A stretch of DNA of 64,000 bases from Brachyspira pilosicoli. GTDB lineage: Bacteria; Spirochaetota; Brachyspiria; Brachyspirales; Brachyspiraceae. How positions within the stretch are numbered: position 1 is the first letter of the stretch; every line of letters begins with the position of its first letter. Below, piece by piece: positions 1 to 64,000 of this stretch. The notes beneath the pieces were generated by a model. That model had not been told where the DNA came from. It saw only the letters and a list, made by a program, of their open reading frames with translations, and searched no databases. The translations under genes were made by a program, and so were the position numbers. The stretch covers positions 434,001-498,000 of the forward strand of contig NZ_JAWLPU010000002.1 in the NCBI RefSeq assembly GCF_036997485.1, in the 5' to 3' direction.

Positions 1-30
1 ATTATATATATAAAAATGGAGGCTAATTTT

Positions 31-705
31 ATGGCAACTTTATTTGATATAATAGGACCTGTAATGATAGGACCTTCTAGTTCTCACACAGCTGGAGCTT
101 GCCGAATAGGCAAACTAGCTAAAAAAATTTTAGGTGAAGATGTAAAAGAAGCTAAAATATATTTGCACGGCTCTTTTGCACTAACATGGAAAGGTCATGG
201 CACAGATAAAGCTATTTTAGCTGGTCTTTTAGGTTTAGAGACTTATGATACTAAACTTAGAGACAGTTACAAATTGGCTGAGGAAAATAACCTTAAATAC
301 GAGTTTATACCTACAACTTTAAGAGAAGCATTTCACCCTAATAGTGTTTACATAGAAGCAAAAGGAGAAAATAATGAAGCAAACATTTTAGCTTCATCTA
401 TTGGCGGAGGACTTATTGTATTAGATAAAGTAAATGGCATAGAAGTGCATTACAAAGGTGACTTCCCTACTATAGCTATAGTTAATAAAGATGTACCGGG
501 GATTATTGCTAAAGTTACTTCTATTATTTTTGAAAATGGAATCAACATAGAAAATATGAATGTTACTCCGCAATTTGAAGGACCTAATCAAGGATATGCT
601 ATTATAGTTATTGGTATGACTGATGTTATATCAAAAGAAATAGAAGAAAAAATTAGAAAAATAGAAAATATAAGAGATTTTGTATTTTTAGATAAATTAT
701 ATTAA
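31..705 (+). CDS. sdaAB: L-serine dehydratase, iron-sulfur type, beta subunit
   Basis: Small subunit of the oxygen-sensitive [4Fe-4S] L-serine deaminase that converts serine to pyruvate and ammonia in the cytoplasm. The N-terminus has the family sequence IGPVMIGPSSSHTAGA, and the last third is an ACT-type regulatory domain (PTIAIVNKDVPGIIAKV onward). I chose ATG 31, not the in-frame ATG at 16, because GGAGG at 18-22 is a well-placed ribosome site 8 nt before ATG 31 and would lie inside the gene if 16 were used. The alpha subunit follows 26 bp downstream in the same operon. The length (224 aa) is normal for a separate beta chain. Confidence 0.95.
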   Translation: MATLFDIIGPVMIGPSSSHTAGACRIGKLAKKILGEDVKEAKIYLHGSFALTWKGHGTDKAILAGLLGLETYDTKLRDSYKLAEENNLKYEFIPTTLREAFHPNSVYIEAKGENNEANILASSIGGGLIVLDKVNGIEVHYKGDFPTIAIVNKDVPGIIAKVTSIIFENGINIENMNVTPQFEGPNQGYAIIVIGMTDVISKEIEEKIRKIENIRDFVFLDKLY

Positions 706-731
706 TAATATATAAAAAAGGAAAATAAATT

Positions 732-1613
732 ATGGATATAAAATCTATTGAATCATTAGTTACTACAGCTACAGAGCAAAATAAAAAAATTAGTGATATA
801 GTTATAGATATAGAAGCTAATAGTCAAAAAGTTGATAGAAACAAAATAATAGAGCAGATGTCTAGCTATTATGATATTATGAGAGAATCTGTAATAAATG
901 GCAAAAAAGATAAATTTAATTTTGTAACAGGACTTCAAGAGGACTGTGTTGAAATAGTAGAGAAATTTTATAAAAACAAAAAGAGCATATTAGGAGAGAC
1001 TATAGGAGAAGTTGTTACAGCAGCTATGGCAGTTAGCGGATATAATGCTTGCATGGGTAAAATTATAGCAGCACCCACTGCTGGAAGCTGCGGAATAATG
1101 CCTGCGGTGCTTACTGTATGCGAAAATAGAGGATACAAAAAAGAAGATATAGTTCATTCTATGTTTACTGCTGCGGGTCTTGCTGATATTATTGCTCAGC
1201 TTGCTACATTTGCAGGGGCGGGCGGAGGATGTCAGGCTGAATGCGGCAGTGCTTCTGCTATGGCTGCTTGTGCTTGTGCGGAAATTATGGGAGGAACTCC
1301 TGAAGAGTGTGCTCATGCTTTTGCTTTATCTTTATCTGCTATACTTGGGCTTGTTTGCGACCCTGTGGCTGGATTTGTTGAGGTGCCTTGTATGAGTAAA
1401 AATGTTTTAGGGGCTGTACATGCTATAGTTTGTGCGGAGATGGCTTGTGCTGGTTTTAAAAGTGTTATTCCTGCTGATGAGGTTGTTATGGCTATGAAAG
1501 AAGTTGCTGATGGTATGGATGAAAGATTTAGAGAAACTGCTCAGGGCGGGCTTGCTAACACTCCTACAGGACGTGCTATTGCTGAGAAGCTTTTAGGAAA
1601 AATTAACAAATAA
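732..1613 (+). CDS. sdaAA: L-serine dehydratase, iron-sulfur type, alpha subunit
   Basis: Catalytic, cluster-binding subunit that pairs with the preceding beta chain. It is 293 aa, normal for a separate alpha chain. The signature AAPTAGSCGIMPAVL is present, and the chain is rich in Cys (GAGGGCQAECGSASAM, ACACAEIMGG, LVCDPVAGFVEVPC), which fits ligation of a labile [4Fe-4S] cluster. An AAGGA-type ribosome site precedes ATG 732. With sdaAB it forms a two-gene serine catabolism operon that ends at the hairpin terminator at 1635. The split-gene form is typical of anaerobes and Gram-positives rather than of E. coli, where the two parts are fused. Confidence 0.96.
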   Translation: MDIKSIESLVTTATEQNKKISDIVIDIEANSQKVDRNKIIEQMSSYYDIMRESVINGKKDKFNFVTGLQEDCVEIVEKFYKNKKSILGETIGEVVTAAMAVSGYNACMGKIIAAPTAGSCGIMPAVLTVCENRGYKKEDIVHSMFTAAGLADIIAQLATFAGAGGGCQAECGSASAMAACACAEIMGGTPEECAHAFALSLSAILGLVCDPVAGFVEVPCMSKNVLGAVHAIVCAEMACAGFKSVIPADEVVMAMKEVADGMDERFRETAQGGLANTPTGRAIAEKLLGKINK

Positions 1614-1634
1614 TTTTAAGATATTATAATTAAT

Positions 1635-1670
1635 AAGGGCTTGCAATATTATTGTATGCCCTTTTATTTT
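1635..1670 (+). terminator. Rho-independent terminator after sdaAA
   Basis: AAGGGC at 1635-1640 pairs with GCCCTT at 1658-1663. The inner arms TGCAATA and TATTGTA continue the stem, and a T-rich run (TTTTATTTT) follows. It closes the serine dehydratase operon. Confidence 0.85.
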
Positions 1671-1688
1671 TAACTTTTATAAAAAAAT

Positions 1689-2264
1689 ATGATTACAACA
1701 GAAAGACTCATAATAAGAAAATTTAATATCAATGACACCGAAGCATTATTCAGCATTTTGTCAGATAAAGAAGTTAATAAATATCTTCCTTGGTTTGTTT
1801 TTACAAGCATAGAAGAAACTAAAAATCATTTACAAAAATTTTATTTAGATACAAATAATAATAACAATTTTTATAGATATGCCGTTTGCTTAAAAGAAAA
1901 TAATATTCCTATAGGCTATATACATTTTGAAAACAATAATGATAGTAATGATTTTGGATATGGACTTAAAAAAGAATATTGGAACAAAGGCATAATAACA
2001 GAAGCTTCAAAAAAAGTTGTAGAGAAATTAAAAAATGATAATATCAAATATATTACAGCAACACATGATATAAATAATATTGCAAGCGGAGAAGTAATGA
2101 AAAAAATCGGCATGCATTATAAATATAGTTATGAAGAACTATGGCAGCCAAAAAATATATTAGTAACTTTTAGAATGTATCAATTAAACTTAGATGATAA
2201 TAAATCAAGAGTCTACAATGTTTATTGGAACAAATACAAAAAACACTTTATAGAACGAATATAA
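1689..2264 (+). CDS. GNAT N-acetyltransferase (RimJ/RimL type)
   Basis: A 191-aa GNAT-fold acetyltransferase of the RimJ/RimL/Acetyltransf_3 group. It begins MITTERLIIRKFNINDTEAL, the usual start of this group. The acetyl-CoA loop is GYGLKKEYWNKGIITEA, and NIASGEVMKKIGM near the C-terminus is the conserved N-x-x-S/helix segment. The substrate cannot be told from sequence: it could be a ribosomal protein N-terminus or a small amine. No Shine-Dalgarno is visible; TATAAA at 1678-1683 lies 5 nt before the ATG. It follows the sda terminator, so it is a separate transcript. Confidence 0.88.
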   Translation: MITTERLIIRKFNINDTEALFSILSDKEVNKYLPWFVFTSIEETKNHLQKFYLDTNNNNNFYRYAVCLKENNIPIGYIHFENNNDSNDFGYGLKKEYWNKGIITEASKKVVEKLKNDNIKYITATHDINNIASGEVMKKIGMHYKYSYEELWQPKNILVTFRMYQLNLDDNKSRVYNVYWNKYKKHFIERI

Positions 2265-2298
2265 AAAACTACACATAAAAAAATACAATCAATACAAT

Positions 2299-2326
2299 TT
2301 GACAATTTATTTTTTTTTAGTATCAT
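2299..2326 (+). promoter_or_regulatory. Sigma-70-type promoter for the ABC transporter pair
   Basis: TTGACA at 2299-2304 is followed after 16 bp by TATCAT at 2321-2326. The permease start codon is 37 bp further on. Confidence 0.6.
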
Positions 2327-2362
2327 TAAAAAAATTAAATAATAATTCAACATATTTAAGAC

Positions 2363-3100
2363 ATGAAAAAAAACAATAAAAAAAAGATTATATATTTTTT
2401 TATAGGCATCATATTATTTATAGCTATATGGAGTTTTGTTTCTTTAAAAATTAATTCTGAAATTATTTTCCCAAGTATAGATAAAATTTTTTTAGATTTA
2501 ATAAATATAATTTCTCAAAAAGATTTTTACTCTAATTTGTTATATACATTTATAAGAGTAATAGTTACTTTTGTGCTTTCATTTTTGCTTGCGATAACAT
2601 TAGGAATAATTGCTGGTATATTTAAAAGTGTTAGATATATTTTAATGCCTATTATAAACTTTATTAGAACAATTCCAACCATACCTCTTATTTTAATAGC
2701 AGTATTATGGTTTAATAATAATTTAGTGCCTATATTTGTATCTTTGTTTGTAATATTTCCAATAATATATGATGCTGTAGTAAATGGAATTATAAACATT
2801 GATAAAAATCTAATAGAAATGTCAAACTCTTATAATGTGTCTTTTAAAAATCAATTAATAAGTTTGTATATACCGTCAATAAAGCCCTATATACTCACTT
2901 CAATATCGCAATCAATGGGAATGACTTGGAAAAGCGTATTAGCTTCAGAAATTATAACTCTGCCAACATTAGGACTCGGCACAAAACTATATGAATCGCA
3001 TTTATATTTAAATACTGTTAGTTTGTTTGCATATTGTTTGATTGCAATTATATTTAATATTATATTTGAAATTATAATGAGGCTTCAAAATGATTTGTGA
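2363..3100 (+). CDS. ABC transporter permease (SsuC/TauC/ThiX-like)
   Basis: Inner-membrane permease of the nitrate/sulfonate/taurine/pyrimidine-precursor importer family. It has 245 aa with about six hydrophobic segments; the first is at residues 8-28. The cytoplasmic coupling (EAA) loop is seen as MSNSYNVSFKNQLISLYIPS. It overlaps the ATP-binding gene by 11 bp, so the two are translationally coupled. No substrate-binding protein gene lies next to it, so the ligand is unknown. Candidates by family are sulfonates, taurine or a thiamin precursor. Confidence 0.9.
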   Translation: MKKNNKKKIIYFFIGIILFIAIWSFVSLKINSEIIFPSIDKIFLDLINIISQKDFYSNLLYTFIRVIVTFVLSFLLAITLGIIAGIFKSVRYILMPIINFIRTIPTIPLILIAVLWFNNNLVPIFVSLFVIFPIIYDAVVNGIINIDKNLIEMSNSYNVSFKNQLISLYIPSIKPYILTSISQSMGMTWKSVLASEIITLPTLGLGTKLYESHLYLNTVSLFAYCLIAIIFNIIFEIIMRLQNDL

Positions 3101-3788
3101 TGATAAGAAAATAGTTGATAATGTTTTGCAAATAAACAATATAAATCTATCATACAATAACAATATAATATTTAAAAACTTCTCTATTAACTTACACACA
3201 AATAAAATAAGTATTATATTAGGTTCATCAGGATGCGGAAAAACTTCTCTGCTTAATATAATTGCAAAAAAAATTGACAGCCCATCTTTTGTGTATCAAG
3301 AGCCAAGACTATTAAATCATTTAAACGCTTATGAGAATATTAATTATATTTTAAAAGACAAAATCAAAAATAAAAACATAAGAGATAAAACTATAAAAGA
3401 AGCATTAACTATAACTAACCTAATTGATAATATACACAGCAAACCAAATGAGCTTAGCGGAGGCATGAAGCAAAGATTATCATTAGCAAGAGCATTAGCC
3501 TATAATTCAGACTTTTTACTAATGGACGAACCATTACAAGGTCAGGATATTAAAAGAAAAAAAGAATTATTAGATATAATTAAAAACATACAAATAAAAA
3601 CAAATAAAACTATTATATATGTTACGCATGATATATCAGAAGCTTTGATACTTGGAGATTATATATATATTCTCTCAAAAAATAATAATTCTACAGAATT
3701 GATATTTCAAACAAAATTAGAAAGCAATGATTTAAACAGCAATATAGATATGCAGTCAAAATTAATGGATATTCTTATAAATAATTAA
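3090..3788 (+). CDS. ABC transporter ATP-binding protein (SsuB/TauB-like)
   Basis: Cytoplasmic ATPase for the permease encoded just upstream. Walker A is GSSGCGKT (residues 45-52), the signature is LSGGMKQRLSLARAL, Walker B is FLLMDEP, and the switch His is in YVTHDISEA. It has 232 aa, normal for this family. Its stop codon overlaps by 4 bp the end of the convergent TPR gene. The first ten residues (MICDDKKIVD) are extra to the usual start and come from the overlap with the permease gene. Confidence 0.93.
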   Translation: MICDDKKIVDNVLQINNINLSYNNNIIFKNFSINLHTNKISIILGSSGCGKTSLLNIIAKKIDSPSFVYQEPRLLNHLNAYENINYILKDKIKNKNIRDKTIKEALTITNLIDNIHSKPNELSGGMKQRLSLARALAYNSDFLLMDEPLQGQDIKRKKELLDIIKNIQIKTNKTIIYVTHDISEALILGDYIYILSKNNNSTELIFQTKLESNDLNSNIDMQSKLMDILINN

Positions 3789-4363
3789 TCTTTTAATATT
3801 TCTAAAGCCTTATCATAGCCTAAATCAGCAGATTTTTTTAAATACTTTTGAGAGAGTTTTTTATATTTTTCTTTTTTTTCATTATCTTTTTCATGCTTTA
3901 TAAAAATATTATATATTCTATAAACATCATAATAAGCAATATAATCTTCATTGTTATATTTCAAAGTTTCTTTTAAATATTTAAGTGCTGTTTTGTATTT
4001 CTTTTGTCTTCTATAGCAAACAGCAAGTAAATAATAACCATCAGAATAAGCTTTATTTAGAGATATTGCTTTTTCTAAATCTTCTATTGCTTTTTCTATT
4101 TCATTTTTCTCTAAATATATTTGAGCCTTACTGTAATAAATATCAAAATCATGCGGATATATTTCTATAGATTTATTATAAGTTTTTATAGCATTATCAT
4201 AATCTTTAATATCACAATAAACCGCAGCCAAATTATAATAAGCATCTAAATTCTTTTCATCTAATTCTATAACCTTTAATAAATCCTCTATAGCCTTATC
4301 ATATTCTTTTTTATTAATATTATTTAAAGCACTGTAGAAATATTGATTTTCTTTGCTGTTCAT
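3785..4363 (-). CDS. TPR-repeat protein
   Basis: A 192-aa protein made almost wholly of tetratricopeptide repeats. At least four 34-residue units are visible (YFYSALNNINKKEYDKAIEDL, NLAAVYCDIKDYDNAIKTYN, YSKAQIYLEKNEIEKAIEDL, YLLAVCYRRQKKYKTALKYL), followed by a Sel1-like end (KKSADLGYDKALEIL). There is no signal peptide, so it is cytoplasmic. TPRs bind other proteins; the partner is unknown. It lies 18 bp downstream of tsaD on the same strand and may share its transcript. Confidence 0.85.
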   Translation of the reverse strand: MNSKENQYFYSALNNINKKEYDKAIEDLLKVIELDEKNLDAYYNLAAVYCDIKDYDNAIKTYNKSIEIYPHDFDIYYSKAQIYLEKNEIEKAIEDLEKAISLNKAYSDGYYLLAVCYRRQKKYKTALKYLKETLKYNNEDYIAYYDVYRIYNIFIKHEKDNEKKEKYKKLSQKYLKKSADLGYDKALEILKD

Positions 4364-4381
4364 TTTTATTTCCTAAATATA

Positions 4382-5407
4382 TTATTGTTTTATACTTTTA
4401 TTTTTGTTATACTTTTTATTTAAAACCCTCGAAGAGCAGTCCAAAGAATAATCAGCAAACTCTTCTTTATCTTTCATATAGTATGCTAATCCTGCAACCA
4501 TCGCAGCGTTATCTGTAGTATATTTTAAAGCAGGAAGATAACATTCAAAGTCTTTAGAGTTTCCAAACCTTTCACGCAAATAACTATTGCATGCTACACC
4601 GCCAGATAATGTAACTCTCTTTATACCGCTTTTTTCAACATATTTAAGTGTTTTTATATATAAAGGCTCTATTGCACTTATTTGAAAAGCAGCTGCTATA
4701 TTTTCATTTGTAGACTCATAACCTTTTTGTAAATATTTTTGTGTAGAATATACGCAAGCTGTTTTAAGTCCGCTATAAGAAAAATTAAACTCATCAACTC
4801 CATTAAGAAGCACTATAGGATATTTTATAGCTTCTTTGTCCCCTTCTCTTGCTAATCTGTCTATAATAGGTCCGCCCGGATAGCCAAGATTTAAAAACTT
4901 AGAAACCTTATCATAAGCCTCACCCACCGCATCATCTAAAGTGGTACCAACAACTTTATACTCGCCATAATCATGAACTTCTGTAATAATAGTATGCCCT
5001 CCTGAAACAACTAACGCTATATATGGAAACTCTATATTGTTTGTAAGATGAGGTGAATAAATGTGAGCTGCTATATGGTCTAATGCTAGTAATGGTTTAT
5101 TAAGAGAAAAAGCCAAAGCCTTAGCACTTCCAACCCCCACAAGAAGAGAGCCTAAAAGCCCAGGGCGGTTTGTAACTGCAAATAAATCTATATCATCTAA
5201 TGTTGTGTCAGCGTCTTTTAATGCCTTATCTATTACATAAAGTATAGCTTCCAAATGCTTTCTTGCTGCTATCTCTGGAACTACACCTTGAAACTCTTTA
5301 TGAGCATCTATAGAAGAACTTAATACTGATGATAAAACATTGTTTCCATTTTCCACTATTGCTACAGAAGTATCATCACAAGAAGTATCTATGCCTAATA
5401 TTTTCAT
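4382..5407 (-). CDS. tsaD: tRNA N6-threonylcarbamoyladenosine transferase
   Basis: Transfers the threonylcarbamoyl group to A37 of ANN-reading tRNAs, working with TsaB and TsaE. It opens MKILGIDTSCDDTSVA and has the iron-binding HIAAH motif and the ASKHA pattern ALVVSGGHTII; a late metal-binding Asp is in TTDNAAMVAG. I chose ATG 5407, not the TTG at 5422, because the GGAG ribosome site lies inside the longer reading and 9 nt before this ATG. The length (341 aa) is normal for the bacterial enzyme. Confidence 0.96.
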   Translation of the reverse strand: MKILGIDTSCDDTSVAIVENGNNVLSSVLSSSIDAHKEFQGVVPEIAARKHLEAILYVIDKALKDADTTLDDIDLFAVTNRPGLLGSLLVGVGSAKALAFSLNKPLLALDHIAAHIYSPHLTNNIEFPYIALVVSGGHTIITEVHDYGEYKVVGTTLDDAVGEAYDKVSKFLNLGYPGGPIIDRLAREGDKEAIKYPIVLLNGVDEFNFSYSGLKTACVYSTQKYLQKGYESTNENIAAAFQISAIEPLYIKTLKYVEKSGIKRVTLSGGVACNSYLRERFGNSKDFECYLPALKYTTDNAAMVAGLAYYMKDKEEFADYSLDCSSRVLNKKYNKNKSIKQ

Positions 5408-5570
5408 TTTTGTTTTCTCCAAAGTGCATATTGAATTAATAATATATACTTATTTTAATTATTTGTAAATATTAATTATTATCACCTGAAATATATTTTT
5501 TGAATTCACTAATTTTATAGAGCTTTACTGGTTGTTTTTTGTAAGTGGATAATATTTTCAAAAAAATCTC

Positions 5571-6365
5571 TTACATATTCTCTTCTATGTATTTTCTTAG
5601 TTTATATAATGCCACTAATACATTTTTTCTGTTAATATTATTTTTAGTTGAAAATAAAACCTTAATATCATTAATCTCAGAAAGTTCAATATAATCTTCA
5701 GAGGCAATTTTATCATATAAATAACTTATAGCTTTTAATAATCCATCATCATAATCTTTAAAATTAAAATATTCATTAGGTATATTCCATACCAAAGCTT
5801 CAATAAGCTCATAATTAAACTCATTTAACTCTTTTATCTCACCATTGAAACTTTGAAATATGTATTTAAATATTCTAATTAAATTGATAAAATTATCTTT
5901 ACATTCATATTCTTTTTTATCAAAATTCTTATTGTCTAATTTAGGATAATATATATTATTTTCGCCATTAGAAGAAGTAATTAAAGCTGCTTCTATCTTG
6001 TTATTCTCTTCTTCAATTTTGAAACTTGGTCTTAATACAATTTTCTCTTTCTCATAATCAACAACAAGATAATCTAATATATCATCATATTCTATATTTT
6101 CTTTTTCTAATATCTTTGAAATATCTTTTTTAAAACCTCTAGTATCTTTGGAATTATTTTTATTATCATCAATTAAAAATAAATTAAGATATTCCATATA
6201 ACTAACATTAGTATTATTTCTTTTAGCGCCAGTGGCAATTATAGAAACATTATCATTATTTATAATATTAGATACAAAATTTAAAGCTTTATCAATTTTA
6301 TATCTTGGGTAAATAGTGGTATTTCCAACCCATTTATTTATATAATCATATATATCATTATTCAT
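5571..6365 (-). CDS. Hypothetical protein at the end of the che operon
   Basis: I do not recognise this 264-aa protein. It has no signal peptide or membrane segment and is rich in Asn, Asp, Glu, Ile and Lys. It starts 7 bp after the cheB stop, on the same strand, so it is probably the last gene of the chemotaxis operon. No clear ribosome site is visible, which suggests coupling to cheB translation. A link to chemotaxis is inferred only from position. Confidence 0.6.
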   Translation of the reverse strand: MNNDIYDYINKWVGNTTIYPRYKIDKALNFVSNIINNDNVSIIATGAKRNNTNVSYMEYLNLFLIDDNKNNSKDTRGFKKDISKILEKENIEYDDILDYLVVDYEKEKIVLRPSFKIEEENNKIEAALITSSNGENNIYYPKLDNKNFDKKEYECKDNFINLIRIFKYIFQSFNGEIKELNEFNYELIEALVWNIPNEYFNFKDYDDGLLKAISYLYDKIASEDYIELSEINDIKVLFSTKNNINRKNVLVALYKLRKYIEENM

Positions 6366-6372
6366 ACAATTT

Positions 6373-7506
6373 TTATGCTTTTTTAAGAGCAGCGGCTAAT
6401 ATTCTATCAAGCGGAAGTATCTCATCTACCCCACCCCTAGCAATAGCCTCTCTTGGCATACCAAAAACAGTACAAGTCTCTTCGTTTTGAGCAATGTTAT
6501 AAGCACCAGCATCTTTCATTTCTTTCATACCATTAGCGCCATCATCACCCATTCCAGTAAGTATGATACCTATAGCCTTATTTTTAGCATATACAGCACC
6601 GCTTCTAAAAAGTACATCTACAGAAGGCTTGTGTCTAGTAACAGGCTCGCCGTCTACAACCTCAATATAATACTTTCCGTTTTTAACTTTTATCATAGTA
6701 TGCTTTCCACCCCTTGCAAGTACAGCTTGACCGCGTCCTATACTCATACCATCTTCAGACTCAAAAACTTCTATTTTTAATACAGTGTTTAATCTTCTTG
6801 CAAAAGAAGTAGTAAAATGTTCAGGCATGTGCTGAGCTATTACTATAGGAGGAGCAGAAGGAGTAACATTTTTTAAACATTCTATTAAAGCCTCAGTACC
6901 GCCTGTAGAAGAACCTATAAGTATAATTTTATCCATAGCAACTTCTCTCGAAGGTACAAGCGGAAGTATAATATCAGCATTATTTTTAGGATAAACTTTA
7001 AACCCAGAAGTTTTAGGAGCTTCCACAACAACTCTATTAGTAGCAATATTGTTAACAGTTTCTGTAGGCATAGCCACACCATGTTTTTTATAGAACTTAG
7101 CTCTGTTGTTGTAAGCATTTTTTATTTTTTCAACTAAATCAGTAGCTAATTCTTCAACTCCATCTCTTACATTAGCAGAAGGTTTTATTACATAGTCAAA
7201 AGCCCCAATATTTAAAGCATCTAATGCTAACTCTCTATGTTTATCAAGCAAAGAACTAAACATTATTACAGGAATAGGATTATTAATCATAAGTTTCTTA
7301 AGATAAGTAATACCGTCCATCTCCGGCATTTCTATATCTAAAGTAATAATATCAGGTTTTACAGTTTTTAATTTAGCTTCTGCAAGTATTGGATTAGCAG
7401 CAGTAGCTATCATCTCTAAATCAGGGTCAGAATTAACAATTTTAGTAAGCAGCTGCCTTATTAATGCGCTGTCATCAATAGATAAAACTTTAATTTTATT
7501 AGCCAT
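6373..7506 (-). CDS. cheB: Protein-glutamate methylesterase CheB
   Basis: Removes methyl groups from, and deamidates, chemoreceptors; it is activated by phosphate from CheA. The N-terminal receiver domain has the acidic pair SIDDS and phospho-acceptor D57 in TLDIEMPEMDG. The C-terminal esterase has the triad segments GSSTGGTEAL (Ser), IAQHMPEHFT (His) and LTGMGDDGANG (Asp). It has 377 aa, of usual size. It sits between cheD and the unknown last gene of the operon, and AAGGA lies 9 nt before the ATG. Confidence 0.97.
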   Translation of the reverse strand: MANKIKVLSIDDSALIRQLLTKIVNSDPDLEMIATAANPILAEAKLKTVKPDIITLDIEMPEMDGITYLKKLMINNPIPVIMFSSLLDKHRELALDALNIGAFDYVIKPSANVRDGVEELATDLVEKIKNAYNNRAKFYKKHGVAMPTETVNNIATNRVVVEAPKTSGFKVYPKNNADIILPLVPSREVAMDKIILIGSSTGGTEALIECLKNVTPSAPPIVIAQHMPEHFTTSFARRLNTVLKIEVFESEDGMSIGRGQAVLARGGKHTMIKVKNGKYYIEVVDGEPVTRHKPSVDVLFRSGAVYAKNKAIGIILTGMGDDGANGMKEMKDAGAYNIAQNEETCTVFGMPREAIARGGVDEILPLDRILAAALKKA

Positions 7507-7536
7507 ATAATATTTTCCTTTAATGTTTTCCTTGTA

Positions 7537-8130
7537 TTAAAATAATGTAATATCAGATTTCTCTTCAATTTTTTGTTGCAAGTTTTTAGAATACTTAATT
7601 TCTTGTTCAGCAGAGAACTCTTTAGTTTTACCTTCAATTTTTTTCATAAGCACTCTGTTTTCGGTATTGAAAAAAAACACTTTTCTAGGCCAAGAACCTC
7701 CAACATCCTCACTGATAATAGGAATATTTTCATCAGCTAAAAATTTTCTAGCGAATTTAATATTTTTATCTGGTACTTGAAGCACATTACTAGTCATACC
7801 AGTTAAAACGTGTCCGCCTCCAAATATTTTAGCTGTAAGATTAGCCTTTTTACCTCCAAGTTTAATTATCTCGTTTATTAGCACCTCCATAGCGTAAAGA
7901 CCATATCTAGTATAATTATAATCATCTTCAGGATTCTCCCATTCTTTCATCTCTGGGAGCATAAAGTGATTCATGCCGCCGAACTTCAAATTATTCTCAA
8001 ATAAACAAACCGATATACAACTTCCCAATACTGTTTTTATTACCGCAGGCTGTCTAGAGGCATAATAACCACCTATATATATAGTGATTCTTTTAAAATT
8101 GCTGTTAGCAGCGGATGGAAAATCTAACAT
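7537..8130 (-). CDS. cheD: Chemoreceptor glutamine deamidase CheD
   Basis: Deamidates receptor glutamines and in many bacteria also docks with a CheC/CheX-type phosphatase. The catalytic Cys lies in TVLGSCISVCLF and the His in GGMNHFMLPE, both in family positions. It has 197 aa, longer than the usual ~160; the extra part is a charged C-terminal tail ending KSDITLF. The last three residues, TLF, are also the end of the MCP-like protein at the head of this operon (see findings). GGGG lies 8 nt before ATG 8130. Confidence 0.95.
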   Translation of the reverse strand: MLDFPSAANSNFKRITIYIGGYYASRQPAVIKTVLGSCISVCLFENNLKFGGMNHFMLPEMKEWENPEDDYNYTRYGLYAMEVLINEIIKLGGKKANLTAKIFGGGHVLTGMTSNVLQVPDKNIKFARKFLADENIPIISEDVGGSWPRKVFFFNTENRVLMKKIEGKTKEFSAEQEIKYSKNLQQKIEEKSDITLF

Positions 8131-8146
8131 ATATCAAACCCCGTAA

Positions 8147-8992
8147 TTAAATCTTTTTATAGATATTGCTAGAAATATATTTAAACAAGTCTGAAATTCC
8201 AAACAAAGTTTCAGAATGCCCTATAAACACATAACTATCATCTTTCATATATCTATAAAATTTATTAAATAATTCTTTTTGAAACTCTTTATCAAAATAA
8301 ATTATTACATTTCTGCAAAATATCAAATCAAACTTAGTATGTATATCAAAATCTTCATCTTTAAAATTAAGCTGTCTAAACGATATACATTTTTGCAAAA
8401 TATTTTTTACTTTATAAAGGCCTGCATTATTTCCAGTACCTTTAAGAAAATATTTCTTCAAAGTATTAGTTTGAATAGTTTCTACAGTCTCCTCTTTATA
8501 TATACCAGCATAAGCATGAGCAAGTACATTAGTATCTATGTCACTTGCTAAAATTTTTATATCATAATGATTAAATCTTTCTCCAAAATAATCATGAAGC
8601 GTCATCGCAATAGTATAAGGCTCTTCTCCAGTAGAACAGGCAGCAGACCATATCCTTAAATTATTAACCTTTCCTTCTTTATAACTCTTTTCCCAATTTG
8701 GAAGAAAGGTACTTTTCATATATTCAAAATGCTTATTCTCCCTAAAAAAGTCAGTTTTATTAGTAGTAACAGCATTGATGAAATTGGTAACTTCTTCATC
8801 AGGAGCACCTTTTAAATATTCTATATATTCTCTAAAAGAAGACATATTTAAAGCTCTAATTCTCTTACTTATTCTTGAAGTAACTAAAGCTCTTTTATGT
8901 TCAGACATTTGTATGCGAGTTTTATCATAAATAATTCTAACTAATTCGTTAAACTCGCCGTCTGTTAAAGGTGCAAGATTTAATTCACTCAT
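8147..8992 (-). CDS. cheR: Chemotaxis protein methyltransferase CheR
   Basis: SAM-dependent methyltransferase that adds methyl groups to receptor glutamates. It has the CheR N-terminal helical domain (FNELVRIIYDKTRIQMS, TTNKTDFFRE) and the Rossmann methyltransferase part (RIWSAACSTGEEPYTIAM, DLIFCRNVIIYFD). I chose ATG 8992, not TTG 9004, because GAGG lies 6 nt before this ATG and would be coding in the longer form. It starts 8 bp after the cheW stop codon. Confidence 0.96.
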   Translation of the reverse strand: MSELNLAPLTDGEFNELVRIIYDKTRIQMSEHKRALVTSRISKRIRALNMSSFREYIEYLKGAPDEEVTNFINAVTTNKTDFFRENKHFEYMKSTFLPNWEKSYKEGKVNNLRIWSAACSTGEEPYTIAMTLHDYFGERFNHYDIKILASDIDTNVLAHAYAGIYKEETVETIQTNTLKKYFLKGTGNNAGLYKVKNILQKCISFRQLNFKDEDFDIHTKFDLIFCRNVIIYFDKEFQKELFNKFYRYMKDDSYVFIGHSETLFGISDLFKYISSNIYKKI

Positions 8993-9000
8993 AAAAAACC

Positions 9001-9534
9001 TCAAACTATAGTTTTACTTATAGCATCATTAGATTTAACTATATCCTCTATAGGAAGGACCATGATAATTTTATTTTCAAGCCTAATAACATTAGATATC
9101 TGCAAACCGCTAACATTAGCAATAGGAGTAGCTGTCATCTGGCTTTCATAAACAGTAATAACATCAGAAACCATATCAGCAAGTATGCCAAATCTTCTGT
9201 TAGAAGTAGATATTACTATAATAACATCATTTTCTATAGAACGATCATCTCTTCTCTCAAGTCCAAAACGCATTCTTATATCAACTATATGTAAAATATT
9301 ACCTCTTAAATTAATAAGCCCTCTCATATATTTAGGACTTCCAGGCACAGGAGTAATAGTAGTAACACCAACTATACCTTCTATACTTAGCACATCAAGA
9401 GCATATTCTTCGTTATCTATCTTAAAAACAAGAAATTGCTGACTTGGCTCTGTGGAAGCATTCTCTTCTGCACCTATACCCACACCGCCAATCTGTGCTA
9501 TCTCACTAGCATTAATTTTTTGATTATCCAACAT
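9001..9534 (-). CDS. cheW: Chemotaxis coupling protein CheW
   Basis: Adaptor that links receptors to the CheA kinase. The 177-aa protein has a ~30-residue N-terminal extension and then a full CheW SH3-like fold: FLVFKIDNEEYALDVLSIEG, PVPGSPKYMRGLINLRG and later RFGILADMVSDVI are the family landmarks. It lies 14 bp after cheA, with AAGGA 8 nt before its ATG. Confidence 0.97.
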   Translation of the reverse strand: MLDNQKINASEIAQIGGVGIGAEENASTEPSQQFLVFKIDNEEYALDVLSIEGIVGVTTITPVPGSPKYMRGLINLRGNILHIVDIRMRFGLERRDDRSIENDVIIVISTSNRRFGILADMVSDVITVYESQMTATPIANVSGLQISNVIRLENKIIMVLPIEDIVKSNDAISKTIV

Positions 9535-9548
9535 ATTAAAATCCTTTA

Positions 9549-11654
9549 TTATTTAACGCCATTATTAACTTTATTTTGTAAAGATATATTAACAAGCCCC
9601 TGTATATCTATAATGAGAGCTATTCTACCATCTCCAAGTATAGTGCCTCCAGCAATTCCTGCATGCTTGCTGAAAGCAGAATCTAAAGACTTAATAACAA
9701 CCTGCTGCTGATCCAATAACTCATCTACAAATATAGCACACTTTCTATATCCTGCCTCAACAACTACAACTATACCGTCATCTATTTCATTAACTTGAGT
9801 GTCTATCTCAAATACCTTATGAAGTCTTATGAGAGGCAAATATTCATCTCTGATTTTTATCATCTCACCTTTTCCTTCAAAAGGCTTAACCTGGTCGCTC
9901 TTAATTTTTATCTGCTCTATGATAGATATTAATGGCATTACATAAATCTGCTCACCTATAGCAAAAGTAATACCTTCTATAATAGCTAAAGTTAAAGGAA
10001 GTTTAATAATAAATGTGCTTCCAACACCTTCAGCACTCTTTATCTCAATCTTTCCTTTCATCTTTTCAACATTAGCCCTAACAACGTCCATACCAACACC
10101 CCTTCCGGATATGTCAGTAACTTTTTCTGCTGTTGATAAACCAGGACTAAATATTGTTCTATATATTTCAGCATCAGAGTAATTGCCGTCTTTTGATAAT
10201 AAGCCTTTCTCTACAGCTTTATTAAATATTTTTTCTTTATTTAAACCATTACCATCATCAGACACCTCTATAACAACATGTCCCTCTTGGTGAGCTGCTG
10301 ACATTGTAATAGTACCATATTCAGGCTTTCCTCTTGCAATTCTCTCTTCTTTAGTTTTTTCTATACCATGGTCCATAGAGTTTCTAATAATATGTTTAAG
10401 TGGGTCAGATAACTGCTCTAACATATTTTTATCTATCTCTGTAGTTTCACCTTTAAGAACTAATTTTACTTCTTTGTTTAATTCTAAGTTAAGGTCTCTT
10501 ACATATCTATGGAATTGTGTGAATATAGGACCTATAGGCATCATTCTTATATTCATAACCTCTTCTTGTATTTGTCTTGAGGTTCTGTCCATAGAACTAA
10601 CTGCCTCTTTTAATCCATTATCTATATCTAAATTTTGTGTTAGCTGCATTATTCTTGATTGTGCTATAACAAGCTCTCCAATCAAGTTCATTAAACTATC
10701 TAATTTTCTTATATCAACTCTTACAGTAGAAGGAGCTTGAACCTTAGTTCCTGTAGGCTTAGCGGCAGGAACTGCTTTATTAGCTTTATCATCATGAACT
10801 TCTTCTTTTGTTTCTTGTTTCTCTTCTTTATGTTTTTCTTCAGCTTTCTCTTCAGCCTTTTCTTCAACAGGCTTAGCTTCCTCTTCTTTCTCTTCTACTT
10901 TCTCAGTAATATTAATATCATTATCATCTATAACAAATAAGAATATATTTTGAACTTGCTCTAAAGTAGAAGAAGTTTCAACATCTAATGAAAATTGAGT
11001 GTAACAAGCATAAGGATCTTCTAAATCGGATATAGCAGGCAAATTACTAATATCTATTTTTAAATTACTAATAGTACCTATAGCTTTAAGGTCATTTAAA
11101 AACATGAGAGGATCTATACCATTATCAAAAATGCTAGGTTTAAATATCATTTCAATATGAAACATATTATTTGAAGAAGATTCTTTACTTTCTTCTTTTT
11201 TAGCATTTTCTTCTGTCTTAGGGGCCTCTTCCTTTTTTTCTACAGATACAGTGCTTATATCATTTCCTTCAGCTATAGCTTTTATTTTAGCTTTTAAGCT
11301 TTCTATATTTGTAACTCCATCTGCTTCCCCAACACCATCTACTATGTTTTGAAGCATAAGTTTTACAGTGTCTAAAAACTCTAATAGAACAGTAATCATT
11401 TGCGGCGTAACATCCAATTTACCGCTTCTTACCTTCTCTAATAAGTTTTCTGCTACGTGGTTTAACTCACTCATTGTAGTAAAACCAACAGTGCCGGCAG
11501 AAGATTTTAAAGTGTGAGCACTCCTAAATATTTTATTTAAAAGGTCTTCATCACTTTTATTATCTTCGAGTAAAACTAAATCATTTTCAAGTCCTTCAAC
11601 TATCTCATTAGCCTCACTCAAAAATATCGAAATAAATTCATCACTATCAAACAT
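9549..11654 (-). CDS. cheA: Chemotaxis histidine kinase CheA
   Basis: Central chemotaxis kinase that phosphorylates CheY and CheB. It has 701 aa with an HPt domain whose phospho-His is H47 (RSAHTLKSSAGTVG), then a response-regulator docking region. A Lys/Glu-rich low-complexity linker follows (about residues 250-295), then the dimerisation domain (VRVDIRKLDSLMNLIGELVI) and the ATPase domain with N box HIIRNSMDHGIE, G1 DDGNGL and G2 GRGVGMDVV. A CheW-like regulatory domain ends the protein. GAGG lies 6 nt before the ATG. Confidence 0.98.
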   Translation of the reverse strand: MFDSDEFISIFLSEANEIVEGLENDLVLLEDNKSDEDLLNKIFRSAHTLKSSAGTVGFTTMSELNHVAENLLEKVRSGKLDVTPQMITVLLEFLDTVKLMLQNIVDGVGEADGVTNIESLKAKIKAIAEGNDISTVSVEKKEEAPKTEENAKKEESKESSSNNMFHIEMIFKPSIFDNGIDPLMFLNDLKAIGTISNLKIDISNLPAISDLEDPYACYTQFSLDVETSSTLEQVQNIFLFVIDDNDINITEKVEEKEEEAKPVEEKAEEKAEEKHKEEKQETKEEVHDDKANKAVPAAKPTGTKVQAPSTVRVDIRKLDSLMNLIGELVIAQSRIMQLTQNLDIDNGLKEAVSSMDRTSRQIQEEVMNIRMMPIGPIFTQFHRYVRDLNLELNKEVKLVLKGETTEIDKNMLEQLSDPLKHIIRNSMDHGIEKTKEERIARGKPEYGTITMSAAHQEGHVVIEVSDDGNGLNKEKIFNKAVEKGLLSKDGNYSDAEIYRTIFSPGLSTAEKVTDISGRGVGMDVVRANVEKMKGKIEIKSAEGVGSTFIIKLPLTLAIIEGITFAIGEQIYVMPLISIIEQIKIKSDQVKPFEGKGEMIKIRDEYLPLIRLHKVFEIDTQVNEIDDGIVVVVEAGYRKCAIFVDELLDQQQVVIKSLDSAFSKHAGIAGGTILGDGRIALIIDIQGLVNISLQNKVNNGVK

Positions 11655-11699
11655 ATATAACCTCTGATTTATTATATACTACTACACAAATATTAAACA

Positions 11700-12068
11700 T
11701 TAATTCAAAAAACGTTTAACAACATCTAAAAGCTGTGTAGGGTTGAAAGGTTTTACTAACCAACCGCTAGCTCCTGCTGCCTTACCTTCCATCTTCTTAT
11801 CATCTTGAGATTCTGTTGTAAGCATAAGTATAGGAGTATATTTATACTTATCAAATTTTCTAACATTCTTAATAAACTCTATACCATCCATCTTAGGCAT
11901 ATTCAAATCTGTAATTATCATATCAATATTTGAAGCCTTATTTACAGCTTCTAATCCTGTAGTGCCATCATCAGCAGAAATTACATCATAACTCCCCTTC
12001 TTCAAAGTATACTCAACAGATGCCCTAGCAGTATTTGAATCGTCTACTATTAGTATTGTTTTAGCCAT
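11700..12068 (-). CDS. cheY: Chemotaxis response regulator CheY
   Basis: Single receiver domain of 122 aa that carries the signal from CheA to the flagellar switch. The acidic pocket is D9/D10 (IVDDS), the phospho-acceptor is D54 (IITDLNMPKMDG), the switch Thr is in MLTTES and the conserved Lys is K106 (WLVKPFNP). There is no output domain. The gene is 45 bp upstream of cheA in the operon, with GAGG before its ATG. Confidence 0.95.
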   Translation of the reverse strand: MAKTILIVDDSNTARASVEYTLKKGSYDVISADDGTTGLEAVNKASNIDMIITDLNMPKMDGIEFIKNVRKFDKYKYTPILMLTTESQDDKKMEGKAAGASGWLVKPFNPTQLLDVVKRFLN

Positions 12069-12106
12069 ACATTTAACCTCTTATTTTTTCATTAAATTTA
12101 TATTAA

Positions 12107-12355
12107 TTATTTGTTTGCCATATTTAAATATTCTATAAAAGATTTATCTAACCCTTCTACTATAAGTTTTTTTTGATTTTTATCAAGTTCTTTTTTTATA
12201 GAATATAGTATTTGTAAGCCAGCTAAGTCTAAATGACTATCTTCTGGAAATTTTATTGTTGTATCTTCATTATAATTAGCTGCCTTTATAGTATTTTTAA
12301 AATACTTACTCATAGTTCTTATATTAAGATTTTCGTCTATCTCTATAACAGACAT
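12107..12355 (-). CDS. STAS-domain protein
   Basis: An 82-aa protein that looks like a lone STAS (anti-sigma-antagonist/MlaB-like) domain: an early strand (MSVIEIDENLNIRT) and then the STAS-like segment IKFPEDSHLDLAGLQILYSI. In the usual family a Ser/Thr stands in the D-S/T-x-G loop; here the loop reads LDLAG, so regulation by phosphorylation there is doubtful. AGGAGG lies 5 nt before the ATG and overlaps the stop codon of the preceding gene, so the two are tightly coupled. Small STAS proteins occur in several chemotaxis operons, but their role is unclear. Confidence 0.75.
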   Translation of the reverse strand: MSVIEIDENLNIRTMSKYFKNTIKAANYNEDTTIKFPEDSHLDLAGLQILYSIKKELDKNQKKLIVEGLDKSFIEYLNMANK

Positions 12356-12364
12356 AAATACCTC

Positions 12365-14290
12365 CTAAAATAATGTAAAATCCCCACTATCCGAACCTTC
12401 TTCTATGTTAATATCGACATTTAATGTCTCATCTCCAGATAAAATACTGTTCGCTATAGTTCGCTCTTTCTTTATAGTATAATAATTTACTATTTCCATA
12501 TATTTATCACTTTCTATTTTCCAATTCTCTATATTTAAAGTCTTATAATATTCATTTTTCTTACTTCTTATAATATCACGCATCTTATTAAATACTTCCA
12601 TTATCTCATTAATCTTTGTTAAGAGAGTAGTTAAAGAACTTAAATCTATTAGAGTTTTTTCTATCAAATTAAATAACTCTTTAGCATGCGTATCTAAACC
12701 TTTAATATTATCTTCTATGATAGATTTAGATTCTTCCAAGCGTTTATAAATATTATCCATCATAGATTCTATGTATAAATTTTCTATAGACTGCTGATTA
12801 ATATTAAATTTAAATTTATTAATAGCACTAAATATTGTAGTCTTTATATTTTCAAATTTCTCCAAACAAACATCTACAGTATCAGTAATATTTGTAGCTA
12901 TAGATTCCACACTAACCATAGAAAATGTTTGAGAATCGCTGAATATATTACTATTTTTCTCTAATTCTATTTTAGCTAAAAAATTAACAGAGTTAAATGC
13001 TTTAGCAATATTTTTTGTCTCTAAAAACATATTCTCAAGTTCTTCTATAGAATCTATTATACCAGCATTATTATCTGATATTCTATGTTTATTGCTTAAA
13101 AATAATTTAAAATTGTCTAAATAAAGCTTAATAAAACCTAAATATTCATTAAATATAGAATCTGATACGCTAAAAGGAAACTCTGATTTGCCTGATTGAG
13201 CACCTATCATATATTCAACTATTGTGTTTCTATCTGATGATATGTCAAGCAAACTTTCTTTAAGACCCTTTAAGCTATCATTTATGCGGGCATTATTATC
13301 TAAAATCTCTTTATGTATAGATTTAAAATTTTCTATTATCAAACTTAAAACCACGTCATCGAAAGTAAGCAAATCTAATAATTTATGCTCTAAAGATTCA
13401 TTATTTTCTAATTCTGCCGCATTGTTTATAGCAACTACTTCCTTTCCATAAGTATCTATAAACTTTCTATTCTCTTCTACAATATGTTTTATAGACTCTA
13501 TTATATGCTCTGTCTGTTGTCTAATAATATCTTCTTGCGGAAGTATCATCATCACTTCAAATATATAATCATAGCTATTGTCTACTCTTGATATTATATC
13601 AGAAATCATATTAGAAAAAGTAGCAAAAGAATTAACCATATTATTATGCTCTTTATCTAATTGCTCTCTCATTATATTAAAGCTTCTTCTTTGCATCTCA
13701 TTAGTTTTTAATATCTCATCTTTAAACCTATCGAACTGTACAAATAACTCCTGCCCTATTCTATTCATCTGATCGGCCTGCTCGTTTGAAGTTTCTGACA
13801 TTTTTATGATGTTTTTAGATATCTCTCCGAAAGCCTTACCGCCTGAACCATACTTTGAAGCTATGATAATAGCATTAAGCGAATAAACTTTTATCTGGTC
13901 TGCCAATTTTCTTATCTCTTCTATAGAATCCATTACATTACTAATAATATTAACGTCTTCAATAATGGAATTTGATAAAACATCATCTTGATTAATTAAA
14001 GACTGCATTCTATCAAAAGATTTAAAAAAGTCTTCTTGATTTTCTTGGAAGTCATTAGAGAAATTCTTTTTACTATCTTTTTCTGTAAAATAACTTAGAA
14101 GAGAAATAGACTTCTCATTTTCATTTTTCATTTCTTGTTCTATTAATGGAAACTTCTCACCTATAAAACTGTAAACTCTTCCAAATTCTGTTAAAAAATT
14201 TTGTATATCTTTTACAGTAGCCTCTAAGATTGCAGAATAATCAAGAATATTCTCATTAACATTACCATAAACTGTAGTGCTATCCAACAC
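12365..14290 (-). CDS. Cytoplasmic MCP-like protein with CheZ-like DxxxQ motif
   Basis: A 641-aa mainly alpha-helical protein without membrane segments, first gene of the che operon. Residues 126-166 (starting IRKLADQIKVYSLNAIII) are a worn version of the chemoreceptor hairpin tip, with the usual Glu and Arg contacts changed (IIIASKYGSGG). At 246-263 comes VMMILPQEDIIRQQTEHI, where D254 and Q258 give the DxxxQ spacing of the CheZ phosphatase active site. The C-terminus ends DFTLF, matching the tail of CheD. The start is probably GTG 14290 or TTG 14287. It could be a receptor-like scaffold, a CheY-P phosphatase, or both. Confidence 0.7.
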   Translation of the reverse strand: MLDSTTVYGNVNENILDYSAILEATVKDIQNFLTEFGRVYSFIGEKFPLIEQEMKNENEKSISLLSYFTEKDSKKNFSNDFQENQEDFFKSFDRMQSLINQDDVLSNSIIEDVNIISNVMDSIEEIRKLADQIKVYSLNAIIIASKYGSGGKAFGEISKNIIKMSETSNEQADQMNRIGQELFVQFDRFKDEILKTNEMQRRSFNIMREQLDKEHNNMVNSFATFSNMISDIISRVDNSYDYIFEVMMILPQEDIIRQQTEHIIESIKHIVEENRKFIDTYGKEVVAINNAAELENNESLEHKLLDLLTFDDVVLSLIIENFKSIHKEILDNNARINDSLKGLKESLLDISSDRNTIVEYMIGAQSGKSEFPFSVSDSIFNEYLGFIKLYLDNFKLFLSNKHRISDNNAGIIDSIEELENMFLETKNIAKAFNSVNFLAKIELEKNSNIFSDSQTFSMVSVESIATNITDTVDVCLEKFENIKTTIFSAINKFKFNINQQSIENLYIESMMDNIYKRLEESKSIIEDNIKGLDTHAKELFNLIEKTLIDLSSLTTLLTKINEIMEVFNKMRDIIRSKKNEYYKTLNIENWKIESDKYMEIVNYYTIKKERTIANSILSGDETLNVDINIEEGSDSGDFTLF

Positions 14291-14339
14291 TTATATCATA
14301 TCCCCATTTTAAAATATATTAAAAATATAACATTTATTA

Positions 14340-14356
14340 TCGCTTTTTGCAAGCGA
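14340..14356. other. Small inverted repeat upstream of the che operon
   Basis: TCGCTT at 14340-14345 and AAGCGA at 14351-14356 form a 6-bp stem with a 5-nt loop. It lies 50 bp before the first che gene. It may be an operator or a 5' hairpin; there is no T-run that would make it a terminator. Confidence 0.3.
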
Positions 14357-14485
14357 ATTATTAATTTTACATACTATCTATTTATATCGACTTTAATCTT
14401 TTAATATTTTAATGATTAAAATAAAGTTTTTGCCGACAATAGAAAAATTATAATTAGTTCTCTCTAATATAAAAAAGGATAAAGA

Positions 14486-15214
14486 ATGTTAAAATACATA
14501 ATAACATCATTATTTATATTAAATACATTACTATTTTCAGCAAACTTTTTAAATGAGCAAAAAAGATACCCAAGAGTAAGAAAAGCTATAGAAGATAAAG
14601 AACAAATAATCAAACAAAATCTACAAAAAAACAATATATCTATAAACAAATTAAATATAATAATTACAGCATATAAAGAAGAATCTACATTAGAAATATA
14701 TGCAAAAAACAATACCGACAAAACCTACAAAAAAATAAGCCAATACACTATAGCAGCAAAATCTGGTATATTAGGCCCTAAAAGAATGGAAGGAGATTTA
14801 CAAGTTCCTGAAGGTTTTTATTATATAGATAGGTTTAATCCAGCAAGCAGTTATTATTTATCTTTAGGTATTAACTACCCTAATAAATCCGATAAAATAA
14901 AAGGTAAAAAAAATAGGCTAGGAGGCGATATATTTATACATGGCTCTGAAGTTACTATAGGATGCATACCTATGACAGATGATAAAATAAAAGAAATTTA
15001 TTTGTATGCAGTATATTCTAAAAATAACGGACAATCAAAAATACCTGTATATATATTCCCTTTCAAAATGACAGAAGAAAACATTAAAAATAGAAGAGAA
15101 TCAGAAAAATTAATAAACTTTTGGAAAAACATAAAAGTAGGATATGATGTATTTATGGACAGCAAAAAAGAAATAATATATAAAATAAATGAAAATGGAA
15201 ATTATGAATATTGA
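14486..15214 (+). CDS. L,D-transpeptidase (YkuD family), exported
   Basis: Periplasmic peptidoglycan cross-linking or remodelling enzyme of the YkuD/ErfK family. There is a signal peptide (MLKYIITSLFILNTLLFSA). The active-site block is IHGSEVTIGCIPMTD, with His152 and nucleophile Cys160. It has 242 aa. The ribosome site AAGGA lies 6 nt before ATG 14486. It is divergent from the che operon. L,D-transpeptidases normally act on meso-diaminopimelate stems, so this bears on the third residue of the cell wall (see murE). Confidence 0.9.
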   Translation: MLKYIITSLFILNTLLFSANFLNEQKRYPRVRKAIEDKEQIIKQNLQKNNISINKLNIIITAYKEESTLEIYAKNNTDKTYKKISQYTIAAKSGILGPKRMEGDLQVPEGFYYIDRFNPASSYYLSLGINYPNKSDKIKGKKNRLGGDIFIHGSEVTIGCIPMTDDKIKEIYLYAVYSKNNGQSKIPVYIFPFKMTEENIKNRRESEKLINFWKNIKVGYDVFMDSKKEIIYKINENGNYEY

Positions 15215-15271
15215 AAAACAATATAAATCTTATATAATAGAGTATCATTAACTAATATATTTAATGATACT
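15211..15271 (+). promoter_or_regulatory. Promoter with perfect 11-bp palindrome at the start site
   Basis: TTGAAA 15211-15216, 16 bp, TATAAT 15233-15238. Directly downstream AGTATCATTAA (15241-15251) and TTAATGATACT (15261-15271) form a perfect inverted repeat with a 9-bp spacer that spans the expected start site. It looks like an operator or a 5'-end hairpin for the membrane protein at 15286. It has no following T-run. Confidence 0.5.
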
Positions 15272-15285
15272 GGAAAAATAAAAAA

Positions 15286-16245
15286 ATGATATATTTGTCA
15301 AAAAAAATAAATGATGTTTCTTTTATAAATACATATCGTATTTGGGCTAATTATTTTGTTATTGCCGTATTATTAAATTATATATTTTTTAGAGTTTTTA
15401 TCATCAATAATGAATCCGTATTTTACATACTTTCTTATATACTGAATTATACTATTTTAATTACATTTTTTTTATTGCTTTTTTATAAATTTTATAATTA
15501 CATGTTTGATTCTCGAATTTCATATTCGATTCTTGGTATGGTATTTCTTATCACTGGAACATTAAAACTATATATAACACACATAAATATATATAATATT
15601 ATAGAATTATTATTTTTTATTTCTGCTTTAGCGCTTACTATATACATACTTCTCCCAATCATAATTAAAAAAGATATATATGAAATAACAAGAGGGGTAT
15701 ATATTTTTTTACTATTAAGTTTAGTGTCATCTAATCTAAATTACATAACAATATCAATCAATAAATTATTAGATTTTGACTTTTTGCATTATTTATCTTC
15801 TTATTTATCAGTATATCTATCAAAAGTATCTTCTATATCTTTTATAACATTAATGATAGCGTATATAATGATATTTATGAATGAGATAATAATAAAAAAC
15901 ATAAATAAATCTTTTGCATTATTAATACTCATTATTATATCTGCAACAGCATTTTTATTTGGAGAGAGATTTTTATTTTTCACAATTTCTTTGTATAATG
16001 CTCTAAATGTAGGGATATATCTTCCAACACTAATATACATAATTATAATAATTTTGTTTTTAATAACTCTATTTAGCTCTTTTACAGCATCATTGCTTTT
16101 AAAAAAATATTATCCTGAGCTTATAGCTTTCAGCTTATTGATTTTATCCGGACTTGATATGAATAACTTTTCTTTAAGATTAATATCAATGTTTTCAATA
16201 ATTGAGCTTTCGAATTTAATTAATAAAAACGATGAAATTAAATAA
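15286..16245 (+). CDS. Polytopic membrane protein, unknown function
   Basis: I do not recognise this 319-aa protein. It is strongly hydrophobic, with about nine predicted membrane helices spread over the whole length and short polar loops. There are no obvious catalytic or transport motifs. The ribosome site is weak (GGAAAAA). It lies between an L,D-transpeptidase and a convergent lipoprotein gene, so an envelope role is plausible from position only. It has its own promoter and palindrome just upstream. Confidence 0.65.
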   Translation: MIYLSKKINDVSFINTYRIWANYFVIAVLLNYIFFRVFIINNESVFYILSYILNYTILITFFLLLFYKFYNYMFDSRISYSILGMVFLITGTLKLYITHINIYNIIELLFFISALALTIYILLPIIIKKDIYEITRGVYIFLLLSLVSSNLNYITISINKLLDFDFLHYLSSYLSVYLSKVSSISFITLMIAYIMIFMNEIIIKNINKSFALLILIIISATAFLFGERFLFFTISLYNALNVGIYLPTLIYIIIIILFLITLFSSFTASLLLKKYYPELIAFSLLILSGLDMNNFSLRLISMFSIIELSNLINKNDEIK

Positions 16246-16249
16246 AAAA

Positions 16250-16663
16250 CTATGCTTTATTTAAATTCATTGCCTGCTGCAAAACATCTTTTAAGAATAC
16301 TGAAGCTTTGGCATCATTTAGATTATTATTATTAAACTCTAATACTATATATGTAATATTATCCACTTGCAATTTAAATATCTTATCTTCAGAATCAGGC
16401 TCACCCACTTTAATCATTCCATTATATACCATCCACCCCTTCAAAGTTACATACGCATAACCATTATTTTTTAAATCGATATTCAAAACAAAATATGGAC
16501 TTTTAGATTTATATAGCCCAATCCTATCTTTTAATGTAATTTTATCTTCTATTTCTTCTTTTTTATAATTTGATGCAATATTTCCAGATATGTTATTATT
16601 AACACTTTTGCAAGAAACAATTAAACTAATAAAAGCAATTGAAATAATAATTTTTTTCACCAA
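16250..16663 (-). CDS. Small lipoprotein, unknown function
   Basis: A 137-aa protein with a lipoprotein signal: a charged start, a hydrophobic stretch and the lipobox LIVSC before Cys18. The mature part has no recognised domain. It starts at TTG 16663 or GTG 16660, with AAAGGA upstream. It is convergent with the membrane-protein gene, with 4 bp between the stops. Confidence 0.65.
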   Translation of the reverse strand: MVKKIIISIAFISLIVSCKSVNNNISGNIASNYKKEEIEDKITLKDRIGLYKSKSPYFVLNIDLKNNGYAYVTLKGWMVYNGMIKVGEPDSEDKIFKLQVDNITYIVLEFNNNNLNDAKASVFLKDVLQQAMNLNKA

Positions 16664-16868
16664 TATTTTCCTTTAACTTATACTTTGATTTTTGACTTAT
16701 TTTGATTTTATTTTAAAATATTATAACAAAATAAAAAACAAAAATCAACAATTATATATTTTAAAGAAGTACAATATTAAAAATAATAAAAAACTATTTT
16801 TCACAGAATATAAAAAAATCAGTATATTATAATAGATGTATAAAAAGTTTTAGCAGTCAAAAAAACTA

Positions 16869-16897
16869 TTGAAATAAAGATATATATATGCTATACT
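16869..16897 (+). promoter_or_regulatory. Promoter for cheX
   Basis: TTGAAA 16869-16874, 17 bp, TATACT 16892-16897. TG one base before the -10 box makes it an extended -10 (TGCTATACT). It lies 43 bp before the cheX start. The rest of the 16664-16940 gap is AT-rich with no other supported feature. Confidence 0.6.
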
Positions 16898-16940
16898 AAA
16901 AGTGTTGTAATTAATATTTGATGTTTAAGAGGGAAATTAT

Positions 16941-17441
16941 ATGGCTACGACTCCTATAAAATTTATGGATGTTAGATTTATAAATCCTTTCATAGTATCT
17001 CTGGTTTCTATATTTAAAGAAATGGCTGGTATTCCTATGGAAAAAGGAACTTTAGTAAAAGGACAAGGACGTAAATTATTTTCAGGCTACGGTGTTGCTA
17101 TAGGAATAGTTGGAGATGTTAATGGGCAAGTTTTGTATGAATTCCCTGAAAATTTTTCTCAGCTTCTAACAGAAAGCCTTACAGATAAAAAGAGAAGTGA
17201 TTATGACTCTGAAGATGAGTTTGAAGATATGATGAGAAGTGTTATAAATGAAATGGGTAATACTATAAGCGGTCTTGCTATTACTAAATTATCTGAAGAA
17301 GGCATAAGCTGCGATATTACTCCTCCTATACTCTATTATGGAAAAGAAATTCAAATTATCCCAAAAAACTTACAAACTATTATAATACCTTTTCAATCTA
17401 ATATTGGCTTCGTTAGCGTTAATATAGCTATGGACGCTTAA
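16941..17441 (+). CDS. cheX: CheY-P phosphatase CheX
   Basis: CheX/CheC-family phosphatase that ends the chemotaxis signal by dephosphorylating CheY. The 166-aa protein has a single phosphatase helix with the E-x-x-N motif (VINEMGNTISG), where Glu and Asn are the catalytic pair. The single motif fits CheX, which acts as a dimer, rather than CheC with two. The gene stands apart from the che operon, behind its own promoter, so its dose can be set separately. GAGGG lies 7 nt before the ATG. Confidence 0.88.
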   Translation: MATTPIKFMDVRFINPFIVSLVSIFKEMAGIPMEKGTLVKGQGRKLFSGYGVAIGIVGDVNGQVLYEFPENFSQLLTESLTDKKRSDYDSEDEFEDMMRSVINEMGNTISGLAITKLSEEGISCDITPPILYYGKEIQIIPKNLQTIIIPFQSNIGFVSVNIAMDA

Positions 17442-17450
17442 ATATTATTA

Positions 17451-17462
17451 TATAATTGCTGT
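17451..17462 (+). promoter_or_regulatory. -10 box 6 nt before an ATG (candidate leaderless start)
   Basis: TATAAT 17451-17456 lies only 6 nt before ATG 17463 and there is no Shine-Dalgarno. Transcription would begin at or near the start codon. The -35 region is poor. Confidence 0.4.
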
Positions 17463-18125
17463 ATGAAAAATATTGTTATATTATTCTTTTTTATAACTCT
17501 AATATCATGTAGTAGCAGTAAAAAGATTGTATCAAATAAAGAAAACAATACTATAGAAATACACAATATATATAAAATATATCCAAGTACATTAAAATTA
17601 AGTTTAATGTCTGAATATAGCCAAAAACATTATGGTTATCCAAATTATAGTTTAATTAATCCTCAAATAATAGTTGTGCACTCTACTGAAACAAGAAATT
17701 TACAAGTAGCTCTAAATGTTTTTCAAAATGATTTTCTTATAGGAAGAAAAGATATAGATTCTGGCGGAGATGTTAATGTGGGCACGCATTTTTTAGTTGA
17801 TACAAATGGAGCTATATATGCAAGTACTCCTTTAGAATACATGGCAAGACACACTATAGGTTTAAATTACACAGCAATAAGTATAGAAAATATAGGTTTT
17901 GCTGGTAAGCTTACAAAAGAGCAGCTTAATTCAAACATTAAACTAATTAAATATTTAAAAAATCATTATAAAAGCATAAAATATGTCATAGGGCATTATG
18001 AATATAGAGATACCAATTCACCGCATTATCATCTTTTTAGAGAAATAGACCCCACATACAGATTTACAATAAAAACAGACCCCGGATATGATTTTATGCA
18101 AGAAATAAAACAAAGGATACATTAA
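17463..18125 (+). CDS. N-acetylmuramoyl-L-alanine amidase, lipoprotein
   Basis: Amidase_2 (AmpD/PGRP-type) zinc enzyme that cuts the lactyl amide bond of peptidoglycan. It has a lipoprotein signal with lipobox LISCSSSKK, so it is membrane-anchored on the periplasmic side. Family landmarks: IVVHSTET (zinc His), NVGTHFLVDTNGAIY, ISIENIG, IGHYEYRDTNSPHYHLF and the closing KTDPGYDFM (zinc Asp region). It has 220 aa, a normal size. There is no ribosome site, with a TATAAT just before the ATG. Confidence 0.88.
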   Translation: MKNIVILFFFITLISCSSSKKIVSNKENNTIEIHNIYKIYPSTLKLSLMSEYSQKHYGYPNYSLINPQIIVVHSTETRNLQVALNVFQNDFLIGRKDIDSGGDVNVGTHFLVDTNGAIYASTPLEYMARHTIGLNYTAISIENIGFAGKLTKEQLNSNIKLIKYLKNHYKSIKYVIGHYEYRDTNSPHYHLFREIDPTYRFTIKTDPGYDFMQEIKQRIH

Positions 18126-18140
18126 TTTTTTATTACTATT

Positions 18141-19523
18141 ATGGAAGTTATATTAATTTATTTATTTGAAATATTTAGCATATTAATACTAATAATGCTA
18201 TCAGGGCTTTTTTCTGGAAGTGAAACAGCATACACAAGTATAGACGAAGTAACATTAATGCGTCTTGTGAGAGAAAACAAAATTAAAGAAGATGATACAA
18301 GATATTGGGGTAAAACTAATTCTATGATACCCACACTCCTCGTAGGAAATAATATAGTTAATATTACAGCAAGCTCAATAATAACTGTATTTGCTATAAG
18401 ATTAGCCGATGCTCTGCCTCATATATCCGGAAGCGTAATGGTTACTATATCAACAACTTTAATTACAATACTTATTATTATATTTGGTGAGATACTTCCA
18501 AAAGTTATAATGAGAGTAAATGCCGAAAAACTTATACCTTCCCTACTCTATTTTATGAAAGTTTTTTATTTTATATTTACTCCTATCACCTTTATAATGG
18601 ATAAAATCACTACTTTTTTAATGAATTATTTTGTACCAAAGAAATTAAGAAACAAAGAAAAAAAGAGTGCATTATCAAGCATAGAAGACATAACAACAAT
18701 AATTAATTTAGGACATAAAGCAGGTATTATCAAAGGCTATACACATGATTTGCTTACTGGTGTAATGGACTTTAGAAACAAAACAGTAGAAGAGATAATG
18801 ACTCCTCGTGTGGATATGGTATGTATAGAGGCTGATACTGACATTAATGAAATTATGCGCTTAACAGTTGACACTGGTCTTTCAAGATTTCCTGTTTATG
18901 AAGAGACTATTGACCACATTATAGGCATATTTCACACAAGGGCTTTATTTAAAGATTATATAAAAAACAACGGCAAAGCAAGCAAAATGAAAAAGAAAGC
19001 AATAGATTATATTATGCTTCCATATTTTGTGCCTGAAACAAAAACTATTAGCAGTTTATTTACCGATATGCAAAAAAGAAAATTACAGATGGCTATTACA
19101 ATAGATGAATATGGCGGCACTTCTGGACTTGTTACTATGGAAGACATTGTTGAAGAGATTATGGGAGATATTGAAGATGAGAGTGACAAAAAAGAAAAGG
19201 ATTTAATAAAGTTAAAAGGAAAGAGAATTATAGTAAATGGAACAGCATCAATCGAAGATGTAAATGAAGTATTGAATTTAAATATAGAACATGAAGAATA
19301 TCAAACTATAGCAGGATATGTGTTAGATAAATTAGACCATATACCTGATGTAAATGAAAGGCTTATATTGAATGATTATAGAGTAAGGATAATGAAAGTT
19401 GAAGACAGAAGAATAATAGAGATGGAATTTACTCCTATAAATAGCATTAGAATATCCGATGTAAATAATATAAATAACACTGAAGTTAATACAGAAATTA
19501 ATACAGAAAAGGACGAGGAATAG
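18141..19523 (+). CDS. CNNM/CorC-type membrane protein with CBS pair
   Basis: A 460-aa protein of the HlyC/CorC (CNNM, DUF21) family, linked to magnesium or other divalent-cation transport. The N-terminal DUF21 membrane domain (residues 1-150) starts with a helix leading to LSGLFSGSETAYTS. A CBS pair follows (VEEIMTPRVDMVCIEAD; MQKRKLQMAITIDEYGGTSG), then a CorC C-terminal domain (RIIVNGTASIEDVNEVLNL). The older name haemolysin does not imply lysis. The CapA-like gene begins on the very next base after its stop. Confidence 0.9.
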   Translation: MEVILIYLFEIFSILILIMLSGLFSGSETAYTSIDEVTLMRLVRENKIKEDDTRYWGKTNSMIPTLLVGNNIVNITASSIITVFAIRLADALPHISGSVMVTISTTLITILIIIFGEILPKVIMRVNAEKLIPSLLYFMKVFYFIFTPITFIMDKITTFLMNYFVPKKLRNKEKKSALSSIEDITTIINLGHKAGIIKGYTHDLLTGVMDFRNKTVEEIMTPRVDMVCIEADTDINEIMRLTVDTGLSRFPVYEETIDHIIGIFHTRALFKDYIKNNGKASKMKKKAIDYIMLPYFVPETKTISSLFTDMQKRKLQMAITIDEYGGTSGLVTMEDIVEEIMGDIEDESDKKEKDLIKLKGKRIIVNGTASIEDVNEVLNLNIEHEEYQTIAGYVLDKLDHIPDVNERLILNDYRVRIMKVEDRRIIEMEFTPINSIRISDVNNINNTEVNTEINTEKDEE

Positions 19524-20642
19524 ATGAAAAAAATTATTAGTATATTATTTATATTGATGTTTCTTTTTTCATGCGAATCTAAAGAAAATAAACAAAGTAA
19601 TGAGCCTATAAAAAAGGCAAAGTTAGTTTTTACAGGCGACATTATGACTCACCCAAAAGTTGTAGAAGCTTTTAAGGGTAATGATATACTAATAGATTTA
19701 AAAGATTATTTTAAAGGGGATATTGTATTTGCAAATTTAGAGTTTGTAGTAAATACTAATAAACCTCCAATGCCTTATCCAGAATTTAATGGCTCTAAAG
19801 AATATTTAGAATATTTCTTTAATTATTTTAACACTTTTTCTATAGCGAATAATCATGCATATGACCAAGGAGCTAAAGCAGAAACAGAAACAGTATCTAT
19901 GCTTCATCAAAATAATATACTCACATTAGGAGGCTCAACAAACTCACCGTATATCTCTCCTATAATAACAAATATAAACGGTATACCAATATTTATATCA
20001 GCATACACTATGCTTGATAATGGATTAAGCCATAAAACAAATAAAGATGGTCATTTTTATTTTATGAACTTCTATCCAAAAAAAGATGATTTAGTAGAAA
20101 AAGTAAAAAGCGATATGGCTTTAGCAACAAACAATGAAATAAAAATAATATCATTGCATTTTGGTTATGAATACACAATAGCCCCAGAAGACACAACTAT
20201 AGAAACAGCAAGAGCATTAATAGAAAATGGGGTGGATATTATAATAGGTCATCATCCGCATGTACCAAGACCTGCTGAAGTTTATAACGGCACTAATAAT
20301 AGCGGTATAATAATATATTCTTTGGGTAATTTTATTGCTAACCATAAAGGAAGATATCCGTATTTAGATATAGGCACTATTCTATCATTAGAAATTAATG
20401 AAAACAGAGAAATTAGTTTTTCTTATATTCCAACATATTATGCATTTTTTAGAGATAATGGTTTTGAGTTTGTAATGAAGCCTATAAAAGAAAATCCAAG
20501 CATCAATATGCCTACATTATCAAGCAATTATGTTTATAGTGCTTATGACACCAATGCTATAAAATCAGGCTATCAATTAATAAATAGCTTCTACTCATCG
20601 CTTACAAACGAAAATGTGAAAGATATTTTTGTATTATACTAA
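19524..20642 (+). CDS. CapA/PgsA-family lipoprotein
   Basis: A 372-aa CapA-type protein (poly-gamma-glutamate synthesis accessory family, calcineurin-like fold). It has a lipoprotein signal with lipobox FLFSC at Cys17. Metal-binding landmarks of the fold are FTGDIMTHP, FANLEFV, IANNHAYDQG, ISLHFGYEY and IIGHHPHVPRP. ATG 19524 directly follows the TAG stop of the upstream gene, with GAGG in front, so the two are co-translated. The true substrate is unknown; many such proteins act on surface polymers. Confidence 0.88.
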   Translation: MKKIISILFILMFLFSCESKENKQSNEPIKKAKLVFTGDIMTHPKVVEAFKGNDILIDLKDYFKGDIVFANLEFVVNTNKPPMPYPEFNGSKEYLEYFFNYFNTFSIANNHAYDQGAKAETETVSMLHQNNILTLGGSTNSPYISPIITNINGIPIFISAYTMLDNGLSHKTNKDGHFYFMNFYPKKDDLVEKVKSDMALATNNEIKIISLHFGYEYTIAPEDTTIETARALIENGVDIIIGHHPHVPRPAEVYNGTNNSGIIIYSLGNFIANHKGRYPYLDIGTILSLEINENREISFSYIPTYYAFFRDNGFEFVMKPIKENPSINMPTLSSNYVYSAYDTNAIKSGYQLINSFYSSLTNENVKDIFVLY

Positions 20643-20910
20643 AAATTTTTAAGTTTACCAATTTTTAATTTGATGTTTTCATTATTTGCGGGGACTAGCC
20701 CCCGCACCCCCAGTTCTTTTGTTGGCACAAAGAACCAAAAAGACTGCATTTTTAGCTTAAATATAAATATTATTATATATTTAATACATATTGTAAACTT
20801 ACAAATCTCAAGTACTTGCACTTTTTGCAACTTTTTGCGGCGGGAAAAAGTTGAATAAAAAAATTATATGATAAAATATATTTGTTTATGTATATAGTAA
20901 AAATTACTTT
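20643..20910. repeat. GC-rich dispersed repeat, copy R1
   Basis: This lies between two convergent genes. It has a core from about 20688: GGGGACTAGCCCC palindrome, CGCACCCCCAGTTCTTTTG, then CAAAGAACCAAAAAG and CTGCATTTTTAGCTTAAAT. A second part at 20821-20878 (GCGGCGGGAAAAAG and GTTGAATAAAAAAATTATA) follows. Copies R2-R5 are at 35868, 46640, 51621 and 63884. It is GC-rich and unlike its surroundings, and no protein reading frame of quality is present. Confidence 0.75.
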
Positions 20911-21891
20911 TTATAATTTTTTATAAATAGATACTAAATATGGCAAAATATCTCTATAATCTAACTTATTTAAACAATCTATAGTTTTACAGCCTCTTTT
21001 TATATACTCGCAATGAAAGCTCTTTATTTTATTGCAATACTTTTCTCTTGCCTCTATATTAAAAGCCTTGTCTCCTCTAACTCCATATATTAAAGGAAGT
21101 GTATCTCCAAATATGCCTATAGAATATATTCCAAGTGCATTTGCAATATGCAATGGTGCACTATCGCCTCCAATTAAAGCATACGAATATTTTATTACAG
21201 ATATAAGCTCTCTTATTGTAAGTTTATCAGTAAAATCTATTATATCATTAATATTTTCTTTCATGGTGTTTGCAAAAGATGCATCATCTTTAGAGCCTAT
21301 AATAATTACAGGCACATCATTAAACTCTTTTTTAAACTCTTTAATTAATTCTATAAAATGAGTATATCTTTTACTTATTCGTGTAGCTCCGCCATGAACT
21401 ATTAGGGCATTTTTATAATTTTTCATTTTGTTATAACCGAATGCCTCTTCTTCTTTGCTTAAAAATAATTCTGTGTAAAAACCATCATCTTTTATATTTA
21501 AAGGTTTTAAAATTGAAAGTATAGTATCAAGAATATGTCTGCTATGTTTTTTCCAAGAAGTTTTATGTGTAAGTAAAAATCCTCTGCATTCACTATTAAC
21601 ACCCACTCTCACTGGTATATTAGCTTTTTTTAAAATAGATGCTGAAACGAATGATGTGTTTGCTGCAAAACCTATATCATAATTTTCTTTTTTTATAAAC
21701 TCTAAATTATTCTCATCTCTCACTATAATATTATTTATATATGGATTTTCTTTTAATATATCAATTCCTCTGCTTCCATTTATTACATCAATAGTGCAAT
21801 TATCAGCATAATGTTTTTTTATAGCCCTTATAATTGGAGTAATAAATATAGTATCTCCAATATAATTCATTCCTATTATTAATATTTTCAT
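20911..21891 (-). CDS. Glycosyltransferase family 9 (heptosyltransferase-like)
   Basis: A GT-B-fold transferase of family 9, the group that adds heptoses to lipopolysaccharide or lipo-oligosaccharide cores. The N-terminus is MKILIIGMNYIGDTIFITP. The C-terminal donor site is GGDSAPLHIANALG. I chose ATG 21891 over TTG 21903, since family members start at this MKIL. It has 326 aa, slightly short but complete. It acts on the cytoplasmic face of the inner membrane. The sugar is not knowable from sequence. Confidence 0.9.
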   Translation of the reverse strand: MKILIIGMNYIGDTIFITPIIRAIKKHYADNCTIDVINGSRGIDILKENPYINNIIVRDENNLEFIKKENYDIGFAANTSFVSASILKKANIPVRVGVNSECRGFLLTHKTSWKKHSRHILDTILSILKPLNIKDDGFYTELFLSKEEEAFGYNKMKNYKNALIVHGGATRISKRYTHFIELIKEFKKEFNDVPVIIIGSKDDASFANTMKENINDIIDFTDKLTIRELISVIKYSYALIGGDSAPLHIANALGIYSIGIFGDTLPLIYGVRGDKAFNIEAREKYCNKIKSFHCEYIKRGCKTIDCLNKLDYRDILPYLVSIYKKL

Positions 21892-21908
21892 TGATAAAAA
21901 CAAAGCCT

Positions 21909-23093
21909 TTAAATATTATTTCTATTTGGTCTATTTTGTCTATGATGTCTTTTATAATTATTGACTCTTCTTATTCTAACAGAATTATTGACAGCTCTTT
22001 TTTTCTCTTCTTTATCAGAAAATAATCTCTCTTCATTATACATTCTCATAATCTCAAAGAATAATATAAAAGTTAAAGGACCAAGTATGATTCCAGAAAG
22101 TCCGAAAAATAAAACTCCTCCCAATATAGCAAAAAATATAAATAGTGGGTGAAGCTCTATTCTATTTCCTAAAAGCAAAGGACGAACAAAGTTGTCTGGT
22201 ATAGTAATAAAGAACCAAGAAACTACTAAAAATATTATAGCTCTTAAAATTTCTCCATTAATTATAAAAAGCACTCCAAGAGGTATCCAAATAATAGTAG
22301 TACCTATTATAGGCATAAATGAAGCTATGATTGTAAGAAGTGCAAAAGTTAAAGAATTAGAAACCCCAAATATAGAATAAACTATAAAAGCACATATACC
22401 CTGAAATATACCAGTAAATAAATTTCCAAATATTATTCCTCTTATACCTTCAGAAGCTTGTTTAAATAATCTGTCTAAATATTTTTTCTCTATAGGTATT
22501 AATGAACTTACTTGCTCTTTTAAATATTCTCCATCTACAAAAAAGAAGAATAAAGAAAACATCATAAATATAAATGAACTCACAAACTTACCTGTACTCT
22601 TTAATATACCAGCAACATTTTGAGTTAAATAAGAACTAACAGAAGTTAGATTTGACAGCAAACTATCTTGTATTCTTCTTAATATTTCTGCAGCTGATAT
22701 TTCTAAAGGAAGCATAGATAATATTTCATTTAATTTTTCATTATTTAAAATAGAATTAAAATCCAAATTCATAAAATATTTTATACCAATATTAGATATA
22801 TCTATAAGCTGCACTATTATAGTGTATAATAATAAACTAGTAGGAACTAAAAATATAATTAAAGATGTTAAAGAAAATAATAAAGCCAAAGTATGCCTTT
22901 TAATCATAGATATTTTATCTTCTTTACCATAACTTTTACCTATAGCTTTTTTAAATAATGGTGATAAAACAACATAAAAGACTAAAGCAAAAAATATAAC
23001 CATACCAAATGGCTTTAATAGCTGGTACATTATAAATATTGATAAAAAGATAAAAGTAATAAAAAATATTTGACCTATATTATATTTATTCAT
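21909..23093 (-). CDS. AI-2E family transporter (PerM/YdiK type)
   Basis: A 394-aa polytopic inner-membrane protein of the AI-2E transporter superfamily. It has about seven to eight membrane helices; ILGGVLFFGLSGIILGPL near the C-terminus is the family signature. The last 35 residues are a basic tail rich in Arg and Asn. I chose ATG 23093 over TTG 23117, because AGGG lies 7 nt before it. Members export small molecules or sodium; the substrate here is unknown. It ends 17 bp before the GT9 gene. Confidence 0.87.
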   Translation of the reverse strand: MNKYNIGQIFFITFIFLSIFIMYQLLKPFGMVIFFALVFYVVLSPLFKKAIGKSYGKEDKISMIKRHTLALLFSLTSLIIFLVPTSLLLYTIIVQLIDISNIGIKYFMNLDFNSILNNEKLNEILSMLPLEISAAEILRRIQDSLLSNLTSVSSYLTQNVAGILKSTGKFVSSFIFMMFSLFFFFVDGEYLKEQVSSLIPIEKKYLDRLFKQASEGIRGIIFGNLFTGIFQGICAFIVYSIFGVSNSLTFALLTIIASFMPIIGTTIIWIPLGVLFIINGEILRAIIFLVVSWFFITIPDNFVRPLLLGNRIELHPLFIFFAILGGVLFFGLSGIILGPLTFILFFEIMRMYNEERLFSDKEEKKRAVNNSVRIRRVNNYKRHHRQNRPNRNNI

Positions 23094-23175
23094 ATATATC
23101 CCTAAATATATTTTCAATACAAAAGTATTATATTATATAATCTAATATTGTCAAAGAAGTAAATGAATATTTTTA

Positions 23176-23958
23176 CTAACTATTATTTTTTTCCATTGCC
23201 TTACATTCATTCCAAAGATTATCCATCTCTTCCAAGCTCATACTCTCTAAGCTTTTATTCATTTTTTTTGACATTTCTTCTATATATTGAAATCTTCTTT
23301 TAAACTTTTCATTTACTCTTAATAATGAATTGACAGGATTAATTTTATTCATACGGGCAAAATCTAAAACAGTCATTATTAAATCGCCTATCTCTTCTTC
23401 CAAATGCTCTTTGTCTTTTTCATTATATGCTTCTTTAACTTCTATAAGCTCTTCTTCTATCTTCTCTAAAGAATCATCTATATGCTCATATTCAAAACCA
23501 ACGCTAGCAGCTTTTTTCATTAACTTATATGATTTCTCCATTATAGGCAAAGATTTTGGTATGCCATCTAATATGCTTTTATTATTATTTTTTTTCTCTT
23601 CTTTTTTTATCTCTTCCCACTGTTTTAATATACCATTAACATCTTTTACTTGGCTATCACCAAATACATGCGGGTGTCTTCTTATAAGTTTTTCATTAAT
23701 ATTCTTACAAACATCGTCTATATTAAATTTATTTTCATCATTAGCAAGCTCAGAAAAAAATACAACGTGAAGTAAAATATCTCCAAGCTCTTCTTTTATA
23801 TTCTCATAATCTTTATTGTTAATAGCCTCAACTACCTCATAAGCCTCTTCCAAAAAACAAGGTATTAAACTATCAAATGTCTGAACCCTATCCCAAGCAC
23901 ATCCATTCTCTCCACGCAACTTTTTAACTATAGATATTAGCTCTTCAAAAGATTTCAT
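23176..23958 (-). CDS. mazG: Nucleoside triphosphate pyrophosphohydrolase MazG
   Basis: Hydrolyses NTPs and dNTPs to monophosphates, cleaning the pool and affecting ppGpp and stress responses. The 260-aa protein has two MazG domains: the first with LRGENGCAWDRVQTFDSL and EELGDILLHVVFF, the second with EEEIGDLIMTVLDFARM. The E-x-x-D metal sites are visible in both. Its start overlaps the preceding gene by 4 bp, so the two are coupled. Confidence 0.94.
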   Translation of the reverse strand: MKSFEELISIVKKLRGENGCAWDRVQTFDSLIPCFLEEAYEVVEAINNKDYENIKEELGDILLHVVFFSELANDENKFNIDDVCKNINEKLIRRHPHVFGDSQVKDVNGILKQWEEIKKEEKKNNNKSILDGIPKSLPIMEKSYKLMKKAASVGFEYEHIDDSLEKIEEELIEVKEAYNEKDKEHLEEEIGDLIMTVLDFARMNKINPVNSLLRVNEKFKRRFQYIEEMSKKMNKSLESMSLEEMDNLWNECKAMEKNNS

Positions 23959-24440
23959 TTATTTGTTTCTCTCTTTATTTTTCTAAAATAGTTTATTCTT
24001 TTAGGCTCTAATATGGCATTATATATAATTGCATTTTTTATATCCAAAGAAGAAAGCATATTATTAACATGCCTTCTATTTTCATTTGCCGCATTAAATA
24101 TTGGGGTTTCTTCCATAATTTTAGACTTTTGAGACTCTATTTCTCTTATTCTATAAGCATATCTATTTTGCTCTTCTAATATTTCATTATCAGATTCATA
24201 CTCATCATAATAATTATCATCTTCTTCATATTCATTAATATTTTTTAATTCACTTATGCTTTTTCTAAGATTTCTATATATCTCATCATCATTATTATAA
24301 GATTTTCTATTATTAGTATTAGCCTTTTTATTAAAAGTTTTTTGTTTATTAAGTTTCTTTGAATTATCTTTCGTTGCCTTTTGTACAAGACTCACGATAA
24401 GCCAAATTATTCCTATTACTATATATAAAATTAATTCCAT
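23955..24440 (-). CDS. Membrane-anchored acidic protein, unknown function
   Basis: A 161-aa protein with one N-terminal membrane helix (MELILYIVIGIIWLIVSLVQ) followed by a Lys/Asn-rich and then a strongly acidic, Tyr-rich stretch (EYEEDDNYYDEYESDNE). No family is recognised. It overlaps mazG by 4 bp, so they are co-translated. AAGGA lies 7 nt before ATG. A regulatory or scaffold role at the membrane is possible but unsupported. Confidence 0.6.
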   Translation of the reverse strand: MELILYIVIGIIWLIVSLVQKATKDNSKKLNKQKTFNKKANTNNRKSYNNDDEIYRNLRKSISELKNINEYEEDDNYYDEYESDNEILEEQNRYAYRIREIESQKSKIMEETPIFNAANENRRHVNNMLSSLDIKNAIIYNAILEPKRINYFRKIKRETNK

Positions 24441-24531
24441 AAAACATTCCTTAATAAAAGTTATTATATTAAGTTAATATAATAATGTCAATATTATATT
24501 ATCCAGCAAGAAACATCATTAATAAATAATA

Positions 24532-27500
24532 CTATATTTTATCTTGTTGTTCTTTCAATAAAAATTTAATAGCTTCTTTATCTTTATCCAAAATATTTCT
24601 ATATGGATTAAATGAACTTTCATTATTCAAAGTAATATTTTTATAAAGTATATTACATATTGGTAATCTTAGGAAATTTGGAATATCATTATCATTTCTC
24701 AATATATTACTATCATCTTTATTTACACATTCTATTAAAACTCTAAATTCATTCTCAAATTTGAATGCATCATTCTTTATAAAAAAGTCATATATATGTT
24801 GATTAACATTTTTAGGATCCTTTAATTTATCATATAGTATGTTTCCAAAATAATAAATATAATTATCATCTTTAATCTTTAAAATATTTTTTATTAAATC
24901 TTTTTTATTAACTAATATTCTAACCTTTATATTATCAACATCATCACTATAACTCGTACCATATATCTTCCAGTTAGCATACGAATTTTCAGAATCTACT
25001 GTATTACTAAAACAACACATGTAAACTTTTTCATCTAATGAATACATATTCTCATTATTATCTTCAAAATTATATGGATGAGATATTGTTAATCGTTTTT
25101 CTTTAATATCTTTTATAAGATATTTAAAATATAATATTCTAGAGATGTTACATCCATTATCAACAATTAAATAATCAACTAATGTAGTTATATCATTAAT
25201 TTCAATAAGTTTACTATCGGTTTTTAAATCATACACACAATATGTATTATTTTCTATAATAACTTTGACAGGAGGAAACAAATTTATAGTATCTAATTTT
25301 TTTATATCATTAAATAAATCATGTTCTTTAATAAAATTTCCTATCGTAGAATATTTAATATATCTATCTTCAATCTTATTAAAACATATTTTTAATAAAT
25401 AAAGTTTTGATAATTTCTTTTCTATATTATTAAATATATCAGTATCCTCTTCCATACTAATATAAATTTTTATAATACTGCATAAAATTGTAGCATATAT
25501 TTCAGTATTATAAATAATATTAACATTATCTATATTTTCAAAAAGCAAAAATAATAGTCCATTCTTTGTACAAGAAGATTTACTAAAAAACTTATTAAAA
25601 TCTATTATTTCATCAAATCTTTCTTCAATGATTCCCATATATTCTAAATAATAATAATTATTATAAAGCTTAATATTTCCTCTATAATAATAATATGGAA
25701 TTTTTAATAAATTTAACAATATATTTTCATGATAATTTATATCAATATCTTTAAAAATATTATCAAAATTATAAAACAAATAATATAAATAACTATTATC
25801 ATTTACACCTATTAAACAATTATGCAAATCTTTAATATTATCTTCAAAATCAACTTCAAAATATTTTTTTATTTTTATTTTTTCTTCGTCTGTAAAAATT
25901 ACTTTATCTCTAATATCTGATATGTACTGCATATAATTATAAAGATGTATTCCCCAATGTTTATCCCAATAAGTTTCTATATACTTTTTTATTTCATTCA
26001 TATCTATTGTTTTTAAGAATATTTTACTTATTATTAATGAATAATAAATTATAAATGGATTAATAATTACTATTTCTTTATCTAAATATTCATTTTTATT
26101 TTTATATTTATTATATTCTTGATTATATAAAGCTAAATCCTTATATGTTGGTATTTCACCTAAACATTTAATTATATCATCTATATCACTAATTAGTTTA
26201 TCTTTAAAGAAAAAACTATGCACACAAGAGAATCTTTTTTCTTCATATAAAGATTTTTCTTTCTCTATTTTTTCTCTATATTCTTTATCAATACTTTTTT
26301 CCTTTTTTATATTTTCTGGAATATATTGATAAAGCTCATCTGTTTCTTTTATTATATTCCAAGCAAAATAATTTTGCATTATTTTTGTAAAATTATTAAA
26401 ATCATCAGCAGTGATATTTAAACTTAATAATAAATCTCTGTAATTATCTGTAAGATATATATCAGGCATTTCATTATTACCTTTGCAGAAAGATAAAAAA
26501 TATTTTTGTAAGATATCAATATAACAACTTAAATCTATTTCTATATCATCATATATTTTTATTTTGATTTCATTATTTTTAAAATTAGCTATTAAATAAA
26601 TCATAAATACAGGATACTGTTCATCAGATAAACAATTAACTAAATTTTTGTTTTTACTTAAGCAATAAATAGGAATATCTAAATTATATATTTTTATACC
26701 ATATCTTATATTATTAAATAATTCCTTAAGTTCTTTACTGTCATTTATAAAAAATATATCCAAAACATTTTTTAATTTTTCTTTAAAATCTGAAATAACA
26801 TCTATTATAGATAATATTATTTTAATATTATTATTTAATATTAATGGATGCATATCTTTTTTATTTAGTATTCTGCTTGATATTTCAAAATAATATTTTA
26901 TAAAATTATCATATACTATGTCTAATTTAATATATTCATCTTCCAAATATAATAATAAATTGCCAAGCATATTATATTGCCTATATTCTGTACCCAATTT
27001 TTTGATCAAAGGCATAATAATATTTATACTATTATTATCCAATTTATTAGTATAAAGTTTTATTATGATAATAAATGATATTAATTTTATATAATAAAAA
27101 TAATTCTTATTGTCAATACTACTTATACTTTTTTCAATATAAGTCAAATATTTATCAAAATACATATTATTGATTTTTTCATAATCTTCATCTATAAATA
27201 TAGACATATCCAATAATAAATATATATTTCTTATTTCGCTTTCTCTCAAATTATTAATTTTATTTTCTATTATATCTTTGCAATAATCTTTAATTGTAAA
27301 AAATATTTTTATATCATTTAGTTTTATTATTTCATTTTCATAATAGTTTCCAACAGATAATGCAATTAATATATTTTCTTCATCTAAGTATTTATCAAAT
27401 AGATAATCAAATAATTTTTTCTTATCATCATCATTAATATTCTTTAATATTTCACTGTCTTCTTTAATGTCTATTAAATCGTAATAAAAATTAAGTATAT

Positions 27501-27540
27501 TATCAAAACTATTTATATAATCATCTAAAATTTTATTCAT
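24532..27540 (-). CDS. Large DUF2971-like C-terminal domain protein
   Basis: A 1002-aa protein, extremely rich in Ile, Asn, Lys and Asp, with no signal peptide. Residues 1-800 are mostly helical repeats without a recognised family. The C-terminus has features like DUF2971: HPYNFEDNNE at about 821-830, CCFSNTVDSE at 842, NWKIYG at 857-861 and FENEFRVLIEC at 928-938. That order (N/D-P-x-E, CFS, W/Y-YG, E-E-R) is shared with the TPR protein at 59403. A clear GGGAG lies 7 nt before ATG. Base use is even more AT-rich than its neighbours. It lies next to the PadR and Gabija genes and may belong to a defence block; that is inference. Confidence 0.6.
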   Translation of the reverse strand: MNKILDDYINSFDNILNFYYDLIDIKEDSEILKNINDDDKKKLFDYLFDKYLDEENILIALSVGNYYENEIIKLNDIKIFFTIKDYCKDIIENKINNLRESEIRNIYLLLDMSIFIDEDYEKINNMYFDKYLTYIEKSISSIDNKNYFYYIKLISFIIIIKLYTNKLDNNSINIIMPLIKKLGTEYRQYNMLGNLLLYLEDEYIKLDIVYDNFIKYYFEISSRILNKKDMHPLILNNNIKIILSIIDVISDFKEKLKNVLDIFFINDSKELKELFNNIRYGIKIYNLDIPIYCLSKNKNLVNCLSDEQYPVFMIYLIANFKNNEIKIKIYDDIEIDLSCYIDILQKYFLSFCKGNNEMPDIYLTDNYRDLLLSLNITADDFNNFTKIMQNYFAWNIIKETDELYQYIPENIKKEKSIDKEYREKIEKEKSLYEEKRFSCVHSFFFKDKLISDIDDIIKCLGEIPTYKDLALYNQEYNKYKNKNEYLDKEIVIINPFIIYYSLIISKIFLKTIDMNEIKKYIETYWDKHWGIHLYNYMQYISDIRDKVIFTDEEKIKIKKYFEVDFEDNIKDLHNCLIGVNDNSYLYYLFYNFDNIFKDIDINYHENILLNLLKIPYYYYRGNIKLYNNYYYLEYMGIIEERFDEIIDFNKFFSKSSCTKNGLLFLLFENIDNVNIIYNTEIYATILCSIIKIYISMEEDTDIFNNIEKKLSKLYLLKICFNKIEDRYIKYSTIGNFIKEHDLFNDIKKLDTINLFPPVKVIIENNTYCVYDLKTDSKLIEINDITTLVDYLIVDNGCNISRILYFKYLIKDIKEKRLTISHPYNFEDNNENMYSLDEKVYMCCFSNTVDSENSYANWKIYGTSYSDDVDNIKVRILVNKKDLIKNILKIKDDNYIYYFGNILYDKLKDPKNVNQHIYDFFIKNDAFKFENEFRVLIECVNKDDSNILRNDNDIPNFLRLPICNILYKNITLNNESSFNPYRNILDKDKEAIKFLLKEQQDKI

Positions 27541-27654
27541 AAAAATACTCCCAATTAATTTATGTTATAATAATATAAAAAATACAGATAAAAAAACAAT
27601 ATATAGTTCATATTTATATAATTTTTTATAAAAAAAATACCATATAAAAGAAAC

Positions 27655-27686
27655 AAAAAAGGATAGCTAGTAAACACCAGCTACCC
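27655..27686 (-). terminator. Rho-independent terminator of the padR/HAAS operon
   Basis: Read on the minus strand, GGGTAGCT (27686-27679) and AGCTATCC (27668-27661) pair with one G-U, followed by six T. It closes the operon that ends at 27746. The 27541-27745 gap has nothing else of note. Confidence 0.85.
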
Positions 27687-27745
27687 TATTATATCTTACT
27701 ATTTTTATTTAGCTTGTAATACAATATTTATTGCTTATATTAAAT

Positions 27746-28705
27746 TTAAAAGTTCCTCTTAAATTTTAATATTTTATCAATACTGTCTAAAATCAATGCT
27801 AATAATATCATAAAAAAACAAAACATTTGAAAATTATTAAATATAGATAAAATTAAATTATTACTTACATTTTTTATCAAAGAATCAATAAATACTTCAT
27901 TTATTAAATTATAATTAAAAAACCATATAAAAGAAATAACAGCAGAAAATATATTAATAGCTATAAATAATATTGTGTTTCTAATATTATAACTATTATC
28001 AACTATTTTTATTATCTCTCTAAATATTAATAAAACAATAAAAAATACAGCAAATAAATATGATGATTTTACAATATCAGTATTAAATAAATTTATAAAC
28101 TTCCCATCTATATTAAAGCTAAATATATTTGGAGATAAAATAAATAAACTTAAAAATATTACAGCAAATAATATTGATAATAAAGAAAAATATTTATTTG
28201 TTTTTATATTATTATTTGGAAGTTTTGGTAATTTATCAATATCATCATTAAAAAAATTAATATTAAACTTATACATAAAAATAAATATTAAAGTAACAAA
28301 AGAAAAAGATAATATAGCAGCAAATATTATATCACTAATAAATTTTGATACAGTTTGATTTTCAATATTAATGATATGAGACAATATTATTCCAAAAATA
28401 GTAGATATTAAAACAATCTTTAATATATCTTTATAATAATTATAATAAGGCTGACCTATTAGGCACTTGTCTGAAGAATTATCATATTTTTGATAAAGTT
28501 TATTAGGGCTTCCTAATTCCATTAAAACAATTTTTGCATCTTTTAAAGTTACTTCTTTATCATTATATCTTTCCTCTATTGTATCATAAATTAATGTCTT
28601 TAATTCATCAGCAACATCATTTCTAATTTTTAAAGACATTTTATTTGTAACAGCATAAATATATCTTTCTATTAAATCATTTACATCTTTACTAAGTTCT
28701 TTCAT
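27746..28705 (-). CDS. HAAS-domain membrane protein paired with PadR
   Basis: A 319-aa membrane protein. The N-terminal 85 residues fit the HAAS signalling domain (ELSKDVNDLIERYIYAVTNK, KDAKIVLMELGSPNKLYQKY), common next to PadR regulators. The rest is about eight hydrophobic helices. Genes of this type and PadR form a sensor/regulator pair in many bacteria. It lies 27 bp after padR on the same transcript and ends at the terminator at 27655. What it senses is unknown. Confidence 0.78.
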   Translation of the reverse strand: MKELSKDVNDLIERYIYAVTNKMSLKIRNDVADELKTLIYDTIEERYNDKEVTLKDAKIVLMELGSPNKLYQKYDNSSDKCLIGQPYYNYYKDILKIVLISTIFGIILSHIINIENQTVSKFISDIIFAAILSFSFVTLIFIFMYKFNINFFNDDIDKLPKLPNNNIKTNKYFSLLSILFAVIFLSLFILSPNIFSFNIDGKFINLFNTDIVKSSYLFAVFFIVLLIFREIIKIVDNSYNIRNTILFIAINIFSAVISFIWFFNYNLINEVFIDSLIKNVSNNLILSIFNNFQMFCFFMILLALILDSIDKILKFKRNF

Positions 28706-28732
28706 AATTTTTCCTTTAATTTTTTAATTTAA

Positions 28733-29065
28733 TTATTTTTCAAGAATTTTATTTACAGCATTAGAATACTCTTTCCAATGTTCTTTAGATTTTTCTAATA
28801 CTTTCAAACCATTTTTTGTTATTAAGTAATATTTTCTTGGTTTTTCTTCGTTTGTTTTCCATTCACTTTTTAAAAGCCCCTGATTTTCTAATCTTCTTAA
28901 AAGCGGATATAAAGTATTAGACTCTATTGTTATGCCATTTTCTTTTAATTTACTTATTAAGCTGTAGCCATATTCTTCATTTTTAAGCTGACTTAATACA
29001 ACCATTATTAAAGTTCCCCTCCTTAATTCTTGCACCAAAATAGAAATTAAATCATCATTATTCAA
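28733..29065 (-). CDS. PadR-family transcriptional regulator
   Basis: A 110-aa winged-helix repressor of the PadR family. Landmarks: RRGTLIMVVLSQLKNEEYGY, SNTLYPLLRRLENQGLLKSEW, PRKYYLITKNGLKVL. The start is TTG 29065, since AGGAG lies 6 nt before it; the ATGs just downstream are in another frame. It is followed by the HAAS membrane protein. A near-perfect 9-3-9 inverted repeat sits on its promoter, which fits autoregulation. Confidence 0.9.
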   Translation of the reverse strand: MNNDDLISILVQELRRGTLIMVVLSQLKNEEYGYSLISKLKENGITIESNTLYPLLRRLENQGLLKSEWKTNEEKPRKYYLITKNGLKVLEKSKEHWKEYSNAVNKILEK

Positions 29066-29092
29066 GCACTGCTCCTTATTATTTATTACGCT

Positions 29093-29140
29093 ATAGTGTG
29101 TTATACACAGTATAGTACATCATATATGTAAAATTGTCAA
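29093..29140 (-). promoter_or_regulatory. padR promoter with likely operator
   Basis: On the minus strand: TTGACA (29140-29135), 17 bp, TACTAT (29117-29112). The inverted repeat ATAGTGTGT (29093-29101) and ACACAGTAT (29105-29113), one mismatch, covers the -10 and start site. A repressor bound there would block transcription. Confidence 0.55.
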
Positions 29141-29262
29141 GTGAAAAGATAATTATTTTTTAATATTTGAATAGAATAATGATTATTATCAAGACAATCC
29201 AGTACAAATAATCAACTATATGTGCGGCTGATTAAGAAATATCAAACAAAAAAATAAATTAG

Positions 29263-29296
29263 TTGCTTAATATGAAATATAAATTATACTATAAGT
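29263..29296 (+). promoter_or_regulatory. gajA promoter with -10 box 6 nt before ATG
   Basis: TTGCTT 29263-29268, 16 bp, TATACT 29285-29290, then 6 nt to ATG 29297. There is no Shine-Dalgarno. This fits a leaderless mRNA. Confidence 0.5.
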
Positions 29297-31186
29297 ATGT
29301 ATATAAGAGAATTAATTATAACAAATTATAAAAATATAAAAAATGTAAAAATTGATTTACAACATAAATATTCTATGATTTACCTAACAGGTGAAAATGG
29401 AATAGGAAAATCAAATATCATAGACATAATATTTAAATTATTTACATACAAAAAAAATTTATTTGAAAAAGAAGACTTCTATAAAAATGAAGAAAAAATT
29501 GAAATAGAAATAAAACTTGAATTAAATACTGATGAAATATTTAAAGATTATATTTATAGAGATGATAATAAGTATTTTATGAAAGTAGTATATAAACAAT
29601 ATAGTAGTAATGATGAATATGAATGGTTTTATAAAAATCTTACAGAAGAATATAAGTTACATAATAATATATTAACCAATTTTATCTGCTATAAATATAG
29701 TCCAAGAGAATTTGATAATAATTTCATGTTTAACAAATCAAATAGAATAGGAAAATTTATATCAAAAATAATAGAAAATCAAATAAAAAAATATCAAAAT
29801 GATAATAACGAATTAAAAAAATTATTAAAAAAAAAATATAAAAATTGTAAAAATGAACTAAATGAAATATTTAAACCTATATTTAATAAACCAAATCAAG
29901 AATTAAAATTAAATATTGAAATTGATGATGAAATAAAGTTTTTATTAAAATTATTTGAATTAGTACATTATCATAATGATGATAATAAATTATATTTAAA
30001 TCAATTAGGAAGAGGAAGAGGATATTATCTATATCCATTTATAGATTTTTTGGCATTTTTATACGATAAAATAAATAATACAAAATCTCAAGGTTTTAAT
30101 ACTAATATTATTATTTTATTTGATGAACCAGAAGTATTTTTATCTCCATTTTTACAGCGTCAATTTATGGATCATTGGTTATCAATATTTAATGACAATC
30201 AAAACTATAAAATTATCAATAATATTCTTAATATAATAACTGATGATAATGATGAAATAGACTATAAAATTACTCCGATATTTTTTGTATCTACACATTC
30301 AGCACATATAATACCGCATTTAGAATTAAATGAAAAAGAGAATATATTATCTATACAAAGACTTTATTATGATAAAGAAAATACTGTTAAAATTGCATCT
30401 CTTGATAAAAAAGATAAATTAAAACAGTTTATAATTTTTGATAGAAATATATTAGAGGGACTTTTTGCTAAAAAAATTATACTGGTAGAGGGTGATACAG
30501 AAGTTGGATTTTTACCTTCTTGTTTAAATGCTAATGGTATTAATATTCATCAAGAACATATATATATTATTAAAGCGGCACCAAATAATTTTCCAAGTCT
30601 AGCAAAAATATTCTCAAAATTGCAAATAAAAACATATATACTTACAGATAGAGATTGTAAAAATAAAGAGATAAAAGAGCAAAGAAATAACAAAATATAC
30701 CAAACATATGCAAATGAAGAATATGGATATGTTAATAAAAGGGTTTATGATTTATACGAAAGTATAAAAAATTGTAATAATGTAAAAATATTTGTGTCAG
30801 ATTATTGGGATTTTGAGGAAAGTATTTTAGTATGTCTAAAAAATCATTTTCAAAAAATATATATTAGCATTAGTAAAAGTAAAAGTAAAACTAATGATAA
30901 AGATAAACTTATTGAAAAAGTACAAGATGAAAATTCAAAAGATGAAGAATTTACTAAAAAGTTATTATATATGAGAAAAAAACATAAAAATATAAAAGAT
31001 AATTACAGATTAATAAAAAAAATAATAAAAGAAAATTTAAAACTAAAACAAAATGAATATAAAAACGGAGAAAAAATAGATTGTGGTAATATGAACAATG
31101 AAGCTATCAAAAATGTTGCTGAGGAAAATTATAAACTTCCTAAATATATAATTGATTTAATAGAAGAATTAAAAAATGATAAATAA
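29297..31186 (+). CDS. gajA: Gabija-type OLD nuclease (GajA-like)
   Basis: A 629-aa OLD-family protein: an ABC-type ATPase domain fused to a TOPRIM nuclease. Walker A is GENGIGKS (32-39) and Walker B is ILFDEPEVFLSP (near 275). The TOPRIM part starts IILVEGDTEVGF (near 398), with the D-x-D in YILTDRDCKNKE near 450. In the Gabija system GajA is the DNA-cutting, nucleotide-sensing part of an anti-phage complex. It is followed by a UvrD-like helicase that overlaps by 11 bp, which is the gajAB arrangement. The length is somewhat above the ~580 of the best known member. A plain OLD nuclease is the alternative, but the helicase partner argues for Gabija. Confidence 0.82.
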   Translation: MYIRELIITNYKNIKNVKIDLQHKYSMIYLTGENGIGKSNIIDIIFKLFTYKKNLFEKEDFYKNEEKIEIEIKLELNTDEIFKDYIYRDDNKYFMKVVYKQYSSNDEYEWFYKNLTEEYKLHNNILTNFICYKYSPREFDNNFMFNKSNRIGKFISKIIENQIKKYQNDNNELKKLLKKKYKNCKNELNEIFKPIFNKPNQELKLNIEIDDEIKFLLKLFELVHYHNDDNKLYLNQLGRGRGYYLYPFIDFLAFLYDKINNTKSQGFNTNIIILFDEPEVFLSPFLQRQFMDHWLSIFNDNQNYKIINNILNIITDDNDEIDYKITPIFFVSTHSAHIIPHLELNEKENILSIQRLYYDKENTVKIASLDKKDKLKQFIIFDRNILEGLFAKKIILVEGDTEVGFLPSCLNANGINIHQEHIYIIKAAPNNFPSLAKIFSKLQIKTYILTDRDCKNKEIKEQRNNKIYQTYANEEYGYVNKRVYDLYESIKNCNNVKIFVSDYWDFEESILVCLKNHFQKIYISISKSKSKTNDKDKLIEKVQDENSKDEEFTKKLLYMRKKHKNIKDNYRLIKKIIKENLKLKQNEYKNGEKIDCGNMNNEAIKNVAEENYKLPKYIIDLIEELKNDK

Positions 31187-32783
31187 TGATAAAATTAATA
31201 AAATATTAGAAAAACACAAAGATGATAAAGAACAGTTAGACTTTATAAAATCTACAGAACAATCTCTTACAATTGCTCCTGCTGGATATGGTAAAACAGA
31301 AATGTTAATCTCAAAACTTAACTATATCATAGAAAGTGAACAAATTAAATATCCAAAAAGAATTCTAGTTTTAACATTATCTAATGTGGCAAAACATACT
31401 ATTGAAAGTAGATTAAATAATAATCAATTTGTAGACATATATAATTTTCATAATTTAGCAAGTAGAATTTTAAGGCTTCAAGGTAAACAATATTTAAATA
31501 TTGATTATCAATATGAATATAAACACTATAATTTTAAAGATAAACTTCAAGAAAAGTATAAAAATGATAAAATAGAAAAAATACTAAATTATTATAGAGA
31601 AAAAATTAGTGAAATTAATAAAAAATTTCATGAAATAAAATTTGATGATAAAATATTTCAATATGTAGATACTATAAATAAAAATAAAGAAATATGCTAT
31701 GAATATGTAATATATTTTGCAATAGTTCTATTAAATAATTTCAATATAAATGAAATATATAAAAATTTATACAGTTATATTTTTGTAGATGAATGTCAAG
31801 ATATAAATTTATTGCACTTTATCTTATTAAGAAGTATTGCTGATAATGAATATAATAAAATATTTTTTTTAGGAGATACATTTCAATCTATAATGAAATT
31901 TGCTGATGCTTTAGGAGAACAAATTGAATATTTATTAAAGCAACATTTTAATATAACTAAAATTATAAAATTACAAAAAAATTATAGATTAGAAGGAAGA
32001 GAAAATATATCTAATTTCCAAAAAAATATTAGAAATTACGATAAAAAATTACAAATAGAACTTGATGAAGATTTTCAAATAAAAAGTTTTAATTACTTTG
32101 AAGAAGAGATATCATTTATTAATAATCAAATTAATAAAATTATTTCTGAAAATAAAAAAGCTAAAATAGCAATACTTTTTTCTAATCAATTTTATTTTAA
32201 TGATGATAAAATCTTAAACTCATTATTTGAAAATTTAATAAAAGAAAATATAGAATATATAAATATATTAAAAACCGAAAAAGAATTAAATACAATAATG
32301 AAAAATGTATTCAATATAGCAACAAATATAAAAATATTAAATTATAATAATCTTCTTAAGAAGATAAAAAATTATTATGATAATGATATATCAAAATTAA
32401 TAGAAGGTTATAAAAACTATTGTTTAAAGTTTGGAATAGATTTTAATACAATAATAGAAGTTCTAAAAGAAAAAGATTTAATAAAGTATGCTCCTTATTG
32501 CTCTGTAAATGTAAATATATTAAATATACATAAAGCAAAAGGGGCAGAATGGGATTATGTTTTTATTCCATTTTTAAATAAAAAACAATTCATATATAAA
32601 AAAAATTGTAATAAATGTAATAATATATGTTACAATCATATAATTGATATAAATGAAGAATTTTATCAAGCTTTTTATGTAGCAATTACTAGAACAAAAT
32701 ATGGTTTATATATAACATCAACAAAAAATAACGCTTCTTGTTTATTTTATCATTCATTAAAATTAATTAAGAATATTTATTAA
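31176..32783 (+). CDS. gajB: Gabija-type UvrD-like helicase (GajB-like)
   Basis: A 535-aa superfamily-1 helicase. Walker A is APAGYGKTE (34-42), motif II is YIFVDECQD (near 203) with a following FLGDTFQSI, motif V is LNIHKAKGAEWDYVFIP and motif VI is AFYVAITRTK. Between V and VI there is a CxxCxxxCxxH cluster (KNCNKCNNICYNH, near 477-489), like a small zinc site. It starts inside gajA (11-bp overlap), with no ribosome site of its own, so it depends on gajA translation. It is shorter than UvrD or Rep, as known for GajB. Confidence 0.82.
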   Translation: MINNDKINKILEKHKDDKEQLDFIKSTEQSLTIAPAGYGKTEMLISKLNYIIESEQIKYPKRILVLTLSNVAKHTIESRLNNNQFVDIYNFHNLASRILRLQGKQYLNIDYQYEYKHYNFKDKLQEKYKNDKIEKILNYYREKISEINKKFHEIKFDDKIFQYVDTINKNKEICYEYVIYFAIVLLNNFNINEIYKNLYSYIFVDECQDINLLHFILLRSIADNEYNKIFFLGDTFQSIMKFADALGEQIEYLLKQHFNITKIIKLQKNYRLEGRENISNFQKNIRNYDKKLQIELDEDFQIKSFNYFEEEISFINNQINKIISENKKAKIAILFSNQFYFNDDKILNSLFENLIKENIEYINILKTEKELNTIMKNVFNIATNIKILNYNNLLKKIKNYYDNDISKLIEGYKNYCLKFGIDFNTIIEVLKEKDLIKYAPYCSVNVNILNIHKAKGAEWDYVFIPFLNKKQFIYKKNCNKCNNICYNHIIDINEEFYQAFYVAITRTKYGLYITSTKNNASCLFYHSLKLIKNIY

Positions 32784-32816
32784 ACAAAAAAAGGACAGCC
32801 ATTACAGCCGCCCTTT
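32784..32816 (-). terminator. Rho-independent terminator of ileS
   Basis: On the minus strand AAAGGGCGGC (32816-32807) pairs with GCTGTCCTTT (32799-32790) with G-U pairs and a 7-nt loop, followed by a run of T. On the plus strand the same stem would have mismatches, so it serves ileS and not gajB. Confidence 0.75.
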
Positions 32817-32841
32817 ATAATATTTAAATATTAATTATTTT

Positions 32842-35607
32842 TTATTTTACTGCCTCAGCACATCTAGTACATAACTCTTTATGCTCAGTTCCTACACTGT
32901 CATAATGTCCCCAACAGCGTACGCATTTTTCATGACTAGCTTTCTCTGTCTTAACAAAAGAAACTCCGCCCTCTATAAATGTATCGTCTTTGCTGTCAGA
33001 AAGTGTTACTTTACTTACAATAAATATCTCGTTTAAATATTTTTCATATTTAGTAAGTAATTCTTTAGTTGCTGGTTCTTTAGTGCATATTGTTACATAA
33101 GCCTCTAAAGATTTACCTATTGTGCTATTATCTCTAGCTCTTTCAAGTGATAATAATACATCATCGCGTACTTTAAGAATTGAAGCCCACTCATTTTCTA
33201 ACTCTAAATCAATTAAATTGTCATCAGCTTTAGGATATAATTCTAAATGTACAGAAGAAGCATTTTCTCCTTTGTAGTATCCCCAAACCTCATCAGTTGT
33301 GAAAGGAAGTACAGGAGCTATTAATTTTACTAATACATCTAATATCTCAACAAGCACAGTCTGAGCACTTCTTCTTGAAACAGAATCTTTTCTATCACAG
33401 TATAATCTGTCTTTTATAATGTCAAAATAAGTAGCAGAAAGTTCAACAACACAGTAATTTATAAGTCTTTGATAGAATAAATGGAACTCATAACCATCAC
33501 AAGCCTTATCAGCAACTTTTATAAAGCTATGAAGTCTTGATAAAGCATATCTGTCTACAGGAAGTAAATCTTTAACTTCAACCTTTTCTTTACTGTAATC
33601 AAAATCAGAAATATTTCCTAACAAATACCTGAAAGTGTTTCTTATTTTTCTGTAGTTGTCAGCAATAGCCTTCATCATGTTATCACCAACACGTGCATTA
33701 TGAGTGAAGTCTTCGCTTATACACCAAAGTCTTAATATGTCAGCACCATATTTGTCAATAACTTCTAAAGGTGAAACAACATTGCCGGCACTTTTATGCA
33801 TAGCTCTGCCCTGTTCGTCTAAAGTCCAACCATGAGTTACAAGCTCTTTGTATGGAGGTATTCCTCTTATAGCCATAGAAGGCCAAATTGCAGCTTGGAA
33901 CCAACCTCTGTATTGGTCGCCTCCCTCTAAATATATATCAACAGGGAAAACTCCGTCCAAATCTTTGTTAGTTTTCTGTGCAGCAAAAGATGATACGCCA
34001 GAATCAAACCAAACGTCCAAAATATCTTGCTCTTTATCAAAATCACAGCTTCCGCATTCGCATTTAGTGCCCTCAGGAAGTAAGTCTTTAGCCTCTAATT
34101 CAAACCAAACGTCCATTCCTTTAGTTTTTACTATTTCAGCAAAATGTCTTGTAGATTCTGCAGTAAGTAAAGTTTTTCCGCAATTCTTACAATAGAATGC
34201 AGGTATAGGAACACCCCAAGAACGCTGTCTTGATAAACACCAGTCAGGACGATTCTCAAGCATTTTTTTCATTCTGTCATGTCCCCAAGCTGGATACCAT
34301 TTAATATTATCTAAAGATTTAACTGTTCTTTCATCTATATTATCATGAGTCATATTCATAAACCACTGAGAAGTAGCTCTAAATATCAATGGATTTTTAC
34401 ATCTCCAACAAATAGGATAACTGTGAGTAACTTTCTCTTTATAATATAATGAACCATTATTTTCAAGTATCTCTACCACTTTAGGGTTAGCATCTCTTAC
34501 TTTCATTCCCTGCATTTCTGGAAACTCGCTTGTATATCTTCCAGCTTTATCAACTGGACAATATATATCAAGTCCGTAATTCATACCTGTCTGATAGTCT
34601 TCCATACCATGACCAGGAGCAGTATGAACAACACCAGTACCTGAAGTTGCCTCAACATAATCAGCAAATACAACAGCAGATTTTCTGTCTTTTATGAAAG
34701 GATGCGCTATTTCAAGTTTTTCAATCTCTTCCATAGATATAGGAATAATCTCTCTGCCCTCTGCTCTCATGTCTTTTTTAGATAGAACTGTATCAACTAA
34801 AGAAGTTGTCATTATTGCATATCTTCCGTCTATTTCAACAGCTACATACTCTAAATCTCTGTTGAAAGCACAAGCCATATTTGAAGGCAATGTCCAAGGA
34901 GTAGTAGTCCATATCATAACATCAACATTGCCGTTTAATTTATCATTAATTTTATTTAATACAGGAAATCTCACATAAACACTTGTAGAAGTATGGTTTT
35001 CATCATATTCTATCTCAGCAGCAGCCAATGCAGTTTCACACTCCATACACCAGTGAATAGTTCTAAGTCCTTTATATATGTAGCCTTTCTCTACTAAATG
35101 TGCAAATACTTCAACTATTTCTGATTCATATTCAGGAGACATAGTAAGATAAGGATTTTCCCAATCTCCCATTACACCAAGTCTTTTAAACTCTTTTCTT
35201 TGAATATCAATATATTTCTGAGCATAAGCACGGCATTTTTTTCTCATTATAAATTTAGAAGTTTCTTTATATTTATCTCCTAAACTCTCTTGTACTTTTA
35301 ACTCTATAGGCATACCATGACAATCCCAACCAGGAACATAAGGAGAATCAAAGCCCTTAGCAGATTTATATCTCACAATAATATCTTTAATAATTTTATT
35401 TAATGATGTTCCAATATGAATGTCTCCATTCGCATAAGGCGGTCCATCATGTAAAATACATTTAGGAGCACCTTTTCTTAATTCTCTAAGTTGTTGATAA
35501 AGTTTTTCTTCTTCCCATTTTTTTATTATTTTGGGCTCTTTTTCCTTCAAACCAGCTTTCATAGGAAAAGCAGTTTTAGGCAAATTGATAGTAGAACTAT
35601 AATCCAT
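32842..35607 (-). CDS. ileS: Isoleucyl-tRNA synthetase
   Basis: Charges tRNA-Ile. The 921-aa enzyme has the HIGH region (GPPYANGDIHIGTSLN), the editing domain (MIWTTTPWTLPSNMACAF) and the tRNA-binding WWS-like part (RSWGVPIPAFYC). The KMSKS loop here reads AMHKSAGN, an M-H-K-S variant. A C-terminal zinc finger (CVRCWGHYDS and CTRCAEA) closes the chain. Class I synthetase, cytoplasmic. An upstream gap of 615 bp holds a dispersed repeat. No T-box leader is visible. Confidence 0.97.
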   Translation of the reverse strand: MDYSSTINLPKTAFPMKAGLKEKEPKIIKKWEEEKLYQQLRELRKGAPKCILHDGPPYANGDIHIGTSLNKIIKDIIVRYKSAKGFDSPYVPGWDCHGMPIELKVQESLGDKYKETSKFIMRKKCRAYAQKYIDIQRKEFKRLGVMGDWENPYLTMSPEYESEIVEVFAHLVEKGYIYKGLRTIHWCMECETALAAAEIEYDENHTSTSVYVRFPVLNKINDKLNGNVDVMIWTTTPWTLPSNMACAFNRDLEYVAVEIDGRYAIMTTSLVDTVLSKKDMRAEGREIIPISMEEIEKLEIAHPFIKDRKSAVVFADYVEATSGTGVVHTAPGHGMEDYQTGMNYGLDIYCPVDKAGRYTSEFPEMQGMKVRDANPKVVEILENNGSLYYKEKVTHSYPICWRCKNPLIFRATSQWFMNMTHDNIDERTVKSLDNIKWYPAWGHDRMKKMLENRPDWCLSRQRSWGVPIPAFYCKNCGKTLLTAESTRHFAEIVKTKGMDVWFELEAKDLLPEGTKCECGSCDFDKEQDILDVWFDSGVSSFAAQKTNKDLDGVFPVDIYLEGGDQYRGWFQAAIWPSMAIRGIPPYKELVTHGWTLDEQGRAMHKSAGNVVSPLEVIDKYGADILRLWCISEDFTHNARVGDNMMKAIADNYRKIRNTFRYLLGNISDFDYSKEKVEVKDLLPVDRYALSRLHSFIKVADKACDGYEFHLFYQRLINYCVVELSATYFDIIKDRLYCDRKDSVSRRSAQTVLVEILDVLVKLIAPVLPFTTDEVWGYYKGENASSVHLELYPKADDNLIDLELENEWASILKVRDDVLLSLERARDNSTIGKSLEAYVTICTKEPATKELLTKYEKYLNEIFIVSKVTLSDSKDDTFIEGGVSFVKTEKASHEKCVRCWGHYDSVGTEHKELCTRCAEAVK

Positions 35608-36222
35608 CTTATTTTTTGCTCCATTTTTTAATTTTCTTTAATAATTTTTTAATTTTATAAAGATATTCAATTTTATACTATAAGTAAGAATTTTACAAGT
35701 TTTTTTATTTTATATAATGTTTAAGTGTGATGGATATTTTACAGTTTTTAGTTTAAACAAAGAAGGTGTTTCTATAATTTCAATTAGTATATAACTAAAT
35801 ACTACATTTTGTCATATAAGTTTTTGTTTTATATCCTAGAATATATATAAATATAATATTTGTATTTTGCCTAAAAATGCAGTCTTTTTGCTTCTTTGTA
35901 CCAATACCAGAGGCACTTCCTTCGGTCGCGCAAAAGAAGTGGGGGTGCGTACCCTAAGGGCACGCTTCGCAGGGGGCTAGCCCCGAAAACAATAAAAACA
36001 TAAAAACTATTTTTTTGATAAACTTAAAAATTTTTAGTATATATCGCCATTCAGGCACGCTTCGCAGGGCTACTCCCCACAAATAATAAAAAAGATAAAA
36101 TTTTTATTGTTCTTTTCCCGCAGCTACGCTCTGCGTATTTCGTCAAAGAACCAAAAAGTGCAAATTGAGAAAGTAATACCAATTATATTTTACATACTAA
36201 ATGTTAAACTAAAAATAAATGT
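35608..36222. repeat. GC-rich dispersed repeat, copy R2 (615-bp gap)
   Basis: An AT-rich stretch up to 35867 holds the ileS upstream region. From 35868 come the R elements in reverse orientation to R1: AAATGCAGTCTTTTTGCTTC, GGCACTTCCTTCGGTCGC, AAGAAGTGGGGGTGCGTACC, GGCACGCTTCGCAGGG and the GGGGCTAGCCCC palindrome near 35971. A second block at 36053-36175 repeats GGCACGCTTCGCAGGG, then TTGTTCTTTTCCCGCAGC and AAAGAACCAAAAAGTGCAAA. Nothing protein-like is supported. Confidence 0.75.
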
Positions 36223-37710
36223 TTATTTTGCAGAATAATAAACATTAACCTGAGATATATTAGCATTGGTTCTTGCTTCTTCTAAAGTTATTCGTATCTT
36301 CTCAGCATTTTGAACAGTATCGAATTTTACAAGTCTTTTATAACCTATAGTAGTTAAATTAGGTTCTTTGCTATTAACTGTGATTTTATTCCATTGACCA
36401 GAGCTATAAACTTCAACACTAAACTTCTCTACTCTCTGACCTTTCATAATATTTTCTTGAATAAGTAAAACATTAATTGCCGAAGGAGTTTTTAATGAAT
36501 ATTCTTTAGAAGCTCCAATTTTAGCATTAACCCAAGTATTAGTTACATTTTTAAGCAGTCCAGTAGTAAAAGTAGTTTTTATATAATTACCAAACTCACC
36601 AAGAACAGCTATATCTTTGCTATCAAATTGACCTCTTTTGTCTGGCGGTACATTTAAAAGCAAAACAGAATTATATCCAACAGACTTATAATAAATATCT
36701 ATTAATTTATCCAAACTTTTTGGAGTTTCGTAATCATGATAGAACCAACCGGGTCTTATAGAAACATCAACTTCAGAAGGATACCAATAAACAGAATTTA
36801 CTTTTTTTAATATATCTCTGCTTCCAAGGTCTTTTCCTGTTAAAACAAGACCAAGTGAAGAATTGTAACTTTCAGAATCTTTGTAAGAATTAGGTTTATA
36901 GCCTTGAACGCCCCATTCTGTCTCTCTTCCATAGCCTTGCTCATTTCCAACCCATCTAACATCTTCACCCATTACAGCACTAACAGCATTAGGCTGATAC
37001 TTTTTTAATACTTCTAACCATCTTTCTATATCATAATCTTGATTAGCCCCTTCACCTTTAGCCCCATCAAGCCAAAGCTCTGTTAATTCTCCATAACCAG
37101 TAACAAGTTCTGTAAGCTGTTCAACATAAAAATCATTATAAGCTTCTCCCTGTCCATAAGAAGAGGCATTTCTATCCCAAGGTGAGAGATAAAGCCCCAT
37201 TTTTACACCATATTTCTTACAGGCATCACTAAACTCTTTTACAATATCTCCTTTGCCGCCCTTATATGGAGAACTTGCTACAGAATGACTAGTTGTCTTA
37301 GTTGGCCATAAACAAAAACCATCATGATGCTTTGCAGTAAGTATTATAAGCTTAAAACCAGCATCTTTTAATACTCTCACCCACTGATCAACATCCAAAT
37401 CCGTAGGATAAAATTCACTAGGACTCTCTGTACCATCACCCCATTCTTTACCTGTAAAAGTATTTATGCCAAAATGTATAAAAGCCGTAAGCTCTAAACT
37501 TTGCCAATTATATTGATTAGTTGTTGGTATCACTCTTGAAGCCATCTCTACTTTTTCTTCTATTGTAGCGGATACTGGAAAATCAACTTTTTTTATATAG
37601 TAATTTCCAACCTCATCTCTAAACTCAAATGAAGATAAAATCTTTTTTGTGCCGCAAGAAAATGACAAAAAAGATAAAACAACTAGAAAAATAATTAATT
37701 TAAACTTCAC
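36223..37710 (-). CDS. Alpha-L-fucosidase (GH29), lipoprotein
   Basis: Hydrolyses terminal alpha-L-fucose, for example from mucin glycans, which would suit a gut organism. The 495-aa protein has a lipoprotein signal (FLSFSC, Cys19). GH29 landmarks: FIHFGINTFTGKEWGDG, ILTAKHHDGFCLWPTKTTSH and the nucleophile D215 in TELWLDGAKGEG. The general acid of GH29 is poorly conserved and I cannot fix it. The C-terminal ~120 residues look like an F5/8-type carbohydrate-binding module (VEVYSSGQWNKITV, KIRITLEEAR). It starts at GTG 37710. Confidence 0.92.
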   Translation of the reverse strand: MKFKLIIFLVVLSFLSFSCGTKKILSSFEFRDEVGNYYIKKVDFPVSATIEEKVEMASRVIPTTNQYNWQSLELTAFIHFGINTFTGKEWGDGTESPSEFYPTDLDVDQWVRVLKDAGFKLIILTAKHHDGFCLWPTKTTSHSVASSPYKGGKGDIVKEFSDACKKYGVKMGLYLSPWDRNASSYGQGEAYNDFYVEQLTELVTGYGELTELWLDGAKGEGANQDYDIERWLEVLKKYQPNAVSAVMGEDVRWVGNEQGYGRETEWGVQGYKPNSYKDSESYNSSLGLVLTGKDLGSRDILKKVNSVYWYPSEVDVSIRPGWFYHDYETPKSLDKLIDIYYKSVGYNSVLLLNVPPDKRGQFDSKDIAVLGEFGNYIKTTFTTGLLKNVTNTWVNAKIGASKEYSLKTPSAINVLLIQENIMKGQRVEKFSVEVYSSGQWNKITVNSKEPNLTTIGYKRLVKFDTVQNAEKIRITLEEARTNANISQVNVYYSAK

Positions 37711-37803
37711 AAAAAACCCAAATAAAAAACATTAACCTTTATTAAATATACAAAATACATTATAAAAGTCAATGATATTTTAATAGTTTAAATATCAAAA
37801 TTA

Positions 37804-38289
37804 TTATTTTTTAGAGAACTCTTTTAAATTATCATGACTTAATCTATAAGTATACCAATCTTCCATTTTAACAGCATTAATAGATAAATAAAAATCAATA
37901 CTGCTCTTATTCCAATCCAAACATTGCCAATCAAGCCTTTCACACCCTCTCTCAACAGCAATCTTAGCAAGCTCCTTTAATAATCTCTTTCCATATCCCA
38001 ACCCTCTAAAACTCTCTCTAATATATAAATCCTCTAAATATATACCAGCCTTGCCTAAAAAAGTAGAAAAATTGTGAAAAAATAAAGCATACCCAATAGG
38101 AACATCATCTTCTAAAGCAATCAAAACTTCAGCCTTATTTTTTTCAAATATCCATTCTTTTAATATATCCTCAGTAGCAACAACCTCATTTTCAAGCTTT
38201 TCATAAGAAGCTAACTCCTTAATAAACTTTAATATAGTAGAAACATCATCTATAGTGGCAAATCTTATGCTAAATACTTTATCTTTCAT
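37804..38289 (-). CDS. GNAT acetyltransferase (diamine-type, SSAT-like)
   Basis: A 161-aa acetyltransferase that matches the spermidine/spermine and diamine N-acetyltransferase group. It starts FSIRFATIDDVSTILKFIKE; EDLYIRESFRGLGYGKRLL is the acetyl-CoA site, and the ending CERLDWQCLDWNKSSIDFY is typical of this subgroup. The substrate is likely a polyamine or thialysine. GGGAG lies before ATG 38289. It lies downstream of the groEL terminator and has its own unit. Confidence 0.9.
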   Translation of the reverse strand: MKDKVFSIRFATIDDVSTILKFIKELASYEKLENEVVATEDILKEWIFEKNKAEVLIALEDDVPIGYALFFHNFSTFLGKAGIYLEDLYIRESFRGLGYGKRLLKELAKIAVERGCERLDWQCLDWNKSSIDFYLSINAVKMEDWYTYRLSHDNLKEFSKK

Positions 38290-38325
38290 AAAAAAACACT
38301 CCCAAAAAACACTCTATATAAAAAT

Positions 38326-38364
38326 AAAGCCCAAGCGATTAAGAATAAATCGCTAAGGCTTTTT
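38326..38364 (-). terminator. Rho-independent terminator of groEL
   Basis: AGCGATT (38334-38340) and AATCGCT (38348-38354) form the inner stem, and AAAGCC with GGCTTT the outer. T-rich flanks are on both strands; the groEL stop is 42 bp upstream on the minus strand. Confidence 0.75.
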
Positions 38365-38405
38365 ATATTAAAAAAATTATTTTTTTAAGCTAATGGTAAT
38401 TATTA

Positions 38406-40061
<1,656 letters not shown>

Positions 40062-40097
40062 TTAATTTTTAATTATTTTCTTATTTTTATTGAAAAT

Positions 40098-40125
40098 ATT
40101 ATACAATCAATATATTTTTTTTCAA
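40098..40125 (-). promoter_or_regulatory. groEL promoter
   Basis: On the minus strand TTGAAA (40125-40120), 16 bp, TATAAT (40103-40098), 60 bp before ATG 40037. The remaining gap to 40329 is AT-rich with no clear feature. Confidence 0.6.
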
Positions 40126-40329
40126 GTATTAATCAGCAAATATTATATAGTTATTCTATTACAAATTACGTACAACTATAGTATAATGATTCTATATTGA
40201 TACAACATCATAACAAAAAAAATATTATAAAAAATAATTAAAGAAATAATTATTCTTTATCGTTTATATTTTAAATGCAAAATAATGTTCAAATAACAAT
40301 ATTAAACAAAAAGAACTTTATGATTAATA

Positions 40330-40989
40330 CTATAAAATAACATACTGATACAAAAACCAATAATGAGAAAATGACCCCATTAATACAAATATGTGAAACA
40401 TGTCATGTGTAAATTGTTTAGTCTTATCCTGATACTTTTTTCCTATTGCATACAAAAAAGCCCCTATGGTGTAAAATATTCCTCCCCATATTAGCCAGCT
40501 TAAATGCATTATATTAAATTCTTTTAAAAGCGGTTTGAAAGCAAAAGCAATAATCCAACCCATGGATATATATAAAACTATTGTAAGTATTGGACTTTTA
40601 TATATTAAAATAGTATTTGATATTACACCAATTAATGCGCATACCCATATCACAGATAATATAAGCATTCCTATATTTTTTGGAAGAGAAAATATGCATA
40701 GTGGTGTGTATGTAGCTGCTATAAAAATATATATTCCTATATGGTCAAATTTGCGAAATAGTTTCTTTACCTTACCATCTGGAAAAAAATGATAAATAGA
40801 ACTAAAAGTGTATAATAATATAATACCAACACCATAAACTATTACAGGCATTATATAATTTTTATTTACTTTTATAAGCATAAGAACAAATCCAGCTATT
40901 GAGAGTAAAGCTCCTATACTATGCGAAATTGCTGAATATAATTCCCCTATTTTTTGAGTATTTGTAATATATTTTGAATTAATTGTCAT
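40330..40989 (-). CDS. Hemolysin-III family membrane protein
   Basis: A 219-aa protein of the YqfA/hemolysin III group, related to adiponectin receptors (PAQR). It has seven hydrophobic helices; motifs GELYSAISHSIGALLS, SSIYHFF, KFDHIGIYIFIAATYTPL and FTHDMFHIFVL carry the conserved Ser, His and Asp that form a membrane metal site. Despite the name, lysis is not shown for most members. AGGAGG lies 4 nt before the ATG. Confidence 0.9.
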   Translation of the reverse strand: MTINSKYITNTQKIGELYSAISHSIGALLSIAGFVLMLIKVNKNYIMPVIVYGVGIILLYTFSSIYHFFPDGKVKKLFRKFDHIGIYIFIAATYTPLCIFSLPKNIGMLILSVIWVCALIGVISNTILIYKSPILTIVLYISMGWIIAFAFKPLLKEFNIMHLSWLIWGGIFYTIGAFLYAIGKKYQDKTKQFTHDMFHIFVLMGSFSHYWFLYQYVIL

Positions 40990-41079
40990 GATTCCTCCTA
41001 ATTGTTGTAATATAATATTAACTTAATTAGAAGTGTCTAACAATAAAAGAAAATTACTATTTTTTATAGCATATTATAA

Positions 41080-41703
41080 CTATTTTTCTAATTTTCCTAA
41101 TAAAAAAATATTATTCCAATCTATATCATTTTCAGTCGGCATTGGATATTCATTCCAATTAGCGATATTATAAGGCTCCCAATATAAATCTTTTCCATAA
41201 CCGTTTTCTTTCAGCCATTTATTTAATTTTTCGTTATATGATTTATTATAATTATTTGCTATATATAAATTTCCTTCCTCTATAACAAAACCCTTAAATC
41301 TGTAAACATCATTATTTTTAAAATTTCCTTTATAATTAAAATCAACTGTTTTGTATAATGGATCATATACTTTTTTATTATCTAATAAATTATACAAATT
41401 AAAACTTGGAAGTGAGGTTAATATAAAGTTTTGTCTTTTTGTTTTTGTATAATATATTGCCTTATTATTATCTGACATTTTTAAAAAAACATATTCTATA
41501 GGTGAAGAGTAGCCATATATAATAACATCAATATTAGATTTTTTATCGAATCTATATATATTTTGAAAATTATCCATTACTACTTTATTCTTTGAATTTT
41601 CAATCCATATTTTTGCTTCTTCCGTATTTGTATCTTTTTTAGGAAGAGTTGTACATGAGGATATTACAAAGATTGATAATAATAACATATAATATATTTT
41701 CAT
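41080..41703 (-). CDS. Hypothetical lipoprotein
   Basis: A 207-aa protein with lipobox VISSC (Cys17) and the next residues TTLPKKD. The mature part has no family that I recognise; it has several Trp and Tyr near the C-terminus (DLYWEPYNIANWNEYPM). AAAGG is too close to the ATG to be a good ribosome site. It is a stand-alone gene. Confidence 0.65.
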   Translation of the reverse strand: MKIYYMLLLSIFVISSCTTLPKKDTNTEEAKIWIENSKNKVVMDNFQNIYRFDKKSNIDVIIYGYSSPIEYVFLKMSDNNKAIYYTKTKRQNFILTSLPSFNLYNLLDNKKVYDPLYKTVDFNYKGNFKNNDVYRFKGFVIEEGNLYIANNYNKSYNEKLNKWLKENGYGKDLYWEPYNIANWNEYPMPTENDIDWNNIFLLGKLEK

Positions 41704-41793
41704 AGCCTTTTAATCTATAATATTATATATATATATTAGAATTATACAATATTAGAATTATATAAATAAAAGCAATGCAAAATTTTATTTTTA

Positions 41794-41802
41794 TGCTATA
41801 AT
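41794..41802 (+). promoter_or_regulatory. Extended -10 promoter for the HAD gene
   Basis: TGCTATAAT (TG 41794-41795, TATAAT 41797-41802) is an extended -10, 23 bp before ATG 41826. No -35 box is clear. Confidence 0.45.
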
Positions 41803-41825
41803 TCAAAAAAATATAGGTACTAATT

Positions 41826-42410
41826 ATGCTAAATATAAAACTATTAATATTCGATATGGACGGCACCTTAATTGACAGTGCTTATTTAAATTATTATTCA
41901 TACAGCAATGCCTTTAGAGAATTTAATATAAATCTTGATGAAGAGTATTATTATAAAAAATGCTTTGGTTTGCATTATAAAACTTTTGTATCTAACATAT
42001 TAGATTTAGAAAAAATAACAAAAGACAAAGATATTTTAATTGAAAAGATACACACTAAAAAAGAAGAAATATATTTAAATAATCTTAATCTTTTAGAGAT
42101 TCACCCTTTTATATATGATACAATATTATCTAATCATAATAAAAAAAATCTTGCATTAGCAACGACAGCCTCACCAAATGGAGTATACGGCATATTAAAA
42201 GAGTTTAAATTGGATAATCTATTTGATTTGGTATTAACTGGCGCAGACATAATAAATAAAAAACCGCACCCAGAAATATTTTTCAAGTGTATGGATTATT
42301 TTAATGCTTCAAATAAAGAGACAATTATTTTTGAAGATAGCAAAGTAGGTTTAGAGGCAGCTTATCAAACTAAAGCTTGGGTAATAAAAGTAGAGAATTG
42401 GACTAAATAA
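41826..42410 (+). CDS. HAD-family hydrolase (phosphoglycolate/beta-PGM-like)
   Basis: A 194-aa HAD phosphatase of the beta-phosphoglucomutase/phosphoglycolate group. Motif I is FDMDGTLIDS (nucleophile and acid Asp), motif II is ATTASPNG, motif III is KKPHPEIFFK and motif IV is IFEDSKVG. A helical cap lies between I and II. The substrate cannot be fixed by sequence. It has an extended -10 promoter and TAGG before the ATG. Confidence 0.88.
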   Translation: MLNIKLLIFDMDGTLIDSAYLNYYSYSNAFREFNINLDEEYYYKKCFGLHYKTFVSNILDLEKITKDKDILIEKIHTKKEEIYLNNLNLLEIHPFIYDTILSNHNKKNLALATTASPNGVYGILKEFKLDNLFDLVLTGADIINKKPHPEIFFKCMDYFNASNKETIIFEDSKVGLEAAYQTKAWVIKVENWTK

Positions 42411-42474
42411 TTTTAATATTTCAAACTACATTTATTTTACTTAAGCAATATATTACCACAAATTAAAACAACAT

Positions 42475-42511
42475 AAATATGCTTCTATAATTTATTTATA
42501 AAAGCATATTT
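42475..42511. terminator. AT-rich hairpin between HAD and GPx genes
   Basis: AAATATGCTT (42475-42484) and AAGCATATTT (42502-42511) pair perfectly, with TATAA and TTATA extending the stem. It lies between two convergent genes and is probably a shared terminator, but it has no long T-run. Confidence 0.5.
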
Positions 42512-42569
42512 ATCATGCTATTTAGTAACTTTTTTAATACAGTGAAGTTATAGAAAAAATTATAATTTC

Positions 42570-43055
42570 TTATTCTTTTTTTAATAATTCTGACACTATC
42601 TCATCAAGTTCTTCAGGTTTTACCCTAGGGTCATAACGTCCTACTATATTGCCTTGTCTATCTATTAAAAATTTACCAAAATTCCATCTTATTTTATCAA
42701 CACCTTCTTCGGTTGGTTTTTCAGTTCTTAAATAAGTAAATAAAGGGTCAGCATTTTTGCTATTAACTTTTACTTTGTCAAATAGCTTAAAAGTAATGCC
42801 GTATTTTTCTTTTCTAAACTCAGCAATCTCTTCAATAGGCTCTTTTGCTTGTCCGCCGAATTGATTGCAAGGAAAGTCTAATATTTCAAAACCATCCTTT
42901 TTATATTTTTTGTATAAATCCTGCAACGCAGAATATTGTTTAGTAAACCCTCATTTAGTGGCACTATTAATTATAAGCAGAACTTTTCCTTCATATTTTT
43001 TTAATTTCACATCTTTGCCTTCAGCATCTTTTACTGTATAGTCATATATACTCAT
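42570..43055 (-). CDS. Glutathione peroxidase, probable selenoprotein
   Basis: Thiol/glutathione peroxidase of 161 aa if the in-frame TGA (42953-42951, codon 35) is read as selenocysteine. It lies exactly at the catalytic Cys/Sec site: [17 protein letters not shown]. The remaining active-site residues are in place: Gln in FPCNQFGGQ, Trp and Asn in [17 protein letters not shown] lies 8 nt before ATG 43055. A hairpin right after the UGA fits a bacterial SECIS. Without readthrough, only a start at 42926 or an inactive fragment remains. The enzyme pairs with tpx just upstream. Confidence 0.85.
42919..42933 (-). promoter_or_regulatory. Candidate bacterial SECIS hairpin
   Basis: On the minus strand, TTCTGC (42933-42928) and GCAGGA (42924-42919) form a six-pair stem (one G-U) with a GTT loop. 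The loop G is 24 nt after the UGA, inside the spacing known for E. coli-type SECIS elements, which need a G early in the apical loop. Confidence 0.6.
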
Positions 43056-43073
43056 CTATTAAACTCCTTATTT

Positions 43074-43108
43074 AAAAAAAGCATACCTTTAAAAATAAAG
43101 ATATGCTT
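43074..43108 (-). terminator. Rho-independent terminator of tpx
   Basis: On the minus strand AAGCATATCTTT (43108-43097) pairs with AAAGGTATGCTT (43090-43079) and is followed by a run of T. It separates tpx from the GPx gene. Confidence 0.85.
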
Positions 43109-43130
43109 AATTTCTAAAATATTTTTTTAA

Positions 43131-43628
43131 TTATAAAAGCTCTTTAGCTGCTTTTATTGCTGCTTCATAATCAGGTTCATGAGTAATTTCTGGAACATAT
43201 TGTACATATTTTACGACATTGTTTTTATCAAGTACAAATACAGCACGAGTAAGAAGTTTTAATTCTTTTATTAAAGTACCAAATTTCTTACCAAAATCCC
43301 TTTCAGCATAATCTGATAATACTATATGTGAATTAGCATTAGCAGCAGCACACCATCTTGCCTGAGCAAAAGGTAAATCAAGAGATACTGTTACAACTGT
43401 TACACCTTTTAAAGAAGAAGCTTCTTTATTAAATCTTTTAGTTTGTACATCACATACAGGAGTATCCAAAGATGGTACAGAAGAAATAATTTTTACTGTA
43501 TCGCCAGCATCTTTTAAAGACCATGGACTTAAATCTGTTTTAACTCCAGTAAAATCAGGAGCTTTAGCACCTTCTACCAATGAAACACCTTCTAAATGTA
43601 CTTCTCCGCCTTGAAATGTTATTTTCAT
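43131..43628 (-). CDS. tpx: Thiol peroxidase (Tpx)
   Basis: Atypical 2-Cys peroxiredoxin that reduces peroxides with thioredoxin. The peroxidatic Cys lies in SLDTPVCDVQTKRF and the resolving Cys in QARWCAAANA, both as in the family. It has 165 aa, normal. I chose ATG 43628 (MKITFQG) rather than 43643, because AAGGAG lies inside the longer form and 6 nt before this ATG. Confidence 0.96.
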   Translation of the reverse strand: MKITFQGGEVHLEGVSLVEGAKAPDFTGVKTDLSPWSLKDAGDTVKIISSVPSLDTPVCDVQTKRFNKEASSLKGVTVVTVSLDLPFAQARWCAAANANSHIVLSDYAERDFGKKFGTLIKELKLLTRAVFVLDKNNVVKYVQYVPEITHEPDYEAAIKAAKELL

Positions 43629-43733
43629 GTTTATCTCCTTCATATTAAAATCTAAAATTATTTACTTTATTAAAAAAATATACAGCTTTAAACAAATAAA
43701 GTCAATAGATAGAAGCATATTTTTTAGAACAAT

Positions 43734-45257
43734 CTAACATTTGTTAATATTTGACAATGCTTCTTTAGCAACTTCTCTGTCATCAAAATGAATAGTTTTA
43801 TCTGGAAATATTTGATAGGTTTCATGACCTTTGCCCGCTATTATTACTATATCATTTTCTTTTGCTTCTCTAATAGCATCAAATATAGCTTCTTTTCTGT
43901 CTATTATCTTTTTATAATTAGAATTAGTGAAACCCTTTTCTATATCAGACATTATTTGCTCTATGCTTTCAGTTCTTTGGTTATCTGTAGTTAATATAGA
44001 TATATCAGCATATTTCTCTGCAATAGAAGCCATTATAGGGCGTTTTTTTCTGTCTCTGTCTCCTCCGCAACCAAATACCACTATTACCCTATTAGGCTTT
44101 AATTTTTTAGATTCAACTAATATATTTTCTAAACTGTCTGGAGTATGAGAATAATCAACAGCAACAATAAAAGGACATTTTTCATCGCTCACTATTTCAA
44201 ACCTTCCAGAAACCTGAACCTTTCTGATTGATTTTATTACTTTTTCTATATCTAATTTATATTCATACGCATAAGCTAAAACAGATAAAGAATTAACTAC
44301 ATTAAACTCTCCTAAAAGAGATAGTTTTACTTTTGATATAAACTTTCCCTTGGCATAAAACTCATATTCACTATATTTGGAGTTTAGAGTAATAATTTTG
44401 GCATAATAATCTGCTTTTTCATTTAAGCCATAAGTAACCATTTTTAAATCTAATTTTTTTATATAATTTTTTATTTCTTTAAAATAATCTGTATTTATAT
44501 TTATAATAGCTAATTTTTTCTTTTTGGAACTTTGTTTAAGCAGAGAAAATAATTTTAATTTAGCCTTCAAATAGTTTTTCATATCAATATGATAATCCAA
44601 ATGGTCTTCTGTGAGGTTTGTAAATATTGCAGCATCATAATTAATATAATCGCATCTATCCATAGCAAGAGCCTGAGAAGAAGCTTCCATTACAATATGA
44701 GAAACATTTTTTTTATATGCTTTATCAAAAATACTTTCTAAATCTATAGATTCTGGAGTTGTAAGATTAGTTTTTATTTCTGATTTGCCTATCATGTTTT
44801 TTATAGTACCTATTAGAGCTGTTTTATTTTTAGCACTTTCTAATGCGGCTTTTAATAGATAGCTTGTAGTAGTTTTTCCGTTAGTTCCTGTTATAGCTAT
44901 AGAATGCATTTTTTTTGTAGGCTCATCATAGAGTTTAGAAGCTATATATGCTAAAGTTTCTCTTGGATTTTTGCTTCCTACAAAACAAACATTTTTATAT
45001 TTTTCTTTTAGATTGTTAATAAAACTTTTATCTGCAGCAATGTCATAAATAATAATACTTGCTTTATTTTTAATAGCACTTTCTATATATTTATGACCAT
45101 CATCTTTTAAGCCTTTAATAGCAACAAATATATAATTTTTTTTTACAAGTTTTGAATTATAAGATATGGATTTTATTTCTAATTTTAAGCTTTCTTTAGT
45201 AATTTCTTTAATATTTAAATTATCATAGCCTTTTATAAGATCTTTAAAATATTTCAT
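43734..45257 (-). CDS. murE: UDP-MurNAc-tripeptide synthetase MurE
   Basis: Adds the third amino acid to the peptidoglycan stem, in the cytoplasm. The 507-aa protein has the P-loop GTNGKTTTSYLL and the substrate motifs TNLTEDHLDYH and VDYSHTPDSLENIL. The amino-acid selecting motif, DNPR in diaminopimelate ligases, reads DNQR (TTDNQRTESIEQ), with Arg kept and Pro changed to Gln. So diaminopimelate is likely but ornithine or lysine are not excluded. It is 66 bp after the ftsL-like gene. Also noteworthy: no ftsI (PBP3) gene lies between them. Confidence 0.94.
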   Translation of the reverse strand: MKYFKDLIKGYDNLNIKEITKESLKLEIKSISYNSKLVKKNYIFVAIKGLKDDGHKYIESAIKNKASIIIYDIAADKSFINNLKEKYKNVCFVGSKNPRETLAYIASKLYDEPTKKMHSIAITGTNGKTTTSYLLKAALESAKNKTALIGTIKNMIGKSEIKTNLTTPESIDLESIFDKAYKKNVSHIVMEASSQALAMDRCDYINYDAAIFTNLTEDHLDYHIDMKNYLKAKLKLFSLLKQSSKKKKLAIININTDYFKEIKNYIKKLDLKMVTYGLNEKADYYAKIITLNSKYSEYEFYAKGKFISKVKLSLLGEFNVVNSLSVLAYAYEYKLDIEKVIKSIRKVQVSGRFEIVSDEKCPFIVAVDYSHTPDSLENILVESKKLKPNRVIVVFGCGGDRDRKKRPIMASIAEKYADISILTTDNQRTESIEQIMSDIEKGFTNSNYKKIIDRKEAIFDAIREAKENDIVIIAGKGHETYQIFPDKTIHFDDREVAKEALSNINKC

Positions 45258-45323
45258 TTTTATTTACCTAAATTATTTTTTTACTACCAATTTAAATACT
45301 AAAACTTCATAAATAGTAAAATA

Positions 45324-45659
45324 TTATTTATCAGACTCTATTTTTAAATATATTATATCGTCATCATTTCCAGCAGAACTAAAACCATTAATTATAGCTG
45401 TTTCTATAAATCTATTTGGAGAAGACAATTCTGATTCTCTTGCAGTAAGCACTTTTACTTCTTTTTCTAAAATCTCTATTTGTCTATCCAAACTATGAGC
45501 TTCTTGTAAGATTTCATTAGACTTCATATTTCTTATAAAAGTAAGACCTATAGAAATTATTACAAATATAATAACAACCAAAAATACAGCACCAAGACTA
45601 TATGTTTTTTTCTCTTTTTTTGTCTCTTTATTATTGTCAATAACTTTTTTGCTTTTCAT
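45324..45659 (-). CDS. FtsL-like division protein
   Basis: A 111-aa bitopic protein with a basic cytoplasmic head (KKEKKTYSLG), one membrane helix (residues 24-43) and a short coiled coil (SLDRQIEILEKEVKVLTARE). It has the size and shape of FtsL/DivIC and sits where ftsL stands in division clusters, between rsmH and murE. FtsL is too divergent for the sequence to be decisive. GAGG lies 4 nt before the ATG. Confidence 0.72.
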   Translation of the reverse strand: MKSKKVIDNNKETKKEKKTYSLGAVFLVVIIFVIISIGLTFIRNMKSNEILQEAHSLDRQIEILEKEVKVLTARESELSSPNRFIETAIINGFSSAGNDDDIIYLKIESDK

Positions 45660-45670
45660 AAAACCTCAAA

Positions 45671-46564
45671 TTAAATTATTAATTTTGCAACTCTAAGTTT
45701 AGCACTTCTGCTTGCTGGATTTAATTTTATTTCTTCATTTGTCGGAGTTATAACTTTAGAATTTAGTAATTTAAATATACCATCTTTATTTTTAGTTTTT
45801 TCATTGTCTTTCAAAAATCTCTTAACTATTCTATCTTCCAAAGAATGATAACTCATTATAGCAGCAACTCCGCCGTTTTTTAAAATTTTGCTGATATTTG
45901 AAATAGACTTTTCTAATATATTAAGCTCATCATTAACCTCTATCCTTATAGCCTGAAACACTAATGTTGCGGGGTGAATCTTACCAAACCTTTTTGATTT
46001 ATCTGTATGATGAAATATGATATTTTCTAATTCTTTTGAAGTTTCTATAGTTTTTTTCTTTCTTTCGTTTACTATAATGTTTGCAATCTTTGAAGCATTA
46101 TGCATTTCGCCGTATTCTCTAAAAACTCTCTCAAGCTCTTTTTCTGAATAGCCATTAATAACATCATAGGCACTTTTATTATTAATACCAAGACGCATAT
46201 CAAGTTTAACATCATCTTTAAAAGAAAATCCCCTATTAGCCTTTTTGAAATGAAACATAGAAATGCCAAGGTCATAGAGCATAAAATCAACATTGCCAAT
46301 AACATTTTCATCAAGCTCTTCTATCATCTTATCATAAGTGTTGTTATAGTAATGGAACCTTTTATAATCTTTAAGCCTATTCTTTGCAACTTCAAGTATT
46401 TTATCATCTCTTTCAAAGCTATGAACTTCAAGATTTAAATCAAGCATTGCCTTAGTATGACCGCCCTCACCTAATGTAGCGTCCACTGCAATATTAGCAT
46501 TTTCTGGTATGAAACTTAAAATTTCTTTAAGCATTACAGGTGTATGAACTATATTATTATCCAT
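45671..46564 (-). CDS. rsmH: 16S rRNA (cytosine-1402-N4) methyltransferase RsmH (MraW)
   Basis: SAM-dependent methyltransferase that acts on C1402 of 16S rRNA. The 297-aa enzyme starts VHTPVMLKEILSFI, with the SAM loop VDATLGEGGHTKAML, the catalytic-site segment DLGISMFHFK and the ending NPASRSAKLRVAKLI. It is first in the rsmH-ftsL-murE run. No mraZ precedes it. The 634-bp upstream gap holds a GC-rich repeat. Confidence 0.96.
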   Translation of the reverse strand: MDNNIVHTPVMLKEILSFIPENANIAVDATLGEGGHTKAMLDLNLEVHSFERDDKILEVAKNRLKDYKRFHYYNNTYDKMIEELDENVIGNVDFMLYDLGISMFHFKKANRGFSFKDDVKLDMRLGINNKSAYDVINGYSEKELERVFREYGEMHNASKIANIIVNERKKKTIETSKELENIIFHHTDKSKRFGKIHPATLVFQAIRIEVNDELNILEKSISNISKILKNGGVAAIMSYHSLEDRIVKRFLKDNEKTKNKDGIFKLLNSKVITPTNEEIKLNPASRSAKLRVAKLII

Positions 46565-47058
46565 AGCATAAATTATCGGTATAAGGTATTATAAAAAACA
46601 ATATAAGCAATTTAATATTTTCTCAATTTATGAGATATATTATCAACTTTTTCCCGCGTACGAGCTGTACCACCTTGCCGCACGGTAATGTTATGCTTTA
46701 ATTATAACTTCTTAGTCGTGCGGAGGAGTGCCTTTTAATGTACAATTAAATTATAAAATTTATAATAAGAATGCAGTTCTTCGCGAAGCGTATCCGAAGG
46801 ATATAAGGTTCTTTTATACCTATACCGAAGGCACTTCCTACGGTCGCACCCACAGGCACTCCCTTTGGTCGCCCTGAAGGACTCCATTTGGTCGCTGTGC
46901 GGACTTAGTAAAAGTTTTCTCCATTCTGGAACGTTTCACGAAAGTGCAAATAATAAAACAGTAATACTTATGAGAACTGTTAATTTATATTGATTATATT
47001 TTTAATTCTTGACTAAATTTAATAATACTATATAATTAAATCTATGAAGTTAATTAAG
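46565..47058. repeat. GC-rich dispersed repeat, copy R3
   Basis: Between divergent genes. It has a stem CCGCACG (46678-46684) and CGTGCGG (46717-46723) with an inner GTTAT/ATAAC pair. Near 46833-46905 three related ~20-bp units GGCACTTCCTACGGTCGC, GGCACTCCCTTTGGTCGC and GGACTCCATTTGGTCGC stand in tandem. TTTTTCCCGCG and AACGTTTCACGAAAGTGCAAA are shared with parts of other copies. No protein is supported. Confidence 0.7.
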
Positions 47059-47121
47059 TCTACAGTCTACAGTCTACAGTCTACAGTCTACAGTCTACAG
47101 TCTACAGTCTACAGTCTACAG
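47059..47121 (+). repeat. Heptanucleotide tandem repeat (TCTACAG)9
   Basis: Nine exact copies of TCTACAG in 63 bp, ending 77 bp before a glycosyltransferase gene. Copy-number change by slippage is expected for such a tract. The last copies supply a -35-like TCTACA. Confidence 0.95.
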
Positions 47122-47136
47122 TTAAATAATTATAAT
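47108..47136 (+). promoter_or_regulatory. Promoter whose -35 lies in the heptamer repeat
   Basis: TCTACA 47108-47113 (four of six matches to TTGACA), 17 bp, perfect TATAAT 47131-47136. It is 62 bp before ATG 47199. Confidence 0.45.
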
Positions 47137-47198
47137 AACTGCTTTTTTACATCATACAAAAAAAATTTATCATTAATTAATAAAAGGTATGTATTATT

Positions 47199-48104
47199 AT
47201 GAATATAGTTATAATACATACTGGATTTGTTAAATATCTTATTTACACATTGAGAAAAATAAAAGAGACAAATAAAAATGCAAATATATTTTTAATATCG
47301 GATAAAGAATGCAAAGAATATTTTAAATATTCATCATTTGTGGATATAAAAAAAGTTATAAAAGAAGAATCTATTGAGTTTAAAAATAAGTATATACATC
47401 TTGGTAAAAGCAATCCAAATTACGAAATGTTTTGTATGCAAAGATGGATTATATTAAAAGACTTTATGAAAGAATATAATATAAGGGAATGTTTTCATAT
47501 TGATAGTGATATATTGTTATTTTCTGATTTAAATGAAGCATTAAATCCATTTAATAAGTATAACATATCTTTAGCACATAATTTGGGGCTGAGTATGTAT
47601 ATTAAAGATGTAAAAGTATTGGAAGAATTTTCTAAATATTTATTATTTAAATATACTAATGAAAAAGAAATCAATAAATTAAAAGATATGTATTATAATA
47701 CGAATAGAGTCAATAATGGAGTTGCAGGAAGTATATCTGATATGGATTTATCTAGAGATTTTTTTTCAAATTTTAATTTACCTGTAGGAAATTTATCTGA
47801 AATAGAAAATGATTCTGTATTTGATTCAGCAATTGTTTATGGAGGAGCAGAATTTGAAATGCTTAAAAAAGGCAGATATCAAATGAAGAAAATATTTTTT
47901 GAAAATAAAATACCATTTTGTAATTATAGTAAAGACAAAATAAACAAAAAAATAAGATTTCATTCATTGCATTTTCTTGTATGGGCTAAATTATATATAA
48001 AAAAACTTTCAGAAAATAGAGATTTGGATTTTAATCCATATTATATAAATTTATACAGAGAGTTTATAGTTTTTAAAAATAAAATAAAAAAGTTATTCAA
48101 TTAA
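47199..48104 (+). CDS. Glycosyltransferase, GT-A type, DxD motif
   Basis: A 301-aa protein with a nucleotide-sugar transferase look: an N-terminal Rossmann-like strand (MNIVIIHTGFVKYLIYTLRK) and the metal-binding CFHIDSDILLFSD around residue 102, as in GT-A enzymes. The rest is AT-rich and not closely assignable. It probably decorates surface lipo-oligosaccharide or capsule. AAAGG lies 10 nt before the ATG. The tandem repeat in front suggests variable expression. Confidence 0.72.
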   Translation: MNIVIIHTGFVKYLIYTLRKIKETNKNANIFLISDKECKEYFKYSSFVDIKKVIKEESIEFKNKYIHLGKSNPNYEMFCMQRWIILKDFMKEYNIRECFHIDSDILLFSDLNEALNPFNKYNISLAHNLGLSMYIKDVKVLEEFSKYLLFKYTNEKEINKLKDMYYNTNRVNNGVAGSISDMDLSRDFFSNFNLPVGNLSEIENDSVFDSAIVYGGAEFEMLKKGRYQMKKIFFENKIPFCNYSKDKINKKIRFHSLHFLVWAKLYIKKLSENRDLDFNPYYINLYREFIVFKNKIKKLFN

Positions 48105-48140
48105 TTTACTAAACATAAGAAATATAGTATAATAATTTAT
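48105..48140 (+). promoter_or_regulatory. uvrB promoter with -10 box 7 nt before ATG
   Basis: TTTACT 48105-48110, 17 bp, TATAAT 48128-48133, then 7 nt to ATG 48141 with no Shine-Dalgarno. This is the same geometry as for gajA. Confidence 0.5.
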
Positions 48141-50177
48141 ATGAATTTCAAATTAGAATCGAATTTCAAGCCTTCAGGAGACCAAATAACAGCAATAGAC
48201 TCTTTAGTTAAAGGGCTTGAAAATAAAAATAAATATCAAACTCTTTTAGGTGTTACTGCAAGCGGAAAAACTTTCACAATTGCAAATGTTATAGAGAAAG
48301 CTAACCGCCCTACTCTTGTAATGTCGCATAACAAAACTTTAGCGGCACAGCTTTACAGAGAATTAAAAGACTTCTTTCCAAACAATGCAGTTGAGTATTT
48401 CGTTTCTTATTATGATTACTATCAGCCTGAAGCCTATGTTCCTGCTAAGGATTTATATATTGATAAAGACGCCTCAGTTAATGATGAAATTGATAGGCTA
48501 AGACTTAAAGCTACTACTTCGCTTCTTGAAAGGAGAGATGTTATAATTGTTGCTTCTGTTTCTTGCATATACGGCTTGGGTTCTCCTGAAGATTATAGAA
48601 AACTTTATATTGCCATAGAGAAAGACGGCGAATATGATAGAGACGAGATAATTGAAAAATTAGTATCTATACAATACGAACGAGTTAAAGATGTACTTGA
48701 GAGGGCAAGGTTTAAAGTAATGGGAGATACTTTAGAGATAATGAGTGCCTATTCTGATGAGGTTATAAGAGTAGAGTTTTTTGGGGATACTGTTGAACGC
48801 ATCATAAAAATTAACCCCATCACAAGACAAAAAATTGCAGAGCAAGATAGAGTTGTAATATATCCTGCAAAGCACTTCGTTACAGGAAGTGACAAATTAA
48901 CAGCAGGAATAAAGTTAATAGAAGAAGAACTTGAAGAGCAGTATAATAAATTTAAATCCGAAGGCAAATTAGTAGAAGCTGAAAGAATATACGGAAGAAC
49001 AAAATATGATTTAGAAATGCTTAGAGAAGTAGGCTACTGTGCTGGCATAGAAAACTATTCCCGCCCATTATCAGGACGTAAAGAGGGAGACAGGCCTGCT
49101 TGTTTGATAGACTATTTTCCAAAAGATTTTTTAACTATAATAGATGAGTCGCATGTGAGTGTGCCTCAGATTAGAGGAATGTTTTTTGGAGACAGAAGCA
49201 GAAAAGAGACTTTGGTAAAATATGGCTTTAGACTTCCTTCTGCATTAGATAACCGTCCATTATTTTTTGAAGAGTTTGAAAGTCTCACTAATGATACAAT
49301 ATATATTAGTGCGACCCCTGCAGAATATGAACTTAAAAAAAGCAGTCAAGTTGTAGAGCAGATTATTCGACCTACAGGACTTCTTGACCCTATAATTGAA
49401 GTATACCCTATAAACGGTCAAATAGATAGGATTCTTGAAGAGATTAAAAAAACAATATCCAACAACGAAAGAATATTTATAACGACACTCACTAAAAAAA
49501 TGGCAGAAGACCTCACAAAATATTTAAATGAAAATGGTGTTAGAACTCGTTATTTGCATTCAGACATTCAAACAGTAGAGCGTGTAGAGATAATAAGAGA
49601 TTTAAGGCTTGGGGCTTTTGATGTGCTTGTGGGTATTAACCTTTTGAGAGAGGGGCTTGATGTGCCCGAAGTATCACTCATACTAATACTTGATGCCGAC
49701 AAAACAGGTTTTTTAAGAAATACAACTACTCTAATACAGACTATAGGACGTGCTGCAAGAAATGCTAACGGCAGAGTGATAATGTTTGCTGATACTATAA
49801 GCGATGCTATGAAAGTAGCCATTGATGAAACAGAAAGAAGAAGAAAAATACAAATGGACTACAATAAAGAGCATAACATCACTCCAAAAACAATAATCAA
49901 AAAAATACAAGATATAATTGAAAGAGAAGAAAAAGTTGAAACTTCTTATGAGCTTCATTTTGACTTTAGACGCTTCAATGAAAGAGTAAAAATTGACCCT
50001 GAGCAAAAAAGCGATGATTATATAAAAGAGCTTGAAAAAGAGATGAAAAAAGCTTCAGACAGTTTAGAGTTTGAAAAGGCTATTGAGATAAGAGAAAAAA
50101 TAAATCAGCTTAAACAATTAAAGCCAGCAAAAAAATCTGTGCATAAAAATATAACTTCAAAAAGAGCTAAACGTTAA
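48141..50177 (+). CDS. uvrB: Excinuclease ABC subunit B
   Basis: Damage-verifying helicase-like subunit of nucleotide excision repair. The 678-aa protein has P-loop GVTASGKT, the beta-hairpin region YYDYYQPEAYVP, motif II TIIDESHVS, motif VI IQTIGRAARN and a C-terminal UVR motif (LEKEMKKASDSLEFEKAIEI) that binds UvrC. The size is normal. The basic tail KSVHKNITSKRAKR ends it. Its end is 3 bp from the convergent MATE gene. Confidence 0.98.
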   Translation: MNFKLESNFKPSGDQITAIDSLVKGLENKNKYQTLLGVTASGKTFTIANVIEKANRPTLVMSHNKTLAAQLYRELKDFFPNNAVEYFVSYYDYYQPEAYVPAKDLYIDKDASVNDEIDRLRLKATTSLLERRDVIIVASVSCIYGLGSPEDYRKLYIAIEKDGEYDRDEIIEKLVSIQYERVKDVLERARFKVMGDTLEIMSAYSDEVIRVEFFGDTVERIIKINPITRQKIAEQDRVVIYPAKHFVTGSDKLTAGIKLIEEELEEQYNKFKSEGKLVEAERIYGRTKYDLEMLREVGYCAGIENYSRPLSGRKEGDRPACLIDYFPKDFLTIIDESHVSVPQIRGMFFGDRSRKETLVKYGFRLPSALDNRPLFFEEFESLTNDTIYISATPAEYELKKSSQVVEQIIRPTGLLDPIIEVYPINGQIDRILEEIKKTISNNERIFITTLTKKMAEDLTKYLNENGVRTRYLHSDIQTVERVEIIRDLRLGAFDVLVGINLLREGLDVPEVSLILILDADKTGFLRNTTTLIQTIGRAARNANGRVIMFADTISDAMKVAIDETERRRKIQMDYNKEHNITPKTIIKKIQDIIEREEKVETSYELHFDFRRFNERVKIDPEQKSDDYIKELEKEMKKASDSLEFEKAIEIREKINQLKQLKPAKKSVHKNITSKRAKR

Positions 50178-50180
50178 ACC

Positions 50181-51512
50181 TTACTTTTTAAAAGCATACT
50201 TGTGAAAATAAATGCAAGAAGGTAGTATACCCAAAGCCCAGCCAACAGGATTTGCAAACCATACGCCAACATATCCCAATGGTATAGACAAAAATACTGA
50301 ACCTCCAACCTTTATAAGAAGCTCAGCTATTCCAGAAATTAAAGGTATAAGTGCTTTTCCTATTGCTCTTATAGAGTTGTTGTATAATAGTATTATAGCT
50401 AAAAATGGATAAAACATTGATGATATTCTTAAATAACCTTTGCATATCTCTACTATTATTTCTATATATTCATCATTGCTTGAAATAAATAGCCTTATCA
50501 AATTATCTCCAAATATAAATATCACCAAAGTTGCAAATAAACTTAAAGATAATGATAATATTATTATGCTTCTAAAACCTTCTTTTATTCTGTCGAACTT
50601 TTGTGCACCGAAATTTTGTGCTACATAAACAGCAAAAGCCTCAGACACCACAAAATATGCCATAGAAGCAAATTGATTTATTCTGTTTCCTGTGGTGTAT
50701 GATGCTACAACATTAGTACCAAATGTATTAACAACTCTGCTTATAATCATCTCACCTATAGACAAAAATATTGCCTGCACACTCATAGAAACGCCTATTT
50801 TTATTATCATAAATAGATTATCAAAATTAAAAACAATATCCTCTTTATGGAGTTTTAATATAGGGAATTTCTTAACAATATATAATACACTTAAAAAAGC
50901 AGATATTGTTTGCGATATTACAGTAGCAATGGCAACACCCAATACATTCATTTTGAGTAAAGCAACAAAAATTAAATCTAATATGATGTTTAAAACAGTT
51001 GTAAGTATCAAAAAATATAAAGGAGTTTTGCTGTCTCCCAAAGCTCTTAATATACTAGAAGCTCCATTATATATAAGCTGACCAAATGATAAACCCACAC
51101 ATATTTGTAAGTATAATACAGAATTATCTATTATATCCGTTGGTGTTTTTAATAATATCATAAGAGGTCTTGATAAAAATATTCCAAGTACAAAAAGAAT
51201 AAATGAGCTAAATAATGTTAAATATATTGAATTAAGAAAAGTGGTTTTAAGCATACTTTCATTTTTTGCCCCAAAGAACTGCCCCATTACTATAGAAAAA
51301 GCATTAGTAAACCCTATAGCAAAAGATAAAAAGAAAAACATAGTAGAAGTTGTCGCCCCAATAGAAGCTAATGCCCTTGAACCTACAAACTTACCTATTA
51401 TGATGGTATCTGCAACTCCATAGAATTGCTGAAATATTCCTCCTATAAGCATCGGTATAGAAAAATATATTATAGTCTTAAACGGACTTCCTACAGTCAT
51501 ATCTTTTGTCAT
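50181..51512 (-). CDS. MATE-family efflux transporter 1
   Basis: A 443-aa multidrug and toxin extrusion exporter, DinF/NorM-like, with twelve membrane helices. It opens MTKDMTVGSPFKTIIYFSIPM and has GASSILRALGDSKTPLYF and PVGWALGILPSCIYF. It is driven by Na+ or H+. GTAGG lies before ATG 51512. It is a paralogue of the gene at 51887 but clearly diverged. Confidence 0.92.
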   Translation of the reverse strand: MTKDMTVGSPFKTIIYFSIPMLIGGIFQQFYGVADTIIIGKFVGSRALASIGATTSTMFFFLSFAIGFTNAFSIVMGQFFGAKNESMLKTTFLNSIYLTLFSSFILFVLGIFLSRPLMILLKTPTDIIDNSVLYLQICVGLSFGQLIYNGASSILRALGDSKTPLYFLILTTVLNIILDLIFVALLKMNVLGVAIATVISQTISAFLSVLYIVKKFPILKLHKEDIVFNFDNLFMIIKIGVSMSVQAIFLSIGEMIISRVVNTFGTNVVASYTTGNRINQFASMAYFVVSEAFAVYVAQNFGAQKFDRIKEGFRSIIILSLSLSLFATLVIFIFGDNLIRLFISSNDEYIEIIVEICKGYLRISSMFYPFLAIILLYNNSIRAIGKALIPLISGIAELLIKVGGSVFLSIPLGYVGVWFANPVGWALGILPSCIYFHKYAFKK

Positions 51513-51886
51513 AATAAAAACCTACAAAAAATTATGCATATATGTTATATATATTTTAGAAAAAACACAAATACATAGTAAAAAATTTTAAGTTTATGAA
51601 AATATTTTTTTATTTTAAATACTTGCAGGGCTTCGCCCCACACCCCAGTTCTTTTGCGACTGAAAGGAGTCCTTCAGGGCGACCGAAGGGAGTGCCCGCG
51701 GTGCCGCCGCAAAGAACCAAAAAGGCTGCATTTTTTTAGCTTAAATTTATGTTTTACGCTACATTAAAATATATAATATTTAATATACAACAATATTTTA
51801 TATCATAATAAAAAACAATAATTCATATTCATTAAAATAGCCTTATATAAAAATATATAAAGCTATTTTTTACATCTCTAATATTA
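51513..51886. repeat. GC-rich dispersed repeat, copy R4
   Basis: In the 374-bp gap between two MATE genes. At 51621-51745: GGGCTTCGCCCCACACCCCA, GTTCTTTTGCGACTGAAAGG, AGTCCTTCAGGGCGACCGAA, GGGAGTGCCCGCGG, then AAAGAACCAAAAAGGCTGCA and TTTTTAGCTTAAAT. The orientation is as R1. The remainder is AT-rich. Confidence 0.8.
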
Positions 51887-53254
51887 TTAAATAACAGAAT
51901 AAGATTTCTCTAATTTCTCTGAATTACATAAATCCCTCTTATAAAAATTATAAGCTATTAAGCATAAAATTATCTGCACTATAGATGATATTGGCGTAGC
52001 AAGCCCTATATAAAAAAGAGAAGCATTATCAATATGGCTCATCAAATATACAACAGGTATCCTCACAAAGAAAGCCCCCACTATTCCCTGTATCATCACA
52101 AATAATGTCTTTCCACATCCATTAAAATATCCTACAAAGCAAAACAATATAGCAGTAAGTAAACAATCTATAGCATAAGCTTTTAAATAACTATAAGATG
52201 CCAATATAACCAATCTTTCATTAGAAAATATATTAGAAAGTAAACTTCCAAAAACTAAAGTAATTATGCTAGTACACATTCCAGCAATTAAAGCAGTTCT
52301 AATACCATAAACCAAAGCCTTTTGAGAGCGTTCATATAAACCTGCTCCATTATTTTGAGCAACAAATGCAGATATTGATTGCATATAGGCAGAAGCAACA
52401 AGCATTAAAAATACACACACCTTCTCAGCAACTCCCACAGCGGCAGATTCCATCACCCCCATTCCATTAACTATTACCTGTATAAATAAAAATGAAAACT
52501 GCACAAGCATCTCCTGCAAAGCTATAGGAGAGCCTATAATAAGTATTTTCTTTACGCACTCTTTTTCTAATCTAATATATTTCTTAGAAAAATTAAAAGG
52601 AAGTTTCTTTTTACTTATAAAATAAAGAGAAAATATAACACTAATAGCCTGAGAGCTAACCGTAGCAATAGCAGCACCAGAAGCACCCATATTAAAAATA
52701 GCAACCAATATAATATCTCCTACTATATTAATAAAACAAGCAATAGCAACTGTAATTAAAGGAGTCTTTGAATCTCCAATTCCTCTAAATATAGCCCCTA
52801 TGCAATTGTATGCCACAATAAATATAGTACCAATTGCGCATATTTTTATATAATTGCTTGTTTGATTAAATGCCTCTTTTGGAGCATGCATATATCTTGC
52901 AATCAAATCGCTAAAAGGCACAATAATTAAAGTAATAATAATAGCAATAATAGCAAAAATAATAATGCCGCTTCCAATACCCTTTCCAGCTTTCTCTTTT
53001 TTGTTAGCACCTATAGCATCTCCCACAAATACTGTAATTCCCATAGTAAGACCTGTTATTATCATAGTTATCATATTAAACAGCTGACTTCCAGATGCCA
53101 CACCAGATTGCTCATTAGTGCCTGCAAACTTCCCTACTATAATTAAGTCCGCTGCCCCATACATAGCTTGCAAAAATAACGCTATAAGTACAGGAAAAGC
53201 AAATAATATTAATGATTTTAATATTTTTCCTTGTGTTAAAGTTTGTTCTTTCAT
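51887..53254 (-). CDS. MATE-family efflux transporter 2
   Basis: A 455-aa MATE exporter with twelve helices. It opens MKEQTLTQGKILKSLILFAF and has AIFRGIGDSKTPLITVAIAC and a C-terminal LCLIAYNFYKRDL. TTAGGAG lies 8 nt before ATG 53254. A 150-nt leader with hairpins and a terminator is in front, so expression may be controlled by attenuation. The substrate is unknown. Confidence 0.93.
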   Translation of the reverse strand: MKEQTLTQGKILKSLILFAFPVLIALFLQAMYGAADLIIVGKFAGTNEQSGVASGSQLFNMITMIITGLTMGITVFVGDAIGANKKEKAGKGIGSGIIIFAIIAIIITLIIVPFSDLIARYMHAPKEAFNQTSNYIKICAIGTIFIVAYNCIGAIFRGIGDSKTPLITVAIACFINIVGDIILVAIFNMGASGAAIATVSSQAISVIFSLYFISKKKLPFNFSKKYIRLEKECVKKILIIGSPIALQEMLVQFSFLFIQVIVNGMGVMESAAVGVAEKVCVFLMLVASAYMQSISAFVAQNNGAGLYERSQKALVYGIRTALIAGMCTSIITLVFGSLLSNIFSNERLVILASYSYLKAYAIDCLLTAILFCFVGYFNGCGKTLFVMIQGIVGAFFVRIPVVYLMSHIDNASLFYIGLATPISSIVQIILCLIAYNFYKRDLCNSEKLEKSYSVI

Positions 53255-53317
53255 TTTTACAGCTCCTAAGTGTTTATTAAATAATTGTTTTTAAGTTTGC
53301 CAAACAATAAAAAAATC

Positions 53318-53404
53318 AAAAAAAAAGCTGGATAAGAAAACGGGAATTTCACCCGCCATCTTATCCAGCTAATAACTTCAAATGTTATTTCACCCTCCGA
53401 TGAA
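53318..53404 (-). promoter_or_regulatory. Structured leader with attenuator-type terminator before MATE 2
   Basis: On the minus strand the transcript would carry TTCATC/GGTGAA (53404-53389, GGAG loop), AATAAC/GTTATT (53389-53371), and a perfect 12-bp stem AGCTGGATAAGA (53370-53359) with TCTTATCCAGCT (53337-53326). The loop of the last stem holds CGGG/CCCG. Nine T follow. The MATE start is 63 bp further. This is the form of a riboswitch or attenuator; I could not match it to a known class. Confidence 0.55.
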
Positions 53405-53412
53405 CGCTGTTT

Positions 53413-53441
53413 ATAATAGCATATAAATAATAAAAAGTCAA
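53413..53441 (-). promoter_or_regulatory. Promoter for the MATE 2 leader
   Basis: On the minus strand TTGACT (53441-53436), 17 bp, TATTAT (53418-53413), with an extended TGC before the -10. Transcription would start near 53406, right before the first hairpin. Confidence 0.65.
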
Positions 53442-53518
53442 ATTTAGGACTAATTTTTTAAATAATAAATTATATAAAAACAGAAATATATAAAGATATC
53501 TATTGAAATCTATATAAT

Positions 53519-53556
53519 AAAAAAACCCTGCACACATTAAAAATGCATACAGGGTT
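53519..53556 (-). terminator. Rho-independent terminator after the outer-membrane gene
   Basis: On the minus strand AACCCTG (53556-53550) pairs with CAGGGTT (53530-53524), with GCATT/AATGTG inside, followed by seven T. Confidence 0.85.
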
Positions 53557-53578
53557 ATAATTATCAAAAAATATTAAA

Positions 53579-54340
53579 TTAGAATCTCAAAGTAATACCT
53601 ATACGAGGAAGTATTAAAGCTCTTATATTAGCAAATATTTTATAGCCTGAAAAAGAAGAGAATTGAGGAACATCAAATATAGGAGAAGCCCAAGGAGCAA
53701 CATAATAACCCAAATCAAATAAAGAAATATCTATACCAACCTGCACAGGCCAATTAGCACCAGTTTTAGGGAATAATTGTATTCTCCAACCTAATTCAAG
53801 AGATAAATAAAGACCGCCATGAGAATATAAACTAGTAATACCATTAGCCTCTATGTTTGGACCATAACCATTAGCCCTTAAAGCAGTACCACCAATTCTT
53901 GGAGATAAGAAAAAGCCAAAAGGAGCATTCTTCCAAAAGAAAAACTTAACATTTAAAGACCAAGGAATAGTGCTGAAAGTTATTTTATCTTGTCCAGCTT
54001 TAATCTCTCCAACAGAAAAACCAATATCAAGACCAACTGTCATAAAATTAACAGGTGCAAAATCATAACTAAAACCTAAACCAAAAGCATAATGTTTTGA
54101 CCTTAAATCAGTTCCAGTAGTATCTCCTCCTCCAGATGTAACCATCTGATCTATATTTATAAACTTAACACCAATATCAAAAAGTCCAGCATATAATGTA
54201 GGACCAAAGTTAATACCAAATAAACTCCTGCCATGCATATAATCTAAAAATGCATTACCTGTTTTCTCACCAATATTTTGTGCAAACAAACCTGTGCTTA
54301 ATGATACAATCATCATTAAAGCTATAAGTAACTTTTTCAT
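53579..54340 (-). CDS. Exported, barrel-type outer-membrane protein
   Basis: A 253-aa protein with a clear signal peptide (MKKLLIALMMIVSLSTGLFA). The mature part has alternating hydrophobic strands rich in Gly and aromatic residues and ends GITLRF, with the terminal Phe typical of barrels inserted by BAM. ATG 54340 is chosen over 54388, since GGAG lies 7 nt before it and the signal peptide then starts normally. It resembles spirochaete surface proteins in design, but no family is identified. Confidence 0.72.
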   Translation of the reverse strand: MKKLLIALMMIVSLSTGLFAQNIGEKTGNAFLDYMHGRSLFGINFGPTLYAGLFDIGVKFINIDQMVTSGGGDTTGTDLRSKHYAFGLGFSYDFAPVNFMTVGLDIGFSVGEIKAGQDKITFSTIPWSLNVKFFFWKNAPFGFFLSPRIGGTALRANGYGPNIEANGITSLYSHGGLYLSLELGWRIQLFPKTGANWPVQVGIDISLFDLGYYVAPWASPIFDVPQFSSFSGYKIFANIRALILPRIGITLRF

Positions 54341-54630
54341 AAAATAACTCCAAAAAGTATTTTTGATAATGTTAACATAAGTAAACAAAAAGTCAATTAA
54401 TTTTACAATAAATTCTCCATTATTTGTAATATTTATATATAAATTTTAATTTTTATTAAAAAGTTTTATATGTATAAAAAAATTGCAAATAAAAAACATA
54501 ATATATTCCATAATATTTTATTTTTCTTAATTTCACAAAAATCATATTGATAAAAATAATTCTTTATTTACAATTATTATTATATATAGGTTTTACTTAT
54601 ATATAATATATAAAAAATGGAGGTGATTTT

Positions 54631-54822
54631 ATGGACGTTTCTGCCTACAATTCTTATTCTACAGCTGCATTAAAACAAGATGTTTCTTTGAGCATGATAA
54701 GAAAATCTACAGATATGCAAGCTCAAGCTATAGACAAAATCATGTCTAGTGCAATTCAGCCTCAAGCTATATCAGAGCCTATGAGACCTGGTGTTGGTGA
54801 AAGATTGAATGTATATGCATAA
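54631..54822 (+). CDS. YjfB-like putative motility protein
   Basis: A 63-aa protein, MDVSAYNSYSTAALKQDVSL onward. It matches the pattern of the YjfB motility family (small, helical, ALKQDVSLSMIRKSTDMQAQ). These are small proteins linked to motility genes by co-occurrence. The ribosome site is a near-perfect GGAGGTGA, 4 nt before the ATG, so expression could be high. It is a single gene that ends in a strong hairpin. The 54341-54630 gap is AT-rich, with TATATAATATA close to the gene as a possible promoter. Confidence 0.75.
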   Translation: MDVSAYNSYSTAALKQDVSLSMIRKSTDMQAQAIDKIMSSAIQPQAISEPMRPGVGERLNVYA

Positions 54823-54834
54823 AATCAAAAAAAT

Positions 54835-54863
54835 AAGGGCTGCTATTGTTATAGTAACCCTTT
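54835..54863. terminator. Bidirectional terminator
   Basis: AAGGG (54835-54839) and CCCTT (54858-54862) with inner GCTAT/ATAGT arms. T-rich tails exist on both strands. It serves the motility peptide gene and the convergent obg-radical SAM gene. Confidence 0.75.
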
Positions 54864-54869
54864 ATATTT

Positions 54870-56906
54870 TTAAATATTTACCGCATAAGAGAGTACTCCA
54901 TTAACTATTTCCTCTCTCACCTTTCCGCTTTCAACTAACTTTTTTAGTAATTCGCTTACCCTTTTTTCATCTTCATTAAAACTAATAGCTATCATATGAA
55001 CAGTATCAGGCTGCCTCATTAAAAAATTCACTATATCTTCTTCAGTAATTTTTTTAGTGTTTCCTTTTGCCTTATCTGACACACTAGGAACATCTATTTC
55101 AATACTGCAATTTGCTTCAAAATATTTTTTAGTATTCTCCATCTCTTCATCGCTTAATGCCTTAGCTTTTTCATTAGCCGTTCTTCTTGTAGCTGTAACA
55201 AGCTGAACTTTATCAGGTTTTATTTTGTTTACTATTTTTATTATATCATCAAGCTCTTCTTCACTGTCATTAATTCCTTTAAGTAAAAATACCTCAAGCC
55301 AATACTCCCCCTCAAAAACTCTTCTAAACTCTATAAGCCCATTAACCATTTTATCAAAATCAATTTCCTTATTAGGCTGGTCTATTAACCTAAAAGTGTC
55401 AATATTACCAGCATCAAGAGAAGGTATAATTAAATCAGCCATAAGCAAATTAGAACGCATTTCTTGTTTATATAAAAGTGAACCATTTGTTATAATGCAT
55501 ACAGGAATATCAGTTATCTGTTTGATTTCATAAATTAACTTTTTTAAATCTTTATATAGTGTAGGCTCTCCAGAACCAGCAAATGTTATATAGTCAATGT
55601 TTTTATTATTAAGCAAAGCCTCTTTTAATTCGTATATTATTTCATCAACAGAATAATAATTAGCAAGATTAGTCTTTGTATTTTCCTCAGAACCTAACTG
55701 ACAATATATACAATTATAAGAGCAGGTTTTATGAGGTATAACATCTATCCCTAAAGAATTACCAAGTCTTTTTGAAACCACTGGTCCGAATACTCTTTTT
55801 GTTTTTAATTTTGATTTATTTTGATTAAGAAGCAAAGGCTCTTTAGTTTCTTTTTTGGTATTGTCGTATCTTTCTTCATTTGCCTTATAGAATGCATTTG
55901 TTACTTTATCAAGAAGTTCTCCATCTAAACTAAATACTGACAAAGCGAATATTTCTGGCTCTTCATAATGAGTCTCTTTATTGTTTTTATATTCTTTTTT
56001 TATAATCTTTTCTATAGCTTTTACTTTTTCTTTTATTTCATCTTCTTCAAGCATATCAGTTTTATTTAATACTATTATAGACTTTTTCTTTATCAATTCT
56101 TTACTATACTGTTTTAATTCATTTCTAAGTTTTTTATAAGTATCAACAACATCTTCATCGGTTAAATCTATAACAAAGCATAAAGCTCCAGTTCTTTCAA
56201 TATGTCTTAAAAAAGTAAGTCCAAGCCCTGCCCCTTCACTAGCTCCTTCTATGATACCTGGAATATCAGCTATAACGAAACTTCTCTCATAGTCTAAATA
56301 ACATACACCCAAATTCGGAGTAAGTGTCGTAAAAGGATATGATGCTATTTTTGGATTAGCACGAGTGAGTCTTGCAAGTAAGCTTGATTTGCCAGCATTG
56401 GGCATGCCAACAAGACCAATATCGGCTATAAGTTTAACTTCTAATCTTATATTAAGCTTTTCACCGTCTAAACCATGCTGAGCATAGTCTGGTGCTTGAT
56501 TGGTAGCAGTAGCATAAAACTTATTGCCTTTGCCTCCTTTACCGCCTCTTGCAACAGTAAAGCTTTGTCCATCTTCAAGTAAATCAGCTAATATATTATT
56601 TGTATCATCATCATAAATAACTGTGCCTATAGGAACTCTTATAACAACATCATCGCCCTTTTTTCCATCGCTAAGTCTTGCTCTTCCTGGCTCTCCGTCT
56701 CTTGCCCTAAATCTTTTTCTGCTTTTTATCTTTCCAAAACTGTTTATCCTCGCATCAACTCTTACTATAACATCTCCGCCTTCTCCTCCGTTTCCGCCGT
56801 CAGGCCCTCCCATGGGGACATGTGCCTCACGTCTGAAGCTTACACATCCTGCTCCTCCATGCCCTGCCTCTATTTCAAAATTTACTACATCTATAAATTG
56901 TTCCAT
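54870..56906 (-). CDS. Obg GTPase fused to radical SAM enzyme
   Basis: A 678-aa fusion. Residues 1-160 are the glycine-rich Obg fold (EAGHGGAGCVSFRREAHVPM, GGKGGKGN). Residues 160-335 are the G domain: G1 GMPNAGKSS (167-175), G3 DIPG (214-217), G4 NKTD (281-284). Instead of the usual C-terminal OCT domain, a charged linker leads to a radical SAM domain starting at 371 with RVFGPVVSKRLGNSLGID and the cluster motif CSYNCIYC (C395, C399, C402). The end has a winged-helix-like part. Obg acts in ribosome assembly; the radical SAM part resembles a family of unknown reaction. No stop or frame break lies at the join. Confidence 0.88.
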   Translation of the reverse strand: MEQFIDVVNFEIEAGHGGAGCVSFRREAHVPMGGPDGGNGGEGGDVIVRVDARINSFGKIKSRKRFRARDGEPGRARLSDGKKGDDVVIRVPIGTVIYDDDTNNILADLLEDGQSFTVARGGKGGKGNKFYATATNQAPDYAQHGLDGEKLNIRLEVKLIADIGLVGMPNAGKSSLLARLTRANPKIASYPFTTLTPNLGVCYLDYERSFVIADIPGIIEGASEGAGLGLTFLRHIERTGALCFVIDLTDEDVVDTYKKLRNELKQYSKELIKKKSIIVLNKTDMLEEDEIKEKVKAIEKIIKKEYKNNKETHYEEPEIFALSVFSLDGELLDKVTNAFYKANEERYDNTKKETKEPLLLNQNKSKLKTKRVFGPVVSKRLGNSLGIDVIPHKTCSYNCIYCQLGSEENTKTNLANYYSVDEIIYELKEALLNNKNIDYITFAGSGEPTLYKDLKKLIYEIKQITDIPVCIITNGSLLYKQEMRSNLLMADLIIPSLDAGNIDTFRLIDQPNKEIDFDKMVNGLIEFRRVFEGEYWLEVFLLKGINDSEEELDDIIKIVNKIKPDKVQLVTATRRTANEKAKALSDEEMENTKKYFEANCSIEIDVPSVSDKAKGNTKKITEEDIVNFLMRQPDTVHMIAISFNEDEKRVSELLKKLVESGKVREEIVNGVLSYAVNI

Positions 56907-57061
56907 TTTTATATTACCTATCTTTTTATACTATATTTTGATAAGAAATTATTATATTATAAAATAACTTTTTATCAATCTAAAAAAAGATACATTATTA
57001 CAAGTATTGATTTTTTTATTATTATGTATATAATACACTATACATATATATGGTATATTAA

Positions 57062-57475
57062 ATGAACAATACATTATCATTAATTATATTATTAATAGCT
57101 ATTTTTATAATAATAACTTTTGTAAAGAAAATAATATTTATCATCATAAGCAAAGGTAAATATAAAAACATAAAACTTGACGAAGCTATAGAGTTGTATA
57201 AAAATAATAAAAATGTTGGACTAATAGATGTGAGAAGCTATCAGGAAGTACAATATAGCGGATACATAAAAAATAGTATAAACATAGCTTTAGATGACAG
57301 CGATTTTAATAATAAAATGTCTAAATTAGATAAAGATAGAGAATATATAGTTTACTGTGCAAGCGGTTCAAGGTCTTCTATGGCTTGCATGCGTATGTAT
57401 AAATTGGGTTTTACAAAAATATATAATCTCACATATTCAGGATATTTAGCTCTAAATAATGCTTTAAAAAAATAG
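57062..57475 (+). CDS. Membrane-anchored rhodanese-like protein
   Basis: A 137-aa protein with one N-terminal membrane helix (LSLIILLIAIFIIITFV) and a rhodanese domain. The active Cys is C99 in VYCASGSRSSMA; LIDVRSYQEVQYSGYIKNSI is the family's start. It may carry sulfur as persulfide near the membrane. The next gene, a DsbD-type thiol reductase, starts 73 bp later, so a shared thiol role is plausible. There is no clear Shine-Dalgarno. Confidence 0.87.
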   Translation: MNNTLSLIILLIAIFIIITFVKKIIFIIISKGKYKNIKLDEAIELYKNNKNVGLIDVRSYQEVQYSGYIKNSINIALDDSDFNNKMSKLDKDREYIVYCASGSRSSMACMRMYKLGFTKIYNLTYSGYLALNNALKK

Positions 57476-57548
57476 TTTTCAGTTCTTTTTTATAGTCCTT
57501 AAATTGACAATTATTTTATTTTATGTATATTAATTTTATGGAGCGAGC

Positions 57549-59261
57549 ATGAGAAAGATATATATTTTTTTATTTTTAATTTTTGGTTTATCAGTTTATG
57601 GTCAGAACTTTAATTTACTCAATAAAAATACAGAAGCTATAATTAGTTTTAGCCTATCAACTAATGACAATAAAATTACAGTGAAAGCAAGTATTCCAGA
57701 TGGTTATTACGCATATTTAGAATCAAGCATAGCAAATAAAATATTATTTTTTGCAGATAATAAAGAAATAAATACAACATACCCAAAAGGTGAAAAATAT
57801 CATGATGATATTATAATAAAAGGCGAACAAGAGTTTATATTAAAAGATATTGATATAAATAAAATTAACTTTATAAAATCAACTTATCAATTATGCTCAG
57901 CAAAAGATAATATATGTTTACAACCTCAAAGTAAAGTAATATACGGTGAAGAAATTGATATACCTGATAATGCAAATATTATAACAGATGAAAAACCAGA
58001 GAATGCAAGCTCTATAGAAAACTATATAAAAGGAAACAATAATATATTTATAACATTAATTTTAATATTTGCGGCAGGACTTGCATCTGTGCTTTTGCCT
58101 TGCACATATCCTTTGCTTTCTATAACAGTGTCTATTTTAGGAACAACAACAGACGAAAAGAACAATAAAAAATCAAGCGTATTAGCCTCACTTTTATTTG
58201 CCTTAGGTGTAATAACAACATACACTCTTTTGGGTGCTATAGTTTCTGTGGCTGGATTTGCTTTTCATAAAACTATACTCTTTGGAAGTATTGGATATAA
58301 CCCTATAGTGTTAACAATATTAGTACTACTATTTTTATACTTTACTTTTTCAATGGCAGGATTTTATGAAATTAAAGCTCCTTCATTTTTACAGTCTGCA
58401 AAAACAAATGCATACAGTAAAAAAAATCAATCAATATTCCATAAATATATAATGGGACTTCTTGCAGGAATAGTTGCCACTCCTTGTGCTGCTCCTATAA
58501 TAGCGGTTATATTGGAAATAGGTTTTCTTAATCCTGTATTCGCTACTCTATACATGGCTGTTTATGCTTTGGGTTTCGCTTCTGTATTATTCATTCTTGG
58601 TACATTCGCTTCAATACTTACAAAAATGCCTAAGGCTGGAACTTGGATGGTATATGTTAAATATATTTTCACTTTCCTAATGATGATAATAAGTTTCTAT
58701 TATGCTAATATACTTTTCGGTGTAATTGGATTCAATAAAATAAGCTATATACTTGCTTCAGCTGCGATATTAGTATTTGCAGTATTAGTTTACATAATAA
58801 AAAATAAATCTGCTATGTTAAGTGCATTAGAAATAAAAATATTCATTTCTGTAGTAATTATATCAATAGCATTAGGCTCTGTTTATGGATTTATAAAACA
58901 AAAAAGCGAAGTATCAAATATGATATCATACACTGATGCATTAGAAGTTTCAAAACAAAACAACAAACCTATACTAATAGATTTTTCTGCTGTTTGGTGT
59001 GCTAATTGCTATGAGCTTAAAGAGAAAGTATTCGTAAATGAAGAACTAAAAAAATTCATAGATGATAATTTAATTTTCACTGAAGTTGATGTTGATAAAT
59101 ATAAAAATATTTCTGATGAATATAATGTTAAGTGGCTTCCTTGGATAATAGTTATTGACAACGACAAAAACATATTATACACCAAGAATTCATTTTCAAG
59201 TTTTGATGATGATATGGCTTTAAGTATAAAAGAAGACTTGGAGAAAATAATTAATAAATAA
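57549..59261 (+). CDS. dsbD: Thiol:disulfide interchange protein DsbD
   Basis: Carries electrons from cytoplasmic thioredoxin across the inner membrane to periplasmic proteins. The 570-aa protein has three parts. First is a signal peptide and an N-terminal Dsb domain with C116 and C123 (CSAKDNIC). Then comes a membrane domain with eight helices and the paired Cys in LPCTYPLLS and ATPCAAPII. The end is a thioredoxin-like domain with C484-A-N-C487 (VWCANCYELK). GGAG lies 6 nt before ATG. The CxxC of the last domain is WCANC, a common variant. Confidence 0.94.
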   Translation: MRKIYIFLFLIFGLSVYGQNFNLLNKNTEAIISFSLSTNDNKITVKASIPDGYYAYLESSIANKILFFADNKEINTTYPKGEKYHDDIIIKGEQEFILKDIDINKINFIKSTYQLCSAKDNICLQPQSKVIYGEEIDIPDNANIITDEKPENASSIENYIKGNNNIFITLILIFAAGLASVLLPCTYPLLSITVSILGTTTDEKNNKKSSVLASLLFALGVITTYTLLGAIVSVAGFAFHKTILFGSIGYNPIVLTILVLLFLYFTFSMAGFYEIKAPSFLQSAKTNAYSKKNQSIFHKYIMGLLAGIVATPCAAPIIAVILEIGFLNPVFATLYMAVYALGFASVLFILGTFASILTKMPKAGTWMVYVKYIFTFLMMIISFYYANILFGVIGFNKISYILASAAILVFAVLVYIIKNKSAMLSALEIKIFISVVIISIALGSVYGFIKQKSEVSNMISYTDALEVSKQNNKPILIDFSAVWCANCYELKEKVFVNEELKKFIDDNLIFTEVDVDKYKNISDEYNVKWLPWIIVIDNDKNILYTKNSFSSFDDDMALSIKEDLEKIINK

Positions 59262-59346
59262 TTTTCTATAATAATTGTATTTATATAAAACTAAATTATT
59301 ATAGAAAACTTATTATATATAAGTGTACACGGTATAAGGTCAGAAA

Positions 59347-59383
59347 AGTTGAATAAAAAACTTATATGATAAAATATAATTAT
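59347..59383. repeat. Short copy of the R1 tail
   Basis: GTTGAATAAAAAACTTATAT and GATAAAATATA match, with few changes, the end of copy R1 at 20850-20880. It lies between dsbD and a convergent gene and has no GC-rich core. Confidence 0.5.
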
Positions 59384-59402
59384 TTAGCTATATACTAATT
59401 TT

Positions 59403-61463
59403 TTAAGAAATAGGCGCATTCGATACATAAACATTAATTCTATATTTATTTTTCACAGTCTCTGAATTATATATATTAGTCGCTTTCGCTAACCTATCAT
59501 TATATTTCTCAACCAAAAAATCAGCATCCTTAACCTTTGGAGCGAGTATTACCTCTTTTAATGCTTTGTTGTCAAATAAATATAAATAGTTTTTGTAGGA
59601 ACGTTTCATATTATCATCTATATGTAAAGGATTACTTCCATATTCAAGCAGCTGTATAATACGCATTTCTTGTTCTTCTACAAATGAAGAATCTTTTATT
59701 AAATACTGTATATTCATAAGAAGCTGACAAGAATATTCTAACTCTTCACTATTAAAAGTCTTTATAATATCAAATATATTATTAAAAATATAACCTATTT
59801 TATTTTTTAACTTATCATAAAAATCATTTCCATCATTCCAGAGAGTATAATAATTTTTATTTAAATCTATTATAAGTGAATTATAATCAGATTCACAAGG
59901 ATTAAATATTATTTCATTTTTTCTATAGTTATAATAAAGCACATAATATAAAGGCAAAGTATTCTCTTCATAAGACTCTATATAAGAATTGTTGTCTTTA
60001 TTATAAGAAAAAGAAAAAAGTATACTAGAGTTTATATTATTAAATGAAGTATCAAAGAAAGATTTATTAAAAACTAAACAGCAGCCTGTTCCTTCTTTAT
60101 TATCATTTTTTCCATATAGCCTATACATAGTAAGAGAATCTTTACATCTGCTAAAAGAAGTTTGCAGTGCTATAAAATTATTAACTTTAGAATGTTTTAC
60201 ATTTAAACTATTATCTCTAAGAAGCTGCATTAAAACTTTACCCTCTTTAGGGTCATTAGCATTTTTTACACTTGTCATTCTAAACTTATTTTTCTTAAGA
60301 TAAGTATTATAGCTTTTCAAATTGGCTTCTTCTGTTTTATCATATCTTCTATCAAATGCCATCTCATCAAATACTTCTATGCTAGTATAATGCGATATCT
60401 CTTCTATATTGTCATAATCTTTTACTGATATTAAATATAAAAGTATATATTGTAGTATCCACAACCTTTTTAATTTATTTTTATCAATAATATCTCTTGT
60501 AACAAAATAAAAATATTCTTCCTTTTCTTTTACCCAAAAACTCTCTTGATTTAAAATTATATTTATTAGTTTATCTATATCTATAAAATATATAAACTTT
60601 GATATAATATTAAAAATATTAACTGATTTATATTCATCTACACTTATTAAAATATCTAAAGCTTTCTCATATTCTTTTAAACATATTAAAGAGTTAGCCT
60701 TAGAAAAATAAACTCTCTCAGAAATAGAATTATCATCAATATAATTATACTCAATCATATCGCTGTCATCTATATCTGATTTTTTAGTGTTTTTTATCTC
60801 TTTTGATTTTAAAATCTCTATAGCCTTATCAAAATATTCTATAGCCTCTTTATATTTATTTATTCTATTTAAATAATTTCCCTTATTTAAATAAACTATC
60901 TCTAAATATTGATTGCTCTCTATTGCCTTATCATACATTTTTAAAGCATTATCTATCTCTCCAAGCTTCTCCAGCATAATAGCTACATTTAAATAAGCAT
61001 ATTCATAACCTAATTTTCCTGCTATATTAAAATAATCCAAAGCATCTTGATAACGTTCCAGTTTTGAATATATTATACCTATATTAAAATAAGATATTTC
61101 AGATTTATCATTTATCTCTATAGCCATATTAAAAGAAGACAAAGCATCATCATAGGCATTTAATTTGGCAAGTATTATCCCCTTATTAATAAAAGCTTTT
61201 TCATATAAAGGATTTACACTTATAGCCTTATCATAAAACTCTATAGACTTTTCGTATTGATTTAAATAATATAGAGTTAATGCTTTTTTGTAATAGACTC
61301 TTGCAAAATATATTTCTTTATAATTATTATCCAAATGTTCAGCGTAAGTATAAAAATATTCTATAATTTTATCGTATAATCTAAGAGCAGAAGCATATTT
61401 AGTTAAACCAAAATATAATCTCGCCTGAATAAACCAACTATCTATTTTATCTTTCACAGTCAT
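59403..61463 (-). CDS. TPR protein with DUF2971-like C-terminal domain
   Basis: A 686-aa protein. Residues 1-235 hold about six TPRs (ALTLYYLNQYEKSIEFYDKA, INKGIILAKLNAYDDALSSF and others). A helical middle follows. The C-terminus resembles DUF2971: NANDPKEG at 402-408, FSRCKDSLTMYRLYG at 437-451, GTGCCLVF, and VEEQEMRIIQLLEYG at 595. This is the same order of motifs as in the 1002-aa protein at 24532. There is no signal peptide. AAGGA lies before ATG. It lies 120 bp from tRNA-Leu and is divergent to it. Confidence 0.72.
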   Translation of the reverse strand: MTVKDKIDSWFIQARLYFGLTKYASALRLYDKIIEYFYTYAEHLDNNYKEIYFARVYYKKALTLYYLNQYEKSIEFYDKAISVNPLYEKAFINKGIILAKLNAYDDALSSFNMAIEINDKSEISYFNIGIIYSKLERYQDALDYFNIAGKLGYEYAYLNVAIMLEKLGEIDNALKMYDKAIESNQYLEIVYLNKGNYLNRINKYKEAIEYFDKAIEILKSKEIKNTKKSDIDDSDMIEYNYIDDNSISERVYFSKANSLICLKEYEKALDILISVDEYKSVNIFNIISKFIYFIDIDKLINIILNQESFWVKEKEEYFYFVTRDIIDKNKLKRLWILQYILLYLISVKDYDNIEEISHYTSIEVFDEMAFDRRYDKTEEANLKSYNTYLKKNKFRMTSVKNANDPKEGKVLMQLLRDNSLNVKHSKVNNFIALQTSFSRCKDSLTMYRLYGKNDNKEGTGCCLVFNKSFFDTSFNNINSSILFSFSYNKDNNSYIESYEENTLPLYYVLYYNYRKNEIIFNPCESDYNSLIIDLNKNYYTLWNDGNDFYDKLKNKIGYIFNNIFDIIKTFNSEELEYSCQLLMNIQYLIKDSSFVEEQEMRIIQLLEYGSNPLHIDDNMKRSYKNYLYLFDNKALKEVILAPKVKDADFLVEKYNDRLAKATNIYNSETVKNKYRINVYVSNAPIS

Positions 61464-61538
61464 AATATAAATCCTTTATTTTATATTAATACATTTTTTA
61501 TTATTAGCAATAAATAATTTATAATAAAAAAATAAAAT

Positions 61539-61566
61539 TTGACAAAAAGTTATGTTATTATATAAT
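61539..61566 (+). promoter_or_regulatory. Consensus promoter for tRNA-Leu
   Basis: TTGACA 61539-61544, 16 bp, perfect TATAAT 61561-61566, 18 bp before the tRNA. It is the best sigma-70 match in the window. Confidence 0.75.
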
Positions 61567-61583
61567 AGATATTAATTTTATTA

Positions 61584-61665
61584 GCTCGGGTGGTGGAATA
61601 GGTAGACACAACAGCTTGAGGTGCTGTCGGGTAACACCGTGCTGGTTCAAGTCCAGTCTCGAGCA
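61584..61665 (+). tRNA. tRNA-Leu (anticodon GAG)
   Basis: An 82-nt tRNA with a long variable arm. Acceptor: GCTCGGG (61584-61590) pairs with CTCGAGC (61658-61664), discriminator A. Anticodon stem ACAGC/GCTGT with loop TTGAGGT, giving GAG at 61618-61620. The T loop is GGTTCAAGTCC. CCA is not encoded. It reads CUC/CUU Leu codons. The stop codon of alkD lies only 5 bp away on the other strand. Confidence 0.96.
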
Positions 61666-61670
61666 ATTTT

Positions 61671-62324
61671 TTATAAATATTTACTTGCTTCTTTTATGCT
61701 CAAATTAGACATATTATCTTTATGCTTATTAATAAAATTTAAAACCCATTTAGTATTGGTTTTGCTATAATCTCTAAGTGCCCAGCCTATAGCCTTGTTT
61801 ATAAAAAACTCTTCTTGATTTAGATTATTAATTATTATATTTTCAAGTAAATTAGTATTTGTATTATTTTTTCTTATAAGCTGATGACATATAGCAATTC
61901 TTCTAAGCCAAAAATTATCATCTAAAGACCATTCTAATAATATTGAATTGATACTCTCATCTCTCAAAGCAATGTCGCCAATTATTCTATGAAAGCCGTC
62001 AACACTGTCCCACCATGATTTTGTTAATATATATTCTTTTAATTTTTCAATATGAGTTTTATTTAAATATTTTTTCTTTAAACTTAAATAATCAATAGCA
62101 CAATATTGAAACTCTCTATATTTACTCTTAAAACATTTATCTGTAAAACAAAAATCAATATTCTCTGTTTTTCTGTATTCTTTAAAAATGTTATTTTCTA
62201 TATTTTTTCTGCTTTTAGAATCCACACCAAGAAACTCAAATTTATTTTTCATGTATGCAGACATCTCTTTAGATTTTTGATTGTTTTGTAATTTTGTTAA
62301 TTGTTCAAATATATCATCTAACAT
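61671..62324 (-). CDS. DNA alkylation repair enzyme (AlkD-like)
   Basis: A 217-aa all-helical DNA glycosylase of the AlkC/AlkD HEAT-repeat family that removes alkylated bases such as 3-methyladenine and 7-methylguanine. Family landmarks: KNKFEFLGVDSKSRK, REFQYCAIDYLSLKKKYL, SWWDSVDGF with the catalytic Asp, and FFINKAIGWALRDYSKTN. It has normal length. It lies tail to tail with tRNA-Leu and 12 bp after the radical SAM gene. Confidence 0.93.
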   Translation of the reverse strand: MLDDIFEQLTKLQNNQKSKEMSAYMKNKFEFLGVDSKSRKNIENNIFKEYRKTENIDFCFTDKCFKSKYREFQYCAIDYLSLKKKYLNKTHIEKLKEYILTKSWWDSVDGFHRIIGDIALRDESINSILLEWSLDDNFWLRRIAICHQLIRKNNTNTNLLENIIINNLNQEEFFINKAIGWALRDYSKTNTKWVLNFINKHKDNMSNLSIKEASKYL

Positions 62325-62336
62325 AATTAAATATAT

Positions 62337-63794
62337 TTACTCAAAATCTTTTAAATGCCCTTTTGACACTTTTTTAAATGCTCTTAAATAATATTTTATA
62401 TCGTCCAAATCTCTAATTGAAAATACTTTATGCATTAAAAACTGAGGAGTAAAACTCAAATTATAAAGCTTCTGTATCCAGCATTTTATTTTCTCTTCGC
62501 CGACATCGGTTTTCATTATAGCCTTACGCATATCATAATCTTCCCAATTTTCTGTGGTAAGCCAATTTTCTCTTTTACACTGATTAAATAATTCTGTACC
62601 AGGATATGGAATTATAATTGTAGCCTGCATTGTTTTAGCATAACCTTTTAGAAGAAGTTTTTTAGTAAGCTCATAAGTTTTCTCAATATCTTCTTCAGTT
62701 TCCCAAGGATATCCAAGCATTACTGTGATATGAGGAGATAACCCTGCATCAGATGCCGCTTTACAAGAAGGAAGTATCTCTTCTACTTTATTGCCTTTTA
62801 CAAGTCTGTCTAAAGTGTTTTGACTTGCTGATTCTAAACCAAATAACAAGAATCTAAAACCTGCCTTTTTCATAAGTCTGTATTCTTCTTCATTGCAAGC
62901 CCCAAAACGCATGTTACAATCAATATTCACTTTTTTGTTAAGCTTTTTGTCTATCATGAGATTACAAAAATCATTAAGCCATTTCTTTACAGGAAAGCAG
63001 CCAGTATCATCCATTATCTCTCTTATATTGTATTTGTTGTAAAGAAAGTCCACTTCATTAACTACGTTCTCTGCAGTCCTCGCACGGAAGTTTGTATATA
63101 TACCCGTCCAAGAGCAGAAAGTACATCTATGATGCCAGCAGTCACGCCCAGCCATTATATAAGTGCCTGGAATGCGTTTAAAATTTCCATTGTCATAAGC
63201 ATACCTTTTCCACTCTGTTAAATCTCTGTCTATAAACGGCAGAGTTTTTAAATCATGTCTTAATTCAAAAAAGCCTGTATTTTTTATATTGTTATTTTCT
63301 CTATAGTATATGCCTTTTTCTAATTGTGTTTTTCCGTTTAAATATTCTATTAAGTTTAAAAGCAAAAAGTCATAATCGCCCCCTGTAAGCAAATAATCAA
63401 CCTTACAGTTATTCATTGTTTCATTAGGCATAGCAGTAACATGGTCGCCTGCAATAACTACTATCATATTTTTGTATTTCGCTTTCAAATCATCAACTAT
63501 TTTCCAAGCCTTATATATAACAGGAGTCTTCACTTCAAAAAATAACAAATCAGGTGTATTAGAATCCAAATACTCATACCATTCTTTAGTAGTCATATTC
63601 CTTGCAATAGCGTCAATAAAATCCACTTTATAGCCTGCATTTTTTATCATAGTTGCAGCAGTGGCAGGCACAACAGGATAAATATATGTAGGACTCTTGA
63701 ACCATTGAAATTGTCTATTTTGTGAAAGTAATGCCACTCCCCTATCGCTTTCAAATGGAGGATAGCCTATATATATTCTGTTTATTTTATTCAT
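62337..63794 (-). CDS. B12-binding radical SAM protein
   Basis: A 485-aa protein with an N-terminal cobalamin-binding Rossmann-like domain (MIKNAGYKVDFIDAIARNMT, VVIAGDHVTAMPNETM) and a radical SAM barrel. The cluster Cys lie in GRDCWHHRCTFCSW, with spacing CX4CX2C rather than CX3CX2C. LFGLESASQNTLDRL and MLGYPWETEEDIEKTY are the next landmarks. Many such proteins methylate unactivated carbons; the substrate is unknown. AAAAGG lies before ATG 63794. Confidence 0.88.
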   Translation of the reverse strand: MNKINRIYIGYPPFESDRGVALLSQNRQFQWFKSPTYIYPVVPATAATMIKNAGYKVDFIDAIARNMTTKEWYEYLDSNTPDLLFFEVKTPVIYKAWKIVDDLKAKYKNMIVVIAGDHVTAMPNETMNNCKVDYLLTGGDYDFLLLNLIEYLNGKTQLEKGIYYRENNNIKNTGFFELRHDLKTLPFIDRDLTEWKRYAYDNGNFKRIPGTYIMAGRDCWHHRCTFCSWTGIYTNFRARTAENVVNEVDFLYNKYNIREIMDDTGCFPVKKWLNDFCNLMIDKKLNKKVNIDCNMRFGACNEEEYRLMKKAGFRFLLFGLESASQNTLDRLVKGNKVEEILPSCKAASDAGLSPHITVMLGYPWETEEDIEKTYELTKKLLLKGYAKTMQATIIIPYPGTELFNQCKRENWLTTENWEDYDMRKAIMKTDVGEEKIKCWIQKLYNLSFTPQFLMHKVFSIRDLDDIKYYLRAFKKVSKGHLKDFE

Positions 63795-63883
63795 ATATTA
63801 AACCTTTTAAGAATTTTAAACTATATTAACATAATTATAAATTATTACTTTATTAAAAGCAAATTGTAAACTATTTCAATTAA

Positions 63884-64000
63884 TCTTTTTGCTGCGGGAA
63901 AAAAGAACAATAATTTTTTATATTTTTTATTTGCGGGGACTAGCCCCCCTGCGAAGCGTGCCCTTAGGGTACACACCCCCACTTCTTTTGCGACCGTAGG
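63884..64000. repeat. GC-rich dispersed repeat, copy R5 (cut by window end)
   Basis: GCTGCGGGAAAAAAGAACAA (from about 63891), GGGGACTAGCCCC, CTGCGAAGCGTGCCCTTAGG, then GTACACACCCCCACTTCTTT. About 60 bp match the reverse complement of copy R2 almost exactly. It continues past the window. Confidence 0.85.

Follow-up and report, generated by a model that had tools for sequence, protein, structure and literature searches.

The first gene of the che cluster of Brachyspira pilosicoli encodes a soluble, MCP-like protein of 641 aa in which a conserved DxxxQ motif stands at a fixed distance from a degenerate receptor tip, at the position that in ordinary receptors belongs to the second methylation helix. 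Judging from the sequence comparisons, this arrangement in a homologue of the Borrelia protein BB0569 appears to be new. The explanation that we favor, tentatively and at somewhat less than an even chance, is that the 641-aa protein is a response-regulator phosphatase tethered to the chemoreceptor array.

The gene lies on the minus strand (12365..14290, GTG start) of the window, the whole stretch of 64,000 nucleotides analyzed here; the plus strand of the same interval is full of stops. The nearest relatives were B. pilosicoli records, with 97-99% identity. An earlier note, which placed it at the head of the che operon, was right about the first position in the cluster but had missed an 82-aa STAS-like ORF before cheY. 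The minus-strand order was the 641-aa protein gene, the STAS-like ORF (12107..12355; Pfam STAS E 5.4e-4, just under the cut-off), cheY, encoding the candidate substrate (11700..12068), cheA (9549..11654), cheW (9001..9534), cheR (8147..9004), cheD (7537..8130) and cheB (6373..7506), and 195 intergenic bases separated the 641-aa protein gene from a divergent YkuD gene. A good ribosome-binding site was observed for the STAS-like ORF. As had been proposed, no transmembrane helix was present in the 641-aa protein (maximum 19-residue hydropathy 1.41), and no ligand-binding domain was found in the Pfam scan, so that both hallmarks of a canonical MCP were missing.

The protein aligned end to end with the NF052273 model (BB0569_chemotaxis), residues 12-607 to model positions 4-563 of 590, at about 15% identity; the score was 19.3 bits (E 3.4e-4), under the curated cut-off of 1000 bits. 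Full-length collinearity, the receptor tip, the lack of a transmembrane helix and the location in a che cluster were shared with BB0569. By sequence, the 641-aa protein is thus best described as a distant homologue of BB0569 and not as a member of the family as curated. Matches to NF052273, a Borrelia model, were found throughout the spirochaete phylum, and the search for relatives in other spirochaetes that the earlier note had suggested, carried out with a profile from 36 members, covered 247 good genomes, of which 94 had a full-length protein with an E value of 1e-100 or less (our count). The members were mostly 570-670 aa long and their genes lay in che clusters, most often with cheD as the next gene or with cheB and cheY flanking; cheY, cheB, cheD and cheA were among the neighbors. 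No relatives were found in viral contigs, and the matches listed in the plasmid search were annotated as ordinary MCPs, with no family relative of full length among them. Elsewhere in this genome, beyond the limits of the window, two neighboring genes (L125 and L127, G000:C3:391230-393687) encode weakly MCP-like proteins of about 650 aa.

The DxxxQ motif (13517..13531, minus strand) consists of D254 and Q258, as the earlier note had read it, and is the only DxxxQ in the protein. Since 1.39 occurrences were expected per shuffled copy of the 641-aa sequence, the bare motif is not evidence. Its conservation is another matter: the two residues were constant in 44 of the 45 aligned members, and in 33 of 34 in a non-redundant set of family sequences with less than 60% identity (mean pairwise identity 25%, lowest 14%). 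In the 34-sequence set their columns were among the best kept of the whole protein, on a par with the best-kept residues of the tip. The family consensus around the motif was IMxxxQxQDIIRQSLDHV, with LQFQDRLTQSL in Borrelia. The only member lacking both D and Q (L065, G244:C161) had an in-frame TAG and no C-terminal tail and is perhaps a decaying copy; CheD was not found in its genome. Both residues also fell on an exposed face of one helix in a helical-wheel test, at about 150-170 degrees from the hydrophobic moment. Neither of the two findings that the earlier note had named as refuting it, variation at residues 254 and 258 or a position off one exposed helix face, was thus made.

The distance between the tip and the motif was likewise fixed. 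From the second tip glycine, Gly151, to D254 there were exactly 103 residues in 29 of the 45 members, including those of Brachyspira and Borrelia, and 99 residues in 14 of the 45 (most Treponemataceae). In Escherichia coli Tar, 103 residues past the tip glycine leads to residue 494, three residues after the methylation site at position 491; therefore, the DxxxQ stretch stands where the second methylation helix would otherwise be. DxxxQ was absent from the equivalent position in all 12 ordinary MCPs tested from this Brachyspira genome. These results bear on the view that the protein is a degenerate cytoplasmic chemoreceptor signaling by its tip only, with a coincidental DxxxQ likeness. The expectation of about 1.4 such motifs in a protein of this make-up would fit it, as would the fact that MCPsignal was the sole recurrent and biologically sensible Pfam family; nevertheless, the conservation, the spacing, the register with CheZ described below and the result of 0/12 in ordinary MCPs make it decidedly improbable.

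The degenerate receptor tip claimed in the earlier note was borne out by a match to Pfam MCPsignal (PF00015) at residues 99-239 (E 5e-6); the score was 26.9 bits for the protein alone, under the curated cut-off of 34.6 bits, and 34.7 bits in the genome search. The tip itself (residues 138-158; 13817..13879, minus strand) was the most conserved region of the BB0569-like family, in which N139, G148, G151 and F154 were invariant. An isoleucine occupied the position where receptors have a glutamate that, as in Tsr, is a trimer contact. In agreement with the predicted helical residues, the AlphaFold model, built with 13 Brachyspira sequences, was almost all-helical, with low confidence (mean pLDDT 60, pTM 0.49); the better-scored segments were about 11-60, 230-280, 300-355 and 530-585. 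A fragment comprising residues 1-365 gave lower confidence (pLDDT 46.5) and was left out of the analysis.

In this model a first coiled-coil hairpin with the degenerate tip (residues 77-247; 13550..14062, minus strand), delimited from the AlphaFold, MCPsignal and Foldseek results, is formed by helices 77-144 and 149-247, followed by the CheZ-like helix (residues 250-286; 13433..13543, minus strand). A second long helical hairpin (residues 377-549; 12644..13162, minus strand) was placed from the model and from conservation, with I441 near-invariant and E442 invariant near its turn. The model would suggest a four-helix bundle from which the two long hairpins project. An internal duplication of the hairpins was considered and rejected, with hhalign giving at best 17-22% probability and no tip-to-tip alignment. 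The best Foldseek matches were receptor cytoplasmic domains, 2ch7 and the 6s1k tip (target TM 0.89), and with the full model both Foldseek and VIA-align returned receptor coils together with numerous helical bundles of no relation to them. Neither list contained CheZ, an absence that proves nothing with a low-confidence model as the query.

The likeness to CheZ on which the earlier note relied extended beyond the two letters of the motif to a register, but no direct match to CheZ was obtained. When a CheZ core profile was slid along the family without gaps, the best register placed D143 of CheZ on D254 (z 4.7, the runner-up reaching 2.8), and thereby Q147 on Q258; when the D and Q columns were masked, this register kept the first place (3.7 against 3.1). 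An hhalign comparison of the family with CheZ returned the identical register over 58 columns, at a probability of 0.6%, which is negligible and so gives no demonstration of direct homology. In the Pfam scan of the 641-aa protein CheZ (PF04344, cut-off 30.7) was not found, and family members scored no better than ordinary MCPs against the CheZ HMM. Membership of the family in CheZ was thus rejected, with nothing above noise in hmmsearch and the hhalign value of 0.6%. No canonical CheZ was over the cut-off in 30 spirochaete genomes, a lack in spirochaetes that the Brachyspira hyodysenteriae genome paper describes as well (PMC2650404).

The link of the family to CheZ runs instead through short cousins, most of them picked by a CheZ-like pattern. 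The family profile reached cousins in four genomes (G015, G159, G305 and G144; E 1e-22 to 1e-25) with alignments that span the DxxxQ, and a pattern search detected cousins in 10 of the 247 genomes. A profile of ten cousins matched CheZ over 87 columns in hhalign, with the D and the Q each aligned to its CheZ counterpart, at a probability of 74.8% (E 2.6e-5), a figure that is biased upward because the selecting pattern itself resembles CheZ; a profile of twelve ordinary MCPs gave 0.2%. Two cousins, L093 (G366) and L095 (G015), were detected by the Pfam CheZ model and not through the motif, so that their detection is free of this bias. Their best Pfam match was MCPsignal and their second was CheZ (E 5.6e-4 and 6.8e-3, respectively), with D and Q in register. 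In all seven cousins with a readable tip, the distance from the tip glycine to the DxxxQ was 103 residues. Conservation, spacing and cousins together lend strength to the CheZ idea, and the catalysis is putative. A search of the literature for a CheZ-like receptor found none, the original BB0569 paper lying outside its coverage.

The phosphatase that the earlier note set beside the 641-aa protein, CheX, with EMGN at residues 104-107 as its single ExxN, was indeed encoded by a separate gene, but this gene (16941..17441, plus strand) lies outside the operon, 2.65 kb off and on the other strand. CheX is near universal, and none of the 94 genomes that have the full-length family was without it; therefore, a phosphatase is not missing there, and the idea that the 641-aa protein stands in for a missing CheX was rejected.

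The C-terminus of the protein carries a conserved tail, GDFTLF (residues 636-641; 12368..12385, minus strand). Family tails were strongly conserved, with GEVTLF or GDITFF elsewhere, and the cheD product of this cluster ended in the same type of tail, SDITLF. Tails of the type [IVF]T[LFW]F were observed in 37 of 40 family members and in 15 of 32 CheD proteins at the same loci (among them those of the L047, L061, L063 and L068 loci), and in none of 436 other genes (323 other genes and 113 other che genes). The simplest reading is a docking partner common to the family tail and the CheD tail. The Brachyspira sequence DFTLF fits the loose x-aromatic-x-x-aromatic form of a CheR-type pentapeptide, but in the majority of homologues the second position is V or I. 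The C-terminal sequences of two ordinary receptors of this genome (L112, G000:C2:335704, and L113, G000:C1:262868), EFESF and GFSTF, resemble CheR-binding pentapeptides.

CheD was also found in 92 of the 94 family genomes, and of about 63 Treponemataceae genomes 16 had the family and 15 had CheD, all 15 falling inside the 16 (counts taken by hand from the search tables). Together with the common tail, the frequent position of cheD as the next gene and the coincidence with the second methylation helix, this co-occurrence could point to an adaptation-linked role, in which the Gln-rich helix would be a target or binding site of CheD, which would modify or sense the 641-aa protein instead of an ordinary receptor. 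We regard this as improbable. No site of the pattern known for CheD and CheR, A/S-x-x-Q/E-Q/E-x-x-A/S, occurs in the stretch, and the strictness of D254 would go unexplained; moreover, the co-occurrence may only reflect a che cluster gained or lost as a unit, and the CheD of Borrelia is encoded elsewhere and lacks the tail.

BB0569, which resembles MCPs and is located at the cell poles, has an important part in motility and chemotaxis (PMC5318424, PMC10703414), and a 2017 review called its specific function unknown. In Borrelia, low CheY-P results in runs and high CheY-P in flexing (PMC5318424). A polar location and a receptor-like sequence of this kind would also suit a structural component of the array at the pole, with a role in clustering receptors or in activating CheA such as has been proposed for BB0569, the DxxxQ helix being a non-catalytic docking or packing face, for CheY, CheB or CheD. 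A scaffold or kinase-activating role fits the polar chemotaxis role of BB0569 about as well as a phosphatase does, and the constant presence of CheX and the conservation of the tip above all other regions agree with it. The bb0569 mutant is said, in work by Zhang from 2016, to run constantly and to lose its receptor clusters. Since low CheY-P gives runs, a constantly running mutant would lack CheY-P, which suggests lost kinase activity. This array-organizing role is a real possibility, which we rate slightly behind the phosphatase: the strict D and Q, the CheZ register and the 103-residue spacing would be left unexplained, while most of the rest of the sequence drifts to 14-25% identity.

Returning to a phosphatase tethered to the array, we infer that the soluble, receptor-shaped protein would join the polar CheA/CheW array by its degenerate tip, with the CheZ-type D-x-x-x-Q helix at the far end of the coiled coil, where the second methylation helix would lie. 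If it works as CheZ does, the lysine of the response regulator would be contacted by D254, and Q258 would orient the water attacking the aspartyl phosphate, so that phosphate would be removed at the array from CheY-P or CheB-P; besides CheY, the substrate could be the receiver of CheB or some other regulator. The tail at the C-terminus, itself conserved, would serve for docking of a partner, which CheD may share. The main tension is that the bb0569 phenotype, as reported, is the opposite of that predicted for loss of the main CheY-P phosphatase. A mutant without any of the protein, however, could also be without kinase activation, and this would mask a phosphatase role.

A wider reading would make these proteins a receptor-like class whose second methylation helix has given way to a response-regulator phosphatase site, always equally far from the CheA-binding tip, with CheZ derived from that helix and the BB0569-like proteins acting as the hitherto unrecognized CheZ-type phosphatases of the spirochaetes within the array; we consider it rather unlikely. 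A conserved pair in the register of CheZ gives BB0569, needed for chemotaxis of the Lyme spirochaete, a specific and testable chemistry. The BB0569 family is also extended to Brachyspira and to much of the phylum and tied to CheD through co-occurrence and a common tail, and a possible evolutionary source for CheZ is brought into view.

Compared with known systems, the 641-aa protein is closest to BB0569, which is also soluble, with a degenerate tip, a gene in a che cluster next to cheB and cheY, a DxxxQ (FQDRLTQ) at the 103-residue spacing and a tail ending in LF. The Brachyspira locus differs from that of Borrelia in the extra STAS-like gene and in having cheD within the cluster, its product ending in a tail of the family type. 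With ordinary MCPs such as Tar and Tsr the protein shares the tip and the coil register, but it has neither their ligand domain nor their transmembrane helix, has lost the trimer-contact Glu and carries the DxxxQ stretch instead of the second methylation helix. CheX and CheC may resemble it in a role of taking phosphate off CheY, through another fold and another motif (ExxN). The short cousins with QFQDITRQ (L093, L095 and L138-L147) have the receptor tip followed by the DxxxQ 103 residues on, as in the family, but they are mostly of 425-545 aa, most have a hydrophobic N-terminal segment that would anchor them in the membrane, and they lack the second hairpin and the common tail and are closer to CheZ. 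CheZ itself has no receptor hairpin and is only about 210-260 aa long, and the family falls below any CheZ cut-off; nevertheless, both have the DxxxQ on an exposed helix, with Met seven residues before the D and, in most members, Gln directly before it. Furthermore, the C-terminal peptide of CheZ, which binds CheY, ended in Phe in most of the CheZ proteins examined, as does the tail of the family.

What the first reader, a model, noticed from the sequence alone, without database searches (positions are those of the whole stretch)
29297..32783. Gabija-type anti-phage pair in an AT-rich accessory block
Seen: an OLD-type ATPase-TOPRIM nuclease and a short UvrD-like helicase overlap by 11 bp, the gajA-gajB order. 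All catalytic motifs appear intact. Known: Gabija degrades or nicks DNA when nucleotides are depleted during phage infection. The surrounding 24.5-32.8 kb block is even more A+T-rich than the rest, which fits acquired DNA.
Basis: partly seen in the sequence, partly recalled or inferred. Interest (0 to 1): 0.6.

Follow-up and report, generated by a model that had tools for sequence, protein, structure and literature searches.

The report
Divergent Gabija pair in defence hotspot
Two overlapping genes encode an intact but distant form of Gabija, a known bacterial antivirus system; they sit in a swap-in slot beside a housekeeping gene, moved recently between species, and their helicase carries a four-cysteine site, probably metal-binding, that relatives of the tested Gabija lack.

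Summary
In detail: gajA (29297-31186, 629 aa) and gajB (31176-32783, 535 aa) overlap by 11 bp, are intact, and their best PADLOC models are GajA (PDLC00085, 163.5 bits) and GajB (PDLC00107, 540.6 bits). ATPase, TOPRIM and helicase motif residues are present. Four things are added. (1) GajA falls outside the Bacillus cereus-type Gabija tested in the laboratory; the pair belongs to another clade. (2) In 31 of 41 GajB examined, this one included, four cysteines are conserved; 8 have none, 2 have three; 7 B. cereus-type GajB and 12 PcrA have none. This is very likely a metal site; my literature searches found no report. (3) The pair occupies a slot behind the ileS terminator. In 17 of 20 readable genomes of the genus a defence-type gene lies there. 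The slot is anchored on ileS, not mazG. (4) The cassette moved recently between species (gajA dS 0.07-0.11 against 0.42-0.44 for ileS), and gajB is mosaic. Anti-phage function and mechanism are inferred from B. cereus Gabija, not shown here.

The parts
29297..31186 (+). gajA: class 2 OLD-family protein, ABC-type ATPase domain plus TOPRIM nuclease domain, 629 aa
   Evidence: PDLC00085 GajA 163.5 bits; AAA_15 and OLD-like_TOPRIM; AF2 model (44-row alignment) best in VIA-align to GajA 8x5i_D, Z 21.2 over 455 residues spanning 1-629
31176..32783 (+). gajB: short SF1A (UvrD-like) helicase, 535 aa, overlaps gajA by 11 bp
   Evidence: PDLC00107 GajB 540.6 bits; UvrD-helicase and UvrD_C; groups with GajA-paired helicases, not PcrA
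30488..30988 (+). codons of the TOPRIM catalytic residues E398, E402, D451, D453, D505, E507, K564
   Evidence: E398, D451, D453 in 44 of 44 aligned GajA; E402 and K564 in 43 of 44; E507 in 41 of 44 (D in 3); column 505 is D in 19 of 44; E398, E402, D451, D453 align to BcGajA E379, E383, D432, D434; D505, E507, K564 matched to D511, D513, K541 by motif order, with BpOLD equivalents from PMC10822852 section 9
32607..32741 (+). codons of GajB C478, C481, C485 (between helicase motifs V and VI) and C522 (after VI): predicted metal-binding site
   Evidence: all four in 31 of 41 GajB of the set, none in 8, three in 2; 0 of 7 B. cereus-type GajB and 0 of 12 PcrA
31506..31751 (+). gajB variable block 1 (residues 111-192; region of helicase domain 1B)
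   Evidence: G000-G023 54% aa identity, pS 0.38, 13 gap positions; G000-G016 84%, pS 0.13
32178..32390 (+). gajB variable block 2 (residues 335-405)
   Evidence: G000-G016 37% aa identity, pS 0.39; G000-G023 90%, pS 0.12
32574..32675 (+). gajB variable block 3 (residues 467-500), which holds three of the four cysteines
   Evidence: G000-G016 55% aa identity, pS 0.45; G000-G023 97%, pS 0.00; the cysteines are kept in all three genomes
29219..29296 (+). stretch upstream of gajA shared with G023, hence part of the cassette; presumed promoter
   Evidence: blastn G000-G023 homology runs from ileS to window 29219; no promoter stands out above chance
32790..32816 (-). terminator of ileS, convergent with gajB; boundary of the slot, followed in other genomes by other cassettes
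   Evidence: 12-bp stem with T run, the only terminator-like site found in 28900-33000 (shuffle mean 0.3); similar stem-loops seen by eye behind ileS in most of the genomes printed
32842..35607 (-). ileS, the conserved anchor of the slot (not part of the system)
   Evidence: match in 22 of 26 genomes of the genus; gajAB is on its 3' side in G000, G016 and G023

Best explanation
This is an intact two-gene Gabija-type anti-phage cassette of a clade (PADLOC PDLC00085/PDLC00107) separate from the laboratory-tested B. cereus type. Inferred mechanism: GajA forms an oligomeric ATPase-TOPRIM nuclease held inactive by cellular nucleotides. The GajB helicase binds it and, on DNA ends or structures met during phage replication, hydrolyses nucleotides. 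This frees the TOPRIM site (E398, E402, D451, D453, D505, E507, K564) to nick DNA by a two-metal mechanism, so that phage replication stops or the cell aborts the infection. GajB of this clade carries a predicted four-cysteine metal site beside motifs V and VI. Shown here: gene structure, family membership, intact motif residues, conserved cysteines, hotspot position, recent interspecies transfer and mosaic gajB. Inferred: complex formation, nicking, nucleotide control, metal binding and anti-phage activity.
For: GajA and GajB models are best by wide margins; against the same GajB model the best other genomes among 392 of the phylum score 307 bits (G132) and then at most 199, that is PcrA/UvrD level. 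58 of 65 GajA relatives found in genome contigs have a UvrD-like ORF directly behind gajA; of the other 7, 3 end at the contig edge and 4 have a broken or short gajA frame. The same model pair is best in a Brevinema MAG at about 29% and 26% identity and in the three core members scanned. Catalytic residues are conserved. Fold match to GajA over the full length. The site is a defence hotspot. Horizontal movement: dS 0.07-0.11 for gajA and 0.10-0.17 for gajB between G000 and the two other carriers, against 0.42-0.44 (ileS) and above 1.1 (mazG).
Against: No expression or phage data. GajA scores only 163.5 bits against a model that core members match at 526-692 bits, and it lies on a long branch. 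Profile search and Foldseek rank class 1 TsOLD slightly ahead of BcGajA, and for GajB rank UvrD/PcrA ahead of GajB. dN/dS of 0.34-0.58 would also fit relaxed constraint. B. cereus GajB is said to lack the Q motif (PMC10822852, section 8) while this one keeps Q20, so nucleotide use may differ.
Confidence: 0.85

Rival explanations
1. A class 2 OLD nuclease-helicase pair that works in DNA repair or plasmid exclusion and is called Gabija only by model breadth.
For: GajA is nearly equidistant from TsOLD and BcGajA and in a clade without a tested member known to me.
Against: Patchy presence (3 of 26 genomes), position in a slot where other genomes carry known defence systems, recent interspecies transfer. 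A housekeeping repair role would predict broad, vertical inheritance.
Confidence: 0.1
2. A Gabija relic or inhibited copy that is no longer active.
For: dN/dS of 0.34-0.58 and block divergence in gajB.
Against: Full-length frames in all three genomes, invariant catalytic residues, and cysteines kept even inside variable block 3.
Confidence: 0.05
3. A wider picture: the whole 24.5-32.8 kb stretch is one acquired element that includes the 1002-aa ORF, the membrane protein and PadR.
For: Continuous low G+C.
Against: PadR and membrane protein lie at the ileS slot without Gabija in G007 and G018; Gabija lies there without them in G016 and G023; the 1002-aa ORF has relatives only in G004 and G021 of 26 genomes, at places away from ileS.
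Confidence: 0.05

Closest known systems
Gabija of Bacillus cereus VD045 (GajA-GajB; PDB 8sm3, 8jqb, 8x5i; PMC10781630, PMC8136825, PMC10822852)
   Same: Gene order, OLD ATPase + TOPRIM protein followed by a short SF1A helicase; Walker and TOPRIM residues K35, E289, H320, E379, E383, D432, D434 align to identical residues and D511, D513, K541 have counterparts D505, E507, K564 by motif order; full-length fold match.
   Different: Separate clade in the GajA trees; best PADLOC models differ (PDLC00085/PDLC00107, against PDLC00081/PDLC00122 for a plasmid relative of the B. cereus type); GajB has four cysteines that are absent from 7 B. cereus-type GajB; GajA is 629 aa against 578 (chain 8jq9_B).
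Class 2 OLD nucleases (Xanthomonas and Burkholderia OLD, PDB 6njv, 6nk8)
   Same: TOPRIM active site; by published definition class 2 OLD are those beside a UvrD/PcrA/Rep-like helicase (PMC10781630), as here.
   Different: The solved chains that were hit are C-terminal domains of 230 residues; similarity is weak (E 0.005 and 0.05 with three rows; 3e-22 and 3e-20 with 44 rows).
TsOLD, class 1 OLD nuclease (PDB 6p74)
   Same: Same ATPase-TOPRIM fold; top Foldseek and profile hit.
   Different: Class 1 OLD are single proteins (PMC10781630); here a helicase gene overlaps the nuclease gene.
Bad, a bacterial DNA2-like helicase-nuclease with an Fe-S cluster (PMC7430649, start of abstract in a search listing)
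   Same: A helicase with four cysteines that are likely to hold an Fe-S cluster, as is possible here.
   Different: Its cysteines are assigned by analogy to DNA2 (abstract). GajB here has only helicase and P-loop domains in Pfam and its cysteines lie between motifs V and VI and after VI. Their place in Bad was not checked.

Membership tests
Gabija (GajAB) | GajA: OLD-type ABC ATPase fused to a TOPRIM nuclease | tested here: met
   Pfam AAA_15 and OLD-like_TOPRIM; GajA model 163.5 bits; full-length fold match to GajA
Gabija (GajAB) | Complete TOPRIM active site (BcGajA E379, E383, D432, D434, D511, D513, K541) | tested here: met
   E398, E402, D451, D453 by alignment; D505, E507, K564 by motif order and conservation, not confirmed by superposition. 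BcGajA G409 aligns to A428, in a column that is G in only 15 of 48.
Gabija (GajAB) | Adjacent UvrD-like SF1A helicase (GajB) with DEXQD box | tested here: met
   11-bp overlap; D205, E206, Q208, D209 in 39 of 39 aligned GajB; GajB model 540.6 bits
Gabija (GajAB) | Falls with the tested B. cereus-type members in GajA and GajB trees | tested here: inconclusive
   GajA lies in a 37-row group apart from BcGajA and TsOLD (95/99; SH-aLRT 100) but branches are long; B. cereus-type GajB were aligned but not put in the GajB tree
Gabija (GajAB) | 4:4 GajA-GajB complex, nucleotide-regulated DNA cleavage, anti-phage activity | not testable with these tools
   Needs biochemistry and phage assays; the complex was not modelled
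Housekeeping PcrA/UvrD helicase | Groups with PcrA/UvrD and has their length (660-775 aa in the 12 rows used) | tested here: not met
   535 aa; separate from 12 PcrA in the quick tree (SH-aLRT 99 for the GajB group); 82 bits against a cut-off of 1144 for TIGR01075
PARIS (AriA-AriB) | OLD-type ATPase with a separate TOPRIM protein | tested here: not met
   TOPRIM is fused to the ATPase; AriA model 79.7 bits over residues 1-339 only
Septu (PtuA-PtuB) | ATPase without TOPRIM, with an HNH partner | tested here: not met
   TOPRIM present and the neighbour is a helicase
Retron with OLD effector (Eco8 type) | Reverse transcriptase beside the OLD nuclease | tested here: not met
   No RT match among the five genes scanned at the locus (24532-32783); ncRNA not searched

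The most novel reading that the evidence does not exclude
A Gabija subtype whose helicase is a metalloprotein: four cysteines around motifs V and VI bind an Fe-S cluster or zinc, and this site couples DNA sensing by GajB to release of the GajA nuclease. Block exchange in GajB (the 1B region, which in B. cereus carries the GajB-GajB and GajA-GajB contacts, and parts of the C-terminal half) re-tools the surfaces that phage inhibitors or triggers touch, within a cassette that circulates through one fixed slot of the genus.
Probability: 0.3. Interest if true: 0.6.

Novelty: new variant of a known kind. Interest (0 to 1): 0.4.

Why it matters
Gabija is reported in more than 15% of sequenced genomes (PMC10781630 abstract), yet the structures and biochemistry I met are of one type, B. 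cereus VD045. A clade spread over Bacteroidota, Bacillota, Cyanobacteriota, Pseudomonadota, Spirochaetota and others, most of whose helicases carry an all-or-none four-cysteine site, suggests that GajB control is not the same in all Gabija. The question how GajB activates GajA, named as open in PMC10781630, becomes testable by mutating four residues. The ileS slot gives a simple place to look for further defence genes in this genus.

Tried and rejected
Rejected: housekeeping helicase; one acquired 24.5-32.8 kb block; a conserved mazG-ileS interval (on different contigs in G023, about 1 Mb apart in G016, about 100 kb apart in G007 and G018). Phage-borne copies: the viral-contig scan found none. 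The plasmid tblastn gave one weak GajA hit, Phaeobacter CP104102, itself an OLD-helicase pair.

Led nowhere: the first genome-contig scan with the single GajA; phmmer of GajA against the PDB, best hit an OLD C-terminal domain at E 0.03; Pfam at E 5 for the 1002-aa ORF; Pfam and PADLOC for several slot genes; promoter scan, 55 sites against 47.9 expected; a search of ileS in plasmid records to name the organism. An idea that loss of the Q motif separates the B. cereus type was dropped: of 7 B. cereus-type GajB, 5 have Q in that column. The GajB tree is discarded: 5 of its 12 PcrA rows were wrong-strand picks, corrected. blastn between AT-rich loci gave many spurious low-identity matches; only the long matches above 80% identity were used.

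Searches for print: Brachyspira + Gabija, 0 papers; Brachyspira + anti-phage + restriction-modification, 0 papers; (at least three of Brachyspira, defense systems, restriction-modification, hotspot), 191 papers, none of the 20 listed holding the word Brachyspira; Gabija + GajB + iron-sulfur, 1 paper, and Gabija + GajB + cysteine + zinc, 2 papers; the passages of PMC12839542 shown do not describe such a site in GajB, and PMC10689801 was not opened; (OLD nuclease, UvrD, cysteine, Fe-S; Gabija subtypes), listings only. Only open-licence PMC papers are searched. Papers seen: passages of PMC10781630, PMC8136825 and PMC12839542; abstract, two passages and sections 8 and 9 of PMC10822852; PMC7430649, start of abstract in a listing.
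Full report
WHAT IS THERE. gajA (29297-31186 +, 629 aa) and gajB (31176-32783 +, 535 aa) overlap by 11 bp. GajA matches AAA_15 and OLD-like_TOPRIM, GajB matches UvrD-helicase and UvrD_C. In PADLOC the best models are GajA PDLC00085 (163.5 bits, E 2e-48) and GajB PDLC00107 (540.6 bits, E 1e-162); the best non-Gabija models are Old (88.8) and RTasHel (125.3). NCBIfam gives only RecF/RecN and UvrD-type matches far below cut-off. As a yardstick for GajB, PDLC00107 was searched in 392 genomes of the phylum: 252 pass E 1e-40, but scores fall from 562, 540 and 500 bits (three genomes of this genus) to 307 (G132) and then to 199 and below, where the UvrD/PcrA-like proteins lie; 6 of 14 control genomes also ring at that loose limit. 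So a match alone proves little; the score gap does.

ORGANISM. Unnamed. G132, called same phylum, holds the contig that genome contigs lists as an uncultured Brevinema MAG, Spirochaetota.

ACTIVE SITES. Alignment with B. cereus GajA maps K35, E289, H320, E379, E383, D432 and D434 to window K38, E277, H334, E398, E402, D451 and D453; G409 maps to A428, in a column that is G in 15 of 48 rows. PMC10822852 (section 9) gives the full metal site as E379, E383, D432, D434, D511, D513, K541, aligned with BpOLD E400, E404, D455, D457, T506, E508, K562. D511 did not align reliably by sequence. By order and conservation its counterparts here are D505, E507 (E in 41 of 44, D in 3) and K564 (43 of 44). In PMC8136825, E379A, D511A and K541A abolished cleavage while K35A and H320A did not. 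GajB keeps Walker A K40, DECQD, Q237, R271, K455 and R506.

RELATIVES AND PAIRING. In 58 of 65 a UvrD-like ORF starts between 320 bp before and 8 bp after the gajA stop. The other seven are three contig ends (L137, L164, L170) and four with short or broken gajA frames (L146, L163, L167, L169). The profile used for the helicase would match any UvrD-like protein, so this shows pairing, not subtype. For the alignments I gave 43 of the 65 loci for GajA and 38 of 65 for GajB, plus the window (44 and 39 rows); near-duplicates, fragments and some odd-length rows were left out.

TREES. GajA: window in a 37-row group apart from an 11-row group with BcGajA and TsOLD (95/99). With seven plasmid pairs added (six fetched of the 24 records found with B. 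cereus GajA, and the Phaeobacter pair), the same split (SH-aLRT 100, quick tree). Branches to the window group and TsOLD are long and composition is skewed, so the exact place is unsure. GajB: window in a 36-row group of GajA-paired helicases (SH-aLRT 99), 12 PcrA outside (quick tree). B. cereus-type GajB were not in that tree.

FOLD. The AF2 model of GajA (44 rows) has mean pLDDT 75.7 and pTM 0.79. Foldseek: TsOLD 1.2e-20, then BcGajA 1.1e-18, Retron Eco8 OLD 2.5e-17. VIA-align: GajA 8x5i_D Z 21.2, rmsd 5.2, 455 residues, model range 1-629; PtuA Z 20.8 is a tie in Z but spans only 1-410. The AF2 model of GajB (39 rows) has pLDDT 78.7 and pTM 0.81; Foldseek ranks UvrD/PcrA first (4e-20) and GajB 8jqb 40th (3e-11). 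By fold GajB is thus a UvrD-type helicase of ordinary build, and its Gabija identity rests on models, tree and gene pairing.

FOUR CYSTEINES. In the 41 GajB examined (38 loci rows, the window, and the two other genomes of the genus), C478, C481, C485 and C522 are all present in 31, all absent in 8, and three present in 2 (L130, whose ORF ends early, and L142, where one is shifted). The 8 without are two archaeal rows, the Brevinema row, and five rows that lie outside the 36-row group. None of the 7 B. cereus-type GajB and none of the 12 PcrA has a cysteine at any of the four columns. In G016 the surrounding block is rewritten but the cysteines stay. An all-or-none pattern of four cysteines is the usual mark of a metal site; binding itself is inferred. 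B. cereus GajB itself was not aligned; the GajB beside the closest plasmid GajA (L187, 52% identical to BcGajA) stands in for it.

THE SLOT. Of 26 genomes of the genus, 22 have an ileS match at E 1e-100; in G001 and G005 the contig ends inside ileS, leaving 20 with a readable 3' side (3.4-13 kb read). First occupants: Gabija in G000, G016 and G023; DarT-DarG in G003 and the same gene clusters in G017; Hachiman in G011 and the same cluster, split in two ORFs, in G022; a PD-Lambda-5-type pair in G009; PDC-M11A in G004; a C5-methyltransferase with a weak REase match in G015; a type IIG restriction-modification gene directly in G013, G019 and G024; small ORF + PadR + membrane protein and then type IIG in G007 and G018; unknown genes and then type IIG in G012 and G025; ordinary genes in G006, G010 and G021. 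Only one member of each cluster was scanned; the rest are assigned by BLAST clustering. In sum 17 of 20 carry at least one defence-type gene. The window genome's own type IIG gene lies elsewhere (G000:C1:2058-4886, 69% identity). The ileS stop is followed in most genomes by a short stem-loop with a T run, and cassettes begin behind it (read by eye; a strict GGGCGGC text search marks only 6 of the 22 rows).

MOVEMENT AND MOSAIC. Between G000 and G016 or G023: gajA dS 0.072 and 0.108, gajB 0.172 and 0.104, ileS 0.418 and 0.444, mazG 1.38 and 1.15. The cassette is therefore younger than the split of the species. dN/dS is 0.34-0.58 for gajAB and 0.03-0.10 for ileS and mazG. Along gajB, blocks 111-192 (G023 different) and 335-405 and 467-500 (G016 different) have pS 0.38-0.45 in the diverged pairs, against 0.00-0.17 elsewhere. 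Raised synonymous divergence inside sharply bounded blocks points to exchange with unsampled alleles rather than to selection on amino acids alone. gajA is less affected, but residues 457-530 of G023 show pS 0.32. Block limits were chosen after looking, and there are only three alleles. In B. cereus the 1B domain of GajB carries GajB-GajB contacts (Y119, I122) and GajA contacts (V147, Q150) (PMC10781630); block 1 lies in the corresponding region by position along the protein, which is inference.

MECHANISM. PMC10822852 (abstract) proposes that nucleotides hold the complex inactive and that their depletion during phage replication and transcription frees it to cut circular DNA; [quoted passage not shown] I take the same scheme as the most likely for this pair, with unknown changes from the cysteine site and from the retained Q20 of the Q motif, which B. 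cereus GajB is said to lack.

VERDICT. The added interest is the four-cysteine GajB, the mosaic alleles and the ileS slot.

Noticed in passing
window 32790-32842 and the ileS 3' side of 20 genomes (loci L034, L035, L081-L097): Genus-wide defence hotspot behind ileS: 17 of 20 readable genomes carry at least one defence-type gene there, most often a type IIG restriction-modification gene.
   Followed up: partly
L086:856-3990 + (G011): HamA and HamB of Hachiman fused in one 1044-aa ORF (HamA 247 bits, HamB 568 bits); the same cluster is two overlapping ORFs of 321 and 723 aa in G022.
   Followed up: no
L120:1245-8049 (Brevinema MAG contig, also L151): Three-gene string: TmtA-like protein (PDLC03967, 334 bits), GajA (249 bits) and GajB (308 bits), nearly touching; its GajB lacks the four cysteines.
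   Followed up: partly
window 24532-27540 -: 1002-aa ORF without Pfam match (E up to 5), PADLOC or NCBIfam match; relatives only in G004 (41%) and G021 (33%, C-terminal part) of 26 genomes. The C-terminal part recalls DUF2971 (recalled, not tested).
   Followed up: partly
window 27746-29140 -: PadR regulator and a membrane protein that recalls DUF1700-type PadR partners (recalled); the near-palindrome TGTGTTATACACA at 29097-29109 lies beside a TTGACA-17-TACTAT promoter-like site on the - strand (29140-29112), perhaps the PadR operator.
   Followed up: no
L081:5631-7262 + (G007): Reverse transcriptase of the UG14 group (PDLC03751, 537.5 bits) directly behind the type IIG gene in the same slot.
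   Followed up: no
L093:5853-7844 + (G003): KAP-type NTPase with weak PDC-S49 match behind the type IIG gene.
   Followed up: no
L190:1-6088 (Acinetobacter pittii plasmid): A B. cereus-type OLD-helicase pair 17 bp behind a long DEAD/DEAH helicase gene, possibly a larger system.
   Followed up: no
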